Positions 1-64,000 of a stretch of 64,000 nucleotides of DNA are shown here, piece by piece (positions within the stretch are counted from its first letter, which is position 1; the number at the start of each line of letters is the position of its first letter). Both the position numbers and the translations under genes were made by a program. The notes below the pieces were generated by a model. That model searched no databases. It saw only the letters and a list, made by a program, of their open reading frames with translations, and was not told the origin of the DNA. This DNA is from an uncultured beta proteobacterium (GTDB lineage Bacteria > Pseudomonadota > Gammaproteobacteria > Burkholderiales > Burkholderiaceae_C), in assembly GCA_903927295.1 (NCBI GenBank), contig CAIYMN010000272.1, positions 1 through 64,000 of the forward strand, in the 5' to 3' direction.

Positions 1-1035
1 ACAGCGTTGGCCTGTGGTGCCGATGATTTCGACGCCAGCGTGCGCAACATTGTCGAAGTCTGGAAGAACATCCATGCCGATCAGGTCTACCGGGCCGACT
101 CTCTGAGCATGTTGCGTTCCGGCGCCACCCTGATGACCCTGCTGTCGCTGGGTTGGCTGATCGCCAAGTGGCGCCACATGAAGCCACGCTCCCTGCTCAA
201 CAATGCGCCGGCACTCGATCTGCTCAAGCGCATCGCGCCGCTGGAGCGCCTGCCCCAGCTGATTCGCGAGGGTCACATCCAGGCGCTGGCTGTGACTGCT
301 TCGAGCTACACCTCGGGCGAACACATCACGTTCTTTGATGGTGAGCCGCGCCTGCTGCCCTGGGTGCGCTCAAGGCGACGCTCGGTTCGTGATCGCATCC
401 GTTATGAGCATCTGCTGGCCTCCTCGGCCATTCCCTTTGTCTTTCCGGCGATGGCGCTGCAGATCGACGGCAATTCCGAGTATTTTGGCGACGGCTCGAT
501 GCGCCAGTCGGCACCAGTGGCGCCGGCCATCCACCTCGGAGCCAGCCGGATACTGGTGATTGGCGCCGGGCGCCTGGCTGAGCCACGAAGCGGACTTCCC
601 AGCGGCAGGAGCAGCACTTATCCGTCGCTGGCGCAGATTGCCGGTCACGCGCTGTCCAGCATTTTTCTGGATGCGCTGGCGGTCGATGTGGAACGCATGC
701 GCCGCATCAACCTGACCATGTCACTGGTGCCTGCCGAGGCACGCAGCGCCAGCGCGCTACGTCAGGTGGACCTGTTGCTGATCTCGCCCTCGCAAAGACT
801 GGATGACATCGCCGCGCGCCACATCGGCGATCTGCCGGCACCCGTGCGCACCATGCTCGGTGGTGTTGGCGTCTCCACCAAGGCTGCCGATGTGAAAGGT
901 TCGGCCCTGGCCAGCTACCTGCTGTTCGAATCGAGCTACACGCGGGAACTGATGGCCTTGGGTTACGCTGACGCGCAAAGGCAAATCAGCGAAATACGCC
1001 AGTTCTTCAGCTGGGCCGACCCGGCTCCTGTTTGA
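1..1035 (+). CDS. Patatin-like phospholipase family protein, C-terminal part (5' end lies outside the window)
   Basis: ORF open at window start; [11 protein letters not shown]...[21 protein letters not shown] patatin-like DG motif region. Confidence 0.75.
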
Positions 1036-1801
1036 AAGACGCTGCCAACGCCGAACTGTGGCGCGCCAGCAGATTGCTGTCCAGCCCGACGGCAACGAAC
1101 AGTCCCCCGATGTCGATGTAGTGTCGCGCCAGCTTCTCGTCAGCCATCAGAATGCCTGGCGCCTTGCCTGCGCTGGCAATGCGCTTGAAAGCGTCCTCCA
1201 TGGCCGCACGCACCTGTGGGTGATCCTGCTCGCCGACGTGTCCAAGCGACGCCGACAGATCGGCCGGTCCGATAAAGACGCCATCAACGCCCTCTACCGC
1301 CGCAATGGCGTCCAGGTTGTCGAGCGCGGTTTGCGTTTCAGCCTGCACCAGCACGCAAACCTGCTCATTGGCGTGCTTCGCGTAATCGGCGATGCGGCCC
1401 CATCGCGAGGCCCTGGCACCGGCCATGCCGCGAATGCCCTGCGGCGGGTAGCGCGATGCCTGCACAATGGCGCGCGCCTGCTCGGCGGTATCCACCATCG
1501 GCGCCAGGATCGTCTGCACACCCAGGTCCAGATACTGCTTGATGATGGTGGTTCCCACATGGCCATGCCCGACGGGCACGCGGGCAATGGCATGCGATGC
1601 CGGATAGGCTGCAATGACCTGCAGTTGCGCCAGAATCGAATTCAGATCGTTGGGCGCATGTTCACCATCGATCAAGAGCCAGTCAAAGCCGGCACCGGCG
1701 CAAATCTCGGTCGTATAGGGATTGGCCAGCCCCAGCCACAGGCCAATCTGCAACTGCTTTTGTGCCAGCGCGCGTTTGAATGAATTGACGGGATGTTTCA
1801 T
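1007..1801 (-). CDS. hpaI: HpcH/HpaI aldolase (4-hydroxy-2-oxoheptanedioate aldolase type)
   Basis: [34 protein letters not shown] and [15 protein letters not shown] signatures. Confidence 0.9.
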
Positions 1802-2840
1802 GATGCCTGCGTGCTTGTCGCGTAGCGCTCACGCGCCAGCGCTGCACCAGCGGCCAGTGCCTGCAACTTCTTCCAGGCGACATCACGGCTCATCGGAGCC
1901 ATGCCACAGTTGGTACAGGGAAACAGACGGTTCTGCGGCACGAATTGCAGTGCCTTGCCAATCGTATCGGCCACCTGCTCTGCGGTTTCGACCTCGTCGC
2001 TGGCGACATCGATGACACCCACCATCACGTCCTTGCCCGCCAGCAAGGCCATCAGATCCGGTGGTACATGCGAGTGATAGCACTCCAGGCTGACCTGCTG
2101 GATGCTGCTTTGGGCCAGTGCCGGAAAAATCGCCTCGTACTGCCGCCATTCGCTGCCCAAAGTCTCTTTCCAGTCCACATTAGCCTTGATGCCGTAACCG
2201 TAGCAAATGTGTACCGCCGTGGTACAGGTCAAACCCTGAGCCGCACGCTCCAGCGCTTTCACGCCCCAGTCGGCGGCGTCCTGCATGTAAACATTGAAGG
2301 CCGGTTCGTCAAACTGGATGATGTCAACACCGTCAGCTTGCAGTGCCAGCGCCTCCTGGTTCAGCAACTCCGCAAACGCAAAAGCCATCTTGACCTTGTC
2401 ACCATAGAAGCGATCAGCCACCGTATCGACAATCGTCAACGGTCCGGGCAAGGTGAACTTGAGCTTCTTGCTGGTGTGGGCACGCGCCAGTTGCGCCTCG
2501 AAAGCGTGGACCCGGCCCTTGAGTTTCAACGGTGCAATAACCTGGGGTACCTGAGCGTCATAGCGGCCGTTACGGATGCCCATGGTGACCTTGTGCTCGA
2601 AATCAATGCCCTCGACCTGCTCCAGAAAGCCGTGCACAAAATGCTGGCGCGACTGCTCACCGTCACCGACGATGTCCAGGCCAGCGTCCTCCTGTGCCTT
2701 GATCCACAGCAGCGTGGCGTCGGCCTTGGCCTGCTGCAAGTCTGCGCCCTGCATCTTCCATTGCGGCCACAGTTTTTCGGTTTCTGAAAGCCAGGCTGGT
2801 TTGGGCAGACTGCCTGCGATGGATGTTTGAAACAAGTGAA
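1798..2840 (-). CDS. Cobalamin-independent methionine synthase-like (MetE C-terminal type)
   Basis: [38 protein letters not shown] zinc-site region; start approximate because the listed ORF extends too far upstream. Confidence 0.8.
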
Positions 2841-2882
2841 ACTCCAGAAATAAAGGGAAATCCAATGGGCTACCGCATTGTG

Positions 2883-3227
2883 TCAGCGCAAGGAAGAATG
2901 CGCATAGTGCTCTCGCATGCAGCGTGAATTGAGCAGCAAACCCGTGACAAGTGTATAGAGAACCACCGAACCCAGAATGACGGCTGCCAGGGTCCATGAT
3001 CGACCAGTCTGCTGGCGCATCTGCACCAGAGAAAGCAAAGCTGCCAGCCAGCTGGCACTGGCGCCATAGGCACAGACCTGCAGCACGACGAGCGTGCCGC
3101 GCTTTCGGTAGAAGAACAGCAGCGGCGCCGCCATGCAAAGCGCCACCAGCAGCCAGTTTCCCGCGCGAAAGTAATGCGCCGCCGTCAGCAAAGCCGCAAA
3201 CACGAAAAGACCTCTGCGCAAGTTCAT
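2883..3227 (-). CDS. Small integral membrane protein, function unknown
   Basis: About 115 aa hydrophobic ORF beginning MNLRRGLFVFAALLTAAHYF. Confidence 0.5.
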   Translation of the reverse strand: MNLRRGLFVFAALLTAAHYFRAGNWLLVALCMAAPLLFFYRKRGTLVVLQVCAYGASASWLAALLSLVQMRQQTGRSWTLAAVILGSVVLYTLVTGLLLNSRCMREHYAHSSLR

Positions 3228-3269
3228 GGGAACAACTCCTGCGATGACCATAACCGACGCCGCAAACAA

Positions 3270-3302
3270 AAATGCCCGCTATTAATTACATAGCAGGCAT
3301 TT
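3270..3302 (-). terminator. Terminator-like hairpin downstream of tRNA-Lys
   Basis: AAATGCCCGCTAT-taattac-ATAGCAGGCATTT inverted repeat (one mismatch) with flanking A/T runs. Confidence 0.6.
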
Positions 3303-3321
3303 CAGCATTCACAAGGCTTAT

Positions 3322-3397
3322 TGGTAGGATGTGCGAGATTCGAACTCGCGACCAACGGATTAAAAGTCCGCTGCTCTACCAACTGAGCTAACATCCC
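3322..3397 (-). tRNA. tRNA-Lys (anticodon TTT)
   Basis: GGGATGTTAGCTCAGTTGGTAGAGCAGCGGACTTTTAATCCGTTGGTCGCGAGTTCGAATCTCGCACATCCTACCA; cloverleaf pairs, CCA encoded. Confidence 0.97.
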
Positions 3398-3452
3398 ATC
3401 AGGTCCTCAAAAACGACGTTTTGATTATCCGGTAAAGCGTTGGATTGTAGCT

Positions 3453-4229
3453 TCATGCCGCAGCGCTACTTGGTGTGGCAGAAATTCGATCAAGAATCCA
3501 GCCCGCCGCACACTGACCAAAGGTCGCAGTCACACTGACCACCGAGCCGTAACCATGGCAATTGAGCGTTCCATCGCCCTCTACTTCGCAGGACGCATCG
3601 GGTTGCTGGACACTTTCGCGGCTGAAAACGCAGGCGATGCCGATCTTCTTGCCAGCAGCCGGTGCGCCGTGCTCCTTGCGCAGGCGATGGCGCAACTGCG
3701 CCAGCAAGGGATCATGCGTGCATTTTGACAAATCGTCGATGTCTACCAGATGGGCATGCCGTTTGCCGCCAGCGGCGCCAACCGAAATGAAAAGGCTTGC
3801 GCTGCTGCGTGCCCAGGCGGCCAGCGCGGTCTTTGCGCGCACCTGGTCACAGGCGTCGATCACAGCAGTGACGTCCGGCGGCATCAGTGCGGGCCAATTG
3901 CCGGGTTCGACAAATTCCTCCACGCAATTGACCTGGCAGTCCGGGTTGAAGGAGTGAACGCGCTCGCGCATCGCCAGCACCTTGGCCTGCCCCACCGTCG
4001 CCAGCACTGCATGAATCTGGCGATTGATGTTGGACTCAGCCACATGATCCAGATCGATCAGCGTCAAACGAGCCACACCGCTGCGCGCCAACGCCTCCAC
4101 GGCCCAGGATCCGACGCCACCAATACCGACAACGGCGACGTGGGCATCGTGAATTCGCTGTGCTCCGGTGACGCCATACAGGCGCGCCAAAGCGGCAAAT
4201 CGTCGGTCGGCGCTGACGCTGGCTTGCAC
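3453..4229 (-). CDS. tcdA: tRNA threonylcarbamoyladenosine dehydratase (ThiF/HesA family)
   Basis: DAHVAVVGIGGVGSWAVEALARSGVARLTLIDLDHVAESNINRQ. Confidence 0.9.
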   Translation of the reverse strand: MQASVSADRRFAALARLYGVTGAQRIHDAHVAVVGIGGVGSWAVEALARSGVARLTLIDLDHVAESNINRQIHAVLATVGQAKVLAMRERVHSFNPDCQVNCVEEFVEPGNWPALMPPDVTAVIDACDQVRAKTALAAWARSSASLFISVGAAGGKRHAHLVDIDDLSKCTHDPLLAQLRHRLRKEHGAPAAGKKIGIACVFSRESVQQPDASCEVEGDGTLNCHGYGSVVSVTATFGQCAAGWILDRISATPSSAAA

Positions 4230-4230
4230 G

Positions 4231-5004
4231 CTACTTGAGACGCGCCAGCCTGTCCTTTGCTGCCACTGCAGCTTCGGACTGTGGATAGGACTTGATCAGA
4301 TCTTCCAGCGACTTGCGTGCGGCGCGCGTATCCTTGAGCTCAATCTGGCAATTGGCAATGGACAGCACCGCTTCTGCGCTGCGTGGATGTTCGGGCTCCT
4401 TCGTCACGATGGTCCGAAAGTTGATCATCGCCTCCTTGTAGTCGCGCGTTGCGTACTGCGCATTGCCGAGCCAGAACAGGGCCGCCATGGAGTAACCGCT
4501 CTGGGGATAGCGTCGCAGGAAATCAAGAAAAGCCGGCTGGGCTGCCGCAAAATCACTCTTTCTGAATACCGCCAGCGCAGCCTCAAAGTCCCGCTTTTCC
4601 GCCGGTTCGGCCATAAATTCACGGCCATCGAGTGCAACCTTGACCGGCTCAAACTGGCGCAGCCTGTCGTTCACGCCTTGGCTTATATCCTTTTGCTTGC
4701 GCTGCAACTCTGCCAGGTCACGCGCCAACTGTTCATTCATGCCCCGGAGCTTTGCGGTGTCGGAACGCAGAACCTCAATCTGGTTTTGCAGTTCAAGCAG
4801 GCTGCGCCGCAAAGCGGCGTTTTCTTCACTGGCGCGGCTGCTGCCCTGCTCGGTCAGAAGTCGAACCGCCTCCACACGCTGGCGCAGATCAAGGATGGCC
4901 TTGCGCGCCTCCTCATCATCAAACAGGCCCGCAACAGCGACGACCGACCAGCAAGCGAACAAAAGCAGCCCCGCAGTGCGCACAAACATCGTGATTGCTC
5001 TCAT
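4231..5004 (-). CDS. cpoB: Tol-Pal system coordinator CpoB (YbgF)
   Basis: Coiled-coil N-term plus TPR tail (FPQSGYSMAALFWLGNAQYA-like); next to pal-tolB. Confidence 0.9.
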   Translation of the reverse strand: MRAITMFVRTAGLLLFACWSVVAVAGLFDDEEARKAILDLRQRVEAVRLLTEQGSSRASEENAALRRSLLELQNQIEVLRSDTAKLRGMNEQLARDLAELQRKQKDISQGVNDRLRQFEPVKVALDGREFMAEPAEKRDFEAALAVFRKSDFAAAQPAFLDFLRRYPQSGYSMAALFWLGNAQYATRDYKEAMINFRTIVTKEPEHPRSAEAVLSIANCQIELKDTRAARKSLEDLIKSYPQSEAAVAAKDRLARLK

Positions 5005-5015
5005 TGATGCCCAGC

Positions 5016-5543
5016 CTAGCGATAGCTGATCTCAGCGCGGCGATTTTTTGCCATGGCGGCCTCGTCATTTCCCGCCACCGCCGGCTTTTCCTTGCCAAAA
5101 CTCACTGCCTCAACCTGGGCGTCGGACACGCCAAGCAGGCCCAATGCGCTGCGCACTGCCTCCGCGCGCTTCTGCCCCAGCGCCAGGTTGTACTCACGAC
5201 CACCACGCTCATCCGTATGCCCTTCGATGGCCACTTTGCGTACCTTGTCGGCCTTGATAAAACGGGCGTGTGTCTCTATCAGGGTCTGAAATTCCGGTTT
5301 GATAAGGAAGCTGTCCAGATCAAAATAGACAATCCTCGGTCCACTCGGCACGGCTGCCTGGGAGCCGGACTTTTCTATATCGACCGAGGTCACCTTTCCC
5401 TTTTCAACAGCACTGCCATTGCCGGCTTCTGATGCGACAGGCGTTCCAGACTTGTCCTCCACCGGCACGTTATCGAGTTTCACCGAAGAGCCGCAAGCTG
5501 CCAGCAAGACCGTCGCAAAAAGAACCAACAACCATCGTTTCAT
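5016..5543 (-). CDS. pal: Peptidoglycan-associated lipoprotein Pal
   Basis: Lipobox LLAACGS; OmpA-like IEGHTDERGGREYNLALGQKRAEAV. Confidence 0.95.
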   Translation of the reverse strand: MKRWLLVLFATVLLAACGSSVKLDNVPVEDKSGTPVASEAGNGSAVEKGKVTSVDIEKSGSQAAVPSGPRIVYFDLDSFLIKPEFQTLIETHARFIKADKVRKVAIEGHTDERGGREYNLALGQKRAEAVRSALGLLGVSDAQVEAVSFGKEKPAVAGNDEAAMAKNRRAEISYR

Positions 5544-5565
5544 GTTTTACCCCTAGTCAAATGAA

Positions 5566-6858
5566 TTATTTCTGAAACGGACCCCAATCCGGCTCCCTGA
5601 TATTTCCGTTTTGCCCGGTCAGTCGGGCCTTGATTTTACCGTCCAGCGTCGTCGTCATCAGGACTTCACGCCCCTGCTGCTGGGTCGCGTAAACAATCAA
5701 GCGGCTGTTCGGAGCAAAGCTTGGACTCTCATCAGCCGTGGTGTCGGTCAGCGCGTTGACGGTGCCGCTCGCAACGTCCATCACGTGCAATTTGAAGACA
5801 CCGCTGACCCGAGAAATATAGGCCAGCCAGCGACCATCCGGACTGATGGCCGGAGAAATGTTGTAACTACCGGTGAAGGTCACCCTTTCGGCTGCACCAC
5901 CAAGCGCTGGCATCCGGTAAATCTGGGGCGCACCGCCCCGATCGCTGACAAAATAAATGTGCTTTCCGTCCGGGCTGTAGGCGGGCTCCGTATCAATGCT
6001 GCTGGATTCGGCAAGACGCCGCGGCTCGCCGCCGCTGACCGCCATCGCGTACAGCTGGGAGCCTCCGCCGCGGCTGAGCGTGACGGCCAGCGTGCTGCCA
6101 TCGGGCGACCACGCCGGGGCGCTGTTGGAGCCTCTGAAGTTGGCGATGAGTCGGCGCTTGCCGCTTCCCACTTCATGGGTGTAGACGACCGGCTTGCGCG
6201 ATTCAAACGAGACATAGGCAAGTTGACTCCCGTTGGGTGACCAGGCCGGTGAAATAATGGGCTCCGGACTCGACAAGGCAGACTGGGCGTTTTCGCCATC
6301 TGCGTCCGCTACCCACAACTGGTAGCGCTGCTGCAGCTTCGTCACGTAGGCAATGCGGGTTGAAAAGGCCCCTTTATCGCCGGTCAACTTTTCGTAAACA
6401 AAGTCGGCAATGCGGTGCGCCGACAAACGCAGGTCCGACGGCGTCACGGCGTAACTCTGGCCACCAAGGTCCTGCGCCCTGACGACATCCCACAACCTGA
6501 AGCGAACGTCATAACGACCGTCCACCAGTCGTGTCACGCTGCCCAGCACAAGAGAATCGGCGCCCTTTTGGCGCCAGACAGGCGCATCCGGCCGGCTCAA
6601 TTCGTCAAGCATGGACCCACTTGCGTCTACTGCGCGAAACTGTCCGCTGCGCTCAAGATCAGCCTGCACAATCGCAGCAATCTTCTGCGGCGAGCTGTCC
6701 TCTCCGCGAAAGGTGGCAAGCGCAATCGGCAACTGGTTTAGTCCAATGCCTGAAACATCGACCCGGAACTGCGCCTGTGCCGGGCTGGCAATGATCAGCA
6801 AAGCTCCTAGCACAAGGGCACAAAGTGCTTCAAACAGACGGTGGATTCGGCGAAACAT
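5566..6858 (-). CDS. tolB: Tol-Pal translocation protein TolB
   Basis: Beta-propeller repeats (PAWSPDGSTLAVTLSRGG etc.) and synteny with pal. Confidence 0.95.
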   Translation of the reverse strand: MFRRIHRLFEALCALVLGALLIIASPAQAQFRVDVSGIGLNQLPIALATFRGEDSSPQKIAAIVQADLERSGQFRAVDASGSMLDELSRPDAPVWRQKGADSLVLGSVTRLVDGRYDVRFRLWDVVRAQDLGGQSYAVTPSDLRLSAHRIADFVYEKLTGDKGAFSTRIAYVTKLQQRYQLWVADADGENAQSALSSPEPIISPAWSPNGSQLAYVSFESRKPVVYTHEVGSGKRRLIANFRGSNSAPAWSPDGSTLAVTLSRGGGSQLYAMAVSGGEPRRLAESSSIDTEPAYSPDGKHIYFVSDRGGAPQIYRMPALGGAAERVTFTGSYNISPAISPDGRWLAYISRVSGVFKLHVMDVASGTVNALTDTTADESPSFAPNSRLIVYATQQQGREVLMTTTLDGKIKARLTGQNGNIREPDWGPFQK

Positions 6859-7609
6859 GATCTTTCTGGTTCAAACAGTACAGGGCAAAATATTTTCCGA
6901 ATGCAGCCTGGGCCTGCATGGTACACACGGCAAAGCCCATTGCACCGTCGAGAAACCCCAAACGAAAAATATAACTGCGCAGGAATGCTACCACCCCGGC
7001 CAGAGCGGCTCGCAGCATGGAACTGTCTTGCCCTCTGGCAAAGCGCTGCTCTGCCCAGGCATGGCTGTACTGCTCAAGCTTGCGCCAATAGTGCGCAGGC
7101 GTGGGATAACTGTAGTGCAGCAGCGGTGAGCTCAGTTGCCCCGGCACACCGGCCGACAACAACACCCTCTCATGCACCAAATCATCGCTAAAGCGTGCCT
7201 GGTCGCGCTTGAATAGCCTTAGCACACGGTCCGGCGTCCAGCCGCAGTGGTGAATCCAATGACCGCAAAACTGTGTCAGCCTGGGGATTTCATAGGCATT
7301 GGCCGTCCCCTGCTGCAACGCCTCGCGGATCTGCCGAGACAGTTCCGGCGTGACCCGCTCATCGGCATCAATTGACAGCACCCAGGGGCAACTGGCCAAT
7401 TCGAGTGCGCGGTTCTTTTGCATTCCAAAGCCCGGCCACTGCTGTGCAACATGAACGCTGGCGCCCCGCGCGCGGGCCAGGTCTGCGGTGCCATCGGTGC
7501 TTGCCCCATCCAATACGATGATTTCATCGGCAAAAGACACGGCATCGAGGCATGCCTCAATGTTCGCGGCCTCATTGAGGGTGATGATGATGACGCTCAA
7601 TTGAGTCAA
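6830..7609 (-). CDS. Glycosyltransferase family 2 (LPS core WaaE/KdtX-like)
   Basis: LSVIIITLNEAANIEACLDAVSFADEIIVLDGASTDGT; TTG start at about 7609 proposed. Confidence 0.85.
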   Translation of the reverse strand: MTQLSVIIITLNEAANIEACLDAVSFADEIIVLDGASTDGTADLARARGASVHVAQQWPGFGMQKNRALELASCPWVLSIDADERVTPELSRQIREALQQGTANAYEIPRLTQFCGHWIHHCGWTPDRVLRLFKRDQARFSDDLVHERVLLSAGVPGQLSSPLLHYSYPTPAHYWRKLEQYSHAWAEQRFARGQDSSMLRAALAGVVAFLRSYIFRLGFLDGAMGFAVCTMQAQAAFGKYFALYCLNQKDHVSPNPPSV

Positions 7610-7737
7610 AGTGGATGATCTTCCATATTTCGTGGCCAGCGCAGAGCATAGCCGAACGCTGGCAGAAAGACGCACCAACGCAGCGTTGATAATAGGCGGC
7701 CCTGGCGTATCCCGCTGATTTCAAAGCCACCCTTTTC

Positions 7738-9006
7738 ATGCTCCGGTCGTTTTCCACCGTTCGCCTCTACCTGATTTGTTTCGCTGCGGTCTCTCTTGCC
7801 CTGCCGATCGGCATCATCAGTCTGGCAAAATTTCTGGCGGTGCTGGGGGCGCTGGCGGTTCTGTTTCACGGATGGCTTGCCGGACGCGAGTCGTCGAAAT
7901 TTTCTCCCGCCAGCGTGACCACCGTGATCCTGCTGGCTCTGCTGCTGCTGGCTATCAGCGGTCTGTGGAGTACCGGCTCAAGCGATGAGGTGCTGACCGC
8001 CCTGACCAAACACGGTCGATTGATCCTGATCCCGGTACTTCTGAGTCTGACTCGCTCGCGCAAGGATGCCCTGATCGCATTGGGTTTTTTTGTTGCTGGC
8101 CAACTGTTCTTGCTCGGCAGCACCTGGCTGCTGTCTTTCGGCATCGCGCTGCCCTGGGTCATGTCGAAAGAGGCGGGAATCTGCGACACCTGTTCGTTTG
8201 CGGTATTTTCCAGTTACCTTGATCAGTCGATCATGACAGCCGTGCTGGGGGCCATCTGCTGGCATCTGCGCAGCCTGGCGCCAACGCTTTACCGCACCCC
8301 GTTGGCGCTGCTGATCTGCGTGCTTGCTCTGGCCTGCGTATTCTTCATCTTTCAGGGTCGCACGGGGCATCTGGTCGCCATTGCCCTCCTGCTGGCAGCC
8401 ATCGCTTGGGAGTTCCCGCGACGCTTTCAGTCAAGAGTCCTGCTCGTTGCTTTGCTACTTCTGGTCGGGCTCGTCATAGGTTCCAGCAAGATGGGCGAAC
8501 GATTTCATGAAGTTGTCAGCAGCATCCAGCCCTTGAAGCCTCACAGCGAAGCCGCATCTTCGTCGGGCGTGAGACTCGACCTGTGGCATCACTCGCTGCA
8601 GTCGATTGCCGAGCGTCCCGGCCTGGGCACGGGCGTTGGCAGCTGGAATCTCGAATTCAGGAGACAGGAGGCCGTTCATGCGGGCGAGTTGCCGATCAAC
8701 GACGTCAGCAGCCAACACCATAACCCGCATCAGGAGTATCTGCTGTGGGGTGTGGAGATGGGCCTACCCGGGATCTTTCTGTTGTGTGCCCTCTTCGCAG
8801 CACTGTACCGTGACAGCCAGCAGCTTGCCATGCCCGAGCGCAGGGCAACGCAATCCGTCCTGCTGGCCCTGGTGGTCGCGTGCCTGTTCAATTGCGCGCT
8901 GCACGACGCCATGATTGGCGATTTCTTCTGCATCACGCTAGGGCTGCTGCTGGCTCTTCGCACGCCCGGCGCTGCACCGTCCTCATCCCTGCAAACGGGT
9001 GTCTGA
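7738..9006 (+). CDS. O-antigen ligase family membrane protein
   Basis: Polytopic; GLGTGVGSWNLEFRRQ...HHNPHQEYLLWGVEMGLPG Wzy/WaaL motif. Confidence 0.85.
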   Translation: MLRSFSTVRLYLICFAAVSLALPIGIISLAKFLAVLGALAVLFHGWLAGRESSKFSPASVTTVILLALLLLAISGLWSTGSSDEVLTALTKHGRLILIPVLLSLTRSRKDALIALGFFVAGQLFLLGSTWLLSFGIALPWVMSKEAGICDTCSFAVFSSYLDQSIMTAVLGAICWHLRSLAPTLYRTPLALLICVLALACVFFIFQGRTGHLVAIALLLAAIAWEFPRRFQSRVLLVALLLLVGLVIGSSKMGERFHEVVSSIQPLKPHSEAASSSGVRLDLWHHSLQSIAERPGLGTGVGSWNLEFRRQEAVHAGELPINDVSSQHHNPHQEYLLWGVEMGLPGIFLLCALFAALYRDSQQLAMPERRATQSVLLALVVACLFNCALHDAMIGDFFCITLGLLLALRTPGAAPSSSLQTGV

Positions 9007-9018
9007 AAGTCCACCGAC

Positions 9019-10788
9019 ATGTCCACTGCCACACTGCGATCACCGGTCCAACTGTTCCACAGACTGGCCCGCTTGCTGCCCTATTTCGGGACGCCCTACG
9101 CTGCCTGGTTCCTGGTGTTTGGCGCAACACTGGTCATGTCTGCCACGGAACCCCTGATTCCGGCATTGCTCCAGCCTTTGCTGGACAAAGGATTCCAGCA
9201 AGGCGCGCTGGCGATCTGGGCCATACCAGCTGCCCTGATCCTGCTTTTCGGCGTGCGGGGAATCGCCAGTTTTCTGGCGCAACTGGCACTGGCCAAGGTG
9301 ACCAACCGCGGCATGCTGATCATGCGCAATGCCATGTTTGACAAACTGCTGGATGCCAGACTCACGCTGTTCCAGCAGCAGTCCTCCAGCGCGCTGGCAA
9401 ACACCATCGTCTACGAGGTACAAACCGGCTCCGTGCTGCTCGTCAACTCCCTGACCACCTTGTTACGTGACAGCTTGACGCTGCTGGCGCTGGTGGCCTA
9501 CCTGCTTTACCTGAACTGGAAGTTGACTTTGATTGTGACCGCGCTGTTTCCGGCAGTGGCGTTCGTCATGCGCACGCTGTCCCGGCGTTTGTACCGGCTC
9601 ACCAAGGACAGCCAGGGTGCGACCGATGCGCTGGCCTACGTGGTCGAGGAAAATGTGCTCGCCCACCGTGACGTTCGCCTGCAGGCGGCTCAGGCATCGC
9701 AGGCCAGACGTTTTCATCTGTTGGGTGCTTCCCTGCAACGCTTGTCGATGAAGTCCACCACCGCCTCGGCGGCGATGACGCCGCTGACGCAGATGCTTGC
9801 CGCCTTTGCGCTGTCTGCCGTGATTTCGGTGGCGCTGGCGCAAAGCTCGACACATGGCACCTCGGTTGGCAGTTTTGCCGCCTTTGTCACCGCCATGTTG
9901 ATGCTGGTAGCCCCCATCAAGCATCTGTCCGAACTTGCCAACCCGATCACGCGCGGCCTGGCAGCCATGGAGCGGGGACTGGACCTGATCGGCTTGACCG
10001 TCAGCGAAACGGGCGGCAGTTTTTCCAAAACCAGAGCCCAGGGCGGCCTGCGTTTCGAACAAGCCTGCGTCAGATACCCTGACAGCACGGCGCCAGCACT
10101 GGACCAGTTCAGCCTCGATGTCCAGCCTGGCGAAATCGTTGCCCTGGCCGGCGCATCAGGTTCCGGCAAGACCACGCTGGTCAATCTTCTACCTCGCTTT
10201 ATCGAGTTGACGTCAGGCAGCATCGAACTCGACGGCCATGCTTTGCAGGACTGGGATCTGGTCTCGCTGCGAGCCCAGTTTGCGTTGGTCAGTCAGCATG
10301 TCCTGATGCTCAACGACAGTGTCGCGGTCAACGTCGCACTGGGTCAGACAATGGATCGGCAACGCGTTCTGGCTTGCCTGCAAGCAGCCAACCTTGCCGA
10401 CCTGATGGCAGAGCTCCCGAACGGCATCGACACCCTGGTCGGCCACAATGCCATGCAACTCTCGGGCGGCCAGCGCCAGCGCCTGGCGATCGCAAGAGCG
10501 CTTTACAAGGATGCGCCGGTACTGCTACTTGACGAAGCCACTTCGGCACTCGACGCCGAGTCAGAGCGCGCCATCCAGGACGCCCTGCAGCGCCTGATGC
10601 AGGGCCGAACCACGCTGGTGATCGCGCACCGTCTGTCCACCATCCAGCACGCCAAACGCATCATCGTGCTGGACAAGGGCCGCATCCTGGAATCCGGCAG
10701 CCACGCCGAATTGCTCGCTGCGCAGGGTGCTTACGCGCAGCTTTACCGGATGGGTTTCTCGACGTCGGGGACATTGCAGAGCGCCTAA
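9019..10788 (+). CDS. msbA: Lipid A export ABC transporter, ATP-binding/permease (MsbA)
   Basis: Fused TMD-NBD; GASGSGKTTLVNLLPRF, LSGGQRQRLAIARALYKDAPVLLLDEATSALD. Confidence 0.93.
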   Translation: MSTATLRSPVQLFHRLARLLPYFGTPYAAWFLVFGATLVMSATEPLIPALLQPLLDKGFQQGALAIWAIPAALILLFGVRGIASFLAQLALAKVTNRGMLIMRNAMFDKLLDARLTLFQQQSSSALANTIVYEVQTGSVLLVNSLTTLLRDSLTLLALVAYLLYLNWKLTLIVTALFPAVAFVMRTLSRRLYRLTKDSQGATDALAYVVEENVLAHRDVRLQAAQASQARRFHLLGASLQRLSMKSTTASAAMTPLTQMLAAFALSAVISVALAQSSTHGTSVGSFAAFVTAMLMLVAPIKHLSELANPITRGLAAMERGLDLIGLTVSETGGSFSKTRAQGGLRFEQACVRYPDSTAPALDQFSLDVQPGEIVALAGASGSGKTTLVNLLPRFIELTSGSIELDGHALQDWDLVSLRAQFALVSQHVLMLNDSVAVNVALGQTMDRQRVLACLQAANLADLMAELPNGIDTLVGHNAMQLSGGQRQRLAIARALYKDAPVLLLDEATSALDAESERAIQDALQRLMQGRTTLVIAHRLSTIQHAKRIIVLDKGRILESGSHAELLAAQGAYAQLYRMGFSTSGTLQSA

Positions 10789-11660
10789 GCCAGCCAGGCC
10801 TTGAAGCGGCTCAAGAGGCGTCTTCGTCGAAAGTCTGCTGTTTCCACCGGTTCGGACAATGTCATCGCGCTTGCAATCTGTCCGCGACGAAGATAGAAAC
10901 GATCAAACAGGGACGAACTCATTCCCCATTTGCGCATGAACTGCTTTCGTCCATCGTTCTTCACGATCCGACCCGTGCTCTTGCAGCGGAAGTGATAAAC
11001 CAGGCTGTCACCAACGCCAAGAAAGACCCGGCAGCCAGCCGCCCACATCTTCATGGCAAAGTCATTGTCACTGCTCATGCCTGGGCTGAACTCGGAGCTG
11101 AACCCCCCCACCGCATGCCACCAGCGCCTGTGTACCAGCGTTGGTGGCCATGTTGCGCCGTACCAGTCTGGCTTGACCAGGGTCTGACAGGTCTTTAGCA
11201 ATTGCTGCGGCTTGAACGTATGCACATCCGAGCCGAAGTCACAGACGCTGACACAACGGTTGCCCGATTCGACCGGCTCGATCATGGTGCCCGACAGCAT
11301 GAACCCATCGTGCCCGATCTGGCGCACCTTTTCCAGCAGTCTGGTATCCCAGTGCGGGCAGCAATACATGTCATCGTTCAGGTACAAAATGAGCTCGTGC
11401 TGTGCCAGTGCGGCAGCCTGATTGACGGTCAGGCAAATACCGGTGTTCTCAGCCGAATGGGTATATGTCAGTCCCTCGGATCGCACCCAGTCCAGCGTGC
11501 CGTCACTTCCATCATTGACATGAACGATGATCTGGTGCTCAAAGGCGCTGTGCGCTTTCACGCTGCCAATACACAGTTTGAGAAATTCCAGGTTGTTCCA
11601 GCTGGGAATGACGATGGAAAAGACACCGGGATTCGGCAGCGGTTGTGGCGTTAGTTGCAT
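10785..11660 (-). CDS. Glycosyltransferase family 2
   Basis: FSIVIPSWNNLEFLKLCIGSVKAHS...LILYLNDDMYC. Confidence 0.85.
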   Translation of the reverse strand: MQLTPQPLPNPGVFSIVIPSWNNLEFLKLCIGSVKAHSAFEHQIIVHVNDGSDGTLDWVRSEGLTYTHSAENTGICLTVNQAAALAQHELILYLNDDMYCCPHWDTRLLEKVRQIGHDGFMLSGTMIEPVESGNRCVSVCDFGSDVHTFKPQQLLKTCQTLVKPDWYGATWPPTLVHRRWWHAVGGFSSEFSPGMSSDNDFAMKMWAAGCRVFLGVGDSLVYHFRCKSTGRIVKNDGRKQFMRKWGMSSSLFDRFYLRRGQIASAMTLSEPVETADFRRRRLLSRFKAWLA

Positions 11661-11691
11661 GGTCGGAAACTGCGAAGAAAATGGACGACCT

Positions 11692-12837
11692 TCAGGACGT
11701 GCGTTCAGCGATATTGAAATACATCGCTTCCTGTTCGGCGGCAATGCTCGGCCAGGCCCGCTGCTGTGCGAACTCGCGTGCATTGCTTGCCAGAGCCTCA
11801 CGCAGGCTCTTGTCAGCCAGAATCTGTGCCAGCACGGAACTCAGTTGTGCAGCGTCTGTTGGCGACGACAGAATGATGGCGTTGACACCGTGCGTCAGCA
11901 TGCCGGCAATCCCGCAGTAGCGCGTATCGCTTACCACCACCGGCAAGCCGTATGCCATGGCTTCAAGGACAACCATCGCAAAAGTGTCTTCTGTCGTCGG
12001 ATGTGCCAGCAGGTCGGCGGCCCGGTACAGTTGCGTAACGTCTCTGAGATGTCCCAGAAAGTGCACCCGGGCGGCCAAACCGATCGATGACGCCATGCGC
12101 TGAAATCTTCCAATTTGCGAAGGGTTCCCGACCACGGCCAGTTCCACTTCAACAGGCAAACACCTGAGCGCCTCCAGCAGGCTTGACAAGCCCTTCTTCT
12201 GGTAGTCATTGGCAACAAAAGCGATCAGGAATCCCTGCCCGGGCAGCGCAAGTTCCTGTCTGGCAGCGTGGCGATCGATGGCGCCCGAAGGCAATGTCAC
12301 ACCCGGAGAAATCATCGCCGTGACGCTGGCCGGGTAGGTTTGAGCGACCAGCGACTTCAGATTCGGCGAAGTCACAACGACCGCCTTGCGCTGCGTCGGG
12401 ACAAAGCGAAAGTGCTCCATGGCAAGGTAGACCAACAAACGCGGACTGGTCGCCACCTTCAGGTACCGCAGCAGGCGGCGCAGGCCTGAACGCCCCTGAA
12501 ACAGGTTGTATTTCAGCGGCAGCACGTGCACGGTCTGCACATGGCCATGCCAGGTATTCTCATGCGAATGGACGATGTCAAAGCCATGCCGAGTCGCCCA
12601 CCACGTCGTCACTGCATACCACAGCAGATTGATCCAGCGTGGCCGGGTCAAGGGCGAGGACATCAGGTGATAACTGACGCCGGGCCAGCGATGGTCAATT
12701 TGCTGGGCAAATACGTGAATTTCGTGACGCTGCGCCAACTGTTCAACCAGGGCAATGGAGTAGCGCTCCGCGCCACCGCCGGTTGGCGAAAACACCCGGT
12801 TCAGCACCGCGATGCGCAAACGTCGTGGCTCCGTCAT
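11692..12837 (-). CDS. Glycosyltransferase family 4 / group 1
   Basis: FSPTGGGAERYSIALVEQLA, HPTTEDTFAMVVLEAMAYGLPVVVS. Confidence 0.88.
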   Translation of the reverse strand: MTEPRRLRIAVLNRVFSPTGGGAERYSIALVEQLAQRHEIHVFAQQIDHRWPGVSYHLMSSPLTRPRWINLLWYAVTTWWATRHGFDIVHSHENTWHGHVQTVHVLPLKYNLFQGRSGLRRLLRYLKVATSPRLLVYLAMEHFRFVPTQRKAVVVTSPNLKSLVAQTYPASVTAMISPGVTLPSGAIDRHAARQELALPGQGFLIAFVANDYQKKGLSSLLEALRCLPVEVELAVVGNPSQIGRFQRMASSIGLAARVHFLGHLRDVTQLYRAADLLAHPTTEDTFAMVVLEAMAYGLPVVVSDTRYCGIAGMLTHGVNAIILSSPTDAAQLSSVLAQILADKSLREALASNAREFAQQRAWPSIAAEQEAMYFNIAERTS

Positions 12838-13598
12838 GGCAAGCGCCGCCTATCCTCATACGCCGTGCTCAACTTTAGCCAGAACAGCGGCAGCGTCGTT
12901 GCACGCAGCACCGGCACGCGCGGCAAGTGCATCATGTCTTCATTGCCATGGCAGCGGCTGCGCAGCGTCGTGGTGGCCGAATCAAAGCCGGCCGATCGCA
13001 CCTGCGCGAGGTGTTCCGCACTGTATTCACCATAGGGATAGCAGAAATGCCGAACCGGAGCATCGATGACAGCTTCAAGTTCGACCTTGCACAAGCCGAT
13101 TTCATCGTTGCAGACCGATGCATCGTTCTGCGTCAGGTGCACGTGGTGACGCGTATGCGCCCCGACCTCCTGGCCGCCTTGCCTCCACTCTCGCAGTTGT
13201 GCTGCATTCATGAGGGGAGTCGGTGCAATGCCAGCGAGCCGATCCCATTCATTGGTCTTTCCAAGATATTGACTCACAACGTAGCAGGTTGATGAAAAAC
13301 CGTAGCGATTGAGGACCGGCAGGGCTTGACTCAAATTGTTCAGGTAACCGTCATCAAAGCTGATGCCGACCACCCTGCCAACACGCTCGCCCCGCAAATA
13401 CGGCATCAAAGCCGACATCGAAAGCCCTTGATAACCGAGCAGGTGCAAGCATGCCATCTGGCGCGCAAAAGCCGCCGGGGCCACATACAGGCTTCGAAAA
13501 CCGGCACTTCGATCCGGACTCGGCGCGATCTGATGGTAGGTCAGAATCGGAATCGGCACTCGGTTGGCAGTGTGAAGACTTTGCATGAGGCTACGCAA
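12834..13598 (-). CDS. Polysaccharide deacetylase family protein
   Basis: VGISFDDGYLNNLSQALPVL...EVGAHTRHHVHLT NodB-like motifs. Confidence 0.88.
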   Translation of the reverse strand: MRSLMQSLHTANRVPIPILTYHQIAPSPDRSAGFRSLYVAPAAFARQMACLHLLGYQGLSMSALMPYLRGERVGRVVGISFDDGYLNNLSQALPVLNRYGFSSTCYVVSQYLGKTNEWDRLAGIAPTPLMNAAQLREWRQGGQEVGAHTRHHVHLTQNDASVCNDEIGLCKVELEAVIDAPVRHFCYPYGEYSAEHLAQVRSAGFDSATTTLRSRCHGNEDMMHLPRVPVLRATTLPLFWLKLSTAYEDRRRLP

Positions 13599-13606
13599 GC
13601 GGGTCG

Positions 13607-15082
13607 CTAAAGCAGGACGATATCGTACTGCTCCTGCCCCATCGCACTCTCGCTCTGCAAGGACACTGGCTTGCCGATGAATTCGCTCAAGCCGGCCAGG
13701 TGCTGACTCTCTTCGTCCAGGAACAACTCGATGACCTTGGGCGAGGCAACAACGCGAAATTCCCGCGGATTGAACTGGCGCGCTTCACGCAGGATTTCGC
13801 GAAAGATATCGTAGGTCACACTGCGCGCCGTTTTCACGATACCCTTGCCATCACACACGGAACAGGGCTCGCACAGCATCTGCGCCAGGGATTCACGCGT
13901 TCTCTTTCGCGTCATCTCGACCAGTCCAAGCTGGGAAAATTCCCCTGCCATGGTCTTGACGCGATCACGAGCCAACTGCTTGCGAAATTCCGCCAACACG
14001 GATTCACGATGATCCTGGCGCACCATATCAATGAAATCAACAATGATGATGCCCCCCAGATTGCGCAGCCGCAGTTGTCGCGCGATCGCCTGCGCCGCCT
14101 CCAGATTGGTCTTGAAGATGGTGTCGTCAAAATTGCGGGCACCGACGAAGCCGCCTGTGTTCACATCAACGGTTGTCAGCGCTTCCGTCTGGTCGACGAT
14201 CAGATAGCCGCCCGACTTCAATTCAACCCGGCGCGCCAGGGCGCGAGCGATTTCCTCATCGATCGCGTAGAGGTCAAAAATCGGACGCTCACCCCGGTAA
14301 TGTTGCAGCTTCTGCGCGGCAGCGGGCATGAATTCGAGGCCAAAAGCCTTGAGCAATTCAAACTGCTCACTCGAATCGACTTTGATGGTTTGCGTTCTTT
14401 CGCCCACCAGATCACGCAGGACTCGCTGCAACAGGTTCAGATCCTGGTGCAGGATCGACAAGGGCGGAAGAGACAGAGCGGCTTGGCGGATGCGAGCCCA
14501 GGCCTTGCGCAGGTAGCCGATGTCTTCCGCCAGTTCCGCATCGGTTGCGTCTTCGCCATTGGTTCTGAGGATGAAACCACCGCCCTGCGCACCGGCCAGG
14601 TTCTGCAAACGCAATCGCAATTCATCACGCTGCTGAACCGGGATCTTTTGTGACACGCCGACATGATCGTCCTGCGGCAAGAACACGAGCATGCGCCCGG
14701 CGATGCTGATTTGCGTCGACAGCCGTGCGCCCTTGGAGCCGATGGGATCCTTGATCACCTGGACCAGCAGCGCCTGGCCCTCAAATATCTGCTTCTCAAT
14801 GGGCACCTGCGGCAGCGTGTTGCGCACCATGCTCGGCGGTTCACCATCGGGTTGTCGATGCCAGACGTCGGCCACATGCAGAAAGGCAGCACGCTCCAGG
14901 CCGATATCGATGAACGCAGACTGCATGCCTGGCAGCACCCGGGCAACCTTGCCAAGATAGACGTTGCCAACCAGTCCACGCTCAAGCGAGCGCTCAACGT
15001 GCAACTCCTGCAGTGCACCGTTTTCAATGATGGCGACGCGCGTTTCCTGCGGCGACCAGTTGATCAGAATATCTTCTTGCAT
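13607..15082 (-). CDS. rng: Ribonuclease G
   Basis: [18 protein letters not shown]..., S1 region, [22 protein letters not shown]. Confidence 0.95.
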
Positions 15083-15687
15083 AGGGATGAATGTATTCCA
15101 AAAGACCCAAGCAGACCTGTGGTCTCAAACATCGGCAACCCCATGATGCCTGAATAGCTCCCGCTCATATGGGAAATGAAGGCCGCAGCCCTGCCCTGCA
15201 CTGCGTAGGCGCCAGCCTTGCCTGTTGGCTCACCGCTGTCGACATAGTTCCCGATCTGAGCGGCTGTCAAACGCGCAAACGTGACGCGCGAGACCGACAG
15301 AACCTGCTGACGCTTGCGCGACGTCCCCAAGACCACCGCCGTCAGGACGCGGTGCGTCCGTCCGGACAACCCGGTCAGCATGCGCCTGGCATCCGTATCG
15401 TCCTGCGGTTTGCCAAAAATCGTGCGTCCTAGCGCCACTGTGGTGTCTGAACAGAGAACGGGGGCTGCAGGCAAGCCGCGCCTCTTGAGCCGCAGCAGGG
15501 CAGCGTCGAGCTTGAGTTGCGTCACACGCTCGACATACGCCGCTGGCAGTTCCCTGGGCAGTACGGCTTCAAGCGCCTCGCTGTCCTCGTCGCAATCCGG
15601 CAGCAACAATTCGTGGGCAACGCCGAGTTGCTCCAGCAACTGACGCCGGCGCGGACTCTGGGACGCAAGATAGATGAAATTGTTCAC
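15064..15687 (-). CDS. Maf family nucleotide pyrophosphatase (YhdE-like)
   Basis: [19 protein letters not shown]...[17 protein letters not shown]. Confidence 0.92.
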
Positions 15688-15702
15688 AACGCTATTGCGA
15701 CA

Positions 15703-16170
15703 TCACTCACGGTGATAGGGATGGTTGGCGTTGATCGACCAGGCACGGTAAAGCTGTTCAATCAACAACACCCTGACAAAGGCATGCGGCAGGGTCAGGT
15801 CCGACAGCCGGATGCGCTCATGGGCTGCCTGCTTGAATGCCGGGTCGAGCCCATCGGGCCCGCCAATGACCAGCGCCACATCGTCACCCTCAAGTTGCCA
15901 CTGCTGCAACTTGCCGGCCAGCGCCTGGGTTGTCAACGCGCTGCCACGTTCATCCAGCGCGACGATGCGGCAGCCTTTGGGCAGTACGCCCTCAATCCGG
16001 TTGCGCTCGGCCGCATACAGCGCGGCCACGGTTTTCGATGCGCGCGGTTCTGTCTTGACTGCCCTGAGTTCCAGTTTGAAATCGTGCGGGAAGCGCTTGG
16101 CGTAGTCGTCCCAGGCTGTTTGTGCCCAATCGGGCACCCGCTGACCCACCGCAACAATCAGCAGCCGCAC
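15703..16170 (-). CDS. rlmH: 23S rRNA (pseudouridine1915-N3)-methyltransferase RlmH
   Basis: [28 protein letters not shown]...[15 protein letters not shown]...[34 protein letters not shown] start gives 155 aa. Confidence 0.93.
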
Positions 16171-16181
16171 TGCGCTGCCTG

Positions 16182-16811
16182 TCAGGTCTTGCGCGCCACT
16201 GGCTTCTTGGCAGCCACTTTTTTTGCTGCCGGCTTGGCAGTTGCCCTGACCGGCACCTTCTTTGCCGGCTTCTTGTCGACCGCCTTGGCCGCGACTGCCT
16301 TGCGCACTTGTGCCTTCGATGGAAATGCTTCCTGCACCCCCTTCTTGGCAGCATTGGAGCGTTTCAGACTGACATCGGGCTTCGCCGCGACCTTCTTGAC
16401 CGGGGCGGCCTTGACCGGGGTCTTCACGGCCGGCTTGGGCGCACCCAATTTGAGGCGAACTGGCTTGTCGCCCCAAAGTTCTTCCAGGTTGTAATACTGG
16501 CGAAAATTGGGTTGCATGACATGAACCACAGCCTGCCCGCAATCGACGATGATCCATTCGCCATTCGTTTCGCCTTCAATTCGGGGCTTGGCAAAACCCG
16601 CATCGCGCAGCGCGTCACGCACACTGCCCGCCAGGGCCTTGGTCTGCCGGTTCGAGGTACCTGACGCGATGATCACGCGTTCAAAAAGGCTTGACAGGTG
16701 TTCGGTGTCAAACACCACAATATCCTGGGCTTTGACGTCTTCCAGACCATCCACAATGGCACGCTGAAGTTTTTGAATGTCTTTTTTGGCGAGTAAGGTA
16801 GTAGTCATCAA
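16182..16811 (-). CDS. rsfS: Ribosomal silencing factor RsfS with long Lys/Ala/Pro-rich C-terminal extension
   Basis: [39 protein letters not shown]; basic tail after ELWGDKPV. Confidence 0.92.
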
Positions 16812-17404
16812 GCGGTCTGATAAAGGTGATGGTGATCAATATAACGCGCAACGGAATCAAAAACCAGATCTCCCAGGCTTTGATGTGTCGCAATGCGGGT
16901 TCGGATATCGGTTGCGCTGACAGGCAAATGTGGCATTTGCAGTTGTTTGAAACCTGATTCATACAACTTCGGCGCAATAAAGCGGGGTTTGCTTCTGTTC
17001 CAGTCCCCGCGCTCAGCTACATAAATTATAGCGAGCTGCAGAATTTCCTGCCAGGCTCTCCAACTTGGCAGCACGCGGGCCTGGTCCTCGCCCACCAGCA
17101 GGAACAATTCGGCCGCAGGCCATTGGGCGCGCAGTTCGCGCAGGGTATCCACCGTAAAACTTGGGCCCGCGCGCCGGGTCTCGCGGTCGTCAACCAGAAC
17201 GTCGGGTATGTCAGCGAACGCCAGCTGTGCCATCGCCAATCGATGCTGCGGTGAAGTCAAAGGTCGCGCTTTGTGCCAGGCGTGACCGGTCGGGATGACA
17301 CGCAGTTCGTCAAGCTTCAGTTGCGCCAGAGCCGAGCGCACCAAAGCGACGTGGGCCGCATGGGGCGGGTCAAAAGCACCACCAAAAACGCCGATTCGAC
17401 GCAT
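16808..17404 (-). CDS. nadD: Nicotinate-nucleotide adenylyltransferase
   Basis: IGVFGGAFDPPHAAHVALVRSAL...VSATDIRTRI. Confidence 0.92.
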   Translation of the reverse strand: MRRIGVFGGAFDPPHAAHVALVRSALAQLKLDELRVIPTGHAWHKARPLTSPQHRLAMAQLAFADIPDVLVDDRETRRAGPSFTVDTLRELRAQWPAAELFLLVGEDQARVLPSWRAWQEILQLAIIYVAERGDWNRSKPRFIAPKLYESGFKQLQMPHLPVSATDIRTRIATHQSLGDLVFDSVARYIDHHHLYQTA

Positions 17405-17405
17405 C

Positions 17406-18338
17406 TCAGACCCACTCCCTGCGCACCAGAAAATTGCTGTACAGATCAGCTTCTGGTGAACCGGCTTCGGCCACATTCTGATAGGACCAGCTCACCAGCG
17501 GTGGCATGGACAGCAAAATCGATTCGGTTCGCCCGCCCGACTGCAATCCAAAATGGGTGCCACGATCCCATACCAGGTTGAATTCCACATAGCGGCCACG
17601 CCGATAGAGCTGGAAGGCACGCTCCCTTTCGCCGTAAGCCATGGCCCGACGCCGCTCGACGATGGGCAAATAGGCTGTCAGGAACGAATCACCAACAGCC
17701 TTCATCATGGCCAGACTCTGTGCAAACTCGAGTTCCGAAAAGTCATCAAAAAAGATGCCCCCAACGCCGCGCTGCTCGGATCGATGTTTCAAATAGAAAT
17801 ACTCATCGCACCAAGCTTTGAAGCGCGGATATTTATCCTCGCCGAACGGCTCCAGTGTGCTCTTGCAGCAAGCGTGGAAATGCTTCACATCCTCTGCAAA
17901 ACCATAGCAGGGTGTCAAATCCATGCCTCCGCCAAACCAGCAAACCGGTTTGCCGCCGGGGGTACTGGCCGCGATCATGCGCACATTCATGTGAACTGTC
18001 GGCACATAGGGGTTACGCGGATGAAACACCAGTGATACCCCCATCGCCTCAAACGGTGCGCCCGAGAGTTCGGGACGGTGTTGCGTGGCCGATGCCGGCA
18101 AGCGCTGACCCCTGACATGCGAAAAACCGCAACCGGCGCGCTCGAACACATCACCATCTTCCAGAATCATCGTGACGCCATCGCCTTGCAGTGGCTCGGT
18201 CGACGGCTTTTGCCAGGCGTCGACCAGGAACGCCTTCCCGTCAAGTTCCGAAATCTCCCGCGTGATTCGGACCTGCAAATCCATCAGGTAGTTTCTTACG
18301 CCCTTCGAACCCAGGTTTGCAAGGTCACTCATGCTCAT
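17406..18338 (-). CDS. hemF: Oxygen-dependent coproporphyrinogen III oxidase
   Basis: [57 protein letters not shown]. Confidence 0.96.
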
Positions 18339-18994
18339 TTGACGACGGTCTCCGAGCGTGGCACGCCAGGGTCGAGCAGGCGGATGGGCGCAGCATTTTC
18401 CGGAATGCACGCCTTGACTCCGTCGTAGGCACTGGCAATGCGTTTGAAGTCATCGGTCTCATTTCCACTCAACAATATGAAATCCTGGGCCACAACTTCG
18501 CAGCGGCCATAGTCCAGCCGCACCAACCCCAGCGGCACACCGGCGCGCAAAGCGGTCTGGTAGAAGCCGCTGCGCCAACCAGGGATCCGCTTGCGCGTGC
18601 CCTCAGGAGAAAGCGCCAGCCAAAAGTATCGCCCCTGTGAGCGCGCCTGCGCAAATCGGTCCAGCGCCTGCGCGACCGTACCCTGTGGCGAGGTCCGGTT
18701 TACCGGCAAACCACCGAGCCAGCTCAACCAGCGCCCGAATACCGGCACCCTGAAAAGCCTGTCCTTCGCCCAAAAACTCACCGAGACACCAAGCGCCCAC
18801 TTCGCCATCACCAGGATCACGAAATCCCAATTGCTGGTGTGAGGGTAGACCACCAGAACCCCCTGCAGGGCGGGCAAGCCATCAAACTGCAGGCGCCAGC
18901 CCAAGCGCTGCAAAACCCAGCGTGCAAATCGGTTGCCGGACAAGCGGATGGCGGGCGGACCGGAGAATTCGATTGCCGGCATGAGAAATGTCAA
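18335..18994 (-). CDS. 1-acyl-sn-glycerol-3-phosphate acyltransferase-like protein
   Basis: [22 protein letters not shown] (HxxxxD) and LSPEGTR motif. Confidence 0.8.
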
Positions 18995-20283
18995 TTTCGT
19001 GCGGCACGATGGCCAATGTCAGTGCGGTACTGCTTGCCATCAAAATGAATGGCAAGCGCCACATCATACGCACGCTGCTGCGCCTGCCTGACGTTGTCGG
19101 CGAGCACGGTGACACACAGCACGCGACCACCGGCAGTCACTGCTTGCCCATCCTTCATTGCCGTACCTGCGTGGAAGACGACCGCATCCTCAACCTCCTC
19201 GGGTATCCCAGTGATCAGGTCTCCCTGACGCGGCTGCAACGGGTAATTCTGCGCCGCCAGCACGACGCCCAGGGCGGTCCGCCGGTCCCACTGCAATTCC
19301 AGATCGTCCAGACGCCCGTGCAGGCCGGGCTCGGTAGCAGCCAGCAGCACATCGACCAGATCGGTCTTCAGGCGCATCAAGATGGGCTGTGTCTCCGGAT
19401 CGCCCAGGCGGCAGTTGAATTCCAGAGTCTTGGGGCGGCCGCTCGCGTCAATCATCAAGCCAGCGTAGAGAAATCCGGTGTACGGAATGCCGTCTTTTTC
19501 CATTCCCCTGATGGTTGGCAGGATGATTTCCCGCATGGCCCGTGCATGCACGTCAGGTGTCACAACCGGCGCCGGCGAGTAGGCACCCATGCCACCGGTA
19601 TTGGGGCCCTGATCGTCGTTGAGTAATCGCTTGTGATCCTGGCTGGTCGCCAGCGGCAGCACATTCCTGCCGTCACACATGACAATAAAGCTTGCTTCTT
19701 CACCCGACAGGAATTCTTCGATGACAACACGCGGCGCTTGCGTTCCTGCCTGCCCTGTTTGATGAAGGCCGCCAAGCATGAAGTCGACTGCCTGATGCGC
19801 CTCATCCAACGTCGTCGCTACGACCACGCCTTTGCCTGCGGCAAGGCCATCAGCCTTGACGACAATCGGTGCGCCCTGGCGATCAAGGTAGGCATGCGCA
19901 GCGGCTACCTCGGTGAAGCTTTCATACTCGGCCGTCGGAATACCGTGCCGCTTCATGAAGCCTTTGGAAAAAGCCTTGGAACTTTCCAGTTGAGCAGCGG
20001 CACGACTCGGTCCAAAGATGCGCAAACCCTTGTTGCGGAACTCATCAACCACCCCGGCCGCCAGCGGCCCCTCCGGCCCTACCACGGTCAGTGCAATCCT
20101 GTTGGCCTGTGCCCAGGCACTCAGTTCCTCCACTGCAGTGACATTGACGTTCTCGAACCGGCTGTCCAACGCCGTGCCAGCGTTGCCTGGCGCCAGATAA
20201 ACTTTCTCCACCCTGGCTGACTGCGCCAACTTCCACGCCAGCGCATGTTCACGACCTCCGCCACCGATGACCAGGACTTTCAT
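18991..20283 (-). CDS. purD: Phosphoribosylamine--glycine ligase
   Basis: [22 protein letters not shown]...; ATP-grasp; start trimmed from ORF. Confidence 0.96.
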
Positions 20284-21014
20284 GTGGCTTCGCTGTCCAT
20301 TTCGGCGTTGTGGTAAATCGCCTGCACGTCGTCGAGTTCTTCGAGCACGTCCAGCAGTTTCTGCATCCGCACCCCATCCTGTGCACTGAGCTGAATCGGA
20401 TTTTCGGCCCGCATGGTGACCTCGGCCACGTCTGGCGTCAGGCTGGCCGCTTGCATGGCATTCTTGACTGTCTCGAAGTCCGCGTAGGTGGTCAGCACTT
20501 CGATGGCACCATCGTCGTCGGCAATCACATCCTGCGCGCCAGCCTCCAGCGCCACCTCCATCACCTTGTCCTCGTTCGTGCCGGGTGCAAAAATCAGCTG
20601 GCCACAATGTTTAAACTGAAAAATCACCGAGCCCTCGGTACCCATGTTGCCACCGTGCTTGCTGAAGGCGTGACGCACTTCGGCGACTGTGCGAACCTTG
20701 TTATCGGTCATCGTATCCACCAGAATCGCCGCACCACCAATACCGTAGCCCTCGTAGCGGATTTCCTCGTAAGTCACACCTTCCTGATTGCCGGTGGCCT
20801 TGTCAATGTTGTACTTGACGCGGTCGGCCGGCATGTTGGCAGCCTTGGCCCTATCGACCGCCAGGCGCAGACGCGGGTTGGTTGCCAGATCGCCTCCACC
20901 GGCGCGGGCGGCCACGGTAATTTCACGGATGATGCGGGTCCAGATCTTGCCCCGCTTTTCGTCCTGGCGACCTTTGCGATGTTGAATATTCGCCCATTTA
21001 CTGTGTCCTGCCAC
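20280..21014 (-). CDS. YebC/PmpR family protein
   Basis: [42 protein letters not shown]. Confidence 0.96.
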
Positions 21015-21076
21015 GGAAAATCCCTCAAAATTTCGTTACGCTATCGGATCGATTGTACTTTTTGAGGAAGAACAGC

Positions 21077-21727
21077 ATGAGCCAGCCAGACATCAGCAGC
21101 AAACACGTCCACCTGATCGACCACCCGCTGGTGCAACACAAACTGACCTTGATGCGCAGGAAGGACGCCAGCACCAGCAGTTTTCGCACCCTGCTCAACG
21201 AATTGAGCATGTTGATGGCCTATGAAGTAACGCGCGACATGCCGACACAGGATGTCGAAATCGAGACGCCGCTGGAGACCATGACCGCCAAAATGATTGA
21301 CGGCAAGAAGCTGGTGCTGGTGTCCATTCTGCGCGCCGGCACCGGGATCCTGGACGGCATGCTGACGGTGGTTCCGGGGGCGCGCGTTGGGCACATCGGC
21401 CTGTACCGTGACCCGAAAACCCTGCAGGCTGTCGAGTACTACTTCAAGATGCCCAAGGACACTCAGGAACGTGACGTCATTGTTGTCGACCCGATGCTGG
21501 CCACGGGCAACTCTGCTGTGGCGGCGATTGACCGCGTGAAGGCGCTGAAACCGAAATCCATCAAGTTTCTCTGCCTGCTGACCTGCCCTGAAGGCATCGC
21601 CAAACTGCGCAGAATGCACCCGGACGTGGAAATCTACACTGCAGCAATTGACCGCCAACTCAATGACCACGGTTACATCCTGCCGGGCCTGGGCGACGCC
21701 GGCGACCGGATTTTCGGGACGCAGTGA
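21077..21727 (+). CDS. upp: Uracil phosphoribosyltransferase
   Basis: [17 protein letters not shown]...[16 protein letters not shown]...[12 protein letters not shown]. Confidence 0.96.
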
Positions 21728-21794
21728 CTTGGTTGTAGCAGAGGATGGGTTGGGTGTGCCGAGGCGCACCGTCTGGCGCCGCGGCGCTATCCGC

Positions 21795-23243
21795 CTACGG
21801 CGCAATCGACTCGGCGTAGTCGTAGAGCGCACCCAGTAGCGCTTCACCCTGCTCGTCGGTGCTTTCCACCAATTGGTCCAGTTCATCGAACAGGGCCTGC
21901 AGGGTGCGAGCGCCAGCCGCACCCTCGAGCAAGCGCGCGCTGCGGTGCTGCTGCCAGGCCTGCTGCTCCTGCGCCGACAAACTGGAGGGAAAATTGCGTG
22001 CCCGATAGCGCAGCAGCAACTCGCTCAGGCGCGGATCGTCAAACGCCGGTCGCGCCGCAGCCAGTTTGTCGACAGACAAGGCTCGCAATTCATTGAGCCG
22101 ACGCCGGTCTGCGTTGCCAATGAACCCGCCGTACAGATCTTCGTCGACATCGGGTTGTGCCTCTTTGGCGCGTTTGAATACTTCGGGCCAGATACCGCTC
22201 ATGTCGGGCAGATCGCGCGCCAGTTCGGCATTCCTGAGCTGTGCATCCAGGTCCAGTTGCCAGCGCTGTGCCATTTGCGGCGAGAGAATCTTCCAGTTAC
22301 TCATCACCATCGGTGACTTGTTCAGGTGCACGCTTTTGACGGGCAGGCGTGTCACGCCATCGGGCAGCGCATCACTCTTGGTGAACAGTCGCAAGCGGAT
22401 CTCGTCGACGTTCATCGATGCCAACTCACGCGGATCATGCGCCAGGTCCCACGCGATCAGCTCGTTCTTGTTGGCTGGATGCATCGCCAAGGGCCACATC
22501 AGGGCCAGGCAGCCACGCGCCGCAGGGAACATACCCGAGACATGCAGGAACGGCCGCGCCTTGCTTGGCGTGGTGGGCAAACCCAGTTCCGCAACGACCC
22601 GGTCCTTCTTGTGCAGGCCAAAGCAGAAGTTGAACAACCTGGGTTGTGCCCGGCGGATCAGCCGCGCCAACGCGATGGTGGCACGCACATCGCTCAGCGC
22701 GTCGTGCGCGGCCTCGTGTGCCAGACCGTTGGCGGCGGTCAGATCGGTCAGCTTGAAGCTGGCGCTTCCGTCAGGTTTGGCAGGCCATACCACGCCGTCG
22801 GGCCGCAAGGCATAGGCGGTGCGCACGACATCCAGCAGGTCCCAGCGACCGCATTCGTTTTGCCACTCGCGCCCGTACGGATCGATCAGGTTGCGCCAGA
22901 ACATGAAGCGCGTGATCTCATCGTCAAAGCGGATCGTGTTGTAGCCCACGCCAATCGTTCCGGGCAAAGCCAGCAGTTGCTCTACCTGTGCGGCAAACTG
23001 GTACTCGGGCACACCCTTCTGGAGACACAGCTGCGGCGTAATGCCTGTGATCAAACAGGATTGCGGATCAGGTAAAAAGTCGTTCGCCGGCTGGCAATAC
23101 AGCATCACCGGTTCACCGATCTCATTCAGATCGGCATCGGTCCGAATGCCGGCAAACTGGGCCGGCCGGTCACGCCGCACCTGCGCGCCAAAGGTCTCGT
23201 AGTCATGCCAGAGAAAAGTATGCGTGTTGGGAGGAACGGTCAT
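21795..23243 (-). CDS. sbcB: Exodeoxyribonuclease I
   Basis: FLWHDYETFGAQVRRDRPAQFAGIRTD...GYNTIRFDDEITRFMFWRNL. Confidence 0.94.
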   Translation of the reverse strand: MTVPPNTHTFLWHDYETFGAQVRRDRPAQFAGIRTDADLNEIGEPVMLYCQPANDFLPDPQSCLITGITPQLCLQKGVPEYQFAAQVEQLLALPGTIGVGYNTIRFDDEITRFMFWRNLIDPYGREWQNECGRWDLLDVVRTAYALRPDGVVWPAKPDGSASFKLTDLTAANGLAHEAAHDALSDVRATIALARLIRRAQPRLFNFCFGLHKKDRVVAELGLPTTPSKARPFLHVSGMFPAARGCLALMWPLAMHPANKNELIAWDLAHDPRELASMNVDEIRLRLFTKSDALPDGVTRLPVKSVHLNKSPMVMSNWKILSPQMAQRWQLDLDAQLRNAELARDLPDMSGIWPEVFKRAKEAQPDVDEDLYGGFIGNADRRRLNELRALSVDKLAAARPAFDDPRLSELLLRYRARNFPSSLSAQEQQAWQQHRSARLLEGAAGARTLQALFDELDQLVESTDEQGEALLGALYDYAESIAP

Positions 23244-23926
23244 TTCCGGCATCCATCGGCAGGCACGCTTGCCAGCCAGCTATGCGGCTCCATCAGCGCC
23301 GCCTCGAAACGCTCGACAAAGCGGCCCACGTGCAAACCGTCCATCATCGCGTGGTGCACTTCCACCGACAAGGGCATCCACAGGTGCTCGCCCTCGGCAT
23401 CGATGCGGCCAAAAGCGATCTTGGGCACGGAGTCGTGCACACCCCAGCGCCGCGCGTTGGAGTAGCTGCTGAAATGCAGCCAGGGCAAGGTCGTCATGTG
23501 AATCGTCGCGGCTTCATCCTTGTCCGGATCGAAGGGTGTTCCGCTTTGGCGCGCAACGGCAATCGCGGCGGCCCCCTGCGCACAAAACCTTGCAAAGTCG
23601 CGCTCGTGCCCCAGCGTTACAAAGCCAAAGGAATCGTCCTCGCGCAGCACCGTCGTGCTGCCATGCACCTGCTCATGCACGCGTACGCGCTCGCCCTCAA
23701 GCCGGTAACGAAACGGCGCGATATCGTTGGCCAGGCGGATGGCAATGAAGTGGTAGGCCAGCGTCATGCTGCCCAGACCAGCATCCTTCACGGCGCGGCG
23801 CAAGCGGCTGACATCGAGCCGTGTGCAGATGTTGAAGCAGGGAATGTCAAAGGTCCGGTAGAAATCAAAGGCGGAGCGCCGTGGCCAGTGCTCCAGATCG
23901 AGAAAGGTGGCGCTTGGCAGGGTCAT
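23240..23926 (-). CDS. Chloramphenicol acetyltransferase superfamily (type A CAT-like) protein
   Basis: HHAMMDGLHVGRFVERFE catalytic motif (HHxxxDGxH). Confidence 0.8.
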   Translation of the reverse strand: MTLPSATFLDLEHWPRRSAFDFYRTFDIPCFNICTRLDVSRLRRAVKDAGLGSMTLAYHFIAIRLANDIAPFRYRLEGERVRVHEQVHGSTTVLREDDSFGFVTLGHERDFARFCAQGAAAIAVARQSGTPFDPDKDEAATIHMTTLPWLHFSSYSNARRWGVHDSVPKIAFGRIDAEGEHLWMPLSVEVHHAMMDGLHVGRFVERFEAALMEPHSWLASVPADGCRK

Positions 23927-23948
23927 ATTGAATCTCCCGTGTCCCGCC

Positions 23949-26168
23949 TCAGCGCCGACGCGCCGAGCGCACGCCCTTGAGCTCGGCCACGACGGAGAGC
24001 ACTTTGTGCAGGCGTCCTGAGTCCGATACCTCGATGGTGAAAGTCATCCAGGCTGTGCCCTTGATCGACTGCGTCTGGACCCCGATCACGTTCATTTTTT
24101 CTTTGGTAAAAACTTCTGAAATATCGCGCAACAATCCTTGCCGGTCCGCTGCCTCGATCGCCACATCGACGGGGTAGACCGCTGTCTCCTTGGCAGGCGT
24201 CTGTCCCCACTGCACCTCGATCACCCGTTCGCCATTTTTGCTCACCATCTCACGCAGATTGGAGCAATCGCTGCGATGCACACTGACACCCTTGCCGCGC
24301 GTGACAAAGCCGCAGATCGCATCCGGTGGTGCTGGCTTGCAGCATTTGGCCAGCTGTGTCATGAGCGAATCCACACCGACCACCAGCAGACCGCTCTTGC
24401 CAGCGCCAGGTTTGCCGCGCGGCTTCTTCAGCAGCATCTGGTCATCGTCATCGGGCGCTGGCTCGGGCGGGCGCAATACGGTCTCGATGTTGCGCAAGGA
24501 AAACTCGTCCTTGCCCACCACTTCAAACAGGCCATCGGCCGACTTGAAGCCCAGCTGTTCTGCCAGGTCGTCGAGTTTGACGGCCGTCTTGCCGAGTCGC
24601 TGCAACAGCCGCTCTACTGCCTCGCGCCCCTTGGCCACCGTTTCATTGAGCGCAAGCGCATTGAACCAGGCACGCACTTTGGCCTTGGCGCGGTGACTCG
24701 CCAGGTAGCCCAGTTCGGGGTTGAGCCAGTCGCGCGACGGGCCGCCCTCCTTCACTACCGTCACCTCCACCGTCTGCCCGTTCTTCAGCGGCGTATTCAG
24801 GGGCATCATGACGCCGTCCAGTCGAGCGCCGCGACAGCGATGCCCGAGGTTGGTGTGTACGCTGTAGGCAAAGTCAACCGCAGTGGCGCCCTGCGGCAGT
24901 TCCACAATCGCTGCGTCCGGTGTCAGCACGTAGATCCGGTCCTCAAAGACGCCCGGGCCACTGGCTCCAGAGAGGTCGCGCTCCCAGGCCAGCAGCTGAC
25001 GCAACACAGCAATCTTGGCATCATAGGCACCGCTGGCCGACACCCCGCCGTAACCCTTGACGCCGGCTTCCTTGTAAGCCCAGTGCGCCGCCACACCCAT
25101 TTCCGCATGGTCATGCATGGCCTGCGTGCGGATTTGTATCTCAATGGGTCGACCGGCGCTGTCGCGCACGATGGTGTGCAGGGACTGGTAGCCGTTGGCT
25201 TTGGGTCGGGCAATGTAATCGTCAAATTCATGTGTCACCTGGGTGAACTGGCTGTGTACCCAACTCAGGGCGGCGTAACAATCGGGAATCGTGTTGACCA
25301 CGATGCGCAGCGCCCGGATGTCGTAGACCTGATCAAACCCCAGAGACTTGCCGCGCATCTTCTTGACGATGCTGTAAATGTGTTTGGGTCGCCCCTGGAG
25401 CGTCGCGGCGATGCCTTGCGCCCGGAGTTCAGCCTCCAGACGTGAGCGCAGCAACTCCACATGGGCTTCACGCTCCGATCGTTTCTGGTCAAGCAGCAGC
25501 GCCACCTGACGGTAGGTGTCGGGCTCCAGGAAGCGCAATGCCAGGTCTTCCATCTCCCACTTGATCTCGCGTATCCCAAGTCGATTTGCGAGCGGCGCAA
25601 AGACTTGCAAGGCCTCTTGCGCCATCCCCTGCGGCACCGGCAGTTTGATGGCGGCGAAGTAGCGCAGGGTTTGCAGGCGTGAGGCCAGTCTCAGCATCAC
25701 AACGCGCAGATCGCGCGAGAACGCCAGCAGCATCTTGCGCACATTCTCTGTTTGCGCGGCAGCTGTTTGGGCCATCGGAATAGGCGTTGCCGATCGCTCC
25801 GTAGCCATCTGGCTCAGGCGCGCCTGACGCTGCACCCGCACCAGCTGCGTGGTCTCCATCGCCAGCGCGGCGAAATTGTCACCAAAGGCTTTGGCGATGA
25901 CTTCCTGAGGTTTGTTCAGATGATCGCAGGTGTAGACCAGGTAGCTTGCGGCCTGCATCGCCTCTGAACCACCGATGTTTTTCAGGATGGCAGCCACGGC
26001 GTCAGCATGGGCAAGAATGTTCTCCCCGGTATCGAGCGCCTCGCCTGCCAGCAGTGGTTCGGCAAAGGCGCGTGCCCGCGCCAGCGCCTGGTCCTGTTCG
26101 GACACGCTCTGTGCGGTTGCGGCAAGCACAGGTTCCTGCCCACTGGACTCGGTGCTAAGTCTTTTCAT
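23949..26168 (-). CDS. relA: RelA/SpoT family (p)ppGpp synthetase with degenerate HD domain (RelA-type)
   Basis: RIVVNTIPDCYAALSWVHSQF, YIARPKANGYQSLHT, TGS and ACT domains; HD-pair region reads LVYTCDHL. Confidence 0.92.
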   Translation of the reverse strand: MKRLSTESSGQEPVLAATAQSVSEQDQALARARAFAEPLLAGEALDTGENILAHADAVAAILKNIGGSEAMQAASYLVYTCDHLNKPQEVIAKAFGDNFAALAMETTQLVRVQRQARLSQMATERSATPIPMAQTAAAQTENVRKMLLAFSRDLRVVMLRLASRLQTLRYFAAIKLPVPQGMAQEALQVFAPLANRLGIREIKWEMEDLALRFLEPDTYRQVALLLDQKRSEREAHVELLRSRLEAELRAQGIAATLQGRPKHIYSIVKKMRGKSLGFDQVYDIRALRIVVNTIPDCYAALSWVHSQFTQVTHEFDDYIARPKANGYQSLHTIVRDSAGRPIEIQIRTQAMHDHAEMGVAAHWAYKEAGVKGYGGVSASGAYDAKIAVLRQLLAWERDLSGASGPGVFEDRIYVLTPDAAIVELPQGATAVDFAYSVHTNLGHRCRGARLDGVMMPLNTPLKNGQTVEVTVVKEGGPSRDWLNPELGYLASHRAKAKVRAWFNALALNETVAKGREAVERLLQRLGKTAVKLDDLAEQLGFKSADGLFEVVGKDEFSLRNIETVLRPPEPAPDDDDQMLLKKPRGKPGAGKSGLLVVGVDSLMTQLAKCCKPAPPDAICGFVTRGKGVSVHRSDCSNLREMVSKNGERVIEVQWGQTPAKETAVYPVDVAIEAADRQGLLRDISEVFTKEKMNVIGVQTQSIKGTAWMTFTIEVSDSGRLHKVLSVVAELKGVRSARRR

Positions 26169-26186
26169 CCTCGCTGCATCCCGTGT

Positions 26187-27083
26187 TTAGCTCAACAAGA
26201 ATGACGTCACGGCCTGCACCTGATCGTCAACCACCAAAGTCGGTGCGTGACCCACACCATCAAACTGCAGCAGTCGCGCCCCCGGACCGCGCTGCGTCAT
26301 GGCCTGCGCTGTCGCTATCGACAGCAGATCCGACTGCGCACCCCTGAGCAACAGCGTCGCAGCCCGAATGTTGTCATACAGTTGCCAGAGCATGGCCTCC
26401 CCCTGCGCCACGGACTGTGCCGTCACACCGCGAAAGGGCAGCGCGATGGCCGGGTCGTAGCGCAGCGTCAGGTAGCCCGGGCACTGCGGCATGGGTTTGA
26501 CCATCGGCTCTGACAGCGCCAGCCACTGCGCCGGCGTATGCGGACCAAAGCTGCTGGATGTCGCCCACAGTGCGTCGGCTGCCTCCTGCAGCGAAGCGAA
26601 CTTGCCGGTCTGCCCCAGATATTCACCAATGCGCTGCAAGGCCTGCCATTGCATCACCGGCCCTACATCGTTCAACACCAAACGGCGAATCGGCGCCGGC
26701 AACGGCAAGTCAGCCTGGCCACACAGGATCATGCCGATGACGCCACCCATGCTGGTGCCAACCCAGTCCAGTGTTGTCGGGCGCAGGTGCGTCAGCAAGA
26801 CCAGCATGTCGGCTGCGTAGGCAGGAATCTGGTACTGCTGCGGGTCTTTCAGCCAGTCGCTCTGGCCGCGCCCGGCAACGTCCGGGCAGATGACCCGAAT
26901 CGGACCCGTAGCCTGACGGCACAAAGCCTGCGCCAGCGTGTCGAAGTCGCGTCCCTGTCGCGTCAGGCCATGGACACACACCACGACATGGGAACTTTGC
27001 TCGTCACCCCACTGCCAATAGGCCATGCGGTGCCCACCTGCGGAATCAGGACACATCAGGTAATTCAGCGTAGGCTCAGTCAT
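26187..27083 (-). CDS. Alpha/beta hydrolase
   Basis: VVVCVHGLTRQGRDFD, DWVGTSMGGVIG; start trimmed to MTEPTLNYLMCPD. Confidence 0.85.
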   Translation of the reverse strand: MTEPTLNYLMCPDSAGGHRMAYWQWGDEQSSHVVVCVHGLTRQGRDFDTLAQALCRQATGPIRVICPDVAGRGQSDWLKDPQQYQIPAYAADMLVLLTHLRPTTLDWVGTSMGGVIGMILCGQADLPLPAPIRRLVLNDVGPVMQWQALQRIGEYLGQTGKFASLQEAADALWATSSSFGPHTPAQWLALSEPMVKPMPQCPGYLTLRYDPAIALPFRGVTAQSVAQGEAMLWQLYDNIRAATLLLRGAQSDLLSIATAQAMTQRGPGARLLQFDGVGHAPTLVVDDQVQAVTSFLLS

Positions 27084-27137
27084 GGTGCAATCACTGGTCT
27101 CATAATCCCTGCATCCTAATTCAATCGGAGTTTCAAC

Positions 27138-27908
27138 ATGCTGAAAGGCAAAACCGCCCTTGTCACCGGATCCACCAGCGGCATTGGTCTTGGCATCGCC
27201 AAGGCCCTGGCTGCGAAGGGGGCCAACATCGTCCTCAATGGCTTTGGCGATGTGAAGGGTCCAAGTGCCGAGGTCAGCGCGCTCGGTGTGCAGGTCGACT
27301 ATCACGGCGCCGACATGAGCAAGCCGGCAGAGATCGAGGCGATGCTGAAGTTTGCCGCCGAGCGCTTTGGCCGTGTCGACATTCTGGTCAACAACGCCGG
27401 CATACAGCACGTTGCACGCATCGAGAACTTTCCGGTCGAGCGCTGGGACGCCATTATCGCCATCAACCTGAGCAGTGCCTTTCACGCCACGCGATTGGCG
27501 TTGCCCGCCATGCAAGCCGCCAACTGGGGGCGCATCATCAATGTTGCCTCGGTGCACGGTCTGGTTGCCTCAGCTGAGAAATCCGCCTATGTCACCGCCA
27601 AACACGGCGTCGTCGGACTGACCAAGGTGACGGCGCTGGAAAACGCCACCACCGGCGTGACCTGCAACGCGATCTGCCCGGGCTGGGTGCTGACGCCACT
27701 GGTGCAAAAACAGGTGGATGCCAAAGCCGCAGCCTTGGGTCTGAGCAACCTTGACGCAACCAAACTGCTGCTCGGCGAAAAGGAGCCGTCGCTGCAGTTC
27801 ACCACGCCCGAGGAACTGGGCGAACTGGCGGTCTTCTTCTGCTCCCCTGCGGCCAACAATGTGCGCGGCGTGGCCTGGAATATGGATGGCGGCTGGACTG
27901 CACAATAG
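27138..27908 (+). CDS. 3-hydroxybutyrate dehydrogenase (SDR family)
   Basis: LVTGSTSGIGLGIAKALAAKG, NNAGIQHVARIE, YVTAKHGVVGLTKV. Confidence 0.88.
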   Translation: MLKGKTALVTGSTSGIGLGIAKALAAKGANIVLNGFGDVKGPSAEVSALGVQVDYHGADMSKPAEIEAMLKFAAERFGRVDILVNNAGIQHVARIENFPVERWDAIIAINLSSAFHATRLALPAMQAANWGRIINVASVHGLVASAEKSAYVTAKHGVVGLTKVTALENATTGVTCNAICPGWVLTPLVQKQVDAKAAALGLSNLDATKLLLGEKEPSLQFTTPEELGELAVFFCSPAANNVRGVAWNMDGGWTAQ

Positions 27909-27927
27909 CGATCAAAGGAGATTCGGC

Positions 27928-29082
27928 ATGTCACAGTTTTCGTTTGAAACCGCGCCCAGGATTCTGTGCGAACAGGGCGGCACCGATCGGCTCGGTGAAG
28001 TCGCACTCGGCCTGGGAATTTCCCACCTGTTTCTGGTGACGGACGCCGGCTTGATCAAGGCCGGGATGATAGACGGTGCCGTGGCCTCATTGGCCCAGGC
28101 CAAGGTTCGCGTGACGGTATTTTCCGAAGTACAGGCTGACCCGCCGGAACACGTTGTCGAGGCAGCAGTCGATGCCGCGCGCAAGGCCGGCGTTGATGGC
28201 GTGGTCGGCTTCGGTGGCGGCAGTTCCCTGGACAGCGCCAAGCTGGTAGCACTGCTGGCGCGCACGCCGCAGGCGCTGGCCGATATTTACGGAATCGGCC
28301 TGGCACGCGGTCCGCGCCTGCCCCTGATCCAGATTCCAACCACCGCCGGAACCGGCTCTGAAGTCACGCCAATTTCGATATTGACCACACCAAGCCATGA
28401 AAAGAAGGGCGTCGTCTCGCCGCTGCTCTACCCGGACCTGGCGCTGCTCGACAGCCGTCTGACATTGGGTCTGCCCCCTGCCGTCACGGCCATGACGGGT
28501 GTCGACGCGATGGTGCACGCGGTGGAAGCGTTCAGCACGCGCCTGAAGAAGAATCCACTGTCAGACGCTCTGGCCCTGAAGGCGCTGCAGTTGCTCTACG
28601 CCAACCTGCCAGCCGCCGTCAATGACGGCAAGGACCCGGCCGTGCGCGAAAACATGCTGCTCGGTTCCCTGTTCGCCGGCATGGCTTTCGCCAATGCGCC
28701 AGTCGCTGCGGTGCACGCCCTGGCCTACCCCTTGGGCGGTCACTACGGCCTGCCGCATGGACTGTCCAATTCGCTGGTCTTTGTAGCCGTCCTGAAGTTC
28801 AATCTGCCAGTGGCCCGGGCGCTCTACGCTCAGCTGGGTCGTGCCATCCTGCCAGAGCTGAATGGCGCCAGCGACACCGAGGCCGCCAGTGCGTTTGTTG
28901 CTGCCATGAGCGACTGTGTGTCTGCCATGCCTTATGCACAGTCCCTGCGTGCTGCCGGGGTGAAGCAGGACGACCTTGCCATGCTGGCACAGGACGCCAT
29001 GAAGATCGGTCGCCTGCTGGTCAACAATCCGCGTGATGTCACGCTGGAGGATGCGCTGGCTCTGTACCAGGCCGCCTTCTGA
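27928..29082 (+). CDS. Iron-containing alcohol dehydrogenase
   Basis: GVVGFGGGSSLDSAKL, IPTTAGTGSEVTPISI, GLPHGLSNSL. Confidence 0.9.
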   Translation: MSQFSFETAPRILCEQGGTDRLGEVALGLGISHLFLVTDAGLIKAGMIDGAVASLAQAKVRVTVFSEVQADPPEHVVEAAVDAARKAGVDGVVGFGGGSSLDSAKLVALLARTPQALADIYGIGLARGPRLPLIQIPTTAGTGSEVTPISILTTPSHEKKGVVSPLLYPDLALLDSRLTLGLPPAVTAMTGVDAMVHAVEAFSTRLKKNPLSDALALKALQLLYANLPAAVNDGKDPAVRENMLLGSLFAGMAFANAPVAAVHALAYPLGGHYGLPHGLSNSLVFVAVLKFNLPVARALYAQLGRAILPELNGASDTEAASAFVAAMSDCVSAMPYAQSLRAAGVKQDDLAMLAQDAMKIGRLLVNNPRDVTLEDALALYQAAF

Positions 29083-29100
29083 GTCCGGCGGGTCAAGACC

Positions 29101-29811
29101 CTACTTCAACTGCACCGACCCCGATACCGTCACAAGCACCGACGTCTTGCCTGCCTCCACCGGCACGGGCGCATCGGCTGCCATGGGGCGTGCCTCCATT
29201 GCCAGCATGCGTGGGCGCGGCGACATAGTCTGGTCGTTGCTGTTGACATTGACTTCGCGCAGAGTGAAGCCGGTGAAACCAAAACTCCGGCTGATGTCCA
29301 TGGCCTTGACCTTGAAGCGTTCAATGGCCATGCTTTGCGCCTCGCTTTCCACCCTGGCCCGTTGCTCACGGCTGAGTCCAAGTGACATACCGCTCACGCT
29401 GAGCGTCTGTATTCGCCCTGCCGCGGCACCGAGACGTGCAAAATCACGCCCTTCCAGAATCAGTTCTGCCGACCCTTGCCAACCCGTTGTCTTGCCGTCT
29501 CGGCCATAACGCGGCGTCACGCTGAAGTTGCCGGTGCGCAATTCAAGCTGCCCCGACTGAACCACTTTGCGTGCCTCTGTCAGAGCTGTGTCGAGCGCCG
29601 TCTTGAGCTGGCTCTGCACCATGGCAGCGTCGCTGCCATCGCGCGTGGTACTCAGGACGATGGACAGCAAGTCCTGCTGCACTTCAACCAAGCCTGTGGC
29701 GGATAGTTGCACGACATTTTGTGCCACAGACTGTTGCGCCTGTTGCGCCATGCCGACAGCGGACGCCGCCACGATGGCGCATGCTGCACCGATTCTGATG
29801 AGCCTGTTCAT
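29101..29811 (-). CDS. SIMPL domain-containing periplasmic protein
   Basis: Signal peptide; VVQLSATGLVEVQQDLLSIVLSTTRDGSDAAMVQ... Confidence 0.8.
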   Translation of the reverse strand: MNRLIRIGAACAIVAASAVGMAQQAQQSVAQNVVQLSATGLVEVQQDLLSIVLSTTRDGSDAAMVQSQLKTALDTALTEARKVVQSGQLELRTGNFSVTPRYGRDGKTTGWQGSAELILEGRDFARLGAAAGRIQTLSVSGMSLGLSREQRARVESEAQSMAIERFKVKAMDISRSFGFTGFTLREVNVNSNDQTMSPRPRMLAMEARPMAADAPVPVEAGKTSVLVTVSGSVQLK

Positions 29812-29849
29812 AGCAACTCCTTTAGGACAAGCGCTGATCGCGCCAGCGC

Positions 29850-30107
29850 TCAGGGACGCTGCTGGCGCAGTTGCTGGCGCAAGTCGGCACGCTCCTGAGC
29901 GGATAAATGTCGAAGCGGCGGTGTGTCTGATGGCCGGGGACTGTTCGTCAAGTCCTGCGAGCGCTGAGCCTTCAGGGTCTGCCGCAATTCCGTGCGACGT
30001 TGCTCGGCCGCGCCGCGCGACGCAGGCGCTTGCGGCTCACGCCCCTGTTGCGCCCAGGCGCTGCTCAGGATGAGCGGGAACAGCAATGCAAATTGAAGAG
30101 GCTTCAT
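29850..30107 (-). CDS. Small secreted Arg/Gln-rich protein, function unknown
   Basis: MKPLQFALLFPLILSSAWAQ signal peptide; two RxELRQxL-type segments. Confidence 0.5.
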   Translation of the reverse strand: MKPLQFALLFPLILSSAWAQQGREPQAPASRGAAEQRRTELRQTLKAQRSQDLTNSPRPSDTPPLRHLSAQERADLRQQLRQQRP

Positions 30108-30178
30108 GGTATCAAACTGACACCCGATGGGCGCCACTGGCCACATTGTTCAACCATTGGCCTGTGCTCAGGCGCAAG

Positions 30179-30258
30179 ATTTGTAACAGGTTGTCAATAT
30201 CGGCCCGATTTCGTGAATTTCGTTGTTACAAACCTGCAAAATTGCTCTTGTTACAAAT
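30179..30258 (+). promoter_or_regulatory. Three OmpR-box-like TTTGTAACA / TTGTTACAAA motifs upstream of ompR
   Basis: TTTGTAACA at 30180, TTGTTACAAA at 30223 and again at 30248. Confidence 0.45.
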
Positions 30259-30272
30259 TCACCGGTACCGCC

Positions 30273-31004
30273 ATGAGCCAAACATCTACCCGAAACAACA
30301 AGATCCTGGTTGTCGACGACGACGCGCGTATCCGCGATTTGCTGCGACGCTACCTGACGCAGGAAGGCTTTGATGTCGTGCTGGCGGAGGACGGCAAGTC
30401 GCTGACACGCATCCTGCTGCGCGAAACCGTGGACCTGATTGTGCTGGACCTGATGATGCCCGGCGAAGACGGACTGTCGGTTTGCCGGCGTTTGCGCGCC
30501 GCCAACGACCGCACACCCATCATCATGCTGACTGCCAAGGGTGAGGATGTGGACCGGATTGTCGGTCTGGAAGTTGGCGCCGACGACTACCTGGGCAAAC
30601 CCTTCAACCCGCGCGAACTGCTGGCGCGTATTCATGCGGTGCTGCGGCGTCGCCCGAAGCTCGAAGCGCCAGGTTCACCTTCCAGCGAAAACGAGGTCGT
30701 CAATTTTGGTCCGTTTTCCTTTGATCTGGGAGCGCGCACGCTCAAACGCGGGGATGAGGATCTGCCGCTGACCACGGGTGAATTCGCCATGCTCAAGACG
30801 CTGGTGCGTCATCCGCGCCAACCCCTGTCGCGTGAAAAACTGGCACAACTCGCTCGCGGCCGCGAATTTGAACCTTTTGACCGCAGTCTGGATGTGCAGG
30901 TGTCACGCCTGCGCAAGCTGGTCGAAATCGATGCCACCAGTCCCCGCTACATTCAAACCGTCTGGGGCGTAGGCTACGTGTTTGTCCCTGACGGCGCGGC
31001 GTGA
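30273..31004 (+). CDS. ompR: Two-component response regulator OmpR
   Basis: KILVVDDDARIRDLLRRYLTQEGFDV...; winged-helix C-term. Confidence 0.92.
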   Translation: MSQTSTRNNKILVVDDDARIRDLLRRYLTQEGFDVVLAEDGKSLTRILLRETVDLIVLDLMMPGEDGLSVCRRLRAANDRTPIIMLTAKGEDVDRIVGLEVGADDYLGKPFNPRELLARIHAVLRRRPKLEAPGSPSSENEVVNFGPFSFDLGARTLKRGDEDLPLTTGEFAMLKTLVRHPRQPLSREKLAQLARGREFEPFDRSLDVQVSRLRKLVEIDATSPRYIQTVWGVGYVFVPDGAA

Positions 31005-32341
31005 GTCGCTTGCGCTCGCCGTGGCGCCTGAGCCTCTTCTGGCGCACCTTTTTTTTGCTGGCACTGCTGCTGATCGGCAGCATACTGGCCTGGCTGCAAA
31101 CACTGCGCTCGCTTGAGTTTGAGCCGCGGGCCATTCAGACGGCCCAGCAGATCGCCTCGCTCGTGAATTTGAGCCGCGCGGCGCTCATTCACGCGGACGC
31201 GATAGCCCGGGTTTCCCTCATCAAGACGATGACAGAGCAGGAAAGCGTGCGCATCGTGCCGCGCGAGCCTGGCGACCGTTTTGAGCCGTTCGAAAGCGAC
31301 GCACTGAGTGAGCGCATTGCGCTCGAGCTCAACATACGGCTGGGAACCGGCACCGAACTGGCCAACAGCGTCAATGGCGAAGAAGGTTTGTGGGTTGGCT
31401 TCACCATCGATGGGGACAACTACTGGATGCGAACGAACCGTGACCGTTTCAACCGCACGGCCGGGCGAACCTGGGTCGTCTGGCTGATCACGGCCGCGGC
31501 GCTCTCGCTGGCGGGTGCGGCCTTGATTGCACGACTGATCAACCGGCCACTGAAGCAACTATCGTTCGCTGCCAGCCGCGTTCGCGAGGGTGACTTTGAC
31601 GCCAGCACATTGGACGAGTCGGTAGCCACGAGCGAGATTCGCGCCGTCAACATTGGATTTAACCGCATGAGCCAGCAACTGGCCAAGATCGAGCAGGACC
31701 GGGCCATCATGCTCGCGGGCATTTCGCACGACCTGCGCACACCCCTGGCACGCCTGCGCCTGGAAACCGAACTCAGCGTCGTCGATGAAGAGGCGCGGGC
31801 AAATATGGCTTCGGACATATCGCAACTCGACGCCATCATCGGCAAGTTTCTGGACTACGCGCGGCCGGACAAGGCACAGCTGAGCACCGTGGCCCTGGCA
31901 GGGGTGCTTGATGCCGGTCTTTTCGGCTACCGCAACCGGACCGACATGCGCGTCAATCTCGATCTGGAGAAGGGGCTATTGGTACTTGCCGACGGCGTCG
32001 AACTCGGCCGAGTGATCAGCAACCTTCTGGAAAATGCCAGTCGCTACGGCAAGTCGGTTGATACCGGCGTGGCGGTGCTCGACATCGCCGCCAAGGCCCG
32101 CGACAACTGGGTGTTGCTGAGGGTACGTGATCACGGCATCGGCGTTGCCGATGCACAGCTGGGCAACCTGACCAAGCCCTTCTATCGAGGCGAAGCTGCA
32201 CGCACGGCGGCCAATGGTGCCGGGCTGGGTCTGGCCATTGTGGAGAAGATCATCCTGCGCATGGGCGGTACGTTTGTCCTGAGCAACTCGTCAACCGGCG
32301 GTCTGGTCGCCAACATCAAACTACGACGCGCCAGTCCATAG
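31001..32341 (+). CDS. envZ: Sensor histidine kinase EnvZ-like
   Basis: ISHDLRTPLARLRLETELS, HAMP, HATPase; ATG/GTGA 4-nt overlap with ompR. Confidence 0.88.
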   Translation: MSRLRSPWRLSLFWRTFFLLALLLIGSILAWLQTLRSLEFEPRAIQTAQQIASLVNLSRAALIHADAIARVSLIKTMTEQESVRIVPREPGDRFEPFESDALSERIALELNIRLGTGTELANSVNGEEGLWVGFTIDGDNYWMRTNRDRFNRTAGRTWVVWLITAAALSLAGAALIARLINRPLKQLSFAASRVREGDFDASTLDESVATSEIRAVNIGFNRMSQQLAKIEQDRAIMLAGISHDLRTPLARLRLETELSVVDEEARANMASDISQLDAIIGKFLDYARPDKAQLSTVALAGVLDAGLFGYRNRTDMRVNLDLEKGLLVLADGVELGRVISNLLENASRYGKSVDTGVAVLDIAAKARDNWVLLRVRDHGIGVADAQLGNLTKPFYRGEAARTAANGAGLGLAIVEKIILRMGGTFVLSNSSTGGLVANIKLRRASP

Positions 32342-32346
32342 TCGAT

Positions 32347-32413
32347 GTCATTGCGAAGGCCGAAGGCCTGTGGCAATCCATGCGTGGACTGCCGCGCTGC
32401 GCTCGCAGTGACG
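32347..32413. repeat. Interspersed palindromic repeat (gtcattgcga...tcgcagtgacg family), type A copy 1
   Basis: Inverted ends and core caatccatgcgtggactgccgcg shared with 56447-56514. Confidence 0.7.
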
Positions 32414-32415
32414 GA

Positions 32416-34800
32416 TCAGCTCTTCTTCTTGGCCGCCTTGGTACCGCCAGCGCGCGGTGGCAAACCGGTGTGCTGGCTCAGGATGCGGCCCTTGACGGGC
32501 GTTGCAGCCGGCAAGGCAGTGGTCGTTGAATTCTTGCGCCGCGCGCTGCTGTAACTGCCATCGGTCAGAGGTTGAAACGTCGGAATCAGGTGTTGCTTGC
32601 CGTTGCCAATCAGGTCGGCGCGACCCATCGCCTTGAGCGCCTCGCGCAGCAAGGGCCAGTTGTTCGGATCGTGGTAGCGCAGGAATGCCTTGTGCAGGCG
32701 CCGGCGCCTGTCGCCACGCACGATGTCAACCGTTGCACTGTCACGCGTCACTTTGCGCAGGGGGTTGCGACTGCTGTGGTACATGGCGGTGGCGCTGGCC
32801 ATCGGTGAGGGGTAAAAGGTCTGCACCTGATCGGCACGAAAGCCGTTCTTCTTCAGCCAAAGCGCCAGTCTCAGCATGTCTTCATCGCTGGTACCCGGAT
32901 GCGCTGCAATGAAATACGGAACCAGAAACTGCTTCTTGCCGGCCTCCAGCGAATACTTGTCAAACAGGCTCTTGAACTTGTCGTACGACCCGATGCCGGG
33001 TTTCATCATCAGCGCCAAGGGAGACTGCTCCGTGTGCTCGGGCGCAATCTTCAGATAACCGCCCACGTGGTGTGTCACCAGTTCCTTGACGTACTCCGGG
33101 CTTTGCACTGCCAGGTCATAGCGCAGACCCGAGCCAATCAGAATTTTCTTGATGCCTTTGAGTGCGCGCGCGCGCCGGTACATGTGGATCAGCGACGCGT
33201 GATCGGTTCCCAGATTCTGGCAAATACCGGGGTAGACGCAGCTCGGCTTGCGGCACGCTGCTTCGATCTCGGGGTTCTTGCAACCCAGTCGGTACATATT
33301 GGCGGTGGGGCCGCCGAGGTCCGATATGGTTCCGGTAAAGCCTTTCACCTTGTCGCGGATCTCTTCGATCTCGCGAATCACGGAGTCTTCCGACCGGCTC
33401 TGGATGATGCGCCCTTCGTGCTCGGTAATGGAGCAGAAGGTGCACCCACCAAAGCAGCCGCGCATGATGTTGACACTAAAGCGGATCATCTCCCAGGCCG
33501 GTATTTTGGTGACGCCGTCATGGCTACCCTGCCCGTCGGCATAAGCGGGGTGCGGGCTGCGTGCATAGGGCAGATCAAAGACCAGGTCCATCTCAACCGT
33601 GCTCAGCGGAATCGGCGGCGGCGTGATCCAGACATCGCGTGCAGTCGTGCCACTGCCGTGCGCCTGCACCAGAGCCCGTGCATTTCCGGGATTGGTTTCC
33701 AGATGCAGGATGCGGTTGGCATGCGCGTACAGCACGGCGTCACTCCTGACCTGCTCGTAGCTTGGCAGCCGGATCACCGAACGATCGCGAGGTGGCACTT
33801 TGACACTGCCCTTGCCGTAAAGCGCAGGATTGGGGACAAAAACCAGCGGCTGACTGAAGTCTTTGCGGGCCGCCAAACTGTCATTGCGGGCTTGACCCGC
33901 AATCCAGGTCCCCGGCGGCATGGATCCCGGGTCAAGTCCGGGATGACTACTCTGCTGCGCCTCTTCCTTCACGCACGACGCGCCCTGCTGCGCCGCCTGC
34001 TCACTGGTCGTCTGGTAAGGGCTGACGTGGCTCTCGACTCGGCCCGGTTCGTCCACGCTGGTCGAATCAATCTCGAACCAGCCCTGGCGTGACGCGTCGT
34101 CCGCTCGACGCACAAAGGCTGTGCCCCGCACATCGGTGATATTCTGAACCGGTTCGTGCGTCGCCAGCCGGTGCGCAATCTCGACGATGGCGCGCTCGGC
34201 GTTGCCGTAGAGCAGCAGGTCGCACTTGGCGTCGACCACAATCGAACGCCGCACCTTGTCCGACCAGTAGTCGTAATGCGCGATGCGCCGCAGCGAGCCC
34301 TCGATGCCACCGAGCACCAGAGGTACGTCCTTGAACGCTTCGCGACAACGCTGGCTGTAGACAATGGCCGCGCGGTCGGGCCGCTTGCCACCCACGTCAC
34401 CCGGCGTGTAGGCATCGTCGCTGCGAATCTTGCGGTCTGCCGTGTAGCGGTTGATCATGGAGTCCATGTTGCCCGCCGTCACGCCCCAAAACAGATTGGG
34501 CTTACCCAGCACCTTGAAGGGTTCGGCGCTTTGCCAGTCCGGCTGCGCAATGATGCCGACCCGAAAACCCTGCGCTTCAAGCATGCGCCCAATCACTGCC
34601 ATGCCGAAACTCGGGTGGTCCACATAAGCGTCACCCGTGACCAGAACAATATCGCAGCTGTCCCATCCCAGCTGGTCCATCTCGGCGCGGCTCATCGGCA
34701 GAAACCTGGCAGCACCAAAGCGCGCGGCCCAGTACTTGCGGTAGCTGTTCAGGGGTTTGGCGCTGCGCGGGAATGAGGAAACATCAAGGACAGGGATCAT
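32416..34800 (-). CDS. YgiQ family radical SAM protein
   Basis: [43 protein letters not shown]. Confidence 0.95.
33880..33947. repeat. Interspersed palindromic repeat, type B, located inside ygiQ coding sequence
   Basis: gtcattgcgggcttgacccgcaatccaggtccccggcggcatggatcccgggtcaagtccgggatgac; translated as [25 protein letters not shown]. Confidence 0.8.
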
Positions 34801-34851
34801 CGAACACTAACGGTGGCAAGGCCAAGAGTGTACGCATTTGCCTGGCGCCCC

Positions 34852-37800
34852 TCACCGTTGTGCGGCAATGGCCTCAAATTCTTCGATGGGTGCGGGTCGC
34901 CCGTACAGATACCCCTGCTGAGCGTGACAGCCCAACTCCACGAGAAAGTCGCGCTGCGCCAGCGTCTCCACACCCTCGGCGATGACTTCAAGACCCAGGC
35001 TGTTGCCCAGCACAATGACCATCTTCGCAATGGCGGCGTCGTCACGGTCGAGGAGGATGTTGCGCACAAAGCCCTGGTCGATCTTGAGTTGATCCAGAGG
35101 CATCCGCTTCAGGTAGAACAGCGATGAGTAGCCGGTACCAAAGTCGTCCAGCGAGAAAAGCACGCCTTTGGCTTTGAGTGCTGCCATCTTGGCGATGACG
35201 TCCTCAACATTGACAACGATCACACTCTCTGTCAGCTCCAGTTTGAGGAGATCGGCCCGGGCGCCCGTGCGCGCCAGCGTGCCCAGCACCTCCTCAACAA
35301 AGTCGGCTTGACGAAACTGGCGCGCGCTTACATTCACCGCCACGGTCAGATGCGCCATTGCAGGCCGCCGCGCCCAGGCAGCCAGCTGAGCACAGGCTGC
35401 CTCCAGCACCCAGTGTCCCAGTGGCAAAATCAATCCGGTCTTCTCGGCCACCGGAATGAACTCGGAAGGCGACACCAGACCGCGTACGGGATCGAGCCAT
35501 CGGACCAGCGCCTCCGCACCCGTAATCTCTTGTCCGTCCTTGACCTGCGGTTGGAAGTGCAGAATGAATTCATTTTTCTGCAGGGCCTGACGCAGACCCG
35601 CTTCCATGGCAACACGTGCCGCCACCTCGATCTGCATCCCGGGGTCAAAGAAGCGCATGGTGTTGCGACCCGCAGCCTTGGCCTGGTACATGGCAAGATC
35701 CGCACGCATCAGGGGCTCATCGACGCCCTCGGGCACTTGCCCAAACAAGGTGATTCCAATGCTGGGGGTGCTGAACAGCGCCGAGCGCTCCAGCTGATAG
35801 GACTGGTTCAGCACGGCGAGTATCTTCCCGGCGACGCTTTCCGCCTGCAGCGCTGCGTCGAATGCATCGTCCTTCAGGTTTTCAAGCACAACGACAAATT
35901 CATCACCACCGAGTCTGGCAACGGTGTCGCCTTCGCGCACACAGGTTGCCAGGCGGCTGGCTACCTGTTGCAGCAGCAGGTCACCCTGGTGATGTCCAAG
36001 CGTGTCGTTCAGGGTTTTGAAGTCGTCCAGGTCAACCAGCAACAACGCACACAGGTGACCGTGGCGCGCGCTGGCAGCGATCGCCTGGTGCATGCGGTCC
36101 AGCAGCAACCGCCGATTGGGCAGACCGGTCAGGGAATCGCTGAATGCCAGGGTTTCGATCTTCTGTTCAGCCGCCTTGCGATCACTGATGTCACGCGTGA
36201 CCGAAAAGACGCACTGAATCCCGTCAAGGGTCATCAACTGCGCCGACATGAGGCCTGTGATGACCGCACCATCTTTTTTAACAAATTCGGCTTCAAAGCC
36301 GACACAAAAACCATCACGGGCCAGCAGGCGTGCAGAGGCCTGACGGTCTTCATCGTTGCGCCAGACATGAAGGTCCTGCGATCTTTTTCCAAGAACTTCG
36401 GCGCGCGTCCAACCCAGCAGCCGGCAAAATCCATCATTGACATCCACTAGCACACCCTCTTCCAGGCCCATGATGGCGAACGCGTCCGCGCTGGTTTGAA
36501 ATGCCGTCCGGTACCGCTCTTCGCTCGCGCCCAAGGCTTTCTGTGCCCGCTCACGCTGCTCCAACTCCGACTGCACCCGGAGAAAGAGTCGCGCATTCTC
36601 TTCGGCGGAAGCGATATGCAGCGCCAGTGCTTCAAGCAATTTCAGATGGTCTTCGGTGAAGGCGTCGCATCGACAACTCATCACCTGCATGACGCCGGTC
36701 ACCCTGCCAGCGACTTTGAGCGGTACCAGCAGTGCAGAGCGCACGACATCATCGTCAGTCTCGACTGCCGGGACGACTCGGTGCGTCTGGCCATCGACCA
36801 GATAGCTGGATTGCGTCATTTTCAGTCGCGCCTGATAGTCATGCACCAGCAACGGTTGACCACTGCGAATGACAACGCTCTGCGTGCCCCGGCCTTCTTC
36901 TTCGAGTGCAATGGGTGGAAATGTGCTGACATCCAGCTGCTGCTTGTCCATCACATAGGCACTGCAGGTGATCAGCCTGGTGGCAGGATCGAACGCTGAT
37001 ATCGAAAAGCTGTCGCTCGCGCAAATGTCTGCCATGAAGTCGTTGATGGTCAGGTAAATTTCGCGGAGATCAAGTGTTCGGTTCAAACGTTGACTGGCTT
37101 GACTGAGCAGCAGCAGATCCCTGCGCTGTTGGAAGACCAGTTGCTCCGAGCGTTTGCGCTCGCTGATGTCGGTATGCGCGATGACAGCACCCCTGCCTGC
37201 GACATCTTGCAAGGGTGTCACGATCATGCTGAACCAACGTTGCCGCTGTTCCCAATGGCACGGGTATTCCAGGGAGAACTTGGGCAGGCGACCATCGAGC
37301 ACCGCCCGAATCCCGTCGCCGGCCTCAAATGCATCCGATGTTCCACCGACACCATGGGTCTTGCATGCCGCGAGGTAGTTGGCTCCCACTTCGAGTTTCG
37401 CCATCGCCGTGTCCGGCTCCATGCAGTTGGTCGTGGCAAAGATGTGCCAGGGCTCATTGACGGCCAGAATGATGCCCTCATGGTCAAGCACAGCAATTTC
37501 TGCGTCTACCGAATCAAGGATGCTGCGAGCGAAGGCTTCGCTTTCCTGCAACAAGTCTTCACGTCGCAGATTGATTTGCTGCAAACGATTGAAGCCATGG
37601 ATCATCTGGCCAATTTCGTCTTCCCGCTCGACTTGCAGCATGCCCGGTGGCTGGGCGAGGTCGGGCAAGGCATTCAAGGTCTTTGAAGCCGTCAGTACCT
37701 GTCTGAGTTGACGACGAAGGAGCCAGGACGTCATTGCCCAGACGATGAAGCCGGCCAGAACTGACAGAAATACTGCAGCCTGAAACATCCGCACTTGCAT

Positions 37801-38664
37801 CTTGTGAATCGGTTGAAACGCTTCTTCGATCGGCAGTGCTGCGATGACCAACCAGTTAGCAGACGGAACAAGTCTGCTTGCACTCAAGCTCTCGACGCCA
37901 CTTGAACCCGTTACAACACCATAGCCCTCGTAGCCCTGCATCACCTTGTCGAGAAACCGATTGACACCCGGCGCGGGCAAAGCTTGCATGACCCGCTTCT
38001 TGTCGGTGGCAGTCACAAACAGTCGGTGCTCGCGTGCGATCAGGTAATAGCCGCCGCTGTGGCCGTAGCGACGGTTCACCACGTTGTCAAAGAAGCTGGG
38101 CTTACCCAGGTTGATGGTTCCGACCAGGACACCCGTGACCATGCCGCGAGCATCGCGCATCGGTACCGTCATGCTGAAGATCGGTGCCATCAGCTTCTTG
38201 CCCATGGCTGGGCGTCCATAAATCGACTTGCCTTGCTGCAGCGGCAACGCAACCGAATCACGATCGATGTAGTTGGTTCCGATGCGCCCGGCAGAAAGTG
38301 GCACATCGGCAATCGCTGTGCCCGTGAGGTCAGTGGCAAAGATGCCGCCATTGAACAGCAATTGCAGAAGTGGTCGCTGTTCAAGCAATGCTTGCAATCG
38401 TGCCCTGTCCCGCATGACAGCCGGTGTGATCTCGCCGGCAATGGTTTCCAGCGCCCGCATGCGATCAAGCAGTTCCTCGTCGAGATGTGCTGCTATGAGT
38501 GAGACCGAAAGGAACTGCTGCTCACCCAGTTCACGCTGCATGTCCTGACGCAGAAGAACACTGGCATAGTACGTCATTGACCAAAGACTGACGACAAAGA
38601 TCAGCACCGTGATCAGGGACATCCTGAACTTCAGCGAAATGGGTAACAGGCGTTGGAGCCTCAT
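34852..38664 (-). CDS. Membrane sensor GGDEF-EAL bifunctional c-di-GMP enzyme (periplasmic sensor, HAMP-like, PAS, GAF, PAS, GGDEF, EAL)
   Basis: REGDTVARLGGDEFVVVLENL (I-site RxxD plus GGDEF), GAEALVRWLDP, DDFGTGYSSLFYLKRMPLDQLKID. Confidence 0.93.
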   Translation of the reverse strand: MRLQRLLPISLKFRMSLITVLIFVVSLWSMTYYASVLLRQDMQRELGEQQFLSVSLIAAHLDEELLDRMRALETIAGEITPAVMRDRARLQALLEQRPLLQLLFNGGIFATDLTGTAIADVPLSAGRIGTNYIDRDSVALPLQQGKSIYGRPAMGKKLMAPIFSMTVPMRDARGMVTGVLVGTINLGKPSFFDNVVNRRYGHSGGYYLIAREHRLFVTATDKKRVMQALPAPGVNRFLDKVMQGYEGYGVVTGSSGVESLSASRLVPSANWLVIAALPIEEAFQPIHKMQVRMFQAAVFLSVLAGFIVWAMTSWLLRRQLRQVLTASKTLNALPDLAQPPGMLQVEREDEIGQMIHGFNRLQQINLRREDLLQESEAFARSILDSVDAEIAVLDHEGIILAVNEPWHIFATTNCMEPDTAMAKLEVGANYLAACKTHGVGGTSDAFEAGDGIRAVLDGRLPKFSLEYPCHWEQRQRWFSMIVTPLQDVAGRGAVIAHTDISERKRSEQLVFQQRRDLLLLSQASQRLNRTLDLREIYLTINDFMADICASDSFSISAFDPATRLITCSAYVMDKQQLDVSTFPPIALEEEGRGTQSVVIRSGQPLLVHDYQARLKMTQSSYLVDGQTHRVVPAVETDDDVVRSALLVPLKVAGRVTGVMQVMSCRCDAFTEDHLKLLEALALHIASAEENARLFLRVQSELEQRERAQKALGASEERYRTAFQTSADAFAIMGLEEGVLVDVNDGFCRLLGWTRAEVLGKRSQDLHVWRNDEDRQASARLLARDGFCVGFEAEFVKKDGAVITGLMSAQLMTLDGIQCVFSVTRDISDRKAAEQKIETLAFSDSLTGLPNRRLLLDRMHQAIAASARHGHLCALLLVDLDDFKTLNDTLGHHQGDLLLQQVASRLATCVREGDTVARLGGDEFVVVLENLKDDAFDAALQAESVAGKILAVLNQSYQLERSALFSTPSIGITLFGQVPEGVDEPLMRADLAMYQAKAAGRNTMRFFDPGMQIEVAARVAMEAGLRQALQKNEFILHFQPQVKDGQEITGAEALVRWLDPVRGLVSPSEFIPVAEKTGLILPLGHWVLEAACAQLAAWARRPAMAHLTVAVNVSARQFRQADFVEEVLGTLARTGARADLLKLELTESVIVVNVEDVIAKMAALKAKGVLFSLDDFGTGYSSLFYLKRMPLDQLKIDQGFVRNILLDRDDAAIAKMVIVLGNSLGLEVIAEGVETLAQRDFLVELGCHAQQGYLYGRPAPIEEFEAIAAQR

Positions 38665-38740
38665 TCAATACTCTTATGGAGTTGGCTCTGTTGCCTGTCA
38701 GCATGGCGCCACTGCACAGGCTGGTGGCGCTCGCCCTAGG

Positions 38741-39133
38741 TCATACGTATTTTTCCACGACCACAGGCTCTGCAATCACCGCGCTTGCCATCACCGGCGG
38801 CGCCTGTTGCATCGCCTCCAGGCGCGCAATTCGTGCATTGAGTTCGTCGGTCTGGATCGTTGCTGGCGCCAGCTTGGGATTGAGGTAAGGACTGCTGCTC
38901 CACCAGTCAATGCCCATCTCGCGTGCCTTGTCTACCGAGCAGATCAGCAGGCGGATCTGGATCGTCAGCAGTTCGATATCGACAAGCTTGATCTTGACGT
39001 CACCGGCGATCACCAGGCCCTTGTCGAGAATTCGTTCCAGAACGTCCGCCAGAGTTGACGAACTGGTTCCATGGGTAATGCTTCTGGGTCTGGTGGGTGG
39101 GTTGTTGAGTTGCGGGGTGTTCATGTCATTCAT
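38741..39133 (-). CDS. gvpJ: Gas vesicle protein GvpA/GvpJ family, with C-terminal extension
   Basis: STLADVLERILDKGLVIAGDVKIKLVDIELLTIQIRLLICSVDKA. Confidence 0.88.
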   Translation of the reverse strand: MNDMNTPQLNNPPTRPRSITHGTSSSTLADVLERILDKGLVIAGDVKIKLVDIELLTIQIRLLICSVDKAREMGIDWWSSSPYLNPKLAPATIQTDELNARIARLEAMQQAPPVMASAVIAEPVVVEKYV

Positions 39134-39180
39134 CCTGTTGTGAGCGATCAGTCTGGCCAGTACTTTGTGCGTCAGCCGTG

Positions 39181-39504
39181 CTAGAGCAGTTTGCCCAACG
39201 GCCCCAAATCGAAATTGAGATCCTTGTCGGTCAGGCCAAATTCCTTTTTCAGCCAAACCATCTGCTTGTCCAACTCAAGAAAGGTCAGGCCCAGGCGCTC
39301 GATTTCTTCATCGGTCAGGGATCCGCCCTCGATACGCCGGATCGCCTGCTTCTCCAGCAACTGGCGCACCAGTTCCACCAGCGTCAACACCAGTTGTCCG
39401 AGGCCGTTCTTGACCGACTCCGGATCGAGTGCGATGCGCGGCGACAGGCCGGTCCTTTCGGCCCTCGGCTCATCCGGAAAGAAGAATGACTCGGGCGCGT
39501 TCAT
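39181..39504 (-). CDS. gvpK: Gas vesicle protein GvpK
   Basis: IALDPESVKNGLGQLVLTLVELVRQLLEKQAIRRIEGGSLTDEEIERLGLTFLELDKQMVWLKKEFGL. Confidence 0.92.
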   Translation of the reverse strand: MNAPESFFFPDEPRAERTGLSPRIALDPESVKNGLGQLVLTLVELVRQLLEKQAIRRIEGGSLTDEEIERLGLTFLELDKQMVWLKKEFGLTDKDLNFDLGPLGKLL

Positions 39505-39695
39505 TTGTTCTCCTGCATCAGCCTGCCCTGCTGCAGGGCTGTTTCAACCGAGGTCAGCAGCAGGTTCAGGTTCAGATAGATCAGATCAATTCCGGCGACC
39601 GAGATCACAACTTCGCCCATGGCGACAACTCCGGTGTTGAGCACGCGGTCAAGCAGCTCACACAGGGATGCCGGATTGTCCTGGGGCAAGGCCAT
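39501..39695 (-). CDS. Short GvpA-family gas vesicle protein (GvpS/GvpJ/GvpM-like)
   Basis: SLCELLDRVLNTGVVAMGEVVISVAGIDLIYLNLNLLLTSVETA. Confidence 0.82.
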   Translation of the reverse strand: MALPQDNPASLCELLDRVLNTGVVAMGEVVISVAGIDLIYLNLNLLLTSVETALQQGRLMQENK

Positions 39696-39721
39696 GGCAG
39701 GTTCCCGCTTCGACCGCTCGG

Positions 39722-40045
39722 TCAGTCTTCCAGTTGCATCAGGCGCTCGTACATGCTGCGCGCCATATGATCCTTGCCAGCGCGTTCATAGCCTTCGGCC
39801 AGCGTCAACAATTCAGTCTTGGCGGCCTCTGCCTGCGGTGTCTCGTCATGGTCATCCACCAGCGTCCAGAACATTTCAGTCGCCTGGCGGTAGTTGCCTG
39901 CCTTGAGATAGCGCTGAGCCATCGCGAAATGCCGATCCAGCATGGTCAGGCCAGCACCGCGCCTGGGCACAGGGACCTGCGCCGGCGCAACAGTGCTTAC
40001 AGCCACGTCCGGGCCTGCTTCCATTTCAATTTCATGCAACATCAT
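39722..40045 (-). CDS. Small TPR-like protein in gas vesicle operon
   Basis: MLDRHFAMAQRYLKAGNYRQATEMFWTLVDDH...AEGYERAGKDHMARSMYERLMQLE; SD ggag upstream; 4-nt overlap with ArsA-like gene. Confidence 0.75.
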   Translation of the reverse strand: MMLHEIEMEAGPDVAVSTVAPAQVPVPRRGAGLTMLDRHFAMAQRYLKAGNYRQATEMFWTLVDDHDETPQAEAAKTELLTLAEGYERAGKDHMARSMYERLMQLED

Positions 40046-42036
40046 GTTTCTCCTTCTGTCAATAAAACCTTGTTCGCCGCGCCAGCCTGATACAGGCAGC
40101 GACCCAGTTCGCTCAGCCGGTCAATCCCCCGGGGTTCCTGCTGCCTGAAGACCATTGCCAAATGGCGTGCCGCCTGTGTCTGCTGGTAACGCTCGAGCAG
40201 CGGCAGTTCGTTGCGAGCCCGAACCGAACAAGCCGGACATAACGACGCAGGCGTCAGCAAATTCAGGAACAGGACTGGCACGGCAGTGCCAAGGCGCTGA
40301 CAGGCCGCAATGAGCTTTTGTGTTTCAGCAAAAGCCATCTCGGTGGGAATCGAAACTGCGATCAAAGCGGTCTTCGTTGCATCACTGAGCAGCCGTCGAA
40401 AACTTTTCATCTTCCTGGACAGACCAACCATCGTCCTGGCGAGCCGTGGCAACCAGAAAACGTCCCGGTATTTCAGGAACAGGCCAAAGAAAGTCTTCAG
40501 CCATTTCTCGATCAGTTCCGGCATTTCCAGGAAGCGCAGCAGATGACCGGTAGGTGCGGTATCTAGCACAAACAGGTCATAGCAATTGCGGTCCATCAAG
40601 TCCACGATGCGGGTCAGTGCCAGCATTTCATCGAGTCCTGCGGGCGCCACATCGAGCAGGCGCTCCATCACGTCGCGATCGAACGCGAGTTCCATCCCGG
40701 CCTGGGAAGTGCTGCGCCCGAAAGCGCCAGTCAATTCGGCAGAAAAGTCTCTTTTCAGGTGCATGTACTCGGCCTGTGCGTCGAGTTCGATCACGCTCAG
40801 TCCCGGTGCGACCCGGGTCTCCTTCGGGCCCACGTCGCGACCCAGACAGGCGGCCAGCGAGTGCGCCGGATCAATCGAAAAAAGAAGCACTTCCTGACCC
40901 GGCCGCTCCTGGGCCATGCGCAGCGCAGAAGCGCAGGCCAGCGTGGTCTTGCCAACGCCTCCTTTGCCGGCAAACATCAACAGTCGTGTCGAAGCGGGCG
41001 GCACCCTGGCGGGATGCTGTACCCGAGGAATCCGGCCAGCGTTACCGCCCTGCCAGTTGCTGCCTGAAGCGCCTTGGGATGCCTGCTCAGGCTCGTGCAG
41101 CAGCGCTTGCGTCTGCTGCCAAAGCGTCAACAATGGCACCGACCCCCGGGCTTCGGTCGCCAGCAGGGGCAGACTCCAGAAGCTGCAATTTGAAAAAGCC
41201 TGCGTCAGCTCCGAGATGCTCAGCGCCTGCACGGCAACACCGTCCGAGCACAGCGGACAATCCGATTGCTTCGAGGACAGGCGATTGACGATCATTTCGC
41301 GCAGCGGCAGGCCAAGGCGCTCCAACTCGCCAATCATCAGGCGCGTGACATGGATGCTCAAGCCTTCGGCCAGCATCACTGGCACAAAGCGGCAACGCCT
41401 GGGTGATCGAAGCAAGCTCCAGAGTCTCTTCAGGTCGGCACGGGTATCATCCAGGTAGAGGTCGGCAGCGTCTTTGTCATAGGACCCCTGGTAGAGCTGG
41501 GTCATGTAGCGATGCTTGGCCAGCATGGCATCCAGCGCCGTGATCCACTTGCGCATCATGGACGGCAGACCGAGCAGTCGAAGTGTGTGCCCAGCCGGTG
41601 CCGTGTCAACAATGATGCACGCGTACTCACCTTCCTTGACCCACGCGGCGATCTCCAGCAGGGCCATCATTTCATCGAGCCCCGGAATCGAGAGATCGAC
41701 CAGCCTGGCCACGTCCGTCTGGTCAAGAAAAGTTCCCCGCAGGGCAATCGTACGCAGGTGTTCTGCACACCGGGCCTTGAAACGCGCCAGACTTTGTTGC
41801 GAGTCGATCTCACGCACCGTCAGATTTGCCGGCAACGTGACGCCGGCAAGACAATCCATCAGCGAATGTGCCGGGTCCGTTGAAACGAGCAGGAACTTCT
41901 GCTCTGGCCAGCGCTCGGCCCGATGCAGGGCCGCAGCCGAGGCACAGGTCGTCTTGCCGACACCGCCCTTGCCACCAAAAAGCAGCAGACGCAATCCGTC
42001 ATCCTGCAAAAATCCTGGAAGCGCCGCTGATTCCAT
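40042..42036 (-). CDS. Tandem-fused ArsA/Get3 (TRC40)-family ATPase
   Basis: Two GKGGVGKTT P-loops, DTAPAGHTLR and DTAPTGHLLR, one CPxC motif per half (CPLC, CPAC). Confidence 0.9.
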   Translation of the reverse strand: MESAALPGFLQDDGLRLLLFGGKGGVGKTTCASAAALHRAERWPEQKFLLVSTDPAHSLMDCLAGVTLPANLTVREIDSQQSLARFKARCAEHLRTIALRGTFLDQTDVARLVDLSIPGLDEMMALLEIAAWVKEGEYACIIVDTAPAGHTLRLLGLPSMMRKWITALDAMLAKHRYMTQLYQGSYDKDAADLYLDDTRADLKRLWSLLRSPRRCRFVPVMLAEGLSIHVTRLMIGELERLGLPLREMIVNRLSSKQSDCPLCSDGVAVQALSISELTQAFSNCSFWSLPLLATEARGSVPLLTLWQQTQALLHEPEQASQGASGSNWQGGNAGRIPRVQHPARVPPASTRLLMFAGKGGVGKTTLACASALRMAQERPGQEVLLFSIDPAHSLAACLGRDVGPKETRVAPGLSVIELDAQAEYMHLKRDFSAELTGAFGRSTSQAGMELAFDRDVMERLLDVAPAGLDEMLALTRIVDLMDRNCYDLFVLDTAPTGHLLRFLEMPELIEKWLKTFFGLFLKYRDVFWLPRLARTMVGLSRKMKSFRRLLSDATKTALIAVSIPTEMAFAETQKLIAACQRLGTAVPVLFLNLLTPASLCPACSVRARNELPLLERYQQTQAARHLAMVFRQQEPRGIDRLSELGRCLYQAGAANKVLLTEGET

Positions 42037-42038
42037 GA

Positions 42039-42401
42039 TTACACCTTGCCTGCATCGCTTGGCAACGAGTCCGCAGGCTCCTCTTCCTCTTCCTCTTCCT
42101 CTTCCTCATCTTCGTCTTCTTCGTCGTCTTCGTCTTCTTCGTCGCCCTCTTCCTCGCCATCACCCTCGTCAACCGTGCCCTGATCACGCTCCTGAATCGC
42201 GTCCAGACGATCCAGCAGGACCGCTTCAGCTGAGTCAAACTCCTCTTCCGTGATGGCACCGGTGTCGAGCTTCATGTAGAGCTCACTCAGTGAGCGTGTC
42301 ACTGCTTCGGCTTCACCGGCCTGCTCTTTCTGCACCGACTCGTTGATTTCCCTGAAAATCCACAGCAAGGGAGACAGCAGCAGATTGTCCAGGATCAGCA
42401 T
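42039..42401 (-). CDS. gvpG: Gas vesicle protein GvpG with poly-acidic C-terminal tail
   Basis: MLILDNLLLSPLLWIFREINESVQKEQAGEAEAVTRSLSELYMKLDTGAITEEEFDSAEAVLLDRLDAI, then EEDEDDEEDEDEEEEEEEEEE. Confidence 0.9.
   Translation of the reverse strand: MLILDNLLLSPLLWIFREINESVQKEQAGEAEAVTRSLSELYMKLDTGAITEEEFDSAEAVLLDRLDAIQERDQGTVDEGDGEEEGDEEDEDDEEDEDEEEEEEEEEEPADSLPSDAGKV
42078..42156. repeat. Low-complexity (CTCTTC)n-type tract within gvpG
   Basis: Four perfect CTCTTC hexamers at 42081-42104, followed by imperfect CTC/TTC/GTC triplets. Confidence 0.85.
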
Positions 42402-42410
42402 GCGAGTCCA

Positions 42411-43172
42411 TCACGCCTGCAAGGCGACACTGACAAAGTGGTGCGGAGCCCACGGCCCGTTGAAATCAAACGAGAAATTGTTGTCAAAGCGGTTGGCCGC
42501 TTCAAAGACACCGTCTTCAAATGCCTTCTGCGCGCCGCGTTCGACCAGACAAGCCAGATGCATCACTTCCTTTTCTTCGCGCGACGGGTTCTGCTTGATG
42601 TCGACACAGCGTGGACTCAAAACCTCGATCACCGTATCGGAGTGCAACTCGCGGTCCTGCGTCAATAGATGATCAAACAGCCGCCCCATCTCGATCTTGT
42701 CGTTTTGCGACGGGCCGTGCTGCCGTCCAAGCATGTCATCGCGCAATTCGGCCAGGTCCGGATGGCGACTCACCATGTACTCGAAGATGTTGGGCACATC
42801 AAGCACCACACGCAGTCCCAACTCGACCTTGCCGCGTACGCGCTCGAGTTGTTCAGTAAACGTTGCACTGTTGTGCTTGAGGATCTGGAGCAGTGCCTTC
42901 TTGCTCGAAGCGATGGTTCCAAATGCCACAGGCAACACCGTTACCTCATCCATCAGGCGCTTGATGACAACGTTATGTGCCGCGAGGTTCTTGCGCTCCG
43001 GGCGGATCTTCTTTTCCGTTATGTCGCTCACGATCGCCGCCAGCGGCCCCTGCGAAATCACATAGACCGCCGCGCCATTGATGCCGATGTTGCCGTAAAC
43101 CGGAGGCACTTCAACTGCATCGGCGATGGCATACAGGTAGTGGCCGGGTTCGAGCAGAGATTCAATGTTCAT
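42411..43172 (-). CDS. gvpF: Gas vesicle protein GvpF/GvpL family (copy 1)
   Basis: GHYLYAIADAVEVPP...VLPVAFGTIASS...FDFNGPWAPHHFVSV. Confidence 0.93.
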   Translation of the reverse strand: MNIESLLEPGHYLYAIADAVEVPPVYGNIGINGAAVYVISQGPLAAIVSDITEKKIRPERKNLAAHNVVIKRLMDEVTVLPVAFGTIASSKKALLQILKHNSATFTEQLERVRGKVELGLRVVLDVPNIFEYMVSRHPDLAELRDDMLGRQHGPSQNDKIEMGRLFDHLLTQDRELHSDTVIEVLSPRCVDIKQNPSREEKEVMHLACLVERGAQKAFEDGVFEAANRFDNNFSFDFNGPWAPHHFVSVALQA

Positions 43173-43174
43173 GT

Positions 43175-43411
43175 TCACACCTTGGGGCAACGCGCTCTGG
43201 CGCGCATCGCGTTGAGCTCGCGCAGCGTCGCGACGCTGCCGCGTGGTGCCAGACCCGGGCCGGCTGAAAAGGGGTTCTGCCGCAACAGGCGCTGCGTCAT
43301 GATCTCGCGCCGCCAGCGATACACGAGGCCTCGGCAGTCCACACTGCAGACCACCTGAAACGACGCTGTACTCAGGGAAGGCCTTAGACAGGAAGATGTT
43401 CGGATTTTCAT
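43175..43411 (-). CDS. Uncharacterised 78-aa protein in gvp operon
   Basis: MKIRTSSCLRPSLSTASFQVVCSVDCRG...; GGAGTG SD upstream; tightly packed between gvpF and GvpV-like gene. Confidence 0.5.
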   Translation of the reverse strand: MKIRTSSCLRPSLSTASFQVVCSVDCRGLVYRWRREIMTQRLLRQNPFSAGPGLAPRGSVATLRELNAMRARARCPKV

Positions 43412-43465
43412 TGCATCACACTCCTTCATTGCCACTCAGTTGGGCCGCCAGGGCATCTGCCTGCC

Positions 43466-43801
43466 TCAATAGGACAAGGCCCTTCGCTTGATGCGATCCG
43501 TCGGCGCGGTATGGATAGGAAAAGGCATGGCTGCCTGCGCAGCCGCCGGGTCCTGAAAAGCCACGATGGGTCGATCAACAAAGCGCTGCAGTCGCACCTG
43601 CTTGGACTCAATTTCAGCAACCCTCGCTCGAATTTCGAGGCAGCGATTCTCGGCGCGCTGCATCTCTTTGGAGAGACGCTGCTTTTCCATCTCCAGCATC
43701 GACAGTTCCAGCAGCGCACCGGCGGAAGTGCGCGTACGCCGACCGTCCACGATGCCGCCCATGGTCTTGATCTGCTGCACTCCGCGTTTTTCGGTGACCA
43801 T
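43466..43801 (-). CDS. Coiled-coil gas vesicle accessory protein (GvpV-like position)
   Basis: MVTEKRGVQQIKTMGGIVDGRRTRTSAGALLELSMLEMEKQRLSKEMQRAENRCLEIRARVAEIESKQVRLQ; directly downstream of gvpN. Confidence 0.7.
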   Translation of the reverse strand: MVTEKRGVQQIKTMGGIVDGRRTRTSAGALLELSMLEMEKQRLSKEMQRAENRCLEIRARVAEIESKQVRLQRFVDRPIVAFQDPAAAQAAMPFPIHTAPTDRIKRRALSY

Positions 43802-43811
43802 GTTGCTCTCC

Positions 43812-44831
43812 TTAGACAATCGCTTCGGCAAGATGAGTGGCATTCATTGCACGGCGCGAGCCGGCGGCTGTCTTCTTGTCGGTCGCAACCGGCACCAGCG
43901 CTGGCAGCGGCGGACAGCAACGCGCGATGATTTCATCAAGGCGTTCCAGACCTGCGACCTGCCCGTCATGCGTAACCTTCAGGCAGTCTGCGTTCAGCAC
44001 GTCATGGCACAGTTCCCTGAACGATGGGTCGCTGGCCGACACGGCGCTGTTGCGCTTGGCAACGATGCGCCCGAGCATGATGCAGGCGCGGATCGTCGGA
44101 CGACCGTTGTTGACACCGAGTCTGCGAAATTCACGCACGATATCCACAATCGATTTGGACTGGCGCCATGGCAGACCGGACTTGGCCTGCGTGATGGCCA
44201 CTTCGGTTTCGTAGTCGTGATGCCCCACCTTGATCGTGATCATGCGATCCATCAAGGCGTCCTGGGTCTTGTGGACCCCGGCGTACTCTTCCGGATTGCT
44301 GGTAAAGATGGCGCTGAACTGGGGATGCACCTGGAGGTAGCCATCTCCGCTGCGCGCGTCGGGCAACTCCAGCAACCGCTCTTCAAGAATGGACAGCAGC
44401 ACGTTGTTGGCCTCAGGGCGTGAACGCGTGAATTCGTCATAGATCAGCGTGAAGCCATATTTGCAGGCAGTGGTCAGGCGGTTGTCGCCCCACTGCTTGG
44501 AAACAGTCTCCTCCTGCTTCAACACCGAGTGAATGTAGTTATCCACGACTTTGGTGGAACGATAGCCGGTTTGCCCGCCAATCAGGTCAGAGCTGCCAAA
44601 CTCGTCATCACCGTGAATCAGGATCACCTGGCGGCCCAGCTGGGCTGCCACATGCATGGCCAATGCGGTCTTGCCAGTCCCGGCCGGCCCGCTGAAGTGA
44701 ATCGGATAGCCCGCTCCAATATAGTCCAGCGCCCGCCCGGCGACACCCTGGATGTAAGGCGTTTCAACAAAGTTGGCTTTCTTTTCCAAAGTCAGTACTG
44801 TCAGTTCTTCGGCTTCGCTCATCACATCCAC
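43812..44831 (-). CDS. gvpN: Gas vesicle protein GvpN (MoxR-type AAA ATPase)
   Basis: FVETPYIQGVAGRALDYIGAGYPIHFSGPAGTGKTALAMHVA...TLIYDEFTRSRPEANNVLLSILEERLLELP...FTSNPEEYAGVHKTQDALMDRMITI. Confidence 0.95.
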   Translation of the reverse strand: MDVMSEAEELTVLTLEKKANFVETPYIQGVAGRALDYIGAGYPIHFSGPAGTGKTALAMHVAAQLGRQVILIHGDDEFGSSDLIGGQTGYRSTKVVDNYIHSVLKQEETVSKQWGDNRLTTACKYGFTLIYDEFTRSRPEANNVLLSILEERLLELPDARSGDGYLQVHPQFSAIFTSNPEEYAGVHKTQDALMDRMITIKVGHHDYETEVAITQAKSGLPWRQSKSIVDIVREFRRLGVNNGRPTIRACIMLGRIVAKRNSAVSASDPSFRELCHDVLNADCLKVTHDGQVAGLERLDEIIARCCPPLPALVPVATDKKTAAGSRRAMNATHLAEAIV

Positions 44832-44862
44832 TCCTCGTGTTGATTAATACTTCGACTTGCTC

Positions 44863-45714
44863 TTACTTCTTCTTCAGCTTCGAAGCCTTGGGTTTGGCAC
44901 GCACTGCCTTGGCAGGCGTGGCTTTGGCTGCAGCCTTCTTGGCAATCGGCTTGGGCGCTTCGCCACGCGGCGGTGCCATCGGCCAGGGTTTGCTCACAGG
45001 CGGCGCTGCTTTGACAACGGGCTTGACCGGCAGTTCCGCTTTCCTGACAACGGGCAGCACGGGCTCGCTACGCTGCACTGCCGGCACCTGGACGACCGGA
45101 GCGAATCTCAGCACGCTCTTCATGACAGGCCGTACCACGTGGGCACGAGAGCGCTGAAAGCCATGCAGCATTTCAGCCAGCGACTGGGAGCGCTCGCGCC
45201 TGCCCTTGGCCAAGCCAGCCCACTGAACCTTGGCCATATGGTGATGCGCAGTGGTAAAGGAGCGCATCAGCGCTGCCACTGCATGGGAACGTTCGCGCCG
45301 GTCTTTGGCCAGACCAGCGCCCTGCGCCTTGGCCATGCGCCGCAGCGACTTTGAGAAGGCCGAGCGTTCTTTGGAAAATTCGTCAAACAGTTCGGCCACG
45401 GCAGCCCCGACTGCCTGTCTGGATTCGAGCAGGCTGTTGCGCAGTTCGCAACTCATATCACCATGCTCCTGGCGGAACCCTGCGCTCATTGCCATGGCGC
45501 TCTGCAGCAGCTCCGACACTTGAGCCGAGCGACTTGCCCGATCTGCAGCGAGTTCAGATTGCAGCGTGTTGGCCATCAGCATGCGTTCTTGCTCAAAGGA
45601 GCGCAGCGCACTGGCAGTTTGTGCCTTGATTTCGGCGACAGCCTGTGCGCGCTCGCGCGCGGCAGACGTACCAAACGGCACCTTGGATGCCGTGTGTTTC
45701 TGGAAGTTGCTCAT
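44863..45714 (-). CDS. gvpC: Gas vesicle protein GvpC-like, repeat-containing, Lys/Ala/Pro-rich C-terminal tail
   Basis: 33-aa repeat units (LAKDRRERSHAVAALMRSFTTAHHHMAKVQWAG / LAKGRRERSQSLAEMLHGF...); located between gvpA and gvpN. Confidence 0.8.
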   Translation of the reverse strand: MSNFQKHTASKVPFGTSAARERAQAVAEIKAQTASALRSFEQERMLMANTLQSELAADRASRSAQVSELLQSAMAMSAGFRQEHGDMSCELRNSLLESRQAVGAAVAELFDEFSKERSAFSKSLRRMAKAQGAGLAKDRRERSHAVAALMRSFTTAHHHMAKVQWAGLAKGRRERSQSLAEMLHGFQRSRAHVVRPVMKSVLRFAPVVQVPAVQRSEPVLPVVRKAELPVKPVVKAAPPVSKPWPMAPPRGEAPKPIAKKAAAKATPAKAVRAKPKASKLKKK

Positions 45715-45815
45715 TTCAATTCACTCCTCTTGGGCGCGCAGAACGCTGGGCGCTGGCTGATTGAATTCAATTAATCGTTGCTGCGCTGGCGCGCATAAGA
45801 CAAATGCTTTCCTTA

Positions 45816-45833
45816 CCGGGAGAACCCTCCCGG
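45816..45833 (-). other. Stem-loop between gvpA and gvpC (processing, attenuation or stabilising hairpin)
   Basis: CCGGGAG-aacc-CTCCCGG perfect 7-bp arms; no U-tract on the minus strand. Confidence 0.6.
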
Positions 45834-45858
45834 CAAAGAAAACAATTTGCACTAACAC

Positions 45859-46077
45859 TTAGGCCGGAGCCGCAGCGCTGGATGTGAGGCCAATTGCCTC
45901 TGCATACTTGAGATAGGTCTCGACCGATGCGATCACGACCCGTGCCTCAATGGACAGCAGTTCAATACCGACCAATGACACTTTGACCCAAGCATCAATC
46001 ACGATACCCTTGTCCAAGATGCGGTCAACAACTTCAGCCAAACTCGAAGAGTCCGTTGATTTTTGTACCTTTGCCAT
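45859..46077 (-). CDS. gvpA: Major gas vesicle structural protein GvpA
   Basis: [57 protein letters not shown] ggag upstream. Confidence 0.96.
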
Positions 46078-46146
46078 TTTCAATCTCCTAACGTATTGCA
46101 CCCCTGTTAAACGCTTTCCAGACACGAAGTACGGGGCTAAACCCTT

Positions 46147-46163
46147 CGTTACATGTTGTAACG
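46147..46163. promoter_or_regulatory. Inverted repeat at predicted gvpA transcription start
   Basis: CGTTAC-atgtt-GTAACG perfect 6-bp arms. Confidence 0.5.
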
Positions 46164-46177
46164 CACTGATCGTGCCA
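46163..46177 (-). promoter_or_regulatory. Sigma-54 promoter candidate upstream of gvpA
   Basis: Minus strand TGGCACGATCAGTGC, i.e. GG-N10-GC. Confidence 0.75.
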
Positions 46178-46310
46178 AGTAGGCCAGCTTTGCAAAAACA
46201 AATTCAAACCATCAAACAATGACAAATTTCGACAATCATCGGCAAGCAGGATGCGATGCGAATGAATGCGTTCGGACAAGCGCTTCTACTTTGATACAAA
46301 AACCGGTAAA

Positions 46311-46332
46311 ACTATGGAATGAATGCCATAGT
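46311..46332. promoter_or_regulatory. Inverted repeat upstream of gvpA promoter: enhancer-binding-protein site or terminator of the upstream operon
   Basis: ACTATGG-aatgaatg-CCATAGT perfect 7-bp arms; on the minus strand followed by TTTTACCGGTTTTT. Confidence 0.45.
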
Positions 46333-46374
46333 TGGGGCAACGCTCACTAGGAACCGGGAGAAAAGTCCTGTCGC

Positions 46375-46758
46375 TCAGGCTGCTGCCAACACGTTGTGCA
46401 CGGTATCGCGGATCTCGTCGTGCCGAAAAGGCTTGGTCACAAACGCGGCGATAAGACCGATGGCGACGCTGTCCTGAATCAGGCTGTCGTCCTTGTAAAA
46501 GTAGCCTGAAACCAGAATCACTGGTGAATGGCTGCCTGTTTCGCTGCGGATGCGGCGCGCCAGTTCCACGCCTTCCATATCGCCGAGTTTGGCGTCGAGC
46601 AGGATCAGATCACAACCATGATCCTTCAACCAGCAAAGGGCCTCGGCGCCACTGCTGGCGGTGGCAACGACATAGCCGCTCCTGGTCAGGATCATCTTCA
46701 GTGCCCAACGCACGTCCTCTTCGTCATCAACCACCAGCAGATGGGGTGAAGGCCTCAT
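46375..46758 (-). CDS. Stand-alone receiver-domain response regulator
   Basis: HLLVVDDEEDVRWALKMILTRSGY...CDLILLDAKLGDMEGVELARRI...KPF. Confidence 0.9.
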   Translation of the reverse strand: MRPSPHLLVVDDEEDVRWALKMILTRSGYVVATASSGAEALCWLKDHGCDLILLDAKLGDMEGVELARRIRSETGSHSPVILVSGYFYKDDSLIQDSVAIGLIAAFVTKPFRHDEIRDTVHNVLAAA

Positions 46759-48281
46759 CAGACACTCACCGTCAATGGCAGACGTACCGCCAGCGTGCTG
46801 CCCTGGCCCTGGACACTGCTTTCCACCGCAATGACGCCGCCATGCTGCTTCACGATGGTGTGACAGATAGACAGACCCAGACCGGTACCCTGTCCAACCG
46901 GGCGCGTGGTAAAGAACGGATCAAAAATCTGGCTCATATGGGCTGACGCGATGCCACAACCTGTATCGCGAACATAAATCGCAGCGTCAGCGCCCTCACG
47001 GCGCGTAAAGACACTGACGTCGCCACCTCCAGGCAAAGCCTGGTAGGCATTGAGAACCAGATTCATGATCACCTGCTGCAGCAAATTGGCGTTGCCTGAA
47101 ATCGGCAATACGGGTTCGGTGTGATGTTCGATCAAATTGATTTTTTGAATTTTGGCCTGGGGCGTCAAAACGCTGATCGTCTCGTGCACCACCGTCACCA
47201 GGTTGAGGGATTCGGCCTGGTTGCTCGATGGCGGGCGCGCATAGCGCAGCAGGTTTTCAATGATCACGGACGATCGCTCAATGCCTTGCAGGATCTTGCC
47301 GACACACTCCTTCTGGAAAGCCGGGTCATCAATCGGATCGAGCAGGAACTGCGCTGCTGAATAGCTCACCGACAGCGGGTTGCGCAACTCGTGGGCGATG
47401 CCACCGGCCATGACGCCCAGGGCAGCCAACTTTTCACTCTGATACAGATGACGCTCCAGCGCCCGCCTTTCCACCAGATCGCGACCAACAGCAACAATGC
47501 CACTGACCTGACCCGAATCATCCCGGATCGGCGAAAAAGACCAGTCAACCGGAATCAGGGCACCGGCTGCCGAGAGCAGGTTGATTTCACCGAAAAATTC
47601 GACCACGCCGCCGGCGACCATCTGATCAATGATGGCCGCCATGTCCTTGCTGCGATTCATTTCACACAGCCCGGAAAGCAGTTGCCCACGCACCACGCTG
47701 CTTGGATAGCCAGAGATCCGCTCGGCTGCTGAATTCCAGCTCGTGATGCAGCCCACGGCGTCTGTCGAGATCACCAGATCGTTGGCACTCTCCACTACGC
47801 TCGCGAGATGCCGCTCGGCCATCCGGACCTTGGCACTCAACTGAAGCTTCTCCGTGATGTCGTCCATCACCACCATGGCATGCTCGACCGTCCTGCCGGT
47901 TTTGATCGGTATGACTGTGTAGAAATAGCTGCGGATCGGAACGCCGGGTGCCCGATAGCTCATCGTGGCGCCAGGCAGTCCGGTGCCGCTCTCGAAAACA
48001 CCGCGGATCTTCGCTTCCAGCCGCGTAAATTCCAGGATGGCATCGGGGAAAACTTCGCGAAAACGCTTGCCGATCGTATTGGCCGCGGACCTTTTTGCTT
48101 TCTCCAGGAAGTTCCGGTTGGCCGATACCACGCGCAGGGAAGGATCGATCAGGAGCAGGGAAAAAGGAATGTTCCCAAGCAGCATGTGGTAGAGCTTTTC
48201 ATACCAGCCTTCCCCGCCCGATGTGCCGGCGCCCGGGCTATCGAAACTCGAAGGCTCGACTGGCAAGGCCAACTTCTTCAT
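46758..48281 (-). CDS. PAS-domain sensor histidine kinase (NtrB-like)
   Basis: MAGGIAHELRNPLSVSYSAAQFLL, DTGCGIASAHMSQIFDPFFTTRPVGQGTGLGLSI. Confidence 0.92.
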   Translation of the reverse strand: MKKLALPVEPSSFDSPGAGTSGGEGWYEKLYHMLLGNIPFSLLLIDPSLRVVSANRNFLEKAKRSAANTIGKRFREVFPDAILEFTRLEAKIRGVFESGTGLPGATMSYRAPGVPIRSYFYTVIPIKTGRTVEHAMVVMDDITEKLQLSAKVRMAERHLASVVESANDLVISTDAVGCITSWNSAAERISGYPSSVVRGQLLSGLCEMNRSKDMAAIIDQMVAGGVVEFFGEINLLSAAGALIPVDWSFSPIRDDSGQVSGIVAVGRDLVERRALERHLYQSEKLAALGVMAGGIAHELRNPLSVSYSAAQFLLDPIDDPAFQKECVGKILQGIERSSVIIENLLRYARPPSSNQAESLNLVTVVHETISVLTPQAKIQKINLIEHHTEPVLPISGNANLLQQVIMNLVLNAYQALPGGGDVSVFTRREGADAAIYVRDTGCGIASAHMSQIFDPFFTTRPVGQGTGLGLSICHTIVKQHGGVIAVESSVQGQGSTLAVRLPLTVSV

Positions 48282-49123
48282 GCCTGGCTTTCAGATAGAT
48301 CGGGGCAGAAGTTGTACGGTGGCCAGGGGCCCCGCAGCTCCATCGCCAATCCTATGGTCTGGTAAGCATCCTGCTGCTCGGCCAGCGCGACGCGGAAATC
48401 CGGCAGCGTTTCAACGTCGAGCAGGAATGCGGCGTTAAAGACCATACGCTCGGGTCTTCCGGTGACGTTGCTGGCATGCAGGCGCAGGGTTGTGGCGTCG
48501 ATCGAGCGCAGTTGCAGTGAGTGCATCAAGTCCTGGTTGACTCGCTCCAGGCCAGCTTCCAGCGCGGTCTCAATCCGCGTATCGAGCTGCTTCTGCTGCA
48601 AGTAGCGCAGCCCGGGCGACTGCGACAGCGCGGCGCGGCACGACTGCACCTGTGCGTCTTCGGACGCAATGATCTGACGCGCATTGTCTTCGAGCAGATA
48701 GCCCTTGACACTCCACTCGCTCTTGTCGATCAAGGTATCGAGCCCGCTTTCGATCGCACCGCTGTGTCGCTGCAGAAACGCCATCAGGCTGTCGTGCGAG
48801 CGATAGATGGTGCCAAACTTGACCGGCAGCACGGGTGAGGCGGCCATGGTCCGCGCCACCACCTCCTCATGGCGGGTAGCGTGCTCGCCGATCCAGGACA
48901 GGGTCTGCAGATTCTGCTCCGAGAAATCAGCGATGACCACCTCACTTACCACCGCAACCACCTTATCCGCCACCACAGCCGTGATCGGGAAACGCTCATC
49001 GACGCCAGCCAAAGCCGGCCCGACCAAGGACTGATCCAAAGCAAGACATTGCGGCCGCGCCAGGCAATAGAGGTAAATGCCGGTCAACGCGGTCGCTTCA
49101 GCGTGCGGATCGGCCACGCTCAT
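48278..49123 (-). CDS. Gas vesicle protein GvpF/GvpL family (copy 2)
   Basis: GIYLYCLARPQCL...ASPVLPVKFGTIYRSHDSL...MELRGPWPPYNF. Confidence 0.92.
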   Translation of the reverse strand: MSVADPHAEATALTGIYLYCLARPQCLALDQSLVGPALAGVDERFPITAVVADKVVAVVSEVVIADFSEQNLQTLSWIGEHATRHEEVVARTMAASPVLPVKFGTIYRSHDSLMAFLQRHSGAIESGLDTLIDKSEWSVKGYLLEDNARQIIASEDAQVQSCRAALSQSPGLRYLQQKQLDTRIETALEAGLERVNQDLMHSLQLRSIDATTLRLHASNVTGRPERMVFNAAFLLDVETLPDFRVALAEQQDAYQTIGLAMELRGPWPPYNFCPDLSESQA

Positions 49124-51273
49124 GGCTCCTTGCGCGCCGCTTCAAAATGGCGCGCCTGGATCAGCAAGGGTGCCAGCTTTGCCGTCTTGGCGCCGCCACC
49201 CTGACCCTGCGTAATGCGCTCCCGAATGGCGTTCAAGGCCGCACGATTGCAGATGGCGCCCAGATCGGCCCCACTCAGACCCGCTGTGTCAAGCGCCAGG
49301 GCTTTGAGATCCACGCCTTTGGCGACCGGCTTGCCACGCACCTGGACCTGCAAAATTGCCAGGCGCTGACCCTCGTCCGGCAAGCCGATCTCGATCGTCA
49401 CATCAAAGCGCCCTGGCCGAAGCAAAGCCGGGTCGACCATGTCGGGCCGGTTCGTTGCCGCCAGCACCAAAACGCCAGCGAGTTTCTCGACGCCGTCGAG
49501 TTCAGCCAGGAACTGGCCCACCACGCGCTCGCTGACACCCGAGTCCGAAGCGCCGCTGCCACGGCGCGGCACCAGAGCATCCACCTCATCGAAGAACACC
49601 AGACAGGGTGCGGCCTGCTTGGCCTTCTGGAAGACTTCGCGCACGGCGCGTTCGGACTCCCCGACGTACTTGGACATCAGGGCCGGTCCCTTGACAGAAA
49701 TGAAGTTGACCTGCGTGGCACTCGCGGCCGCCTGCGCCAGCAGCGTCTTGCCGCAACCTGGTGGTCCACACAGCAGTACGCCCTTGAGCGGCTTGATGCC
49801 GGCTGCCTCAAACAGCTCGCCGTATTGCAGTGGCCATTCGAGCAGCTCACGCAGCATGCGCTTGGGCTCCTCGAGTCCGCCCACATCGTCCCAGCCAGTG
49901 TTGGGAACTTCGACAAAGACCTCGCGCAATGCGGACGGTTCAACGTCGCGCAACGCCGCCAGAAAATCATCCTTGCAAAGTTCCAGTTTTTGCAACGATT
50001 CGTAGGGCAAAGAGGCTTGCGCGAAGTCAATCTCGGGCAGAATGCGTCGCACACAAATCATGGCCGCTTCGCGACACAGTGCTTCCAGATCTGCGCCGAC
50101 AAAACCGTGCGTGATGTCGGCCAGCCGCGCCAGATCAACATCATCGGCGACGGGCATGCCGCGCGTGTAGATTTCAAGAATCGCCAAACGACCATGCCGG
50201 TCCGGAATGGGGATCCCGATCTCGCGATCAAAACGCCCGGGCCGGCGCAGCGCCGGATCGATGGCGTTGGGAATATTCGTAGCGGCAATGACGACCACCT
50301 GGCCTCGCGCCTTCAGGCCGTCCATCAGACTCAGGAGTTGGGCCACAACACGGCGCTCGACCTGATGTTCCCCCCCCAGACCTTCACGCTTGGGAGCAAT
50401 GGAATCGATCTCGTCGATAAAGATGATGCTCGGAGCCTGTTTGGTTGCGTCGTCGAACAGCTTGCGCAGGAAGCCCTCGGACTCGCCGTAAAACTTCTGC
50501 ATGATCTCGGGACCGCTGATCGAAAAGAAGTGCACATCGGTTTCATGCGCAACGGCCCGGGCGATCAGCGTCTTGCCACAGCCGGGTGGTCCGTACAGCA
50601 GCACCCCCTTGGGCGCATCGATCCCAAGCCGGACGAACACTTCAGGAAATCGTAGCGGCAGCTCGATGATTTCGCGCACCCGCTGCACCTCACGCTTGAG
50701 GCCGCCAATATCTTCATACGACAGCGCAGCTCGTCCCGCCGGACTGGCCTTCGCCTCGGACTGTGCCGGCCCAACCGAAAGCAGCGTGTCCGGCGCAATC
50801 AGCACCGGACCCTTGGGCTTGGTCTCGCGCACCAGAAAGTCCAGTGATCGACTGCCAAACAGGGTGCCTCTGATGCGGTCGCCCTCCAATACCGGCAAGC
50901 CGTCGAGCCGGGCCCCTATGTATTCCAGATCACGGTCTGACAAGCCAGGCGCTGTGGGTGAAAGAACAATGCGCTGAGCTGGTTGTGCCTTCACTTTGTG
51001 AATTGACACGACATCATCAAGGGCCACCCCGGCGTTGACGCGGGACAACCCGTCAAGCTGAACCCTGGTGGCGCCACGATCATCCTTGTACGCGGGCATC
51101 AGCTTGCAGACTGTGCGACGCTTGCCGCTGATCTCGACAATGTCCCCAATTTCCAGTCCCAGCGCCAGAATATCGCTTGGATCGAGTCGTGCCAGCGCGC
51201 GCCCGACGTCCTTGCTCAGCGCCTCACTAACCTTGAAACGCAGGCCCGCCTCTTCGGTTTTCTTGTTTGTCAT
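49120..51273 (-). CDS. CDC48/VAT-like AAA+ ATPase: N-domain plus two AAA modules
   Basis: GPPGCGKTLIARAVAHETDVHFF...IIFIDEIDSIAPKRE; GPPGCGKTLLAQAAASATQVNFISVKGPALMSKYVGESERAVREVF...LVFFDEVDALVPRRG. Confidence 0.95.
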   Translation of the reverse strand: MTNKKTEEAGLRFKVSEALSKDVGRALARLDPSDILALGLEIGDIVEISGKRRTVCKLMPAYKDDRGATRVQLDGLSRVNAGVALDDVVSIHKVKAQPAQRIVLSPTAPGLSDRDLEYIGARLDGLPVLEGDRIRGTLFGSRSLDFLVRETKPKGPVLIAPDTLLSVGPAQSEAKASPAGRAALSYEDIGGLKREVQRVREIIELPLRFPEVFVRLGIDAPKGVLLYGPPGCGKTLIARAVAHETDVHFFSISGPEIMQKFYGESEGFLRKLFDDATKQAPSIIFIDEIDSIAPKREGLGGEHQVERRVVAQLLSLMDGLKARGQVVVIAATNIPNAIDPALRRPGRFDREIGIPIPDRHGRLAILEIYTRGMPVADDVDLARLADITHGFVGADLEALCREAAMICVRRILPEIDFAQASLPYESLQKLELCKDDFLAALRDVEPSALREVFVEVPNTGWDDVGGLEEPKRMLRELLEWPLQYGELFEAAGIKPLKGVLLCGPPGCGKTLLAQAAASATQVNFISVKGPALMSKYVGESERAVREVFQKAKQAAPCLVFFDEVDALVPRRGSGASDSGVSERVVGQFLAELDGVEKLAGVLVLAATNRPDMVDPALLRPGRFDVTIEIGLPDEGQRLAILQVQVRGKPVAKGVDLKALALDTAGLSGADLGAICNRAALNAIRERITQGQGGGAKTAKLAPLLIQARHFEAARKEP

Positions 51274-51875
51274 TTCTTCTTGCCTTTCTTGCTCAGCGCA
51301 ATTTCAAGAATGCCATTGCGGCAATGAAAGCTGAGCTTGTCGGCTGAAAAGCTGGCGGGCAAGAGCATCTCTTTTCGGTAGTTGGGGTGCCCGTTTTCGG
51401 TTGTGATGAGCAGGATGTCATCATCAAGCTCCACCTTGACATTGGCTTCTTCGGTCCCTGGCACTTCGGCCACGATCAGCAGGCGACCCGGCTCATCGAA
51501 CAAATCGACCATCGGCTCACGGATTTCGCGCACCGCGACCAACTTTCCCTCTTCGTCCTTGCGGATGTTGCCAAAAGGCTCGACTCTTGGCCCTTTGTCG
51601 CCGATACCGGATTTGATCGTGAAGCCAAACACTCCTTTGGTGTTCTGGTCCGATCCCAGCTTGAACTCGCCGCTCTTGCTCAGGCTGCCACCGGCCTGCT
51701 CGGCTTCCTGCGCCAACTTGCCCAACTGCTCTATCAATTTGCCCATACCGGAAAAGAAACCAGCACCGGACGGTTCAGGCTTTACTTTTGCAAATGCCTC
51801 ACCCAGTCGACGTCCGATTTCATCGAGGCGCTCTTTGCCCAGGGTAAATTCGTCACTTCGTTTTCTGTCAACCAC
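51270..51875 (-). CDS. gvpH: Hsp20-family gas vesicle protein GvpH
   Basis: VDLFDEPGRLLIVAEVPGTEEANVKVELDDDILLITTENGHPNYRKEMLLPASFSADKLSFHCRNGILEIALSK. Confidence 0.9.
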   Translation of the reverse strand: MVDRKRSDEFTLGKERLDEIGRRLGEAFAKVKPEPSGAGFFSGMGKLIEQLGKLAQEAEQAGGSLSKSGEFKLGSDQNTKGVFGFTIKSGIGDKGPRVEPFGNIRKDEEGKLVAVREIREPMVDLFDEPGRLLIVAEVPGTEEANVKVELDDDILLITTENGHPNYRKEMLLPASFSADKLSFHCRNGILEIALSKKGKKK

Positions 51876-51913
51876 AATATTTCCCCTTTGGTAGCTACAA
51901 GCATGAAGAGTGC

Positions 51914-53458
51914 CTAGTCACGGTCTGTGTCATCGCGACGCTTGTACTCATCCTTCATGAACTGAACAGACGAAATTTCGTAGGTCTTGAGCTTGCTGTG
52001 AATGGTCTTGTAATCAATCTGCAGCAACCTGGCGGCCTGTGCCTTGTTGCCCTGGGTCAAGGCCAGGGTGCGCGCCAACATGGCCCGCTCGACCTGGGCC
52101 GTTATCTGCGCTACTGCTTCCTTCATGGGCAAATCGGTTCCCATGGCAAGCAAGCCCGCCGGATCACAAAGCGGGCAGGTCTTCTGATCGGTGCTTTCAA
52201 GCCAGACTGCCTTGCGCTTTTCCGGCTCGAAAGGTTGCAGCGGACGAGTGCGTTGATCCAGCGTGGAAATCAGCTCGGGTCCAATCAGGCCGTCAGCGGA
52301 ATCGCACAGCAAGACGGCGCGGCGCAACTGATTGCGCAACTCGCGCGCGTTTCCGGGCCAGTCATAGCGCTGCAAAATGGCCCAGGCATTGACGGACAGG
52401 CCTTTGACCTGTTTGGCCAGTTCCGCATTGGTCTGTCCGAGGAAGCGGTGCACCAGAAAAACGAGATCTTCCTTGCGTTCACGCAGCGCCGTCAAGTGAA
52501 TCGTGTACTCGGCCAGCCGGTGGTACAGGTCACCACGAAAGGTACGCTGAGCAACCATCGCGAGCAAGTCGGCATTGGTTGCTGCCACGACGCGAAAATC
52601 AACTTTCTGCTCTTTGGTCGCGCCGATCCGGTGGATGCGCCGGGTCTCCAGCACGCGAAGCAATTTTCCCTGCATCGCCAGCGGCAAATTGCCGATTTCA
52701 TCCAGGAAAATTGTGCCGCCTTCGGCCAGTTCAAAGGCACCGGCCTTGGCTTGATGCGCACCGGTGAAAGCGCCCTTTTCATGGCCGAACAGCTCGCTTT
52801 CGATCAGGTTTTCCGAAATCGCACCGCAGTCCACTGCCACGAGCGGTTTGCCAGCGCGGTCACTTCGGGCATGAATGGCCTGCGAAAGCAGTTCCTTGCC
52901 GGTTCCAGACTCACCTGTAATCAGAATCGAGAAATTGGTCCGCGCTACCCGCTCCACCTCGCGCTGAATGCCCTGGATAGCCTCGCTGTTGCCCATCGAG
53001 TTGACCAGTGAATCTGCCTTTCGCGCCGAATCCGCAATGTGACGGACCTGCAGCTTGGACTTTCTCTCCTCAAACGCGTAGCGAACCGTGCGCACCACGT
53101 CCTCGTTCTTGAACGGCTTGGTCAAGTAATCCCAGGCGCCAGCCCGCACCGCACGCACCGCATCGTGGGTCTTGCCGTTGGCGGTCACCATAATGACGGG
53201 CAAAGTCTTGTGTTCAGCCTTGATTTTCGCCAGCACCTCAAAGCCGTCCATATCGGGCAAACCAATATCGAGCAGCACCAGGTCCGGCGCCTGTGTACGC
53301 ACAATGCTCAGAGCCTCTTCGCCGTCACCCGCTGACAAGGCTACAAAACCGGCCTGCCGCATCAGATTCGACATGACCCAACGCGCGTCTTCCTGATCGT
53401 CCACTACCAGCACCCTGGCCTGGAGAAAGGGCTTGCTATCGGAGGGTTCAGTCATCAT
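51914..53458 (-). CDS. Sigma-54-dependent NtrC-family response regulator (receiver, AAA with GAFTGA, Fis HTH)
   Basis: [95 protein letters not shown]. Confidence 0.95.
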
Positions 53459-54060
53459 GATGCTGTCTGAGCCTGCTTTTCCCGAAGCGACGGGAGCAAT
53501 TGGCGCACGAGAATGTCGGCGTCGAGCAGACTTTCGACGGAGTGCGCCAGTCCGAGGAACAGCAAACCTACTTCGTCAGCCAGCAGCGTTGCATTGATCC
53601 GATTCGCAATGAAGCGATCTCGCTCGATCAGCAATTGGCGACTCTGCAGAACACGCTGTGCAGTCTGACCAGCATCGGCGTCACGCCCGGCCTCCTGGTG
53701 AAAGCGATACTCCTGCAACAGAAGTTGCGGGTCCTCGGTCCCCATCAGACGCGAACCCAAGCCGATGAACTCGACCAGCAACTGGTAGTTCTTGCTACCC
53801 TGAGCAGCGACATCCCGAACAATCTGTTCCTCCTTGCCGCAGATCGGCAAGCCATCCTGATACAGGCGCACACTGGCGTAAGGAAGGTTGAGTGCCTGAA
53901 TGATTTTCCTGATGCCGGTCCAGACATCCTCGATGGACTGCAAATGCCTGATCCATTTGGCCTGACCGTATTTTTTGACATAGTCGAGCTTGGTCTGCCC
54001 ATGCAGCGAGCCCATATCCTGTTCAGTATGGACGATGGGAACCACTATCAGTGTCCGCAT
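53455..54060 (-). CDS. Uncharacterised protein heading the regulatory gvp operon
   Basis: MRTLIVVPIVHTEQDMGSLHGQTKLDYVKKYGQAKWIRHLQSIEDVWTGIRKIIQALNL...; ATGA overlap with the sigma-54 regulator. Confidence 0.7.
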   Translation of the reverse strand: MRTLIVVPIVHTEQDMGSLHGQTKLDYVKKYGQAKWIRHLQSIEDVWTGIRKIIQALNLPYASVRLYQDGLPICGKEEQIVRDVAAQGSKNYQLLVEFIGLGSRLMGTEDPQLLLQEYRFHQEAGRDADAGQTAQRVLQSRQLLIERDRFIANRINATLLADEVGLLFLGLAHSVESLLDADILVRQLLPSLREKQAQTAS

Positions 54061-54190
54061 GTTTTGCAGTCTGTGGAAAAAGGGGAAGACAGGTCGAACC
54101 CGGCATGGCCTCAAGCCCCATGTTCTCCTCCATTAGGCGTTGATTCTGGACGATGTATGTCCGTTTTGGTGCGTCTTATCTGGCTTAATC

Positions 54191-54204
54191 ATGATGTACA
54201 TCAA
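54191..54204. promoter_or_regulatory. FNR/Anr-like box candidate in divergent intergenic region
   Basis: ATGAT-GTAC-ATCAA (one mismatch to TTGAT-N4-ATCAA), core TGATGTACATCA perfectly palindromic. Confidence 0.45.
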
Positions 54205-54320
54205 GAAGCTGGTGTTCACAAGACCGAGCCAGGACTCCGTTTATCCAACACACATGCGCTATCCTGAACACGACCATAATTGCTTATCGTCAAACTTTTC
54301 AATAACTAAAATCGCGAGGA

Positions 54321-55235
54321 TTGATGTTTAGCTTTCTTCCAGCACCCATGGTCGGACTGATCGCCGCGATGCTACTGCTGCTCAACATATTGTTCTGGGT
54401 GCCCGTGCTGCTGTTGCTGGCTTTGGTCAAGCTGCTGATTCCACTCAAATCGGTGCGAATGGCTATAGACCCTCTGCTGCTGCACATTGCCGAAGCCTGG
54501 ATTGCCGGCAACAGTGCCTGGATGGGCCTGACGCAAGGCACGCAATGGGACGTTCAGGGCATCGACGATCTGAAGTACCACAGCTGGTACCTGGTGAACT
54601 GCAACCACCAGTCCTGGGTTGACATTCTGGTGCTGCAGCATCTTTTCAACCGCCGCATTCCGCTGCTCAAGTTCTTTCTCAAGCAGCAATTGATCTGGGT
54701 GCCTATCATGGGCCTGGCCTGGTGGGCACTGGAATTTCCCTTCATGCGTCGGCACAGCGAGGACTACCTTAAACAGCACCCTGAAATGCGCGGCAAGGAC
54801 CAGGAAACAACGCGCAAGGCCTGTGAAAAATTCGCCCTGATTCCGACCAGCGTCATGAATTTTCTGGAAGGCACACGCTTCACTCCCGCAAAACACCAGC
54901 GTCAGAAATCACCGTACCGGCATTTGCTCAAACCCAAGGCGGGTGGCCTGGCGCTGGCGCTGAACGCCATGGGTGACAAGTTTCAGGCGATTCTGGACGT
55001 GACCATTGTCTATCCGGAAGGAACGCCCGATTTCTGGCAGTTTCTGCGCGGACAGCTCAAGCGCGTGGTCGTTCGCGTGCGCACGATTCCGATACCGCAA
55101 CAACTGGCGCAATGCGATTACGCCGGCGACCCAGCGGTGCGCGAGGCCTACCAGAAATGGGTGCAGCAGTTGTGGCTGGACAAGGACGCGCAGATCGCCG
55201 CGCTTATTTCCCGCCCAGACCCATCGCCCGGGTGA
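54321..55235 (+). CDS. PlsC-type acyltransferase (YihG-like)
   Basis: LVNCNHQSWVDILVLQHLF, NFLEGTRFTPAKH. Confidence 0.9.
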   Translation: MMFSFLPAPMVGLIAAMLLLLNILFWVPVLLLLALVKLLIPLKSVRMAIDPLLLHIAEAWIAGNSAWMGLTQGTQWDVQGIDDLKYHSWYLVNCNHQSWVDILVLQHLFNRRIPLLKFFLKQQLIWVPIMGLAWWALEFPFMRRHSEDYLKQHPEMRGKDQETTRKACEKFALIPTSVMNFLEGTRFTPAKHQRQKSPYRHLLKPKAGGLALALNAMGDKFQAILDVTIVYPEGTPDFWQFLRGQLKRVVVRVRTIPIPQQLAQCDYAGDPAVREAYQKWVQQLWLDKDAQIAALISRPDPSPG

Positions 55236-56367
55236 TCACTTCTTTCATGATTTCGTTGGTGCCGCCGTAGATGCGCTGCACGCGGGCGTCGGCGTAGGCG
55301 CGGGTGATCGGGTAGTCCCACATATAGCCGTAGCCGCCAAACAGTTGCACGCACTCGTCCATCACCTTGCACTGCAGGTCCGAGCACCAGTACTTGGCCA
55401 TGCTGGCGGTCGCGGTGTCAAGCGCGCTGACCAGCAGAAGTTCCATGCATTTGTCGACAAAGACGCGAGCTATCTGCACCTCGGTCTGCAGTTCGGCCAG
55501 CGTAAAGCGCGTGTTCTGGAAGGCAGCGATCGGCTGACCAAAAACCTTGCGCTCTTTCACATAGTCCACCGTCCAGTCAATGGCCGCCTGCGAAGCCGCC
55601 ACGGCGCCAATGGCAATCTGCAAACGCTCCCAGGGCAACTGTTCCATCAGGCAGATGAAGCCGCGGTTTTCATGCGCTGGACCGCCCAGCAAGTGACTCG
55701 CCGGTATGCGCACATTGTCAAAGAAGAGTTCGGCAGTGTCCTGCGCCTTGAGCCCCAATTTCTTCAGGCGCTTGCCGACTGAATAGCCCGCCATGGCGCG
55801 CTCAACCAGCAGCAGACTGGTCCCCTTGGCACCCGCTGCCGGATTGGTCTTGGCCACGACAATCACCAGATCGGCGTGCCAGCCGTTGGTGATGAAGGTC
55901 TTGCTGCCGTTGAGCAGATAGCTGCCATCACCCTGCTGGATCGCCGTGGCCTTGATTCCCTGCAAATCGGACCCCGCAGAGGGCTCGCTCATGGCAATGG
56001 CGCCTATCAACTCGCCGCTGGCCATGCGTGGCAGGAAGTCCTTCTTCTGAGCTTCGGTACCGTAACGCAGGATGTAGGGTGCAACGATCTCGTTGTGCAG
56101 CGAGTAGCCAATGCCGGAAAAGCCTGCGCGACTCAGTTCCTCCATCTGCACCACCGAATACAGTTTGTCAGCTCCGGCGCCGCCATACTCCTCGGGCATG
56201 CTCATGCACAAGAAGCCGTTCTCTCCGGCCTTGTTCCAGACAGCACGATCCACGTAGCCCTGCTCTTCCCACGCGGCATGGAAAGGCGCAATTTCCTTGT
56301 CGATGAAGCGACGAAAACTGTCCCGAAAGGTTTCGTGGTCGGGATCAAACAGGGTTCTCTGGATCAT
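55204..56367 (-). CDS. Acyl-CoA dehydrogenase
   Basis: AIAMSEPSAGSDLQGIKATA...QLFGGYGYMWDYPITRAYADARVQRIYGGTNEIMKEVI. Confidence 0.95.
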   Translation of the reverse strand: MIQRTLFDPDHETFRDSFRRFIDKEIAPFHAAWEEQGYVDRAVWNKAGENGFLCMSMPEEYGGAGADKLYSVVQMEELSRAGFSGIGYSLHNEIVAPYILRYGTEAQKKDFLPRMASGELIGAIAMSEPSAGSDLQGIKATAIQQGDGSYLLNGSKTFITNGWHADLVIVVAKTNPAAGAKGTSLLLVERAMAGYSVGKRLKKLGLKAQDTAELFFDNVRIPASHLLGGPAHENRGFICLMEQLPWERLQIAIGAVAASQAAIDWTVDYVKERKVFGQPIAAFQNTRFTLAELQTEVQIARVFVDKCMELLLVSALDTATASMAKYWCSDLQCKVMDECVQLFGGYGYMWDYPITRAYADARVQRIYGGTNEIMKEVITRAMGLGGK

Positions 56368-56402
56368 GGCTTCATCGCAATCTTCAAAATGGACTATTTA
56401 TA

Positions 56403-56418
56403 CAAAGCGTTCGCTTTG
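56403..56418. promoter_or_regulatory. Operator-like inverted repeat between divergent acyl-CoA dehydrogenase and thiolase genes
   Basis: CAAAGCG-tt-CGCTTTG. Confidence 0.4.
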
Positions 56419-56446
56419 CGAAAAGAATATACTGCATTTATGAAGC

Positions 56447-56514
56447 CGTCACTGCGAGGAGCGTAGCGACGCGGCAGTCCATGCATGGATTGCCGCGCTG
56501 CGCTCGCAATGACG
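56447..56514. repeat. Interspersed palindromic repeat, type A copy 2
   Basis: cgtcactgcgaggagcgtagcgacgcggcagtccatgcatggattgccgcgctgcgctcgcaatgacg: near-palindromic arms. Confidence 0.85.
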
Positions 56515-56541
56515 AAACCAAAATCCTGAACTGGAGTTCCC

Positions 56542-57747
56542 ATGACCGAAGCATTTGTGTATGACGCCATCCGCACACCGCGCGGCAAAGGCAAGAAAGA
56601 CGGCAGCCTGTATGAAGTCAAGCCGATCAACCTGCTCGCCGGGGTGCTGAGTGAACTGCAACGCCGCAACCAACTTGACACCTCGCGCGTTGACGACGTG
56701 GTGATGGGCGTTGTCTCTCCGGTCGGCGAGCAGGGCTCGGTGATTGCCAAGGTGGCAGCGTTGAAGGCGGGATGGGACTTCACCTGCTCTGGCGTGCAGA
56801 TCAACCGCTTTTGCGCCTCGGGTCTGGAAGCGGTCAACCTGGCGGCGCAAAAAGTGCGCTCGGGCTGGGAAGACCTCGTCGTGGCCGGCGGCGTGGAGAG
56901 CATGAGCCGGGTGCCGATTGGCTCTGACGGTGGCGCCTGGGCGATGGACCCCGAGACCAATTCGCAAACCGCTTTTGTACCGCAGGGCATTGGTGCCGAT
57001 CTGATAGCCACCCTGGAAGGTTTTTCGCGCGAGGACGTCGATGCCTTTGCATTGCAGAGCCAACTGCGCGCTGCCAACGCACGTAGCAAGGGCTACTTTG
57101 AACACTCCCTGGTTGCCGTCAAGGATGCACTGGGTCAGGTGATTCTGGGCGAAGACGAATTTATCAAGCCGCAAACCACGCTCGAAGGTCTGGCAACACT
57201 CAAGCCCGCTTTCGAGCAGATGGGTGGCATGGGTTTCGACCAGGTCGCGCTGACCCGTTACCCACAGGTCGAGCGCATCGCACACGTGCACCACGCGGGC
57301 AACTCCAGCGGCATCGTCGACGGCGCCGCAGCCCTGCTGATCGGCTCAGAAGCCGCAGGCAAGGTCCATCGCCTGACACCGCGAGCGCGCATCGTGTCGG
57401 CTGCGCTGAGCGGCGCCGATCCAACCATCATGCTGACCGGACCGATGCCAGCGGCGCGCAAGGCTCTGGCCAAAGCCGGTATGACGATTGATCAGATTGA
57501 TCTTTTTGAAGTCAACGAAGCCTTTGCCGCCGTCGTCATGCGCTTCATGAAGGAAATGAAAGTACCGCACGACAAAGTCAATGTGAATGGCGGCGCTATC
57601 GCCATGGGCCACCCGCTGGGTGCCACCGGCGCCATGATCCTGAGCATCCTGATTGACGAGTTGCACCGGCGCAAGCTGCGCTACGGTCTGGCCACGCTGT
57701 GCGTTGGTGGGGGCATGGGCATCGCGACGATAGTGGAGAGAATCTAA
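56542..57747 (+). CDS. Acetyl-CoA C-acyltransferase (thiolase)
   Basis: [52 protein letters not shown]. Confidence 0.95.
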
Positions 57748-57773
57748 GGCCCAACGGTCCGACACACCAAAGC

Positions 57774-57890
57774 GTCATCCCGGACCTGATCCGGGATCCA
57801 TCCCTCAATCAGCATCCATCACTTATTTCATCTACTGGATTCCGGGTCAAGCCCGGAATGACAATACACAAGCCCGGAATGACAATACAT
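57774..57890. repeat. Type B palindromic repeat with a 21-bp tandem duplication (57849-57869, 57870-57890) abutting the next gene's start codon
   Basis: gtcatcccggacctgatccgggatcc...ggattccgggtcaagcccggaatgac; aagcccggaatgacaatacac/aagcccggaatgacaatacat. Confidence 0.85.
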
Positions 57891-57891
57891 C

Positions 57892-60051
57892 ATGAAGACT
57901 ATCAAATACCAACTCGCTGACGGCATTGCGACCATCACCTTCGACGAGCCCGATTCACCGGTCAACACCATGTGCCTGCAGTGGCAGCAAGATCTGAGCG
58001 CGCTCGCGGCCCAGGTTCTGCAGGACAAGGACAGCATCAAGGGCATCATCCTGGCGTCCGCAAAATCGACCTTCTTCGCTGGCGCGGACCTGAAGGGCGC
58101 GATGCGTCTGAAAGTCACGGACGCTGGCGCCATCTTCACGGAAATCGAACTCGTCAAGAAGAACTTCCGAACGCTGGAAACCCTGGGCAAGCCGGTGGTG
58201 AGTTGTCTGAACGGCACTGCTCTTGGTGGCGGTTGGGAAGTGGCATTGCTGGGTCACTACCGGATCGCCATCGATGATCGCAGGATACAGTTTGGTCTGC
58301 CTGAAGTGACGCTCGGCCTGCTGCCCGGTGCCAGCGGTGTGACCAAGATGACACGCCACCTTGGACTGATGGGCGCACAGCCCTACCTGGTCGAGGGCAA
58401 GACTTTTTCGCCGAAAGAGGCCAAGGGTTTGGGCCTGGTGCATGAACTGGTGGCGCCCTCAGAAGGCGCTGTAGCCGAGATGCGAGCCAGGGCCCTGGCC
58501 TGGATTGCCGCCAACCCGAGCGCCCAGCACCCCTGGGAAGCAAAAGACTACAAAGTCCCGGGCGGCACGCCGGCCAGCCCCAAATTGGCCATGATGCTGG
58601 TGGTAGCCCCGGCCATGATCAAGAAGCAGACGCGCGGCCTTTACCCGGCACCCGAAGCCATCATGGCCTGCATGGTCGAAGGCTTGCAGGTGGACATCCC
58701 GACCGCGCTGCGCATTGAGAGTCGCCATCTGGCCAAACTCATGACCGGCACCAACGCCCGCGCCATGATCAATACCTTCTTCTTCAATCTGAACGCCATC
58801 AAGAGCGGTCAGTCGCGCCCTGGCACCGCGCCACGCTACAAGCCGGTCAAAGTCGGCCTGCTGGGTGCGGGCATGATGGGCGCGGGGATCGCCTTCAGCC
58901 AGGCCAGCAAAGGTATTGCCACCGTCCTGAAGGATGTGAACCAGGAGCGGGCGGACCTTGGAAAGTCCTACAGCGCCAAACTGACGCAAGCCCGGGTTGA
59001 CAAGGGTCGCATGAGCGCCGAAGAGCAACAAACCATTCTTGCGCGCATTCAGGCCACCGACAAGGTTCAAGACCTGAAGGATTGCGACCTGATCATCGAG
59101 GCGGTGTTCGAAAACCGCGAACTCAAGGCTGCGGTGACACGGGAGTCTGAGCCATTGCTGGCCGCCGGAGGTTTTTTTGCTTCCAACACCTCCACCCTGC
59201 CCATCAGTGGCCTGGCCATGGCCAGTGCAGCGCCTGAGAAGTTCATCGGTATCCACTTTTTCAGCCCGGTCGACAAGATGAAACTGGTGGAGATCATTCG
59301 CGGCAAGCAGACTAGCGACGAGACCGTGGCACGCGCCTATGACTACGTTCAGGCAATCGGAAAGATGCCGATTGTCGTGAACGATTCGCGCGGCTTCTTT
59401 ACCAGCCGGGTTTTCGGTACCTTCGTCATGGAGGGCGTGGCGATGCTGGGCGAAGGCATCCCGGCAGCGGCAATAGAGAACGCGGGTGTCCAGTGCGGTA
59501 TGCCGGTGGGTCCGCTGGCGGTGCTGGATGAAGTAGCTCTGAACCTGAGCCTGCACGTGATGGAGCAGACCAAAGCCGACTATGAAGCCGAGGGCAAGGC
59601 CTACCTTGCCAGTCCGGGCGAAGCCCTGGTTGTCGAGATGGTGCGAAAACATCAGCGACCCGGCCGCGCCGCTGGTGGCGGCTTTTACGAATACCCGAAA
59701 GAAAAAGGTGCGAAGAAATTTCTGTGGCCGCAACTCAAGGCCCTCTACGAAAGAGCAGATGCCCCATGGAACATCACCGACATGAAGGACCGGATGCTGT
59801 ACCGCCAGGCCGTGGAGACGGCGCGCTGCCTGAGCGAAGGCGTGCTGACCAGCGTGCACGACGCCAACATCGGTTCCATCTTTGGCATTGGTTTTCCGGC
59901 CTGGACCGGCGGCGTGATGCAATTCATTTACGGTATGGGAGTAGACGCCTTTGTCCAGCGTGCAGATGAACTGGCAGCGCGCTTTGGCGCGGGCTTTGTC
60001 CTGACCGACGAGGTCAAGGCAAGCATCCGGCGCTTTGAGCCGGTCTACTGA
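57892..60051 (+). CDS. Multifunctional enoyl-CoA hydratase / 3-hydroxyacyl-CoA dehydrogenase (FadB/FadJ type)
   Basis: ECH domain plus VGLLGAGMMGAGIAFSQASKGI and FIGIHFFSPVDKMKLVEIIRG. Confidence 0.95.
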   Translation: MKTIKYQLADGIATITFDEPDSPVNTMCLQWQQDLSALAAQVLQDKDSIKGIILASAKSTFFAGADLKGAMRLKVTDAGAIFTEIELVKKNFRTLETLGKPVVSCLNGTALGGGWEVALLGHYRIAIDDRRIQFGLPEVTLGLLPGASGVTKMTRHLGLMGAQPYLVEGKTFSPKEAKGLGLVHELVAPSEGAVAEMRARALAWIAANPSAQHPWEAKDYKVPGGTPASPKLAMMLVVAPAMIKKQTRGLYPAPEAIMACMVEGLQVDIPTALRIESRHLAKLMTGTNARAMINTFFFNLNAIKSGQSRPGTAPRYKPVKVGLLGAGMMGAGIAFSQASKGIATVLKDVNQERADLGKSYSAKLTQARVDKGRMSAEEQQTILARIQATDKVQDLKDCDLIIEAVFENRELKAAVTRESEPLLAAGGFFASNTSTLPISGLAMASAAPEKFIGIHFFSPVDKMKLVEIIRGKQTSDETVARAYDYVQAIGKMPIVVNDSRGFFTSRVFGTFVMEGVAMLGEGIPAAAIENAGVQCGMPVGPLAVLDEVALNLSLHVMEQTKADYEAEGKAYLASPGEALVVEMVRKHQRPGRAAGGGFYEYPKEKGAKKFLWPQLKALYERADAPWNITDMKDRMLYRQAVETARCLSEGVLTSVHDANIGSIFGIGFPAWTGGVMQFIYGMGVDAFVQRADELAARFGAGFVLTDEVKASIRRFEPVY

Positions 60052-60055
60052 CATC

Positions 60056-60541
60056 GTGAAGCGCAGACTCAGGCTGCGCGAGCCCCGGCCCGGCGACATG
60101 GGCTGGGTCGTGCAGCAGCACGGTGAAATCTATGCGCGTGAATACGGCTGGAACGCCGAATTCGAAGCGCTGGTGGCCGACATCGTGGCGCGCTACCTGC
60201 GCCGCAGGCAGCCGCTATGGGAGCGCTGCTGGATTGCCGAGCTTGACGGAGAACGTGTCGGTTCGGTCTTCGTCGTGCGCAAATCCAACACTATCGCCCA
60301 GTTGCGCATGCTGATCCTGACACCGGCGGCGCGTGGTCTGGGACTGGGTACGCGGTTAACCGACGAGTGCCTCGCCTTCGCACGCAGCAAGGGCTACAGG
60401 AAGATGGTGCTGTGGACCAACAGTTGCCTGGACGCGGCACGCCACATCTACGCCAGCAAGGGTTTTCAGATGGTCAAGAGCGAACCCTATCACGGCTTCG
60501 GGCACGACCTGGTGGGCGAAACCTGGGCCTTGAAGCTTTAA
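60056..60541 (+). CDS. GNAT family N-acetyltransferase
   Basis: QLRMLILTPAARGLGLGTRLTDECLAFARSKGYRKMVLWTNS; GTG start. Confidence 0.88.
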   Translation: MKRRLRLREPRPGDMGWVVQQHGEIYAREYGWNAEFEALVADIVARYLRRRQPLWERCWIAELDGERVGSVFVVRKSNTIAQLRMLILTPAARGLGLGTRLTDECLAFARSKGYRKMVLWTNSCLDAARHIYASKGFQMVKSEPYHGFGHDLVGETWALKL

Positions 60542-60586
60542 GGCTGGCAGCGGGCGCAAAGGCGCCGCCACGGGGATAATGAGCCC

Positions 60587-61177
60587 ATGCCCGATTTCAA
60601 ACGCGCCGGTCCGGCCTCGCCATCCGATCTGTTCTGGTCTTTCACCTGGTTGGCACTGCAGGGTTTCGGTGGCGTGCTTGCCATCGTGCAGCACGAACTG
60701 GTAGACAAGAAGCAGTGGCTGACGCGCGAAGAGTTCATTGAAGACTGGGCGGTTGCACAGATCCTGCCCGGACCCAACGTCGTCAATCTTTCACTGATGA
60801 TTGGTGACCGCTATTTTGGCCTGCGCGGTGCCTTGATGGCCTTGGCCGGCATGCTGACTTTCCCGCTGCTGGTCGTCTTGACGCTGGCCGCCATCTTTTC
60901 CGGTATTTCGGATCTACCCGGAGTTCAGGGTGCGCTGCGTGGCATGGGTGCTGTGGCAGCCGGGTTGATTGCCGCAACCGGTATCAAACTGATCGCGGCC
61001 CTGCAGAAGAACGTGATGGGTACGCTGGCCTGTGGCCTGCTTGCCGCTCTCACGTTTGTGGCCGTTGCCCTGATGCGTGTACCCCTGGTATGGGTCCTGC
61101 TTCTGGTTGGTGGTGTTGCCTGCGCCTGGGCCTACCGGCAACTTGGACGCGCCGGCACCTTGAAGGGACTGCCATGA
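60587..61177 (+). CDS. Chromate transporter, short-chain CHR subunit 1
   Basis: SDLFWSFTWLALQGFGGVLAIVQHELV...WAVAQILPGPNVVNLSLMIG. Confidence 0.88.
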   Translation: MPDFKRAGPASPSDLFWSFTWLALQGFGGVLAIVQHELVDKKQWLTREEFIEDWAVAQILPGPNVVNLSLMIGDRYFGLRGALMALAGMLTFPLLVVLTLAAIFSGISDLPGVQGALRGMGAVAAGLIAATGIKLIAALQKNVMGTLACGLLAALTFVAVALMRVPLVWVLLLVGGVACAWAYRQLGRAGTLKGLP

Positions 61178-61770
61178 GCATCAACCTCGCCTTCACCGAT
61201 TGGCTTGCGCTATTGGCCCACTTTCTGTCGCTCTCGCTGCTGGCGGTTGGTGGCGCCATCACCACCGCACCGGATATGCACCGCTATCTGGTGACCGAGC
61301 AGCATTGGCTGAGCGACCCCCAGTTCAGTTCATCGATCGCGCTGGCGCAGGCCGCGCCCGGTCCAAACGTGCTGTTCATTGCGCTGTTCGGCTGGAACGT
61401 CGGATTGAACGCCGGTGGTGGTACAGCGGCCGGCATGGCGGCCTGGCCCCTGGCAGCGCTGGGCGTACTGATTGCCATGATAGGCATCCTCGTACCCAGC
61501 ACCACGCTGACCTTTGCCGCCACGCGCTGGAGTCATCAAAACCGGGAACTGCGTGCCGTGCGGGCCTTCAAGCAAGGCATGGCGCCTATCGTGATTGCGC
61601 TCTTGATTGCGACTGGCTGGCTGCTGGTCGCCAATCTGGGCCAGGCTGGCAAGAGCTGGCCACTGGGGCTGCTCACCGCAGTCACAGCGCTGCTGGTCTG
61701 GCGCACCCGGATTCACATGCTGTGGCTATTGGGAACCGGTGGCTTGCTGGGCTGGTTTGGCCTGGTTTGA
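61174..61770 (+). CDS. Chromate transporter, short-chain CHR subunit 2
   Basis: LLAVGGAITTAPDMHRYLVTEQHWLSDPQFSSSIALAQAAPGPNVLFIALFGW; ATGA overlap with subunit 1. Confidence 0.88.
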   Translation: MSINLAFTDWLALLAHFLSLSLLAVGGAITTAPDMHRYLVTEQHWLSDPQFSSSIALAQAAPGPNVLFIALFGWNVGLNAGGGTAAGMAAWPLAALGVLIAMIGILVPSTTLTFAATRWSHQNRELRAVRAFKQGMAPIVIALLIATGWLLVANLGQAGKSWPLGLLTAVTALLVWRTRIHMLWLLGTGGLLGWFGLV

Positions 61771-61842
61771 AGTTGTGGGACGGACCGCAGCCACACGCAG
61801 TGGGCAAGCTCTGTCCTCAACATGACACGGGATGTTGGGTGT

Positions 61843-62718
61843 TCAGCCAACCGCCGCCAAGCCGTAAAAATTCCTGATCACATCCCACGCCGCCTGCGGT
61901 TCGTCAACGTAGCTGAACAAGGCGAGGTCCTGCTCCGTTATCGCTCCCTCCTCAACCATCACGTTGAGATTGAACAGGCGGTTCCAGTATTCCGAGCCAA
62001 ACAGCACGATCGGTACCGGCTTTGCCTTGCGCGTCTGCACCAGCGTGATGACTTCAAACAGTTCGTCCAGCGTGCCAAAGCCACCGGGAAATGCCACCAG
62101 CGCTTTGGCCCGCATCATGAAATGCATCTTGCGCAGCGCAAAGTAGTGAAACTTGAAACTCAGACTCGGTGTGATGTAGGGGTTGGGGCGCTGCTCGTTC
62201 GGCAGCGCGATGTTCAGCCCGACCGTCAGGGCACCCATCTCGTGCGCGCCGCGATTGGCCGCTTCCATGATGCCGGGGCCGCCGCCCGTGGCGATGAACA
62301 ATTGCTCTCGCAGGGGTCTGGGCGCGCTATAGGTGGCCACCATGCGGGCAAAGAGTCGCGCCTGATCGTAGTAATGCGCATTGCGCTGCTTGCGCTGCGC
62401 CACGGCCAGAGCGCTCGGATCGTCACTGCGTTGCGCCTCCCGCAGATCGACTTGTGCTGCTTCCGGCGAGCAGAATCGGGCGCTGCCGAAAACAACGACC
62501 GTACTCTCTATGCCTTGCGCCGTCTGATCCAGATCAGGTTTAAGCATCTCCAACTGAAAGCGGACGCCGCGCGCTTCCCGCCGAAGCAAAAACTCGGGAT
62601 CGGCAAAGGCAAGACGGTAGGCATCGGCACGCAAGGGCTTACCCCCACCGGCGTAATTCTGCAGCTCAGCCCAGGCGTCGGCCAGGCGACTCTCACTCAG
62701 ATCTTCGGTTTGGTCCAT
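61843..62718 (-). CDS. LOG-family / TIGR00730 Rossmann-fold protein
   Basis: VVVFGSARFCSPE..., GGGPGIMEAANRGAHEMGA, FPGGFGTLDELFEVITLVQT. Confidence 0.9.
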   Translation of the reverse strand: MDQTEDLSESRLADAWAELQNYAGGGKPLRADAYRLAFADPEFLLRREARGVRFQLEMLKPDLDQTAQGIESTVVVFGSARFCSPEAAQVDLREAQRSDDPSALAVAQRKQRNAHYYDQARLFARMVATYSAPRPLREQLFIATGGGPGIMEAANRGAHEMGALTVGLNIALPNEQRPNPYITPSLSFKFHYFALRKMHFMMRAKALVAFPGGFGTLDELFEVITLVQTRKAKPVPIVLFGSEYWNRLFNLNVMVEEGAITEQDLALFSYVDEPQAAWDVIRNFYGLAAVG

Positions 62719-62731
62719 GAGCGCTGCGGCC

Positions 62732-63175
62732 TCAGCGTGGCTCGGACAACTGGCCTTGCACCGCCGCATTGGGTGCCAGAGGCGCAGAAGTTGGCTGCGG
62801 CAGTGGGTTGTCCAGCACTTCGCGCACGGAGGCAACAAAGTACTCCGTCTCACCGAAGCACGAGGATGGAATGAAGCGGTGCTGCTCGTAATTGAGCACG
62901 ACGCGCTTGCCGGCCAGCACATTGATTCTTTGTGCCACCGCTTCTTCCCGCACGGTGAAGTCAAACTTTTCAGGAATCGCGCCGGGCATGGTCACCATGG
63001 CAATTTCACCTTCCCAGGTCTTGCACAGCCAGCCCTTCTTGGAGAGCTTTTGCACATAGCCGGCGCGCTCTCCCTGCGAATAGCTCCAGTTCAGGGTGAG
63101 CCAGAGCCAGCCGCCGGCAAGCAGCAAGATGACAATCATGACGATCAGAAAGAAGCGCAGGATTTTCGATTTCAT
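62732..63175 (-). CDS. Single-TM anchored conserved hypothetical protein
   Basis: MKSKILRFFLIVMIVILLLAGGWLWLTLNWSYSQGERAGYVQKLSKKGWLCKTWEGEIAMV. Confidence 0.65.
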   Translation of the reverse strand: MKSKILRFFLIVMIVILLLAGGWLWLTLNWSYSQGERAGYVQKLSKKGWLCKTWEGEIAMVTMPGAIPEKFDFTVREEAVAQRINVLAGKRVVLNYEQHRFIPSSCFGETEYFVASVREVLDNPLPQPTSAPLAPNAAVQGQLSEPR

Positions 63176-63216
63176 AACAGGTCGGTCCTGGTCTTGAGTG
63201 GATTTGAGAAGAGACA

Positions 63217-63984
63217 TCAGCTGCGCTGGCGCAGCGCTTCATAGAGGCAGACACCGCTGGCCACGGAGACGTTCAGGCTCTCGACCGCGCCGCGCATCGG
63301 AATGCTGACCAGCTCGTCGCAAGTCTTGGCGGTGAGCGCGCGCATGCCGTCACCCTCGGCACCGAGCACCAGCGCCACCGGACCCCGCAGGTCGGCCTGG
63401 TACAAGGTCTTGGTCGCGAGATCGCTGGTACCGATGATCCAGATATTGCGCTCCTTGAGTTCGTTCAAGGTCCGCGCCAGATTCGTCACCATGAAGTAAG
63501 GCACGGTCTCCGCCGCGCCACTGGCCACTTTGGCCACCGTGGCATTGATGCCGGCCGCATGGTCTTTCGGCGCAATGACAGCGTGCACACCGGCTCCATC
63601 TGCGACGCGCAGACAAGCACCCAAGTTGTGCGGATCGGTCACGCCGTCGAGCACCAGAATCAGGGGTGCAACGCGTTCAGCCGGCGCCAGCAGTGTCTGC
63701 ACTGCTTCGAGCTGTTCCAGCAGTTCGTCGAGCGACTTCACCTGCGCCAGCTCCTGCACGCGTGCCGCCACGCCCTGGTGACCGTGGCCTCCGCAAAGCC
63801 TGGCGAGCCGCAGACCGTCGGCTTCTATCAGACGTACGCCCGCTTCATTTACCTTGTCCAGAAACTGGCGCATGCGCGCATCGCGGCGGCCCGGATCGAA
63901 ATAGATCTCGACGATGGATTGGGGTGTTGTTTTCAGGCGCACGCCAACCGCATGGAAACCGAACAGGACTTTGGGAGCGGACAT
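63217..63984 (-). CDS. rlmB: 23S rRNA (guanosine2251-2'-O)-methyltransferase RlmB
   Basis: LFGFHAVGVRLK...LILVLDGVTDPHNLGACLRVADGAGVHAVIAPKDHA...SIPMRGAVESLNVSVASGVCLYE. Confidence 0.95.
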   Translation of the reverse strand: MSAPKVLFGFHAVGVRLKTTPQSIVEIYFDPGRRDARMRQFLDKVNEAGVRLIEADGLRLARLCGGHGHQGVAARVQELAQVKSLDELLEQLEAVQTLLAPAERVAPLILVLDGVTDPHNLGACLRVADGAGVHAVIAPKDHAAGINATVAKVASGAAETVPYFMVTNLARTLNELKERNIWIIGTSDLATKTLYQADLRGPVALVLGAEGDGMRALTAKTCDELVSIPMRGAVESLNVSVASGVCLYEALRQRS

Positions 63985-64000
63985 GGCCCGATTATCGCAA

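Follow-up and report, generated by a model that had tools for sequence, protein, structure and literature searches.

Classical sigma-54 promoters, such as those that NtrC activates at glnA and NifA at nif genes, combine a GG-N10-GC element with a remote palindromic enhancer and an enhancer-binding protein carrying a GAFTGA motif. For bacterial gas vesicles, the genetics of regulation comes mainly from one Serratia strain. In that strain, Serratia sp. ATCC 39006, work with 5'RACE and reporter fusions is reported to have mapped the gvpA1 start, with a sigma-54 site upstream, and to have shown that expression needs GvrA, GvrB and GvrC (PMC4982088); an rpoN mutant is described as having no gas vesicles and reduced gvpA1 transcription (PMC11778176). 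Here we examine a gvp cluster in the window, by which we mean the whole 64,000-nucleotide stretch of DNA that was analysed (Table 1). We put at about 0.88 the probability that its gvpA is driven by a sigma-54 promoter on which a GvrA-type activator, under the control of a kinase, acts from a palindrome upstream.

Table 1. Features of the gvpA control region and its candidate regulators, in window coordinates
Feature	Position	Strand	Evidence
Terminator-like hairpin 3' of gvpA	45805..45844	-	18-pair stem, T-rich tail
gvpA, main gas vesicle shell protein, 72 aa	45859..46077	-	Pfam PF00741; NCBIfam GvpA subfamily model above cut-off
gvpA 5' leader	46078..46150	-	Strongly conserved within the genus
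Sigma-54 -24/-12 promoter element, TTGGCACGATCAGTGC	46163..46178	-	GG-N10-GC kept across relatives
Predicted enhancer (UAS) for the GvrA-type activator, CTATGG-N8-CCATAG	46312..46331	.	Conservation, genome uniqueness, palindrome enumeration
GvrC-type single-domain response regulator, encoded by the final gene ahead of the gvpA promoter	46375..46758	-	Pfam PF00072
GvrB-type PAS sensor histidine kinase	46758..48281	-	Pfam PAS, HisKA, HATPase_c; gene order same in relatives
GvrA-type activator: receiver, sigma-54 AAA+ with GAFTGA, Fis-type HTH	51914..53458	-	Pfam PF00072, PF00158, PF02954; aligned motifs
Gene of unknown function overlapping the activator gene start	53455..54114	-	Homologues in many gvp clusters, other lineages

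The minus strand reads TGGCACGATCAGTGC from 46177 to 46163, and since 46178 is a T the element extends to TTGGCACG-ATCA-GTGC, with 10 nt between the GG of the -24 half and the GC of the -12 half. It matches 11 of 12 consensus letters, with one mismatch to TGGCACG-N4-TTGC (TTGGCACG-N4-TTGC), and 85 nt separate the C at -12 from the start codon of gvpA (ATG at 46077); the initial annotation had given this spacing, this single mismatch and a distance of about 85 nt, and all of them proved exact on re-reading. The letters alone are weak evidence. With up to two mismatches allowed, the window holds 44 matches against 43.1 expected, so that the motif is no more frequent than chance predicts, and three matches have one mismatch or none; measured against dinucleotide shuffles, a top coding-strand score of 11/12 in the 250 nt ahead of gvpA has a p of about 0.001. 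We regard the site as real rather than a chance match because it is conserved in relatives. Its position would place the gvpA transcription start at approximately 46150-46151. A dyad overlapping this predicted start, CGTTAC-N5-GTAACG at 46146-46162, is kept in one relative (G1314a) despite changes on both sides, and is possibly a repressor site. A shorter dyad that overlaps the sigma-54 site itself, GCAC-gatca-GTGC, is not conserved in relatives and was set aside as a by-product of the letters of the window copy. Within the genus the conserved leader letters are CGAAGG...CCCCGTACTTCGT...AGGGGTGCAATACGTTAGGAG; a structured RNA was considered for the leader and rejected, as there was neither excess stability nor covarying pairs, and an Rfam search of promoter and leader gave no match.

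Conservation was assessed on gvpA loci gathered from whole genomes and plasmids. The window's genus contributes 12 gvpA copies in 11 genomes (one copy is cut by a contig end), and the -24/-12 element precedes every one of the 12, at 78-86 nt from the ATG. Over all lineages with a site the distance to gvpA is 63-106 nt: 63 nt in G037, 74 nt in Methylosinus, 75 nt in G726 and G1360, 81 nt in Methylocella, where the site is weak (p = 0.08), and 91-106 nt before the multi-copy gvpA genes of the genomes G1370-G1376, which carry TGGCA-N6-TTGC or TTGT. Several of these last copies have GT in place of GC at -12, which, like the weak Methylocella site, counts against the proposed circuit. The conserved element is also found before gvpA in Thiodictyon. 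It keeps its place before gvpA within the genus and also in members of other orders and classes, amid flanking intergenic DNA that has diverged, and in a 330 bp alignment of the genus copies similarity is mostly lost outside three islands, which are the leader, the sigma-54 element and, farther upstream, the palindrome. For the sigma-54 site over seven lineages the combined p is about 1e-10, with the consensus set in advance and the lineages being those at hand. At two of the loci (L125, G1376:C142, and L135, G1370:C171) three to four gvpA genes, nearly identical to one another, follow in tandem, and the sigma-54 site and palindrome stand upstream of the first gvpA only. The viral contigs searched contained distant gvpA relatives only, which were left out of the comparison.

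The palindrome CTATGG-N8-CCATAG spans 20 bp and lies 145 bp upstream of -24; it was noticed by visual inspection of a few sequences before being tested on further ones. The exact sequence is unique in the window's 4.1 Mb genome, and it is present in all genus copies, either exact or with at most two mismatches. It reappears ahead of gvpA in a second family, and it precedes gvpA in G037 and on a Thiodictyon plasmid; most gvpA copies of G1370-G1376 have it upstream, often doubled at a spacing of 20-21 bp. In G726 and G1360 the sigma-54 site is present, and the palindrome only partial or 1 bp longer. When all 4096 6-mer half-sites with gaps of 0-16 were enumerated without bias, CTATGG-N8-CCATAG came first, with 17 of 21 regions upstream of gvpA matching at one mismatch or fewer, a result to be read as a ranking and not as a p-value because the sequences are partly related. 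Exact copies occur in 8 of 41 same-genus genomes, compared with one for a reversed control; six of the eight genomes have it before gvpA, in G1324 it precedes a second promoter of the gvpA kind, and in G1333 it falls within an open frame. In the G726 family the exact palindrome has 12-13 matches genome-wide and the reversed control a similar number, so there is no enrichment, and only location before gvpA sets the palindrome apart; most of the off-target exact copies fall within long open frames, and none is near a sigma-54 site. The distance from palindrome to promoter varies between 74 and 274 bp, helical phasing between the two was not significant (p ~0.06), and IHF sites gave no convincing or consistent signal; these points, like the incomplete palindrome of G726 and G1360, speak against the proposed circuit. 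The palindrome is conserved alongside activator and promoter, partially so in G726 and G1360, and we take it as the strongest candidate for a GvrA binding site and enhancer. On a Methylosinus plasmid (L110), whose cluster encodes an activator 42% identical, CGATGC-N8-GCATCG lies 142 nt before gvpA with the same 6-8-6 geometry and another half-site, and may be the site of that cluster's activator.

The genes for activator, kinase and receiver all lie inside the gvp cluster, as in a GvrA-GvrB-GvrC system. The activator has the attributes of an NtrC-type enhancer-binding protein, with a receiver phospho-acceptor Asp, a Walker A motif, a Fis-type HTH and the GAFTGA motif that the initial annotation had ascribed to it, and that is indeed present. 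Against the equivalog model for NtrC (NR(I)) it scores 414.9 bits, below the curated cut-off of 558.6, so we consider it NtrC-type but not NtrC itself; a contig search with the activator as query returned generic NtrC-type proteins only, which were left aside. The genome also has an intact rpoN of 531 aa, with activator-interaction, core-binding and DNA-binding domains. The product of the gene overlapping the activator start had no match in Pfam, NCBIfam or PDB. Elsewhere in the gvp cluster (window 40042-42036) is a gene for a tandem ArsA-like ATPase, a relative of which is found in the cluster of G1371.

Across lineages the sigma-54 site and the activator gene go together. A full receiver-AAA+-HTH gene accompanies gvpA and the site in the window's genus, G037, G726/G1360, G1371 (where the site carries GT at -12), Methylocella (whose database record annotates the activator as two separate genes) and Methylosinus. 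In Spartinivicinus, Octadecabacter, G719, G628 and G1034 the sigma-54 site is absent, and the stretches of sequence retrieved yielded no activator gene. Counted by lineage, both are present in six and neither in five, with no mixed case (Fisher p = 0.002, from a small sample), a pattern that, as far as sequence comparison goes, shows the sigma-54/GvrA circuit to be widespread in Pseudomonadota. Together with the conservation of the site, the intact rpoN and the Serratia precedent, this co-occurrence supports the initial annotation's proposal that promoter and regulator belong to one circuit.

Such a circuit would probably work as follows. RpoN-RNA polymerase on the -24/-12 element would form a closed complex, and the GvrB-type kinase would set the phosphorylation state of the GvrA-type activator. 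Bound to the palindrome some 145 bp upstream of -24, the activator would oligomerise and loop over to the polymerase, and ATP hydrolysis, coupled through its GAFTGA loop, would open the complex, with transcription starting near 46150 and proceeding through gvpA and the genes after it. The elements, how far they are conserved and their occurrence together with the activator gene are read directly from the sequences, and from these we infer that the promoter uses RpoN, that GvrA binds the palindrome, that the kinase phosphorylates the activator, and where transcription starts.

Other explanations of these elements need to be weighed. One is that the palindrome merely ends transcription of the gvr operon that lies upstream, as its place about 45 bp past the GvrC-type stop codon, with a short T run after it, might suggest. 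We consider this unlikely, for it is the letters that are conserved and not only the pairing, the gap is fixed at 8, and terminator prediction did not call the palindrome. The tandem copies in the G1370-G1376 genomes and the further copy that stands with a sigma-54 site before a non-gvp gene also speak against a terminator, as does the Thiodictyon plasmid, where the upstream gene is directed away from gvpA and a terminator is therefore unneeded. An activator site is the better fit to the fixed gap, to tandem copies spaced by some two turns of the helix and to the presence of the palindrome where no terminator is needed.

It is also conceivable that the sigma-54 promoter is real and driven by another activator, for example NtrC, with the cluster's own activator having some other role, given that the genome has four strong sigma-54 activator genes, the cluster's own and three others. 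We hold this to be quite improbable: even in lineages far apart the site goes with the activator gene linked to it, and in Serratia the linked GvrA is reported to be required for gvpA1 expression (PMC4982088). Linkage and the palindrome are why we assign the cluster's activator to this promoter, and it is thus this protein, and not the three others, that we infer to act at gvpA. Hardly credible, finally, is that the sigma-54 motif is a chance match and that gvpA relies on a sigma-70 promoter or on transcripts reading through from the gvr operon. The chance-level frequency of the pattern in the window and the position of the gvr genes, upstream and on the same strand, would allow for it, but the site is conserved in all relatives with the activator, and the minus strand ahead of gvpA yielded no sigma-70-like site.

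The preferred reading, a GvrA-type activator working from the palindrome, may reach beyond gas vesicles. In G1324 (L171, G1324:C620) a complete duplicate of this control region of gvpA, comprising palindrome (1470-1489), sigma-54 site and leader start, stands before a non-gvp gene (3-1265, minus strand), whose product is large and repeat-rich with GGxGxD-like repeats, looks surface-layer or RTX-like by eye, and had no Pfam match. We think it likely that CTATGG-N8-CCATAG is a GvrA-type site, hitherto undescribed, and that enhancer and sigma-54 promoter form a module that travels with gvpA copies, also outside the cluster, and in G1324 precedes a surface-layer-like gene; since the module stands before a non-gvp gene there, GvrA may control more than gas vesicles. 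A literature search, with subscription journals mostly outside it, returned no paper naming a GvrA binding site. The palindrome offers a concrete candidate DNA site for GvrA, usable for predicting gas vesicle regulons from sequence and for building switchable gas vesicle expression.

With the classical NtrC/glnA and NifA/nif systems this locus shares the GG-N10-GC element, a remote palindrome and an enhancer-binding protein with GAFTGA; its half-site CTATGG with an 8-bp gap is presumably unlike the known NtrC and NifA sites. Much closer is Serratia, with a sigma-54 site before gvpA and an NtrC-type GvrA in the cluster, and, matched by reported gene names, the order gvrA-gvpH-gvpZ-gvpF-gvrB-gvrC is alike in the two (PMC4982088). 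The window differs in having the gvr genes upstream of gvpA on the same strand and an extra unknown gene before the activator. Its palindrome, compared by description, is not among the features that the accessible portions of the Serratia reports describe (PMC4982088, PMC11778176). Because the circuit has, by these same accounts, already been shown in Serratia ATCC 39006, the window would be a further case of a known circuit.
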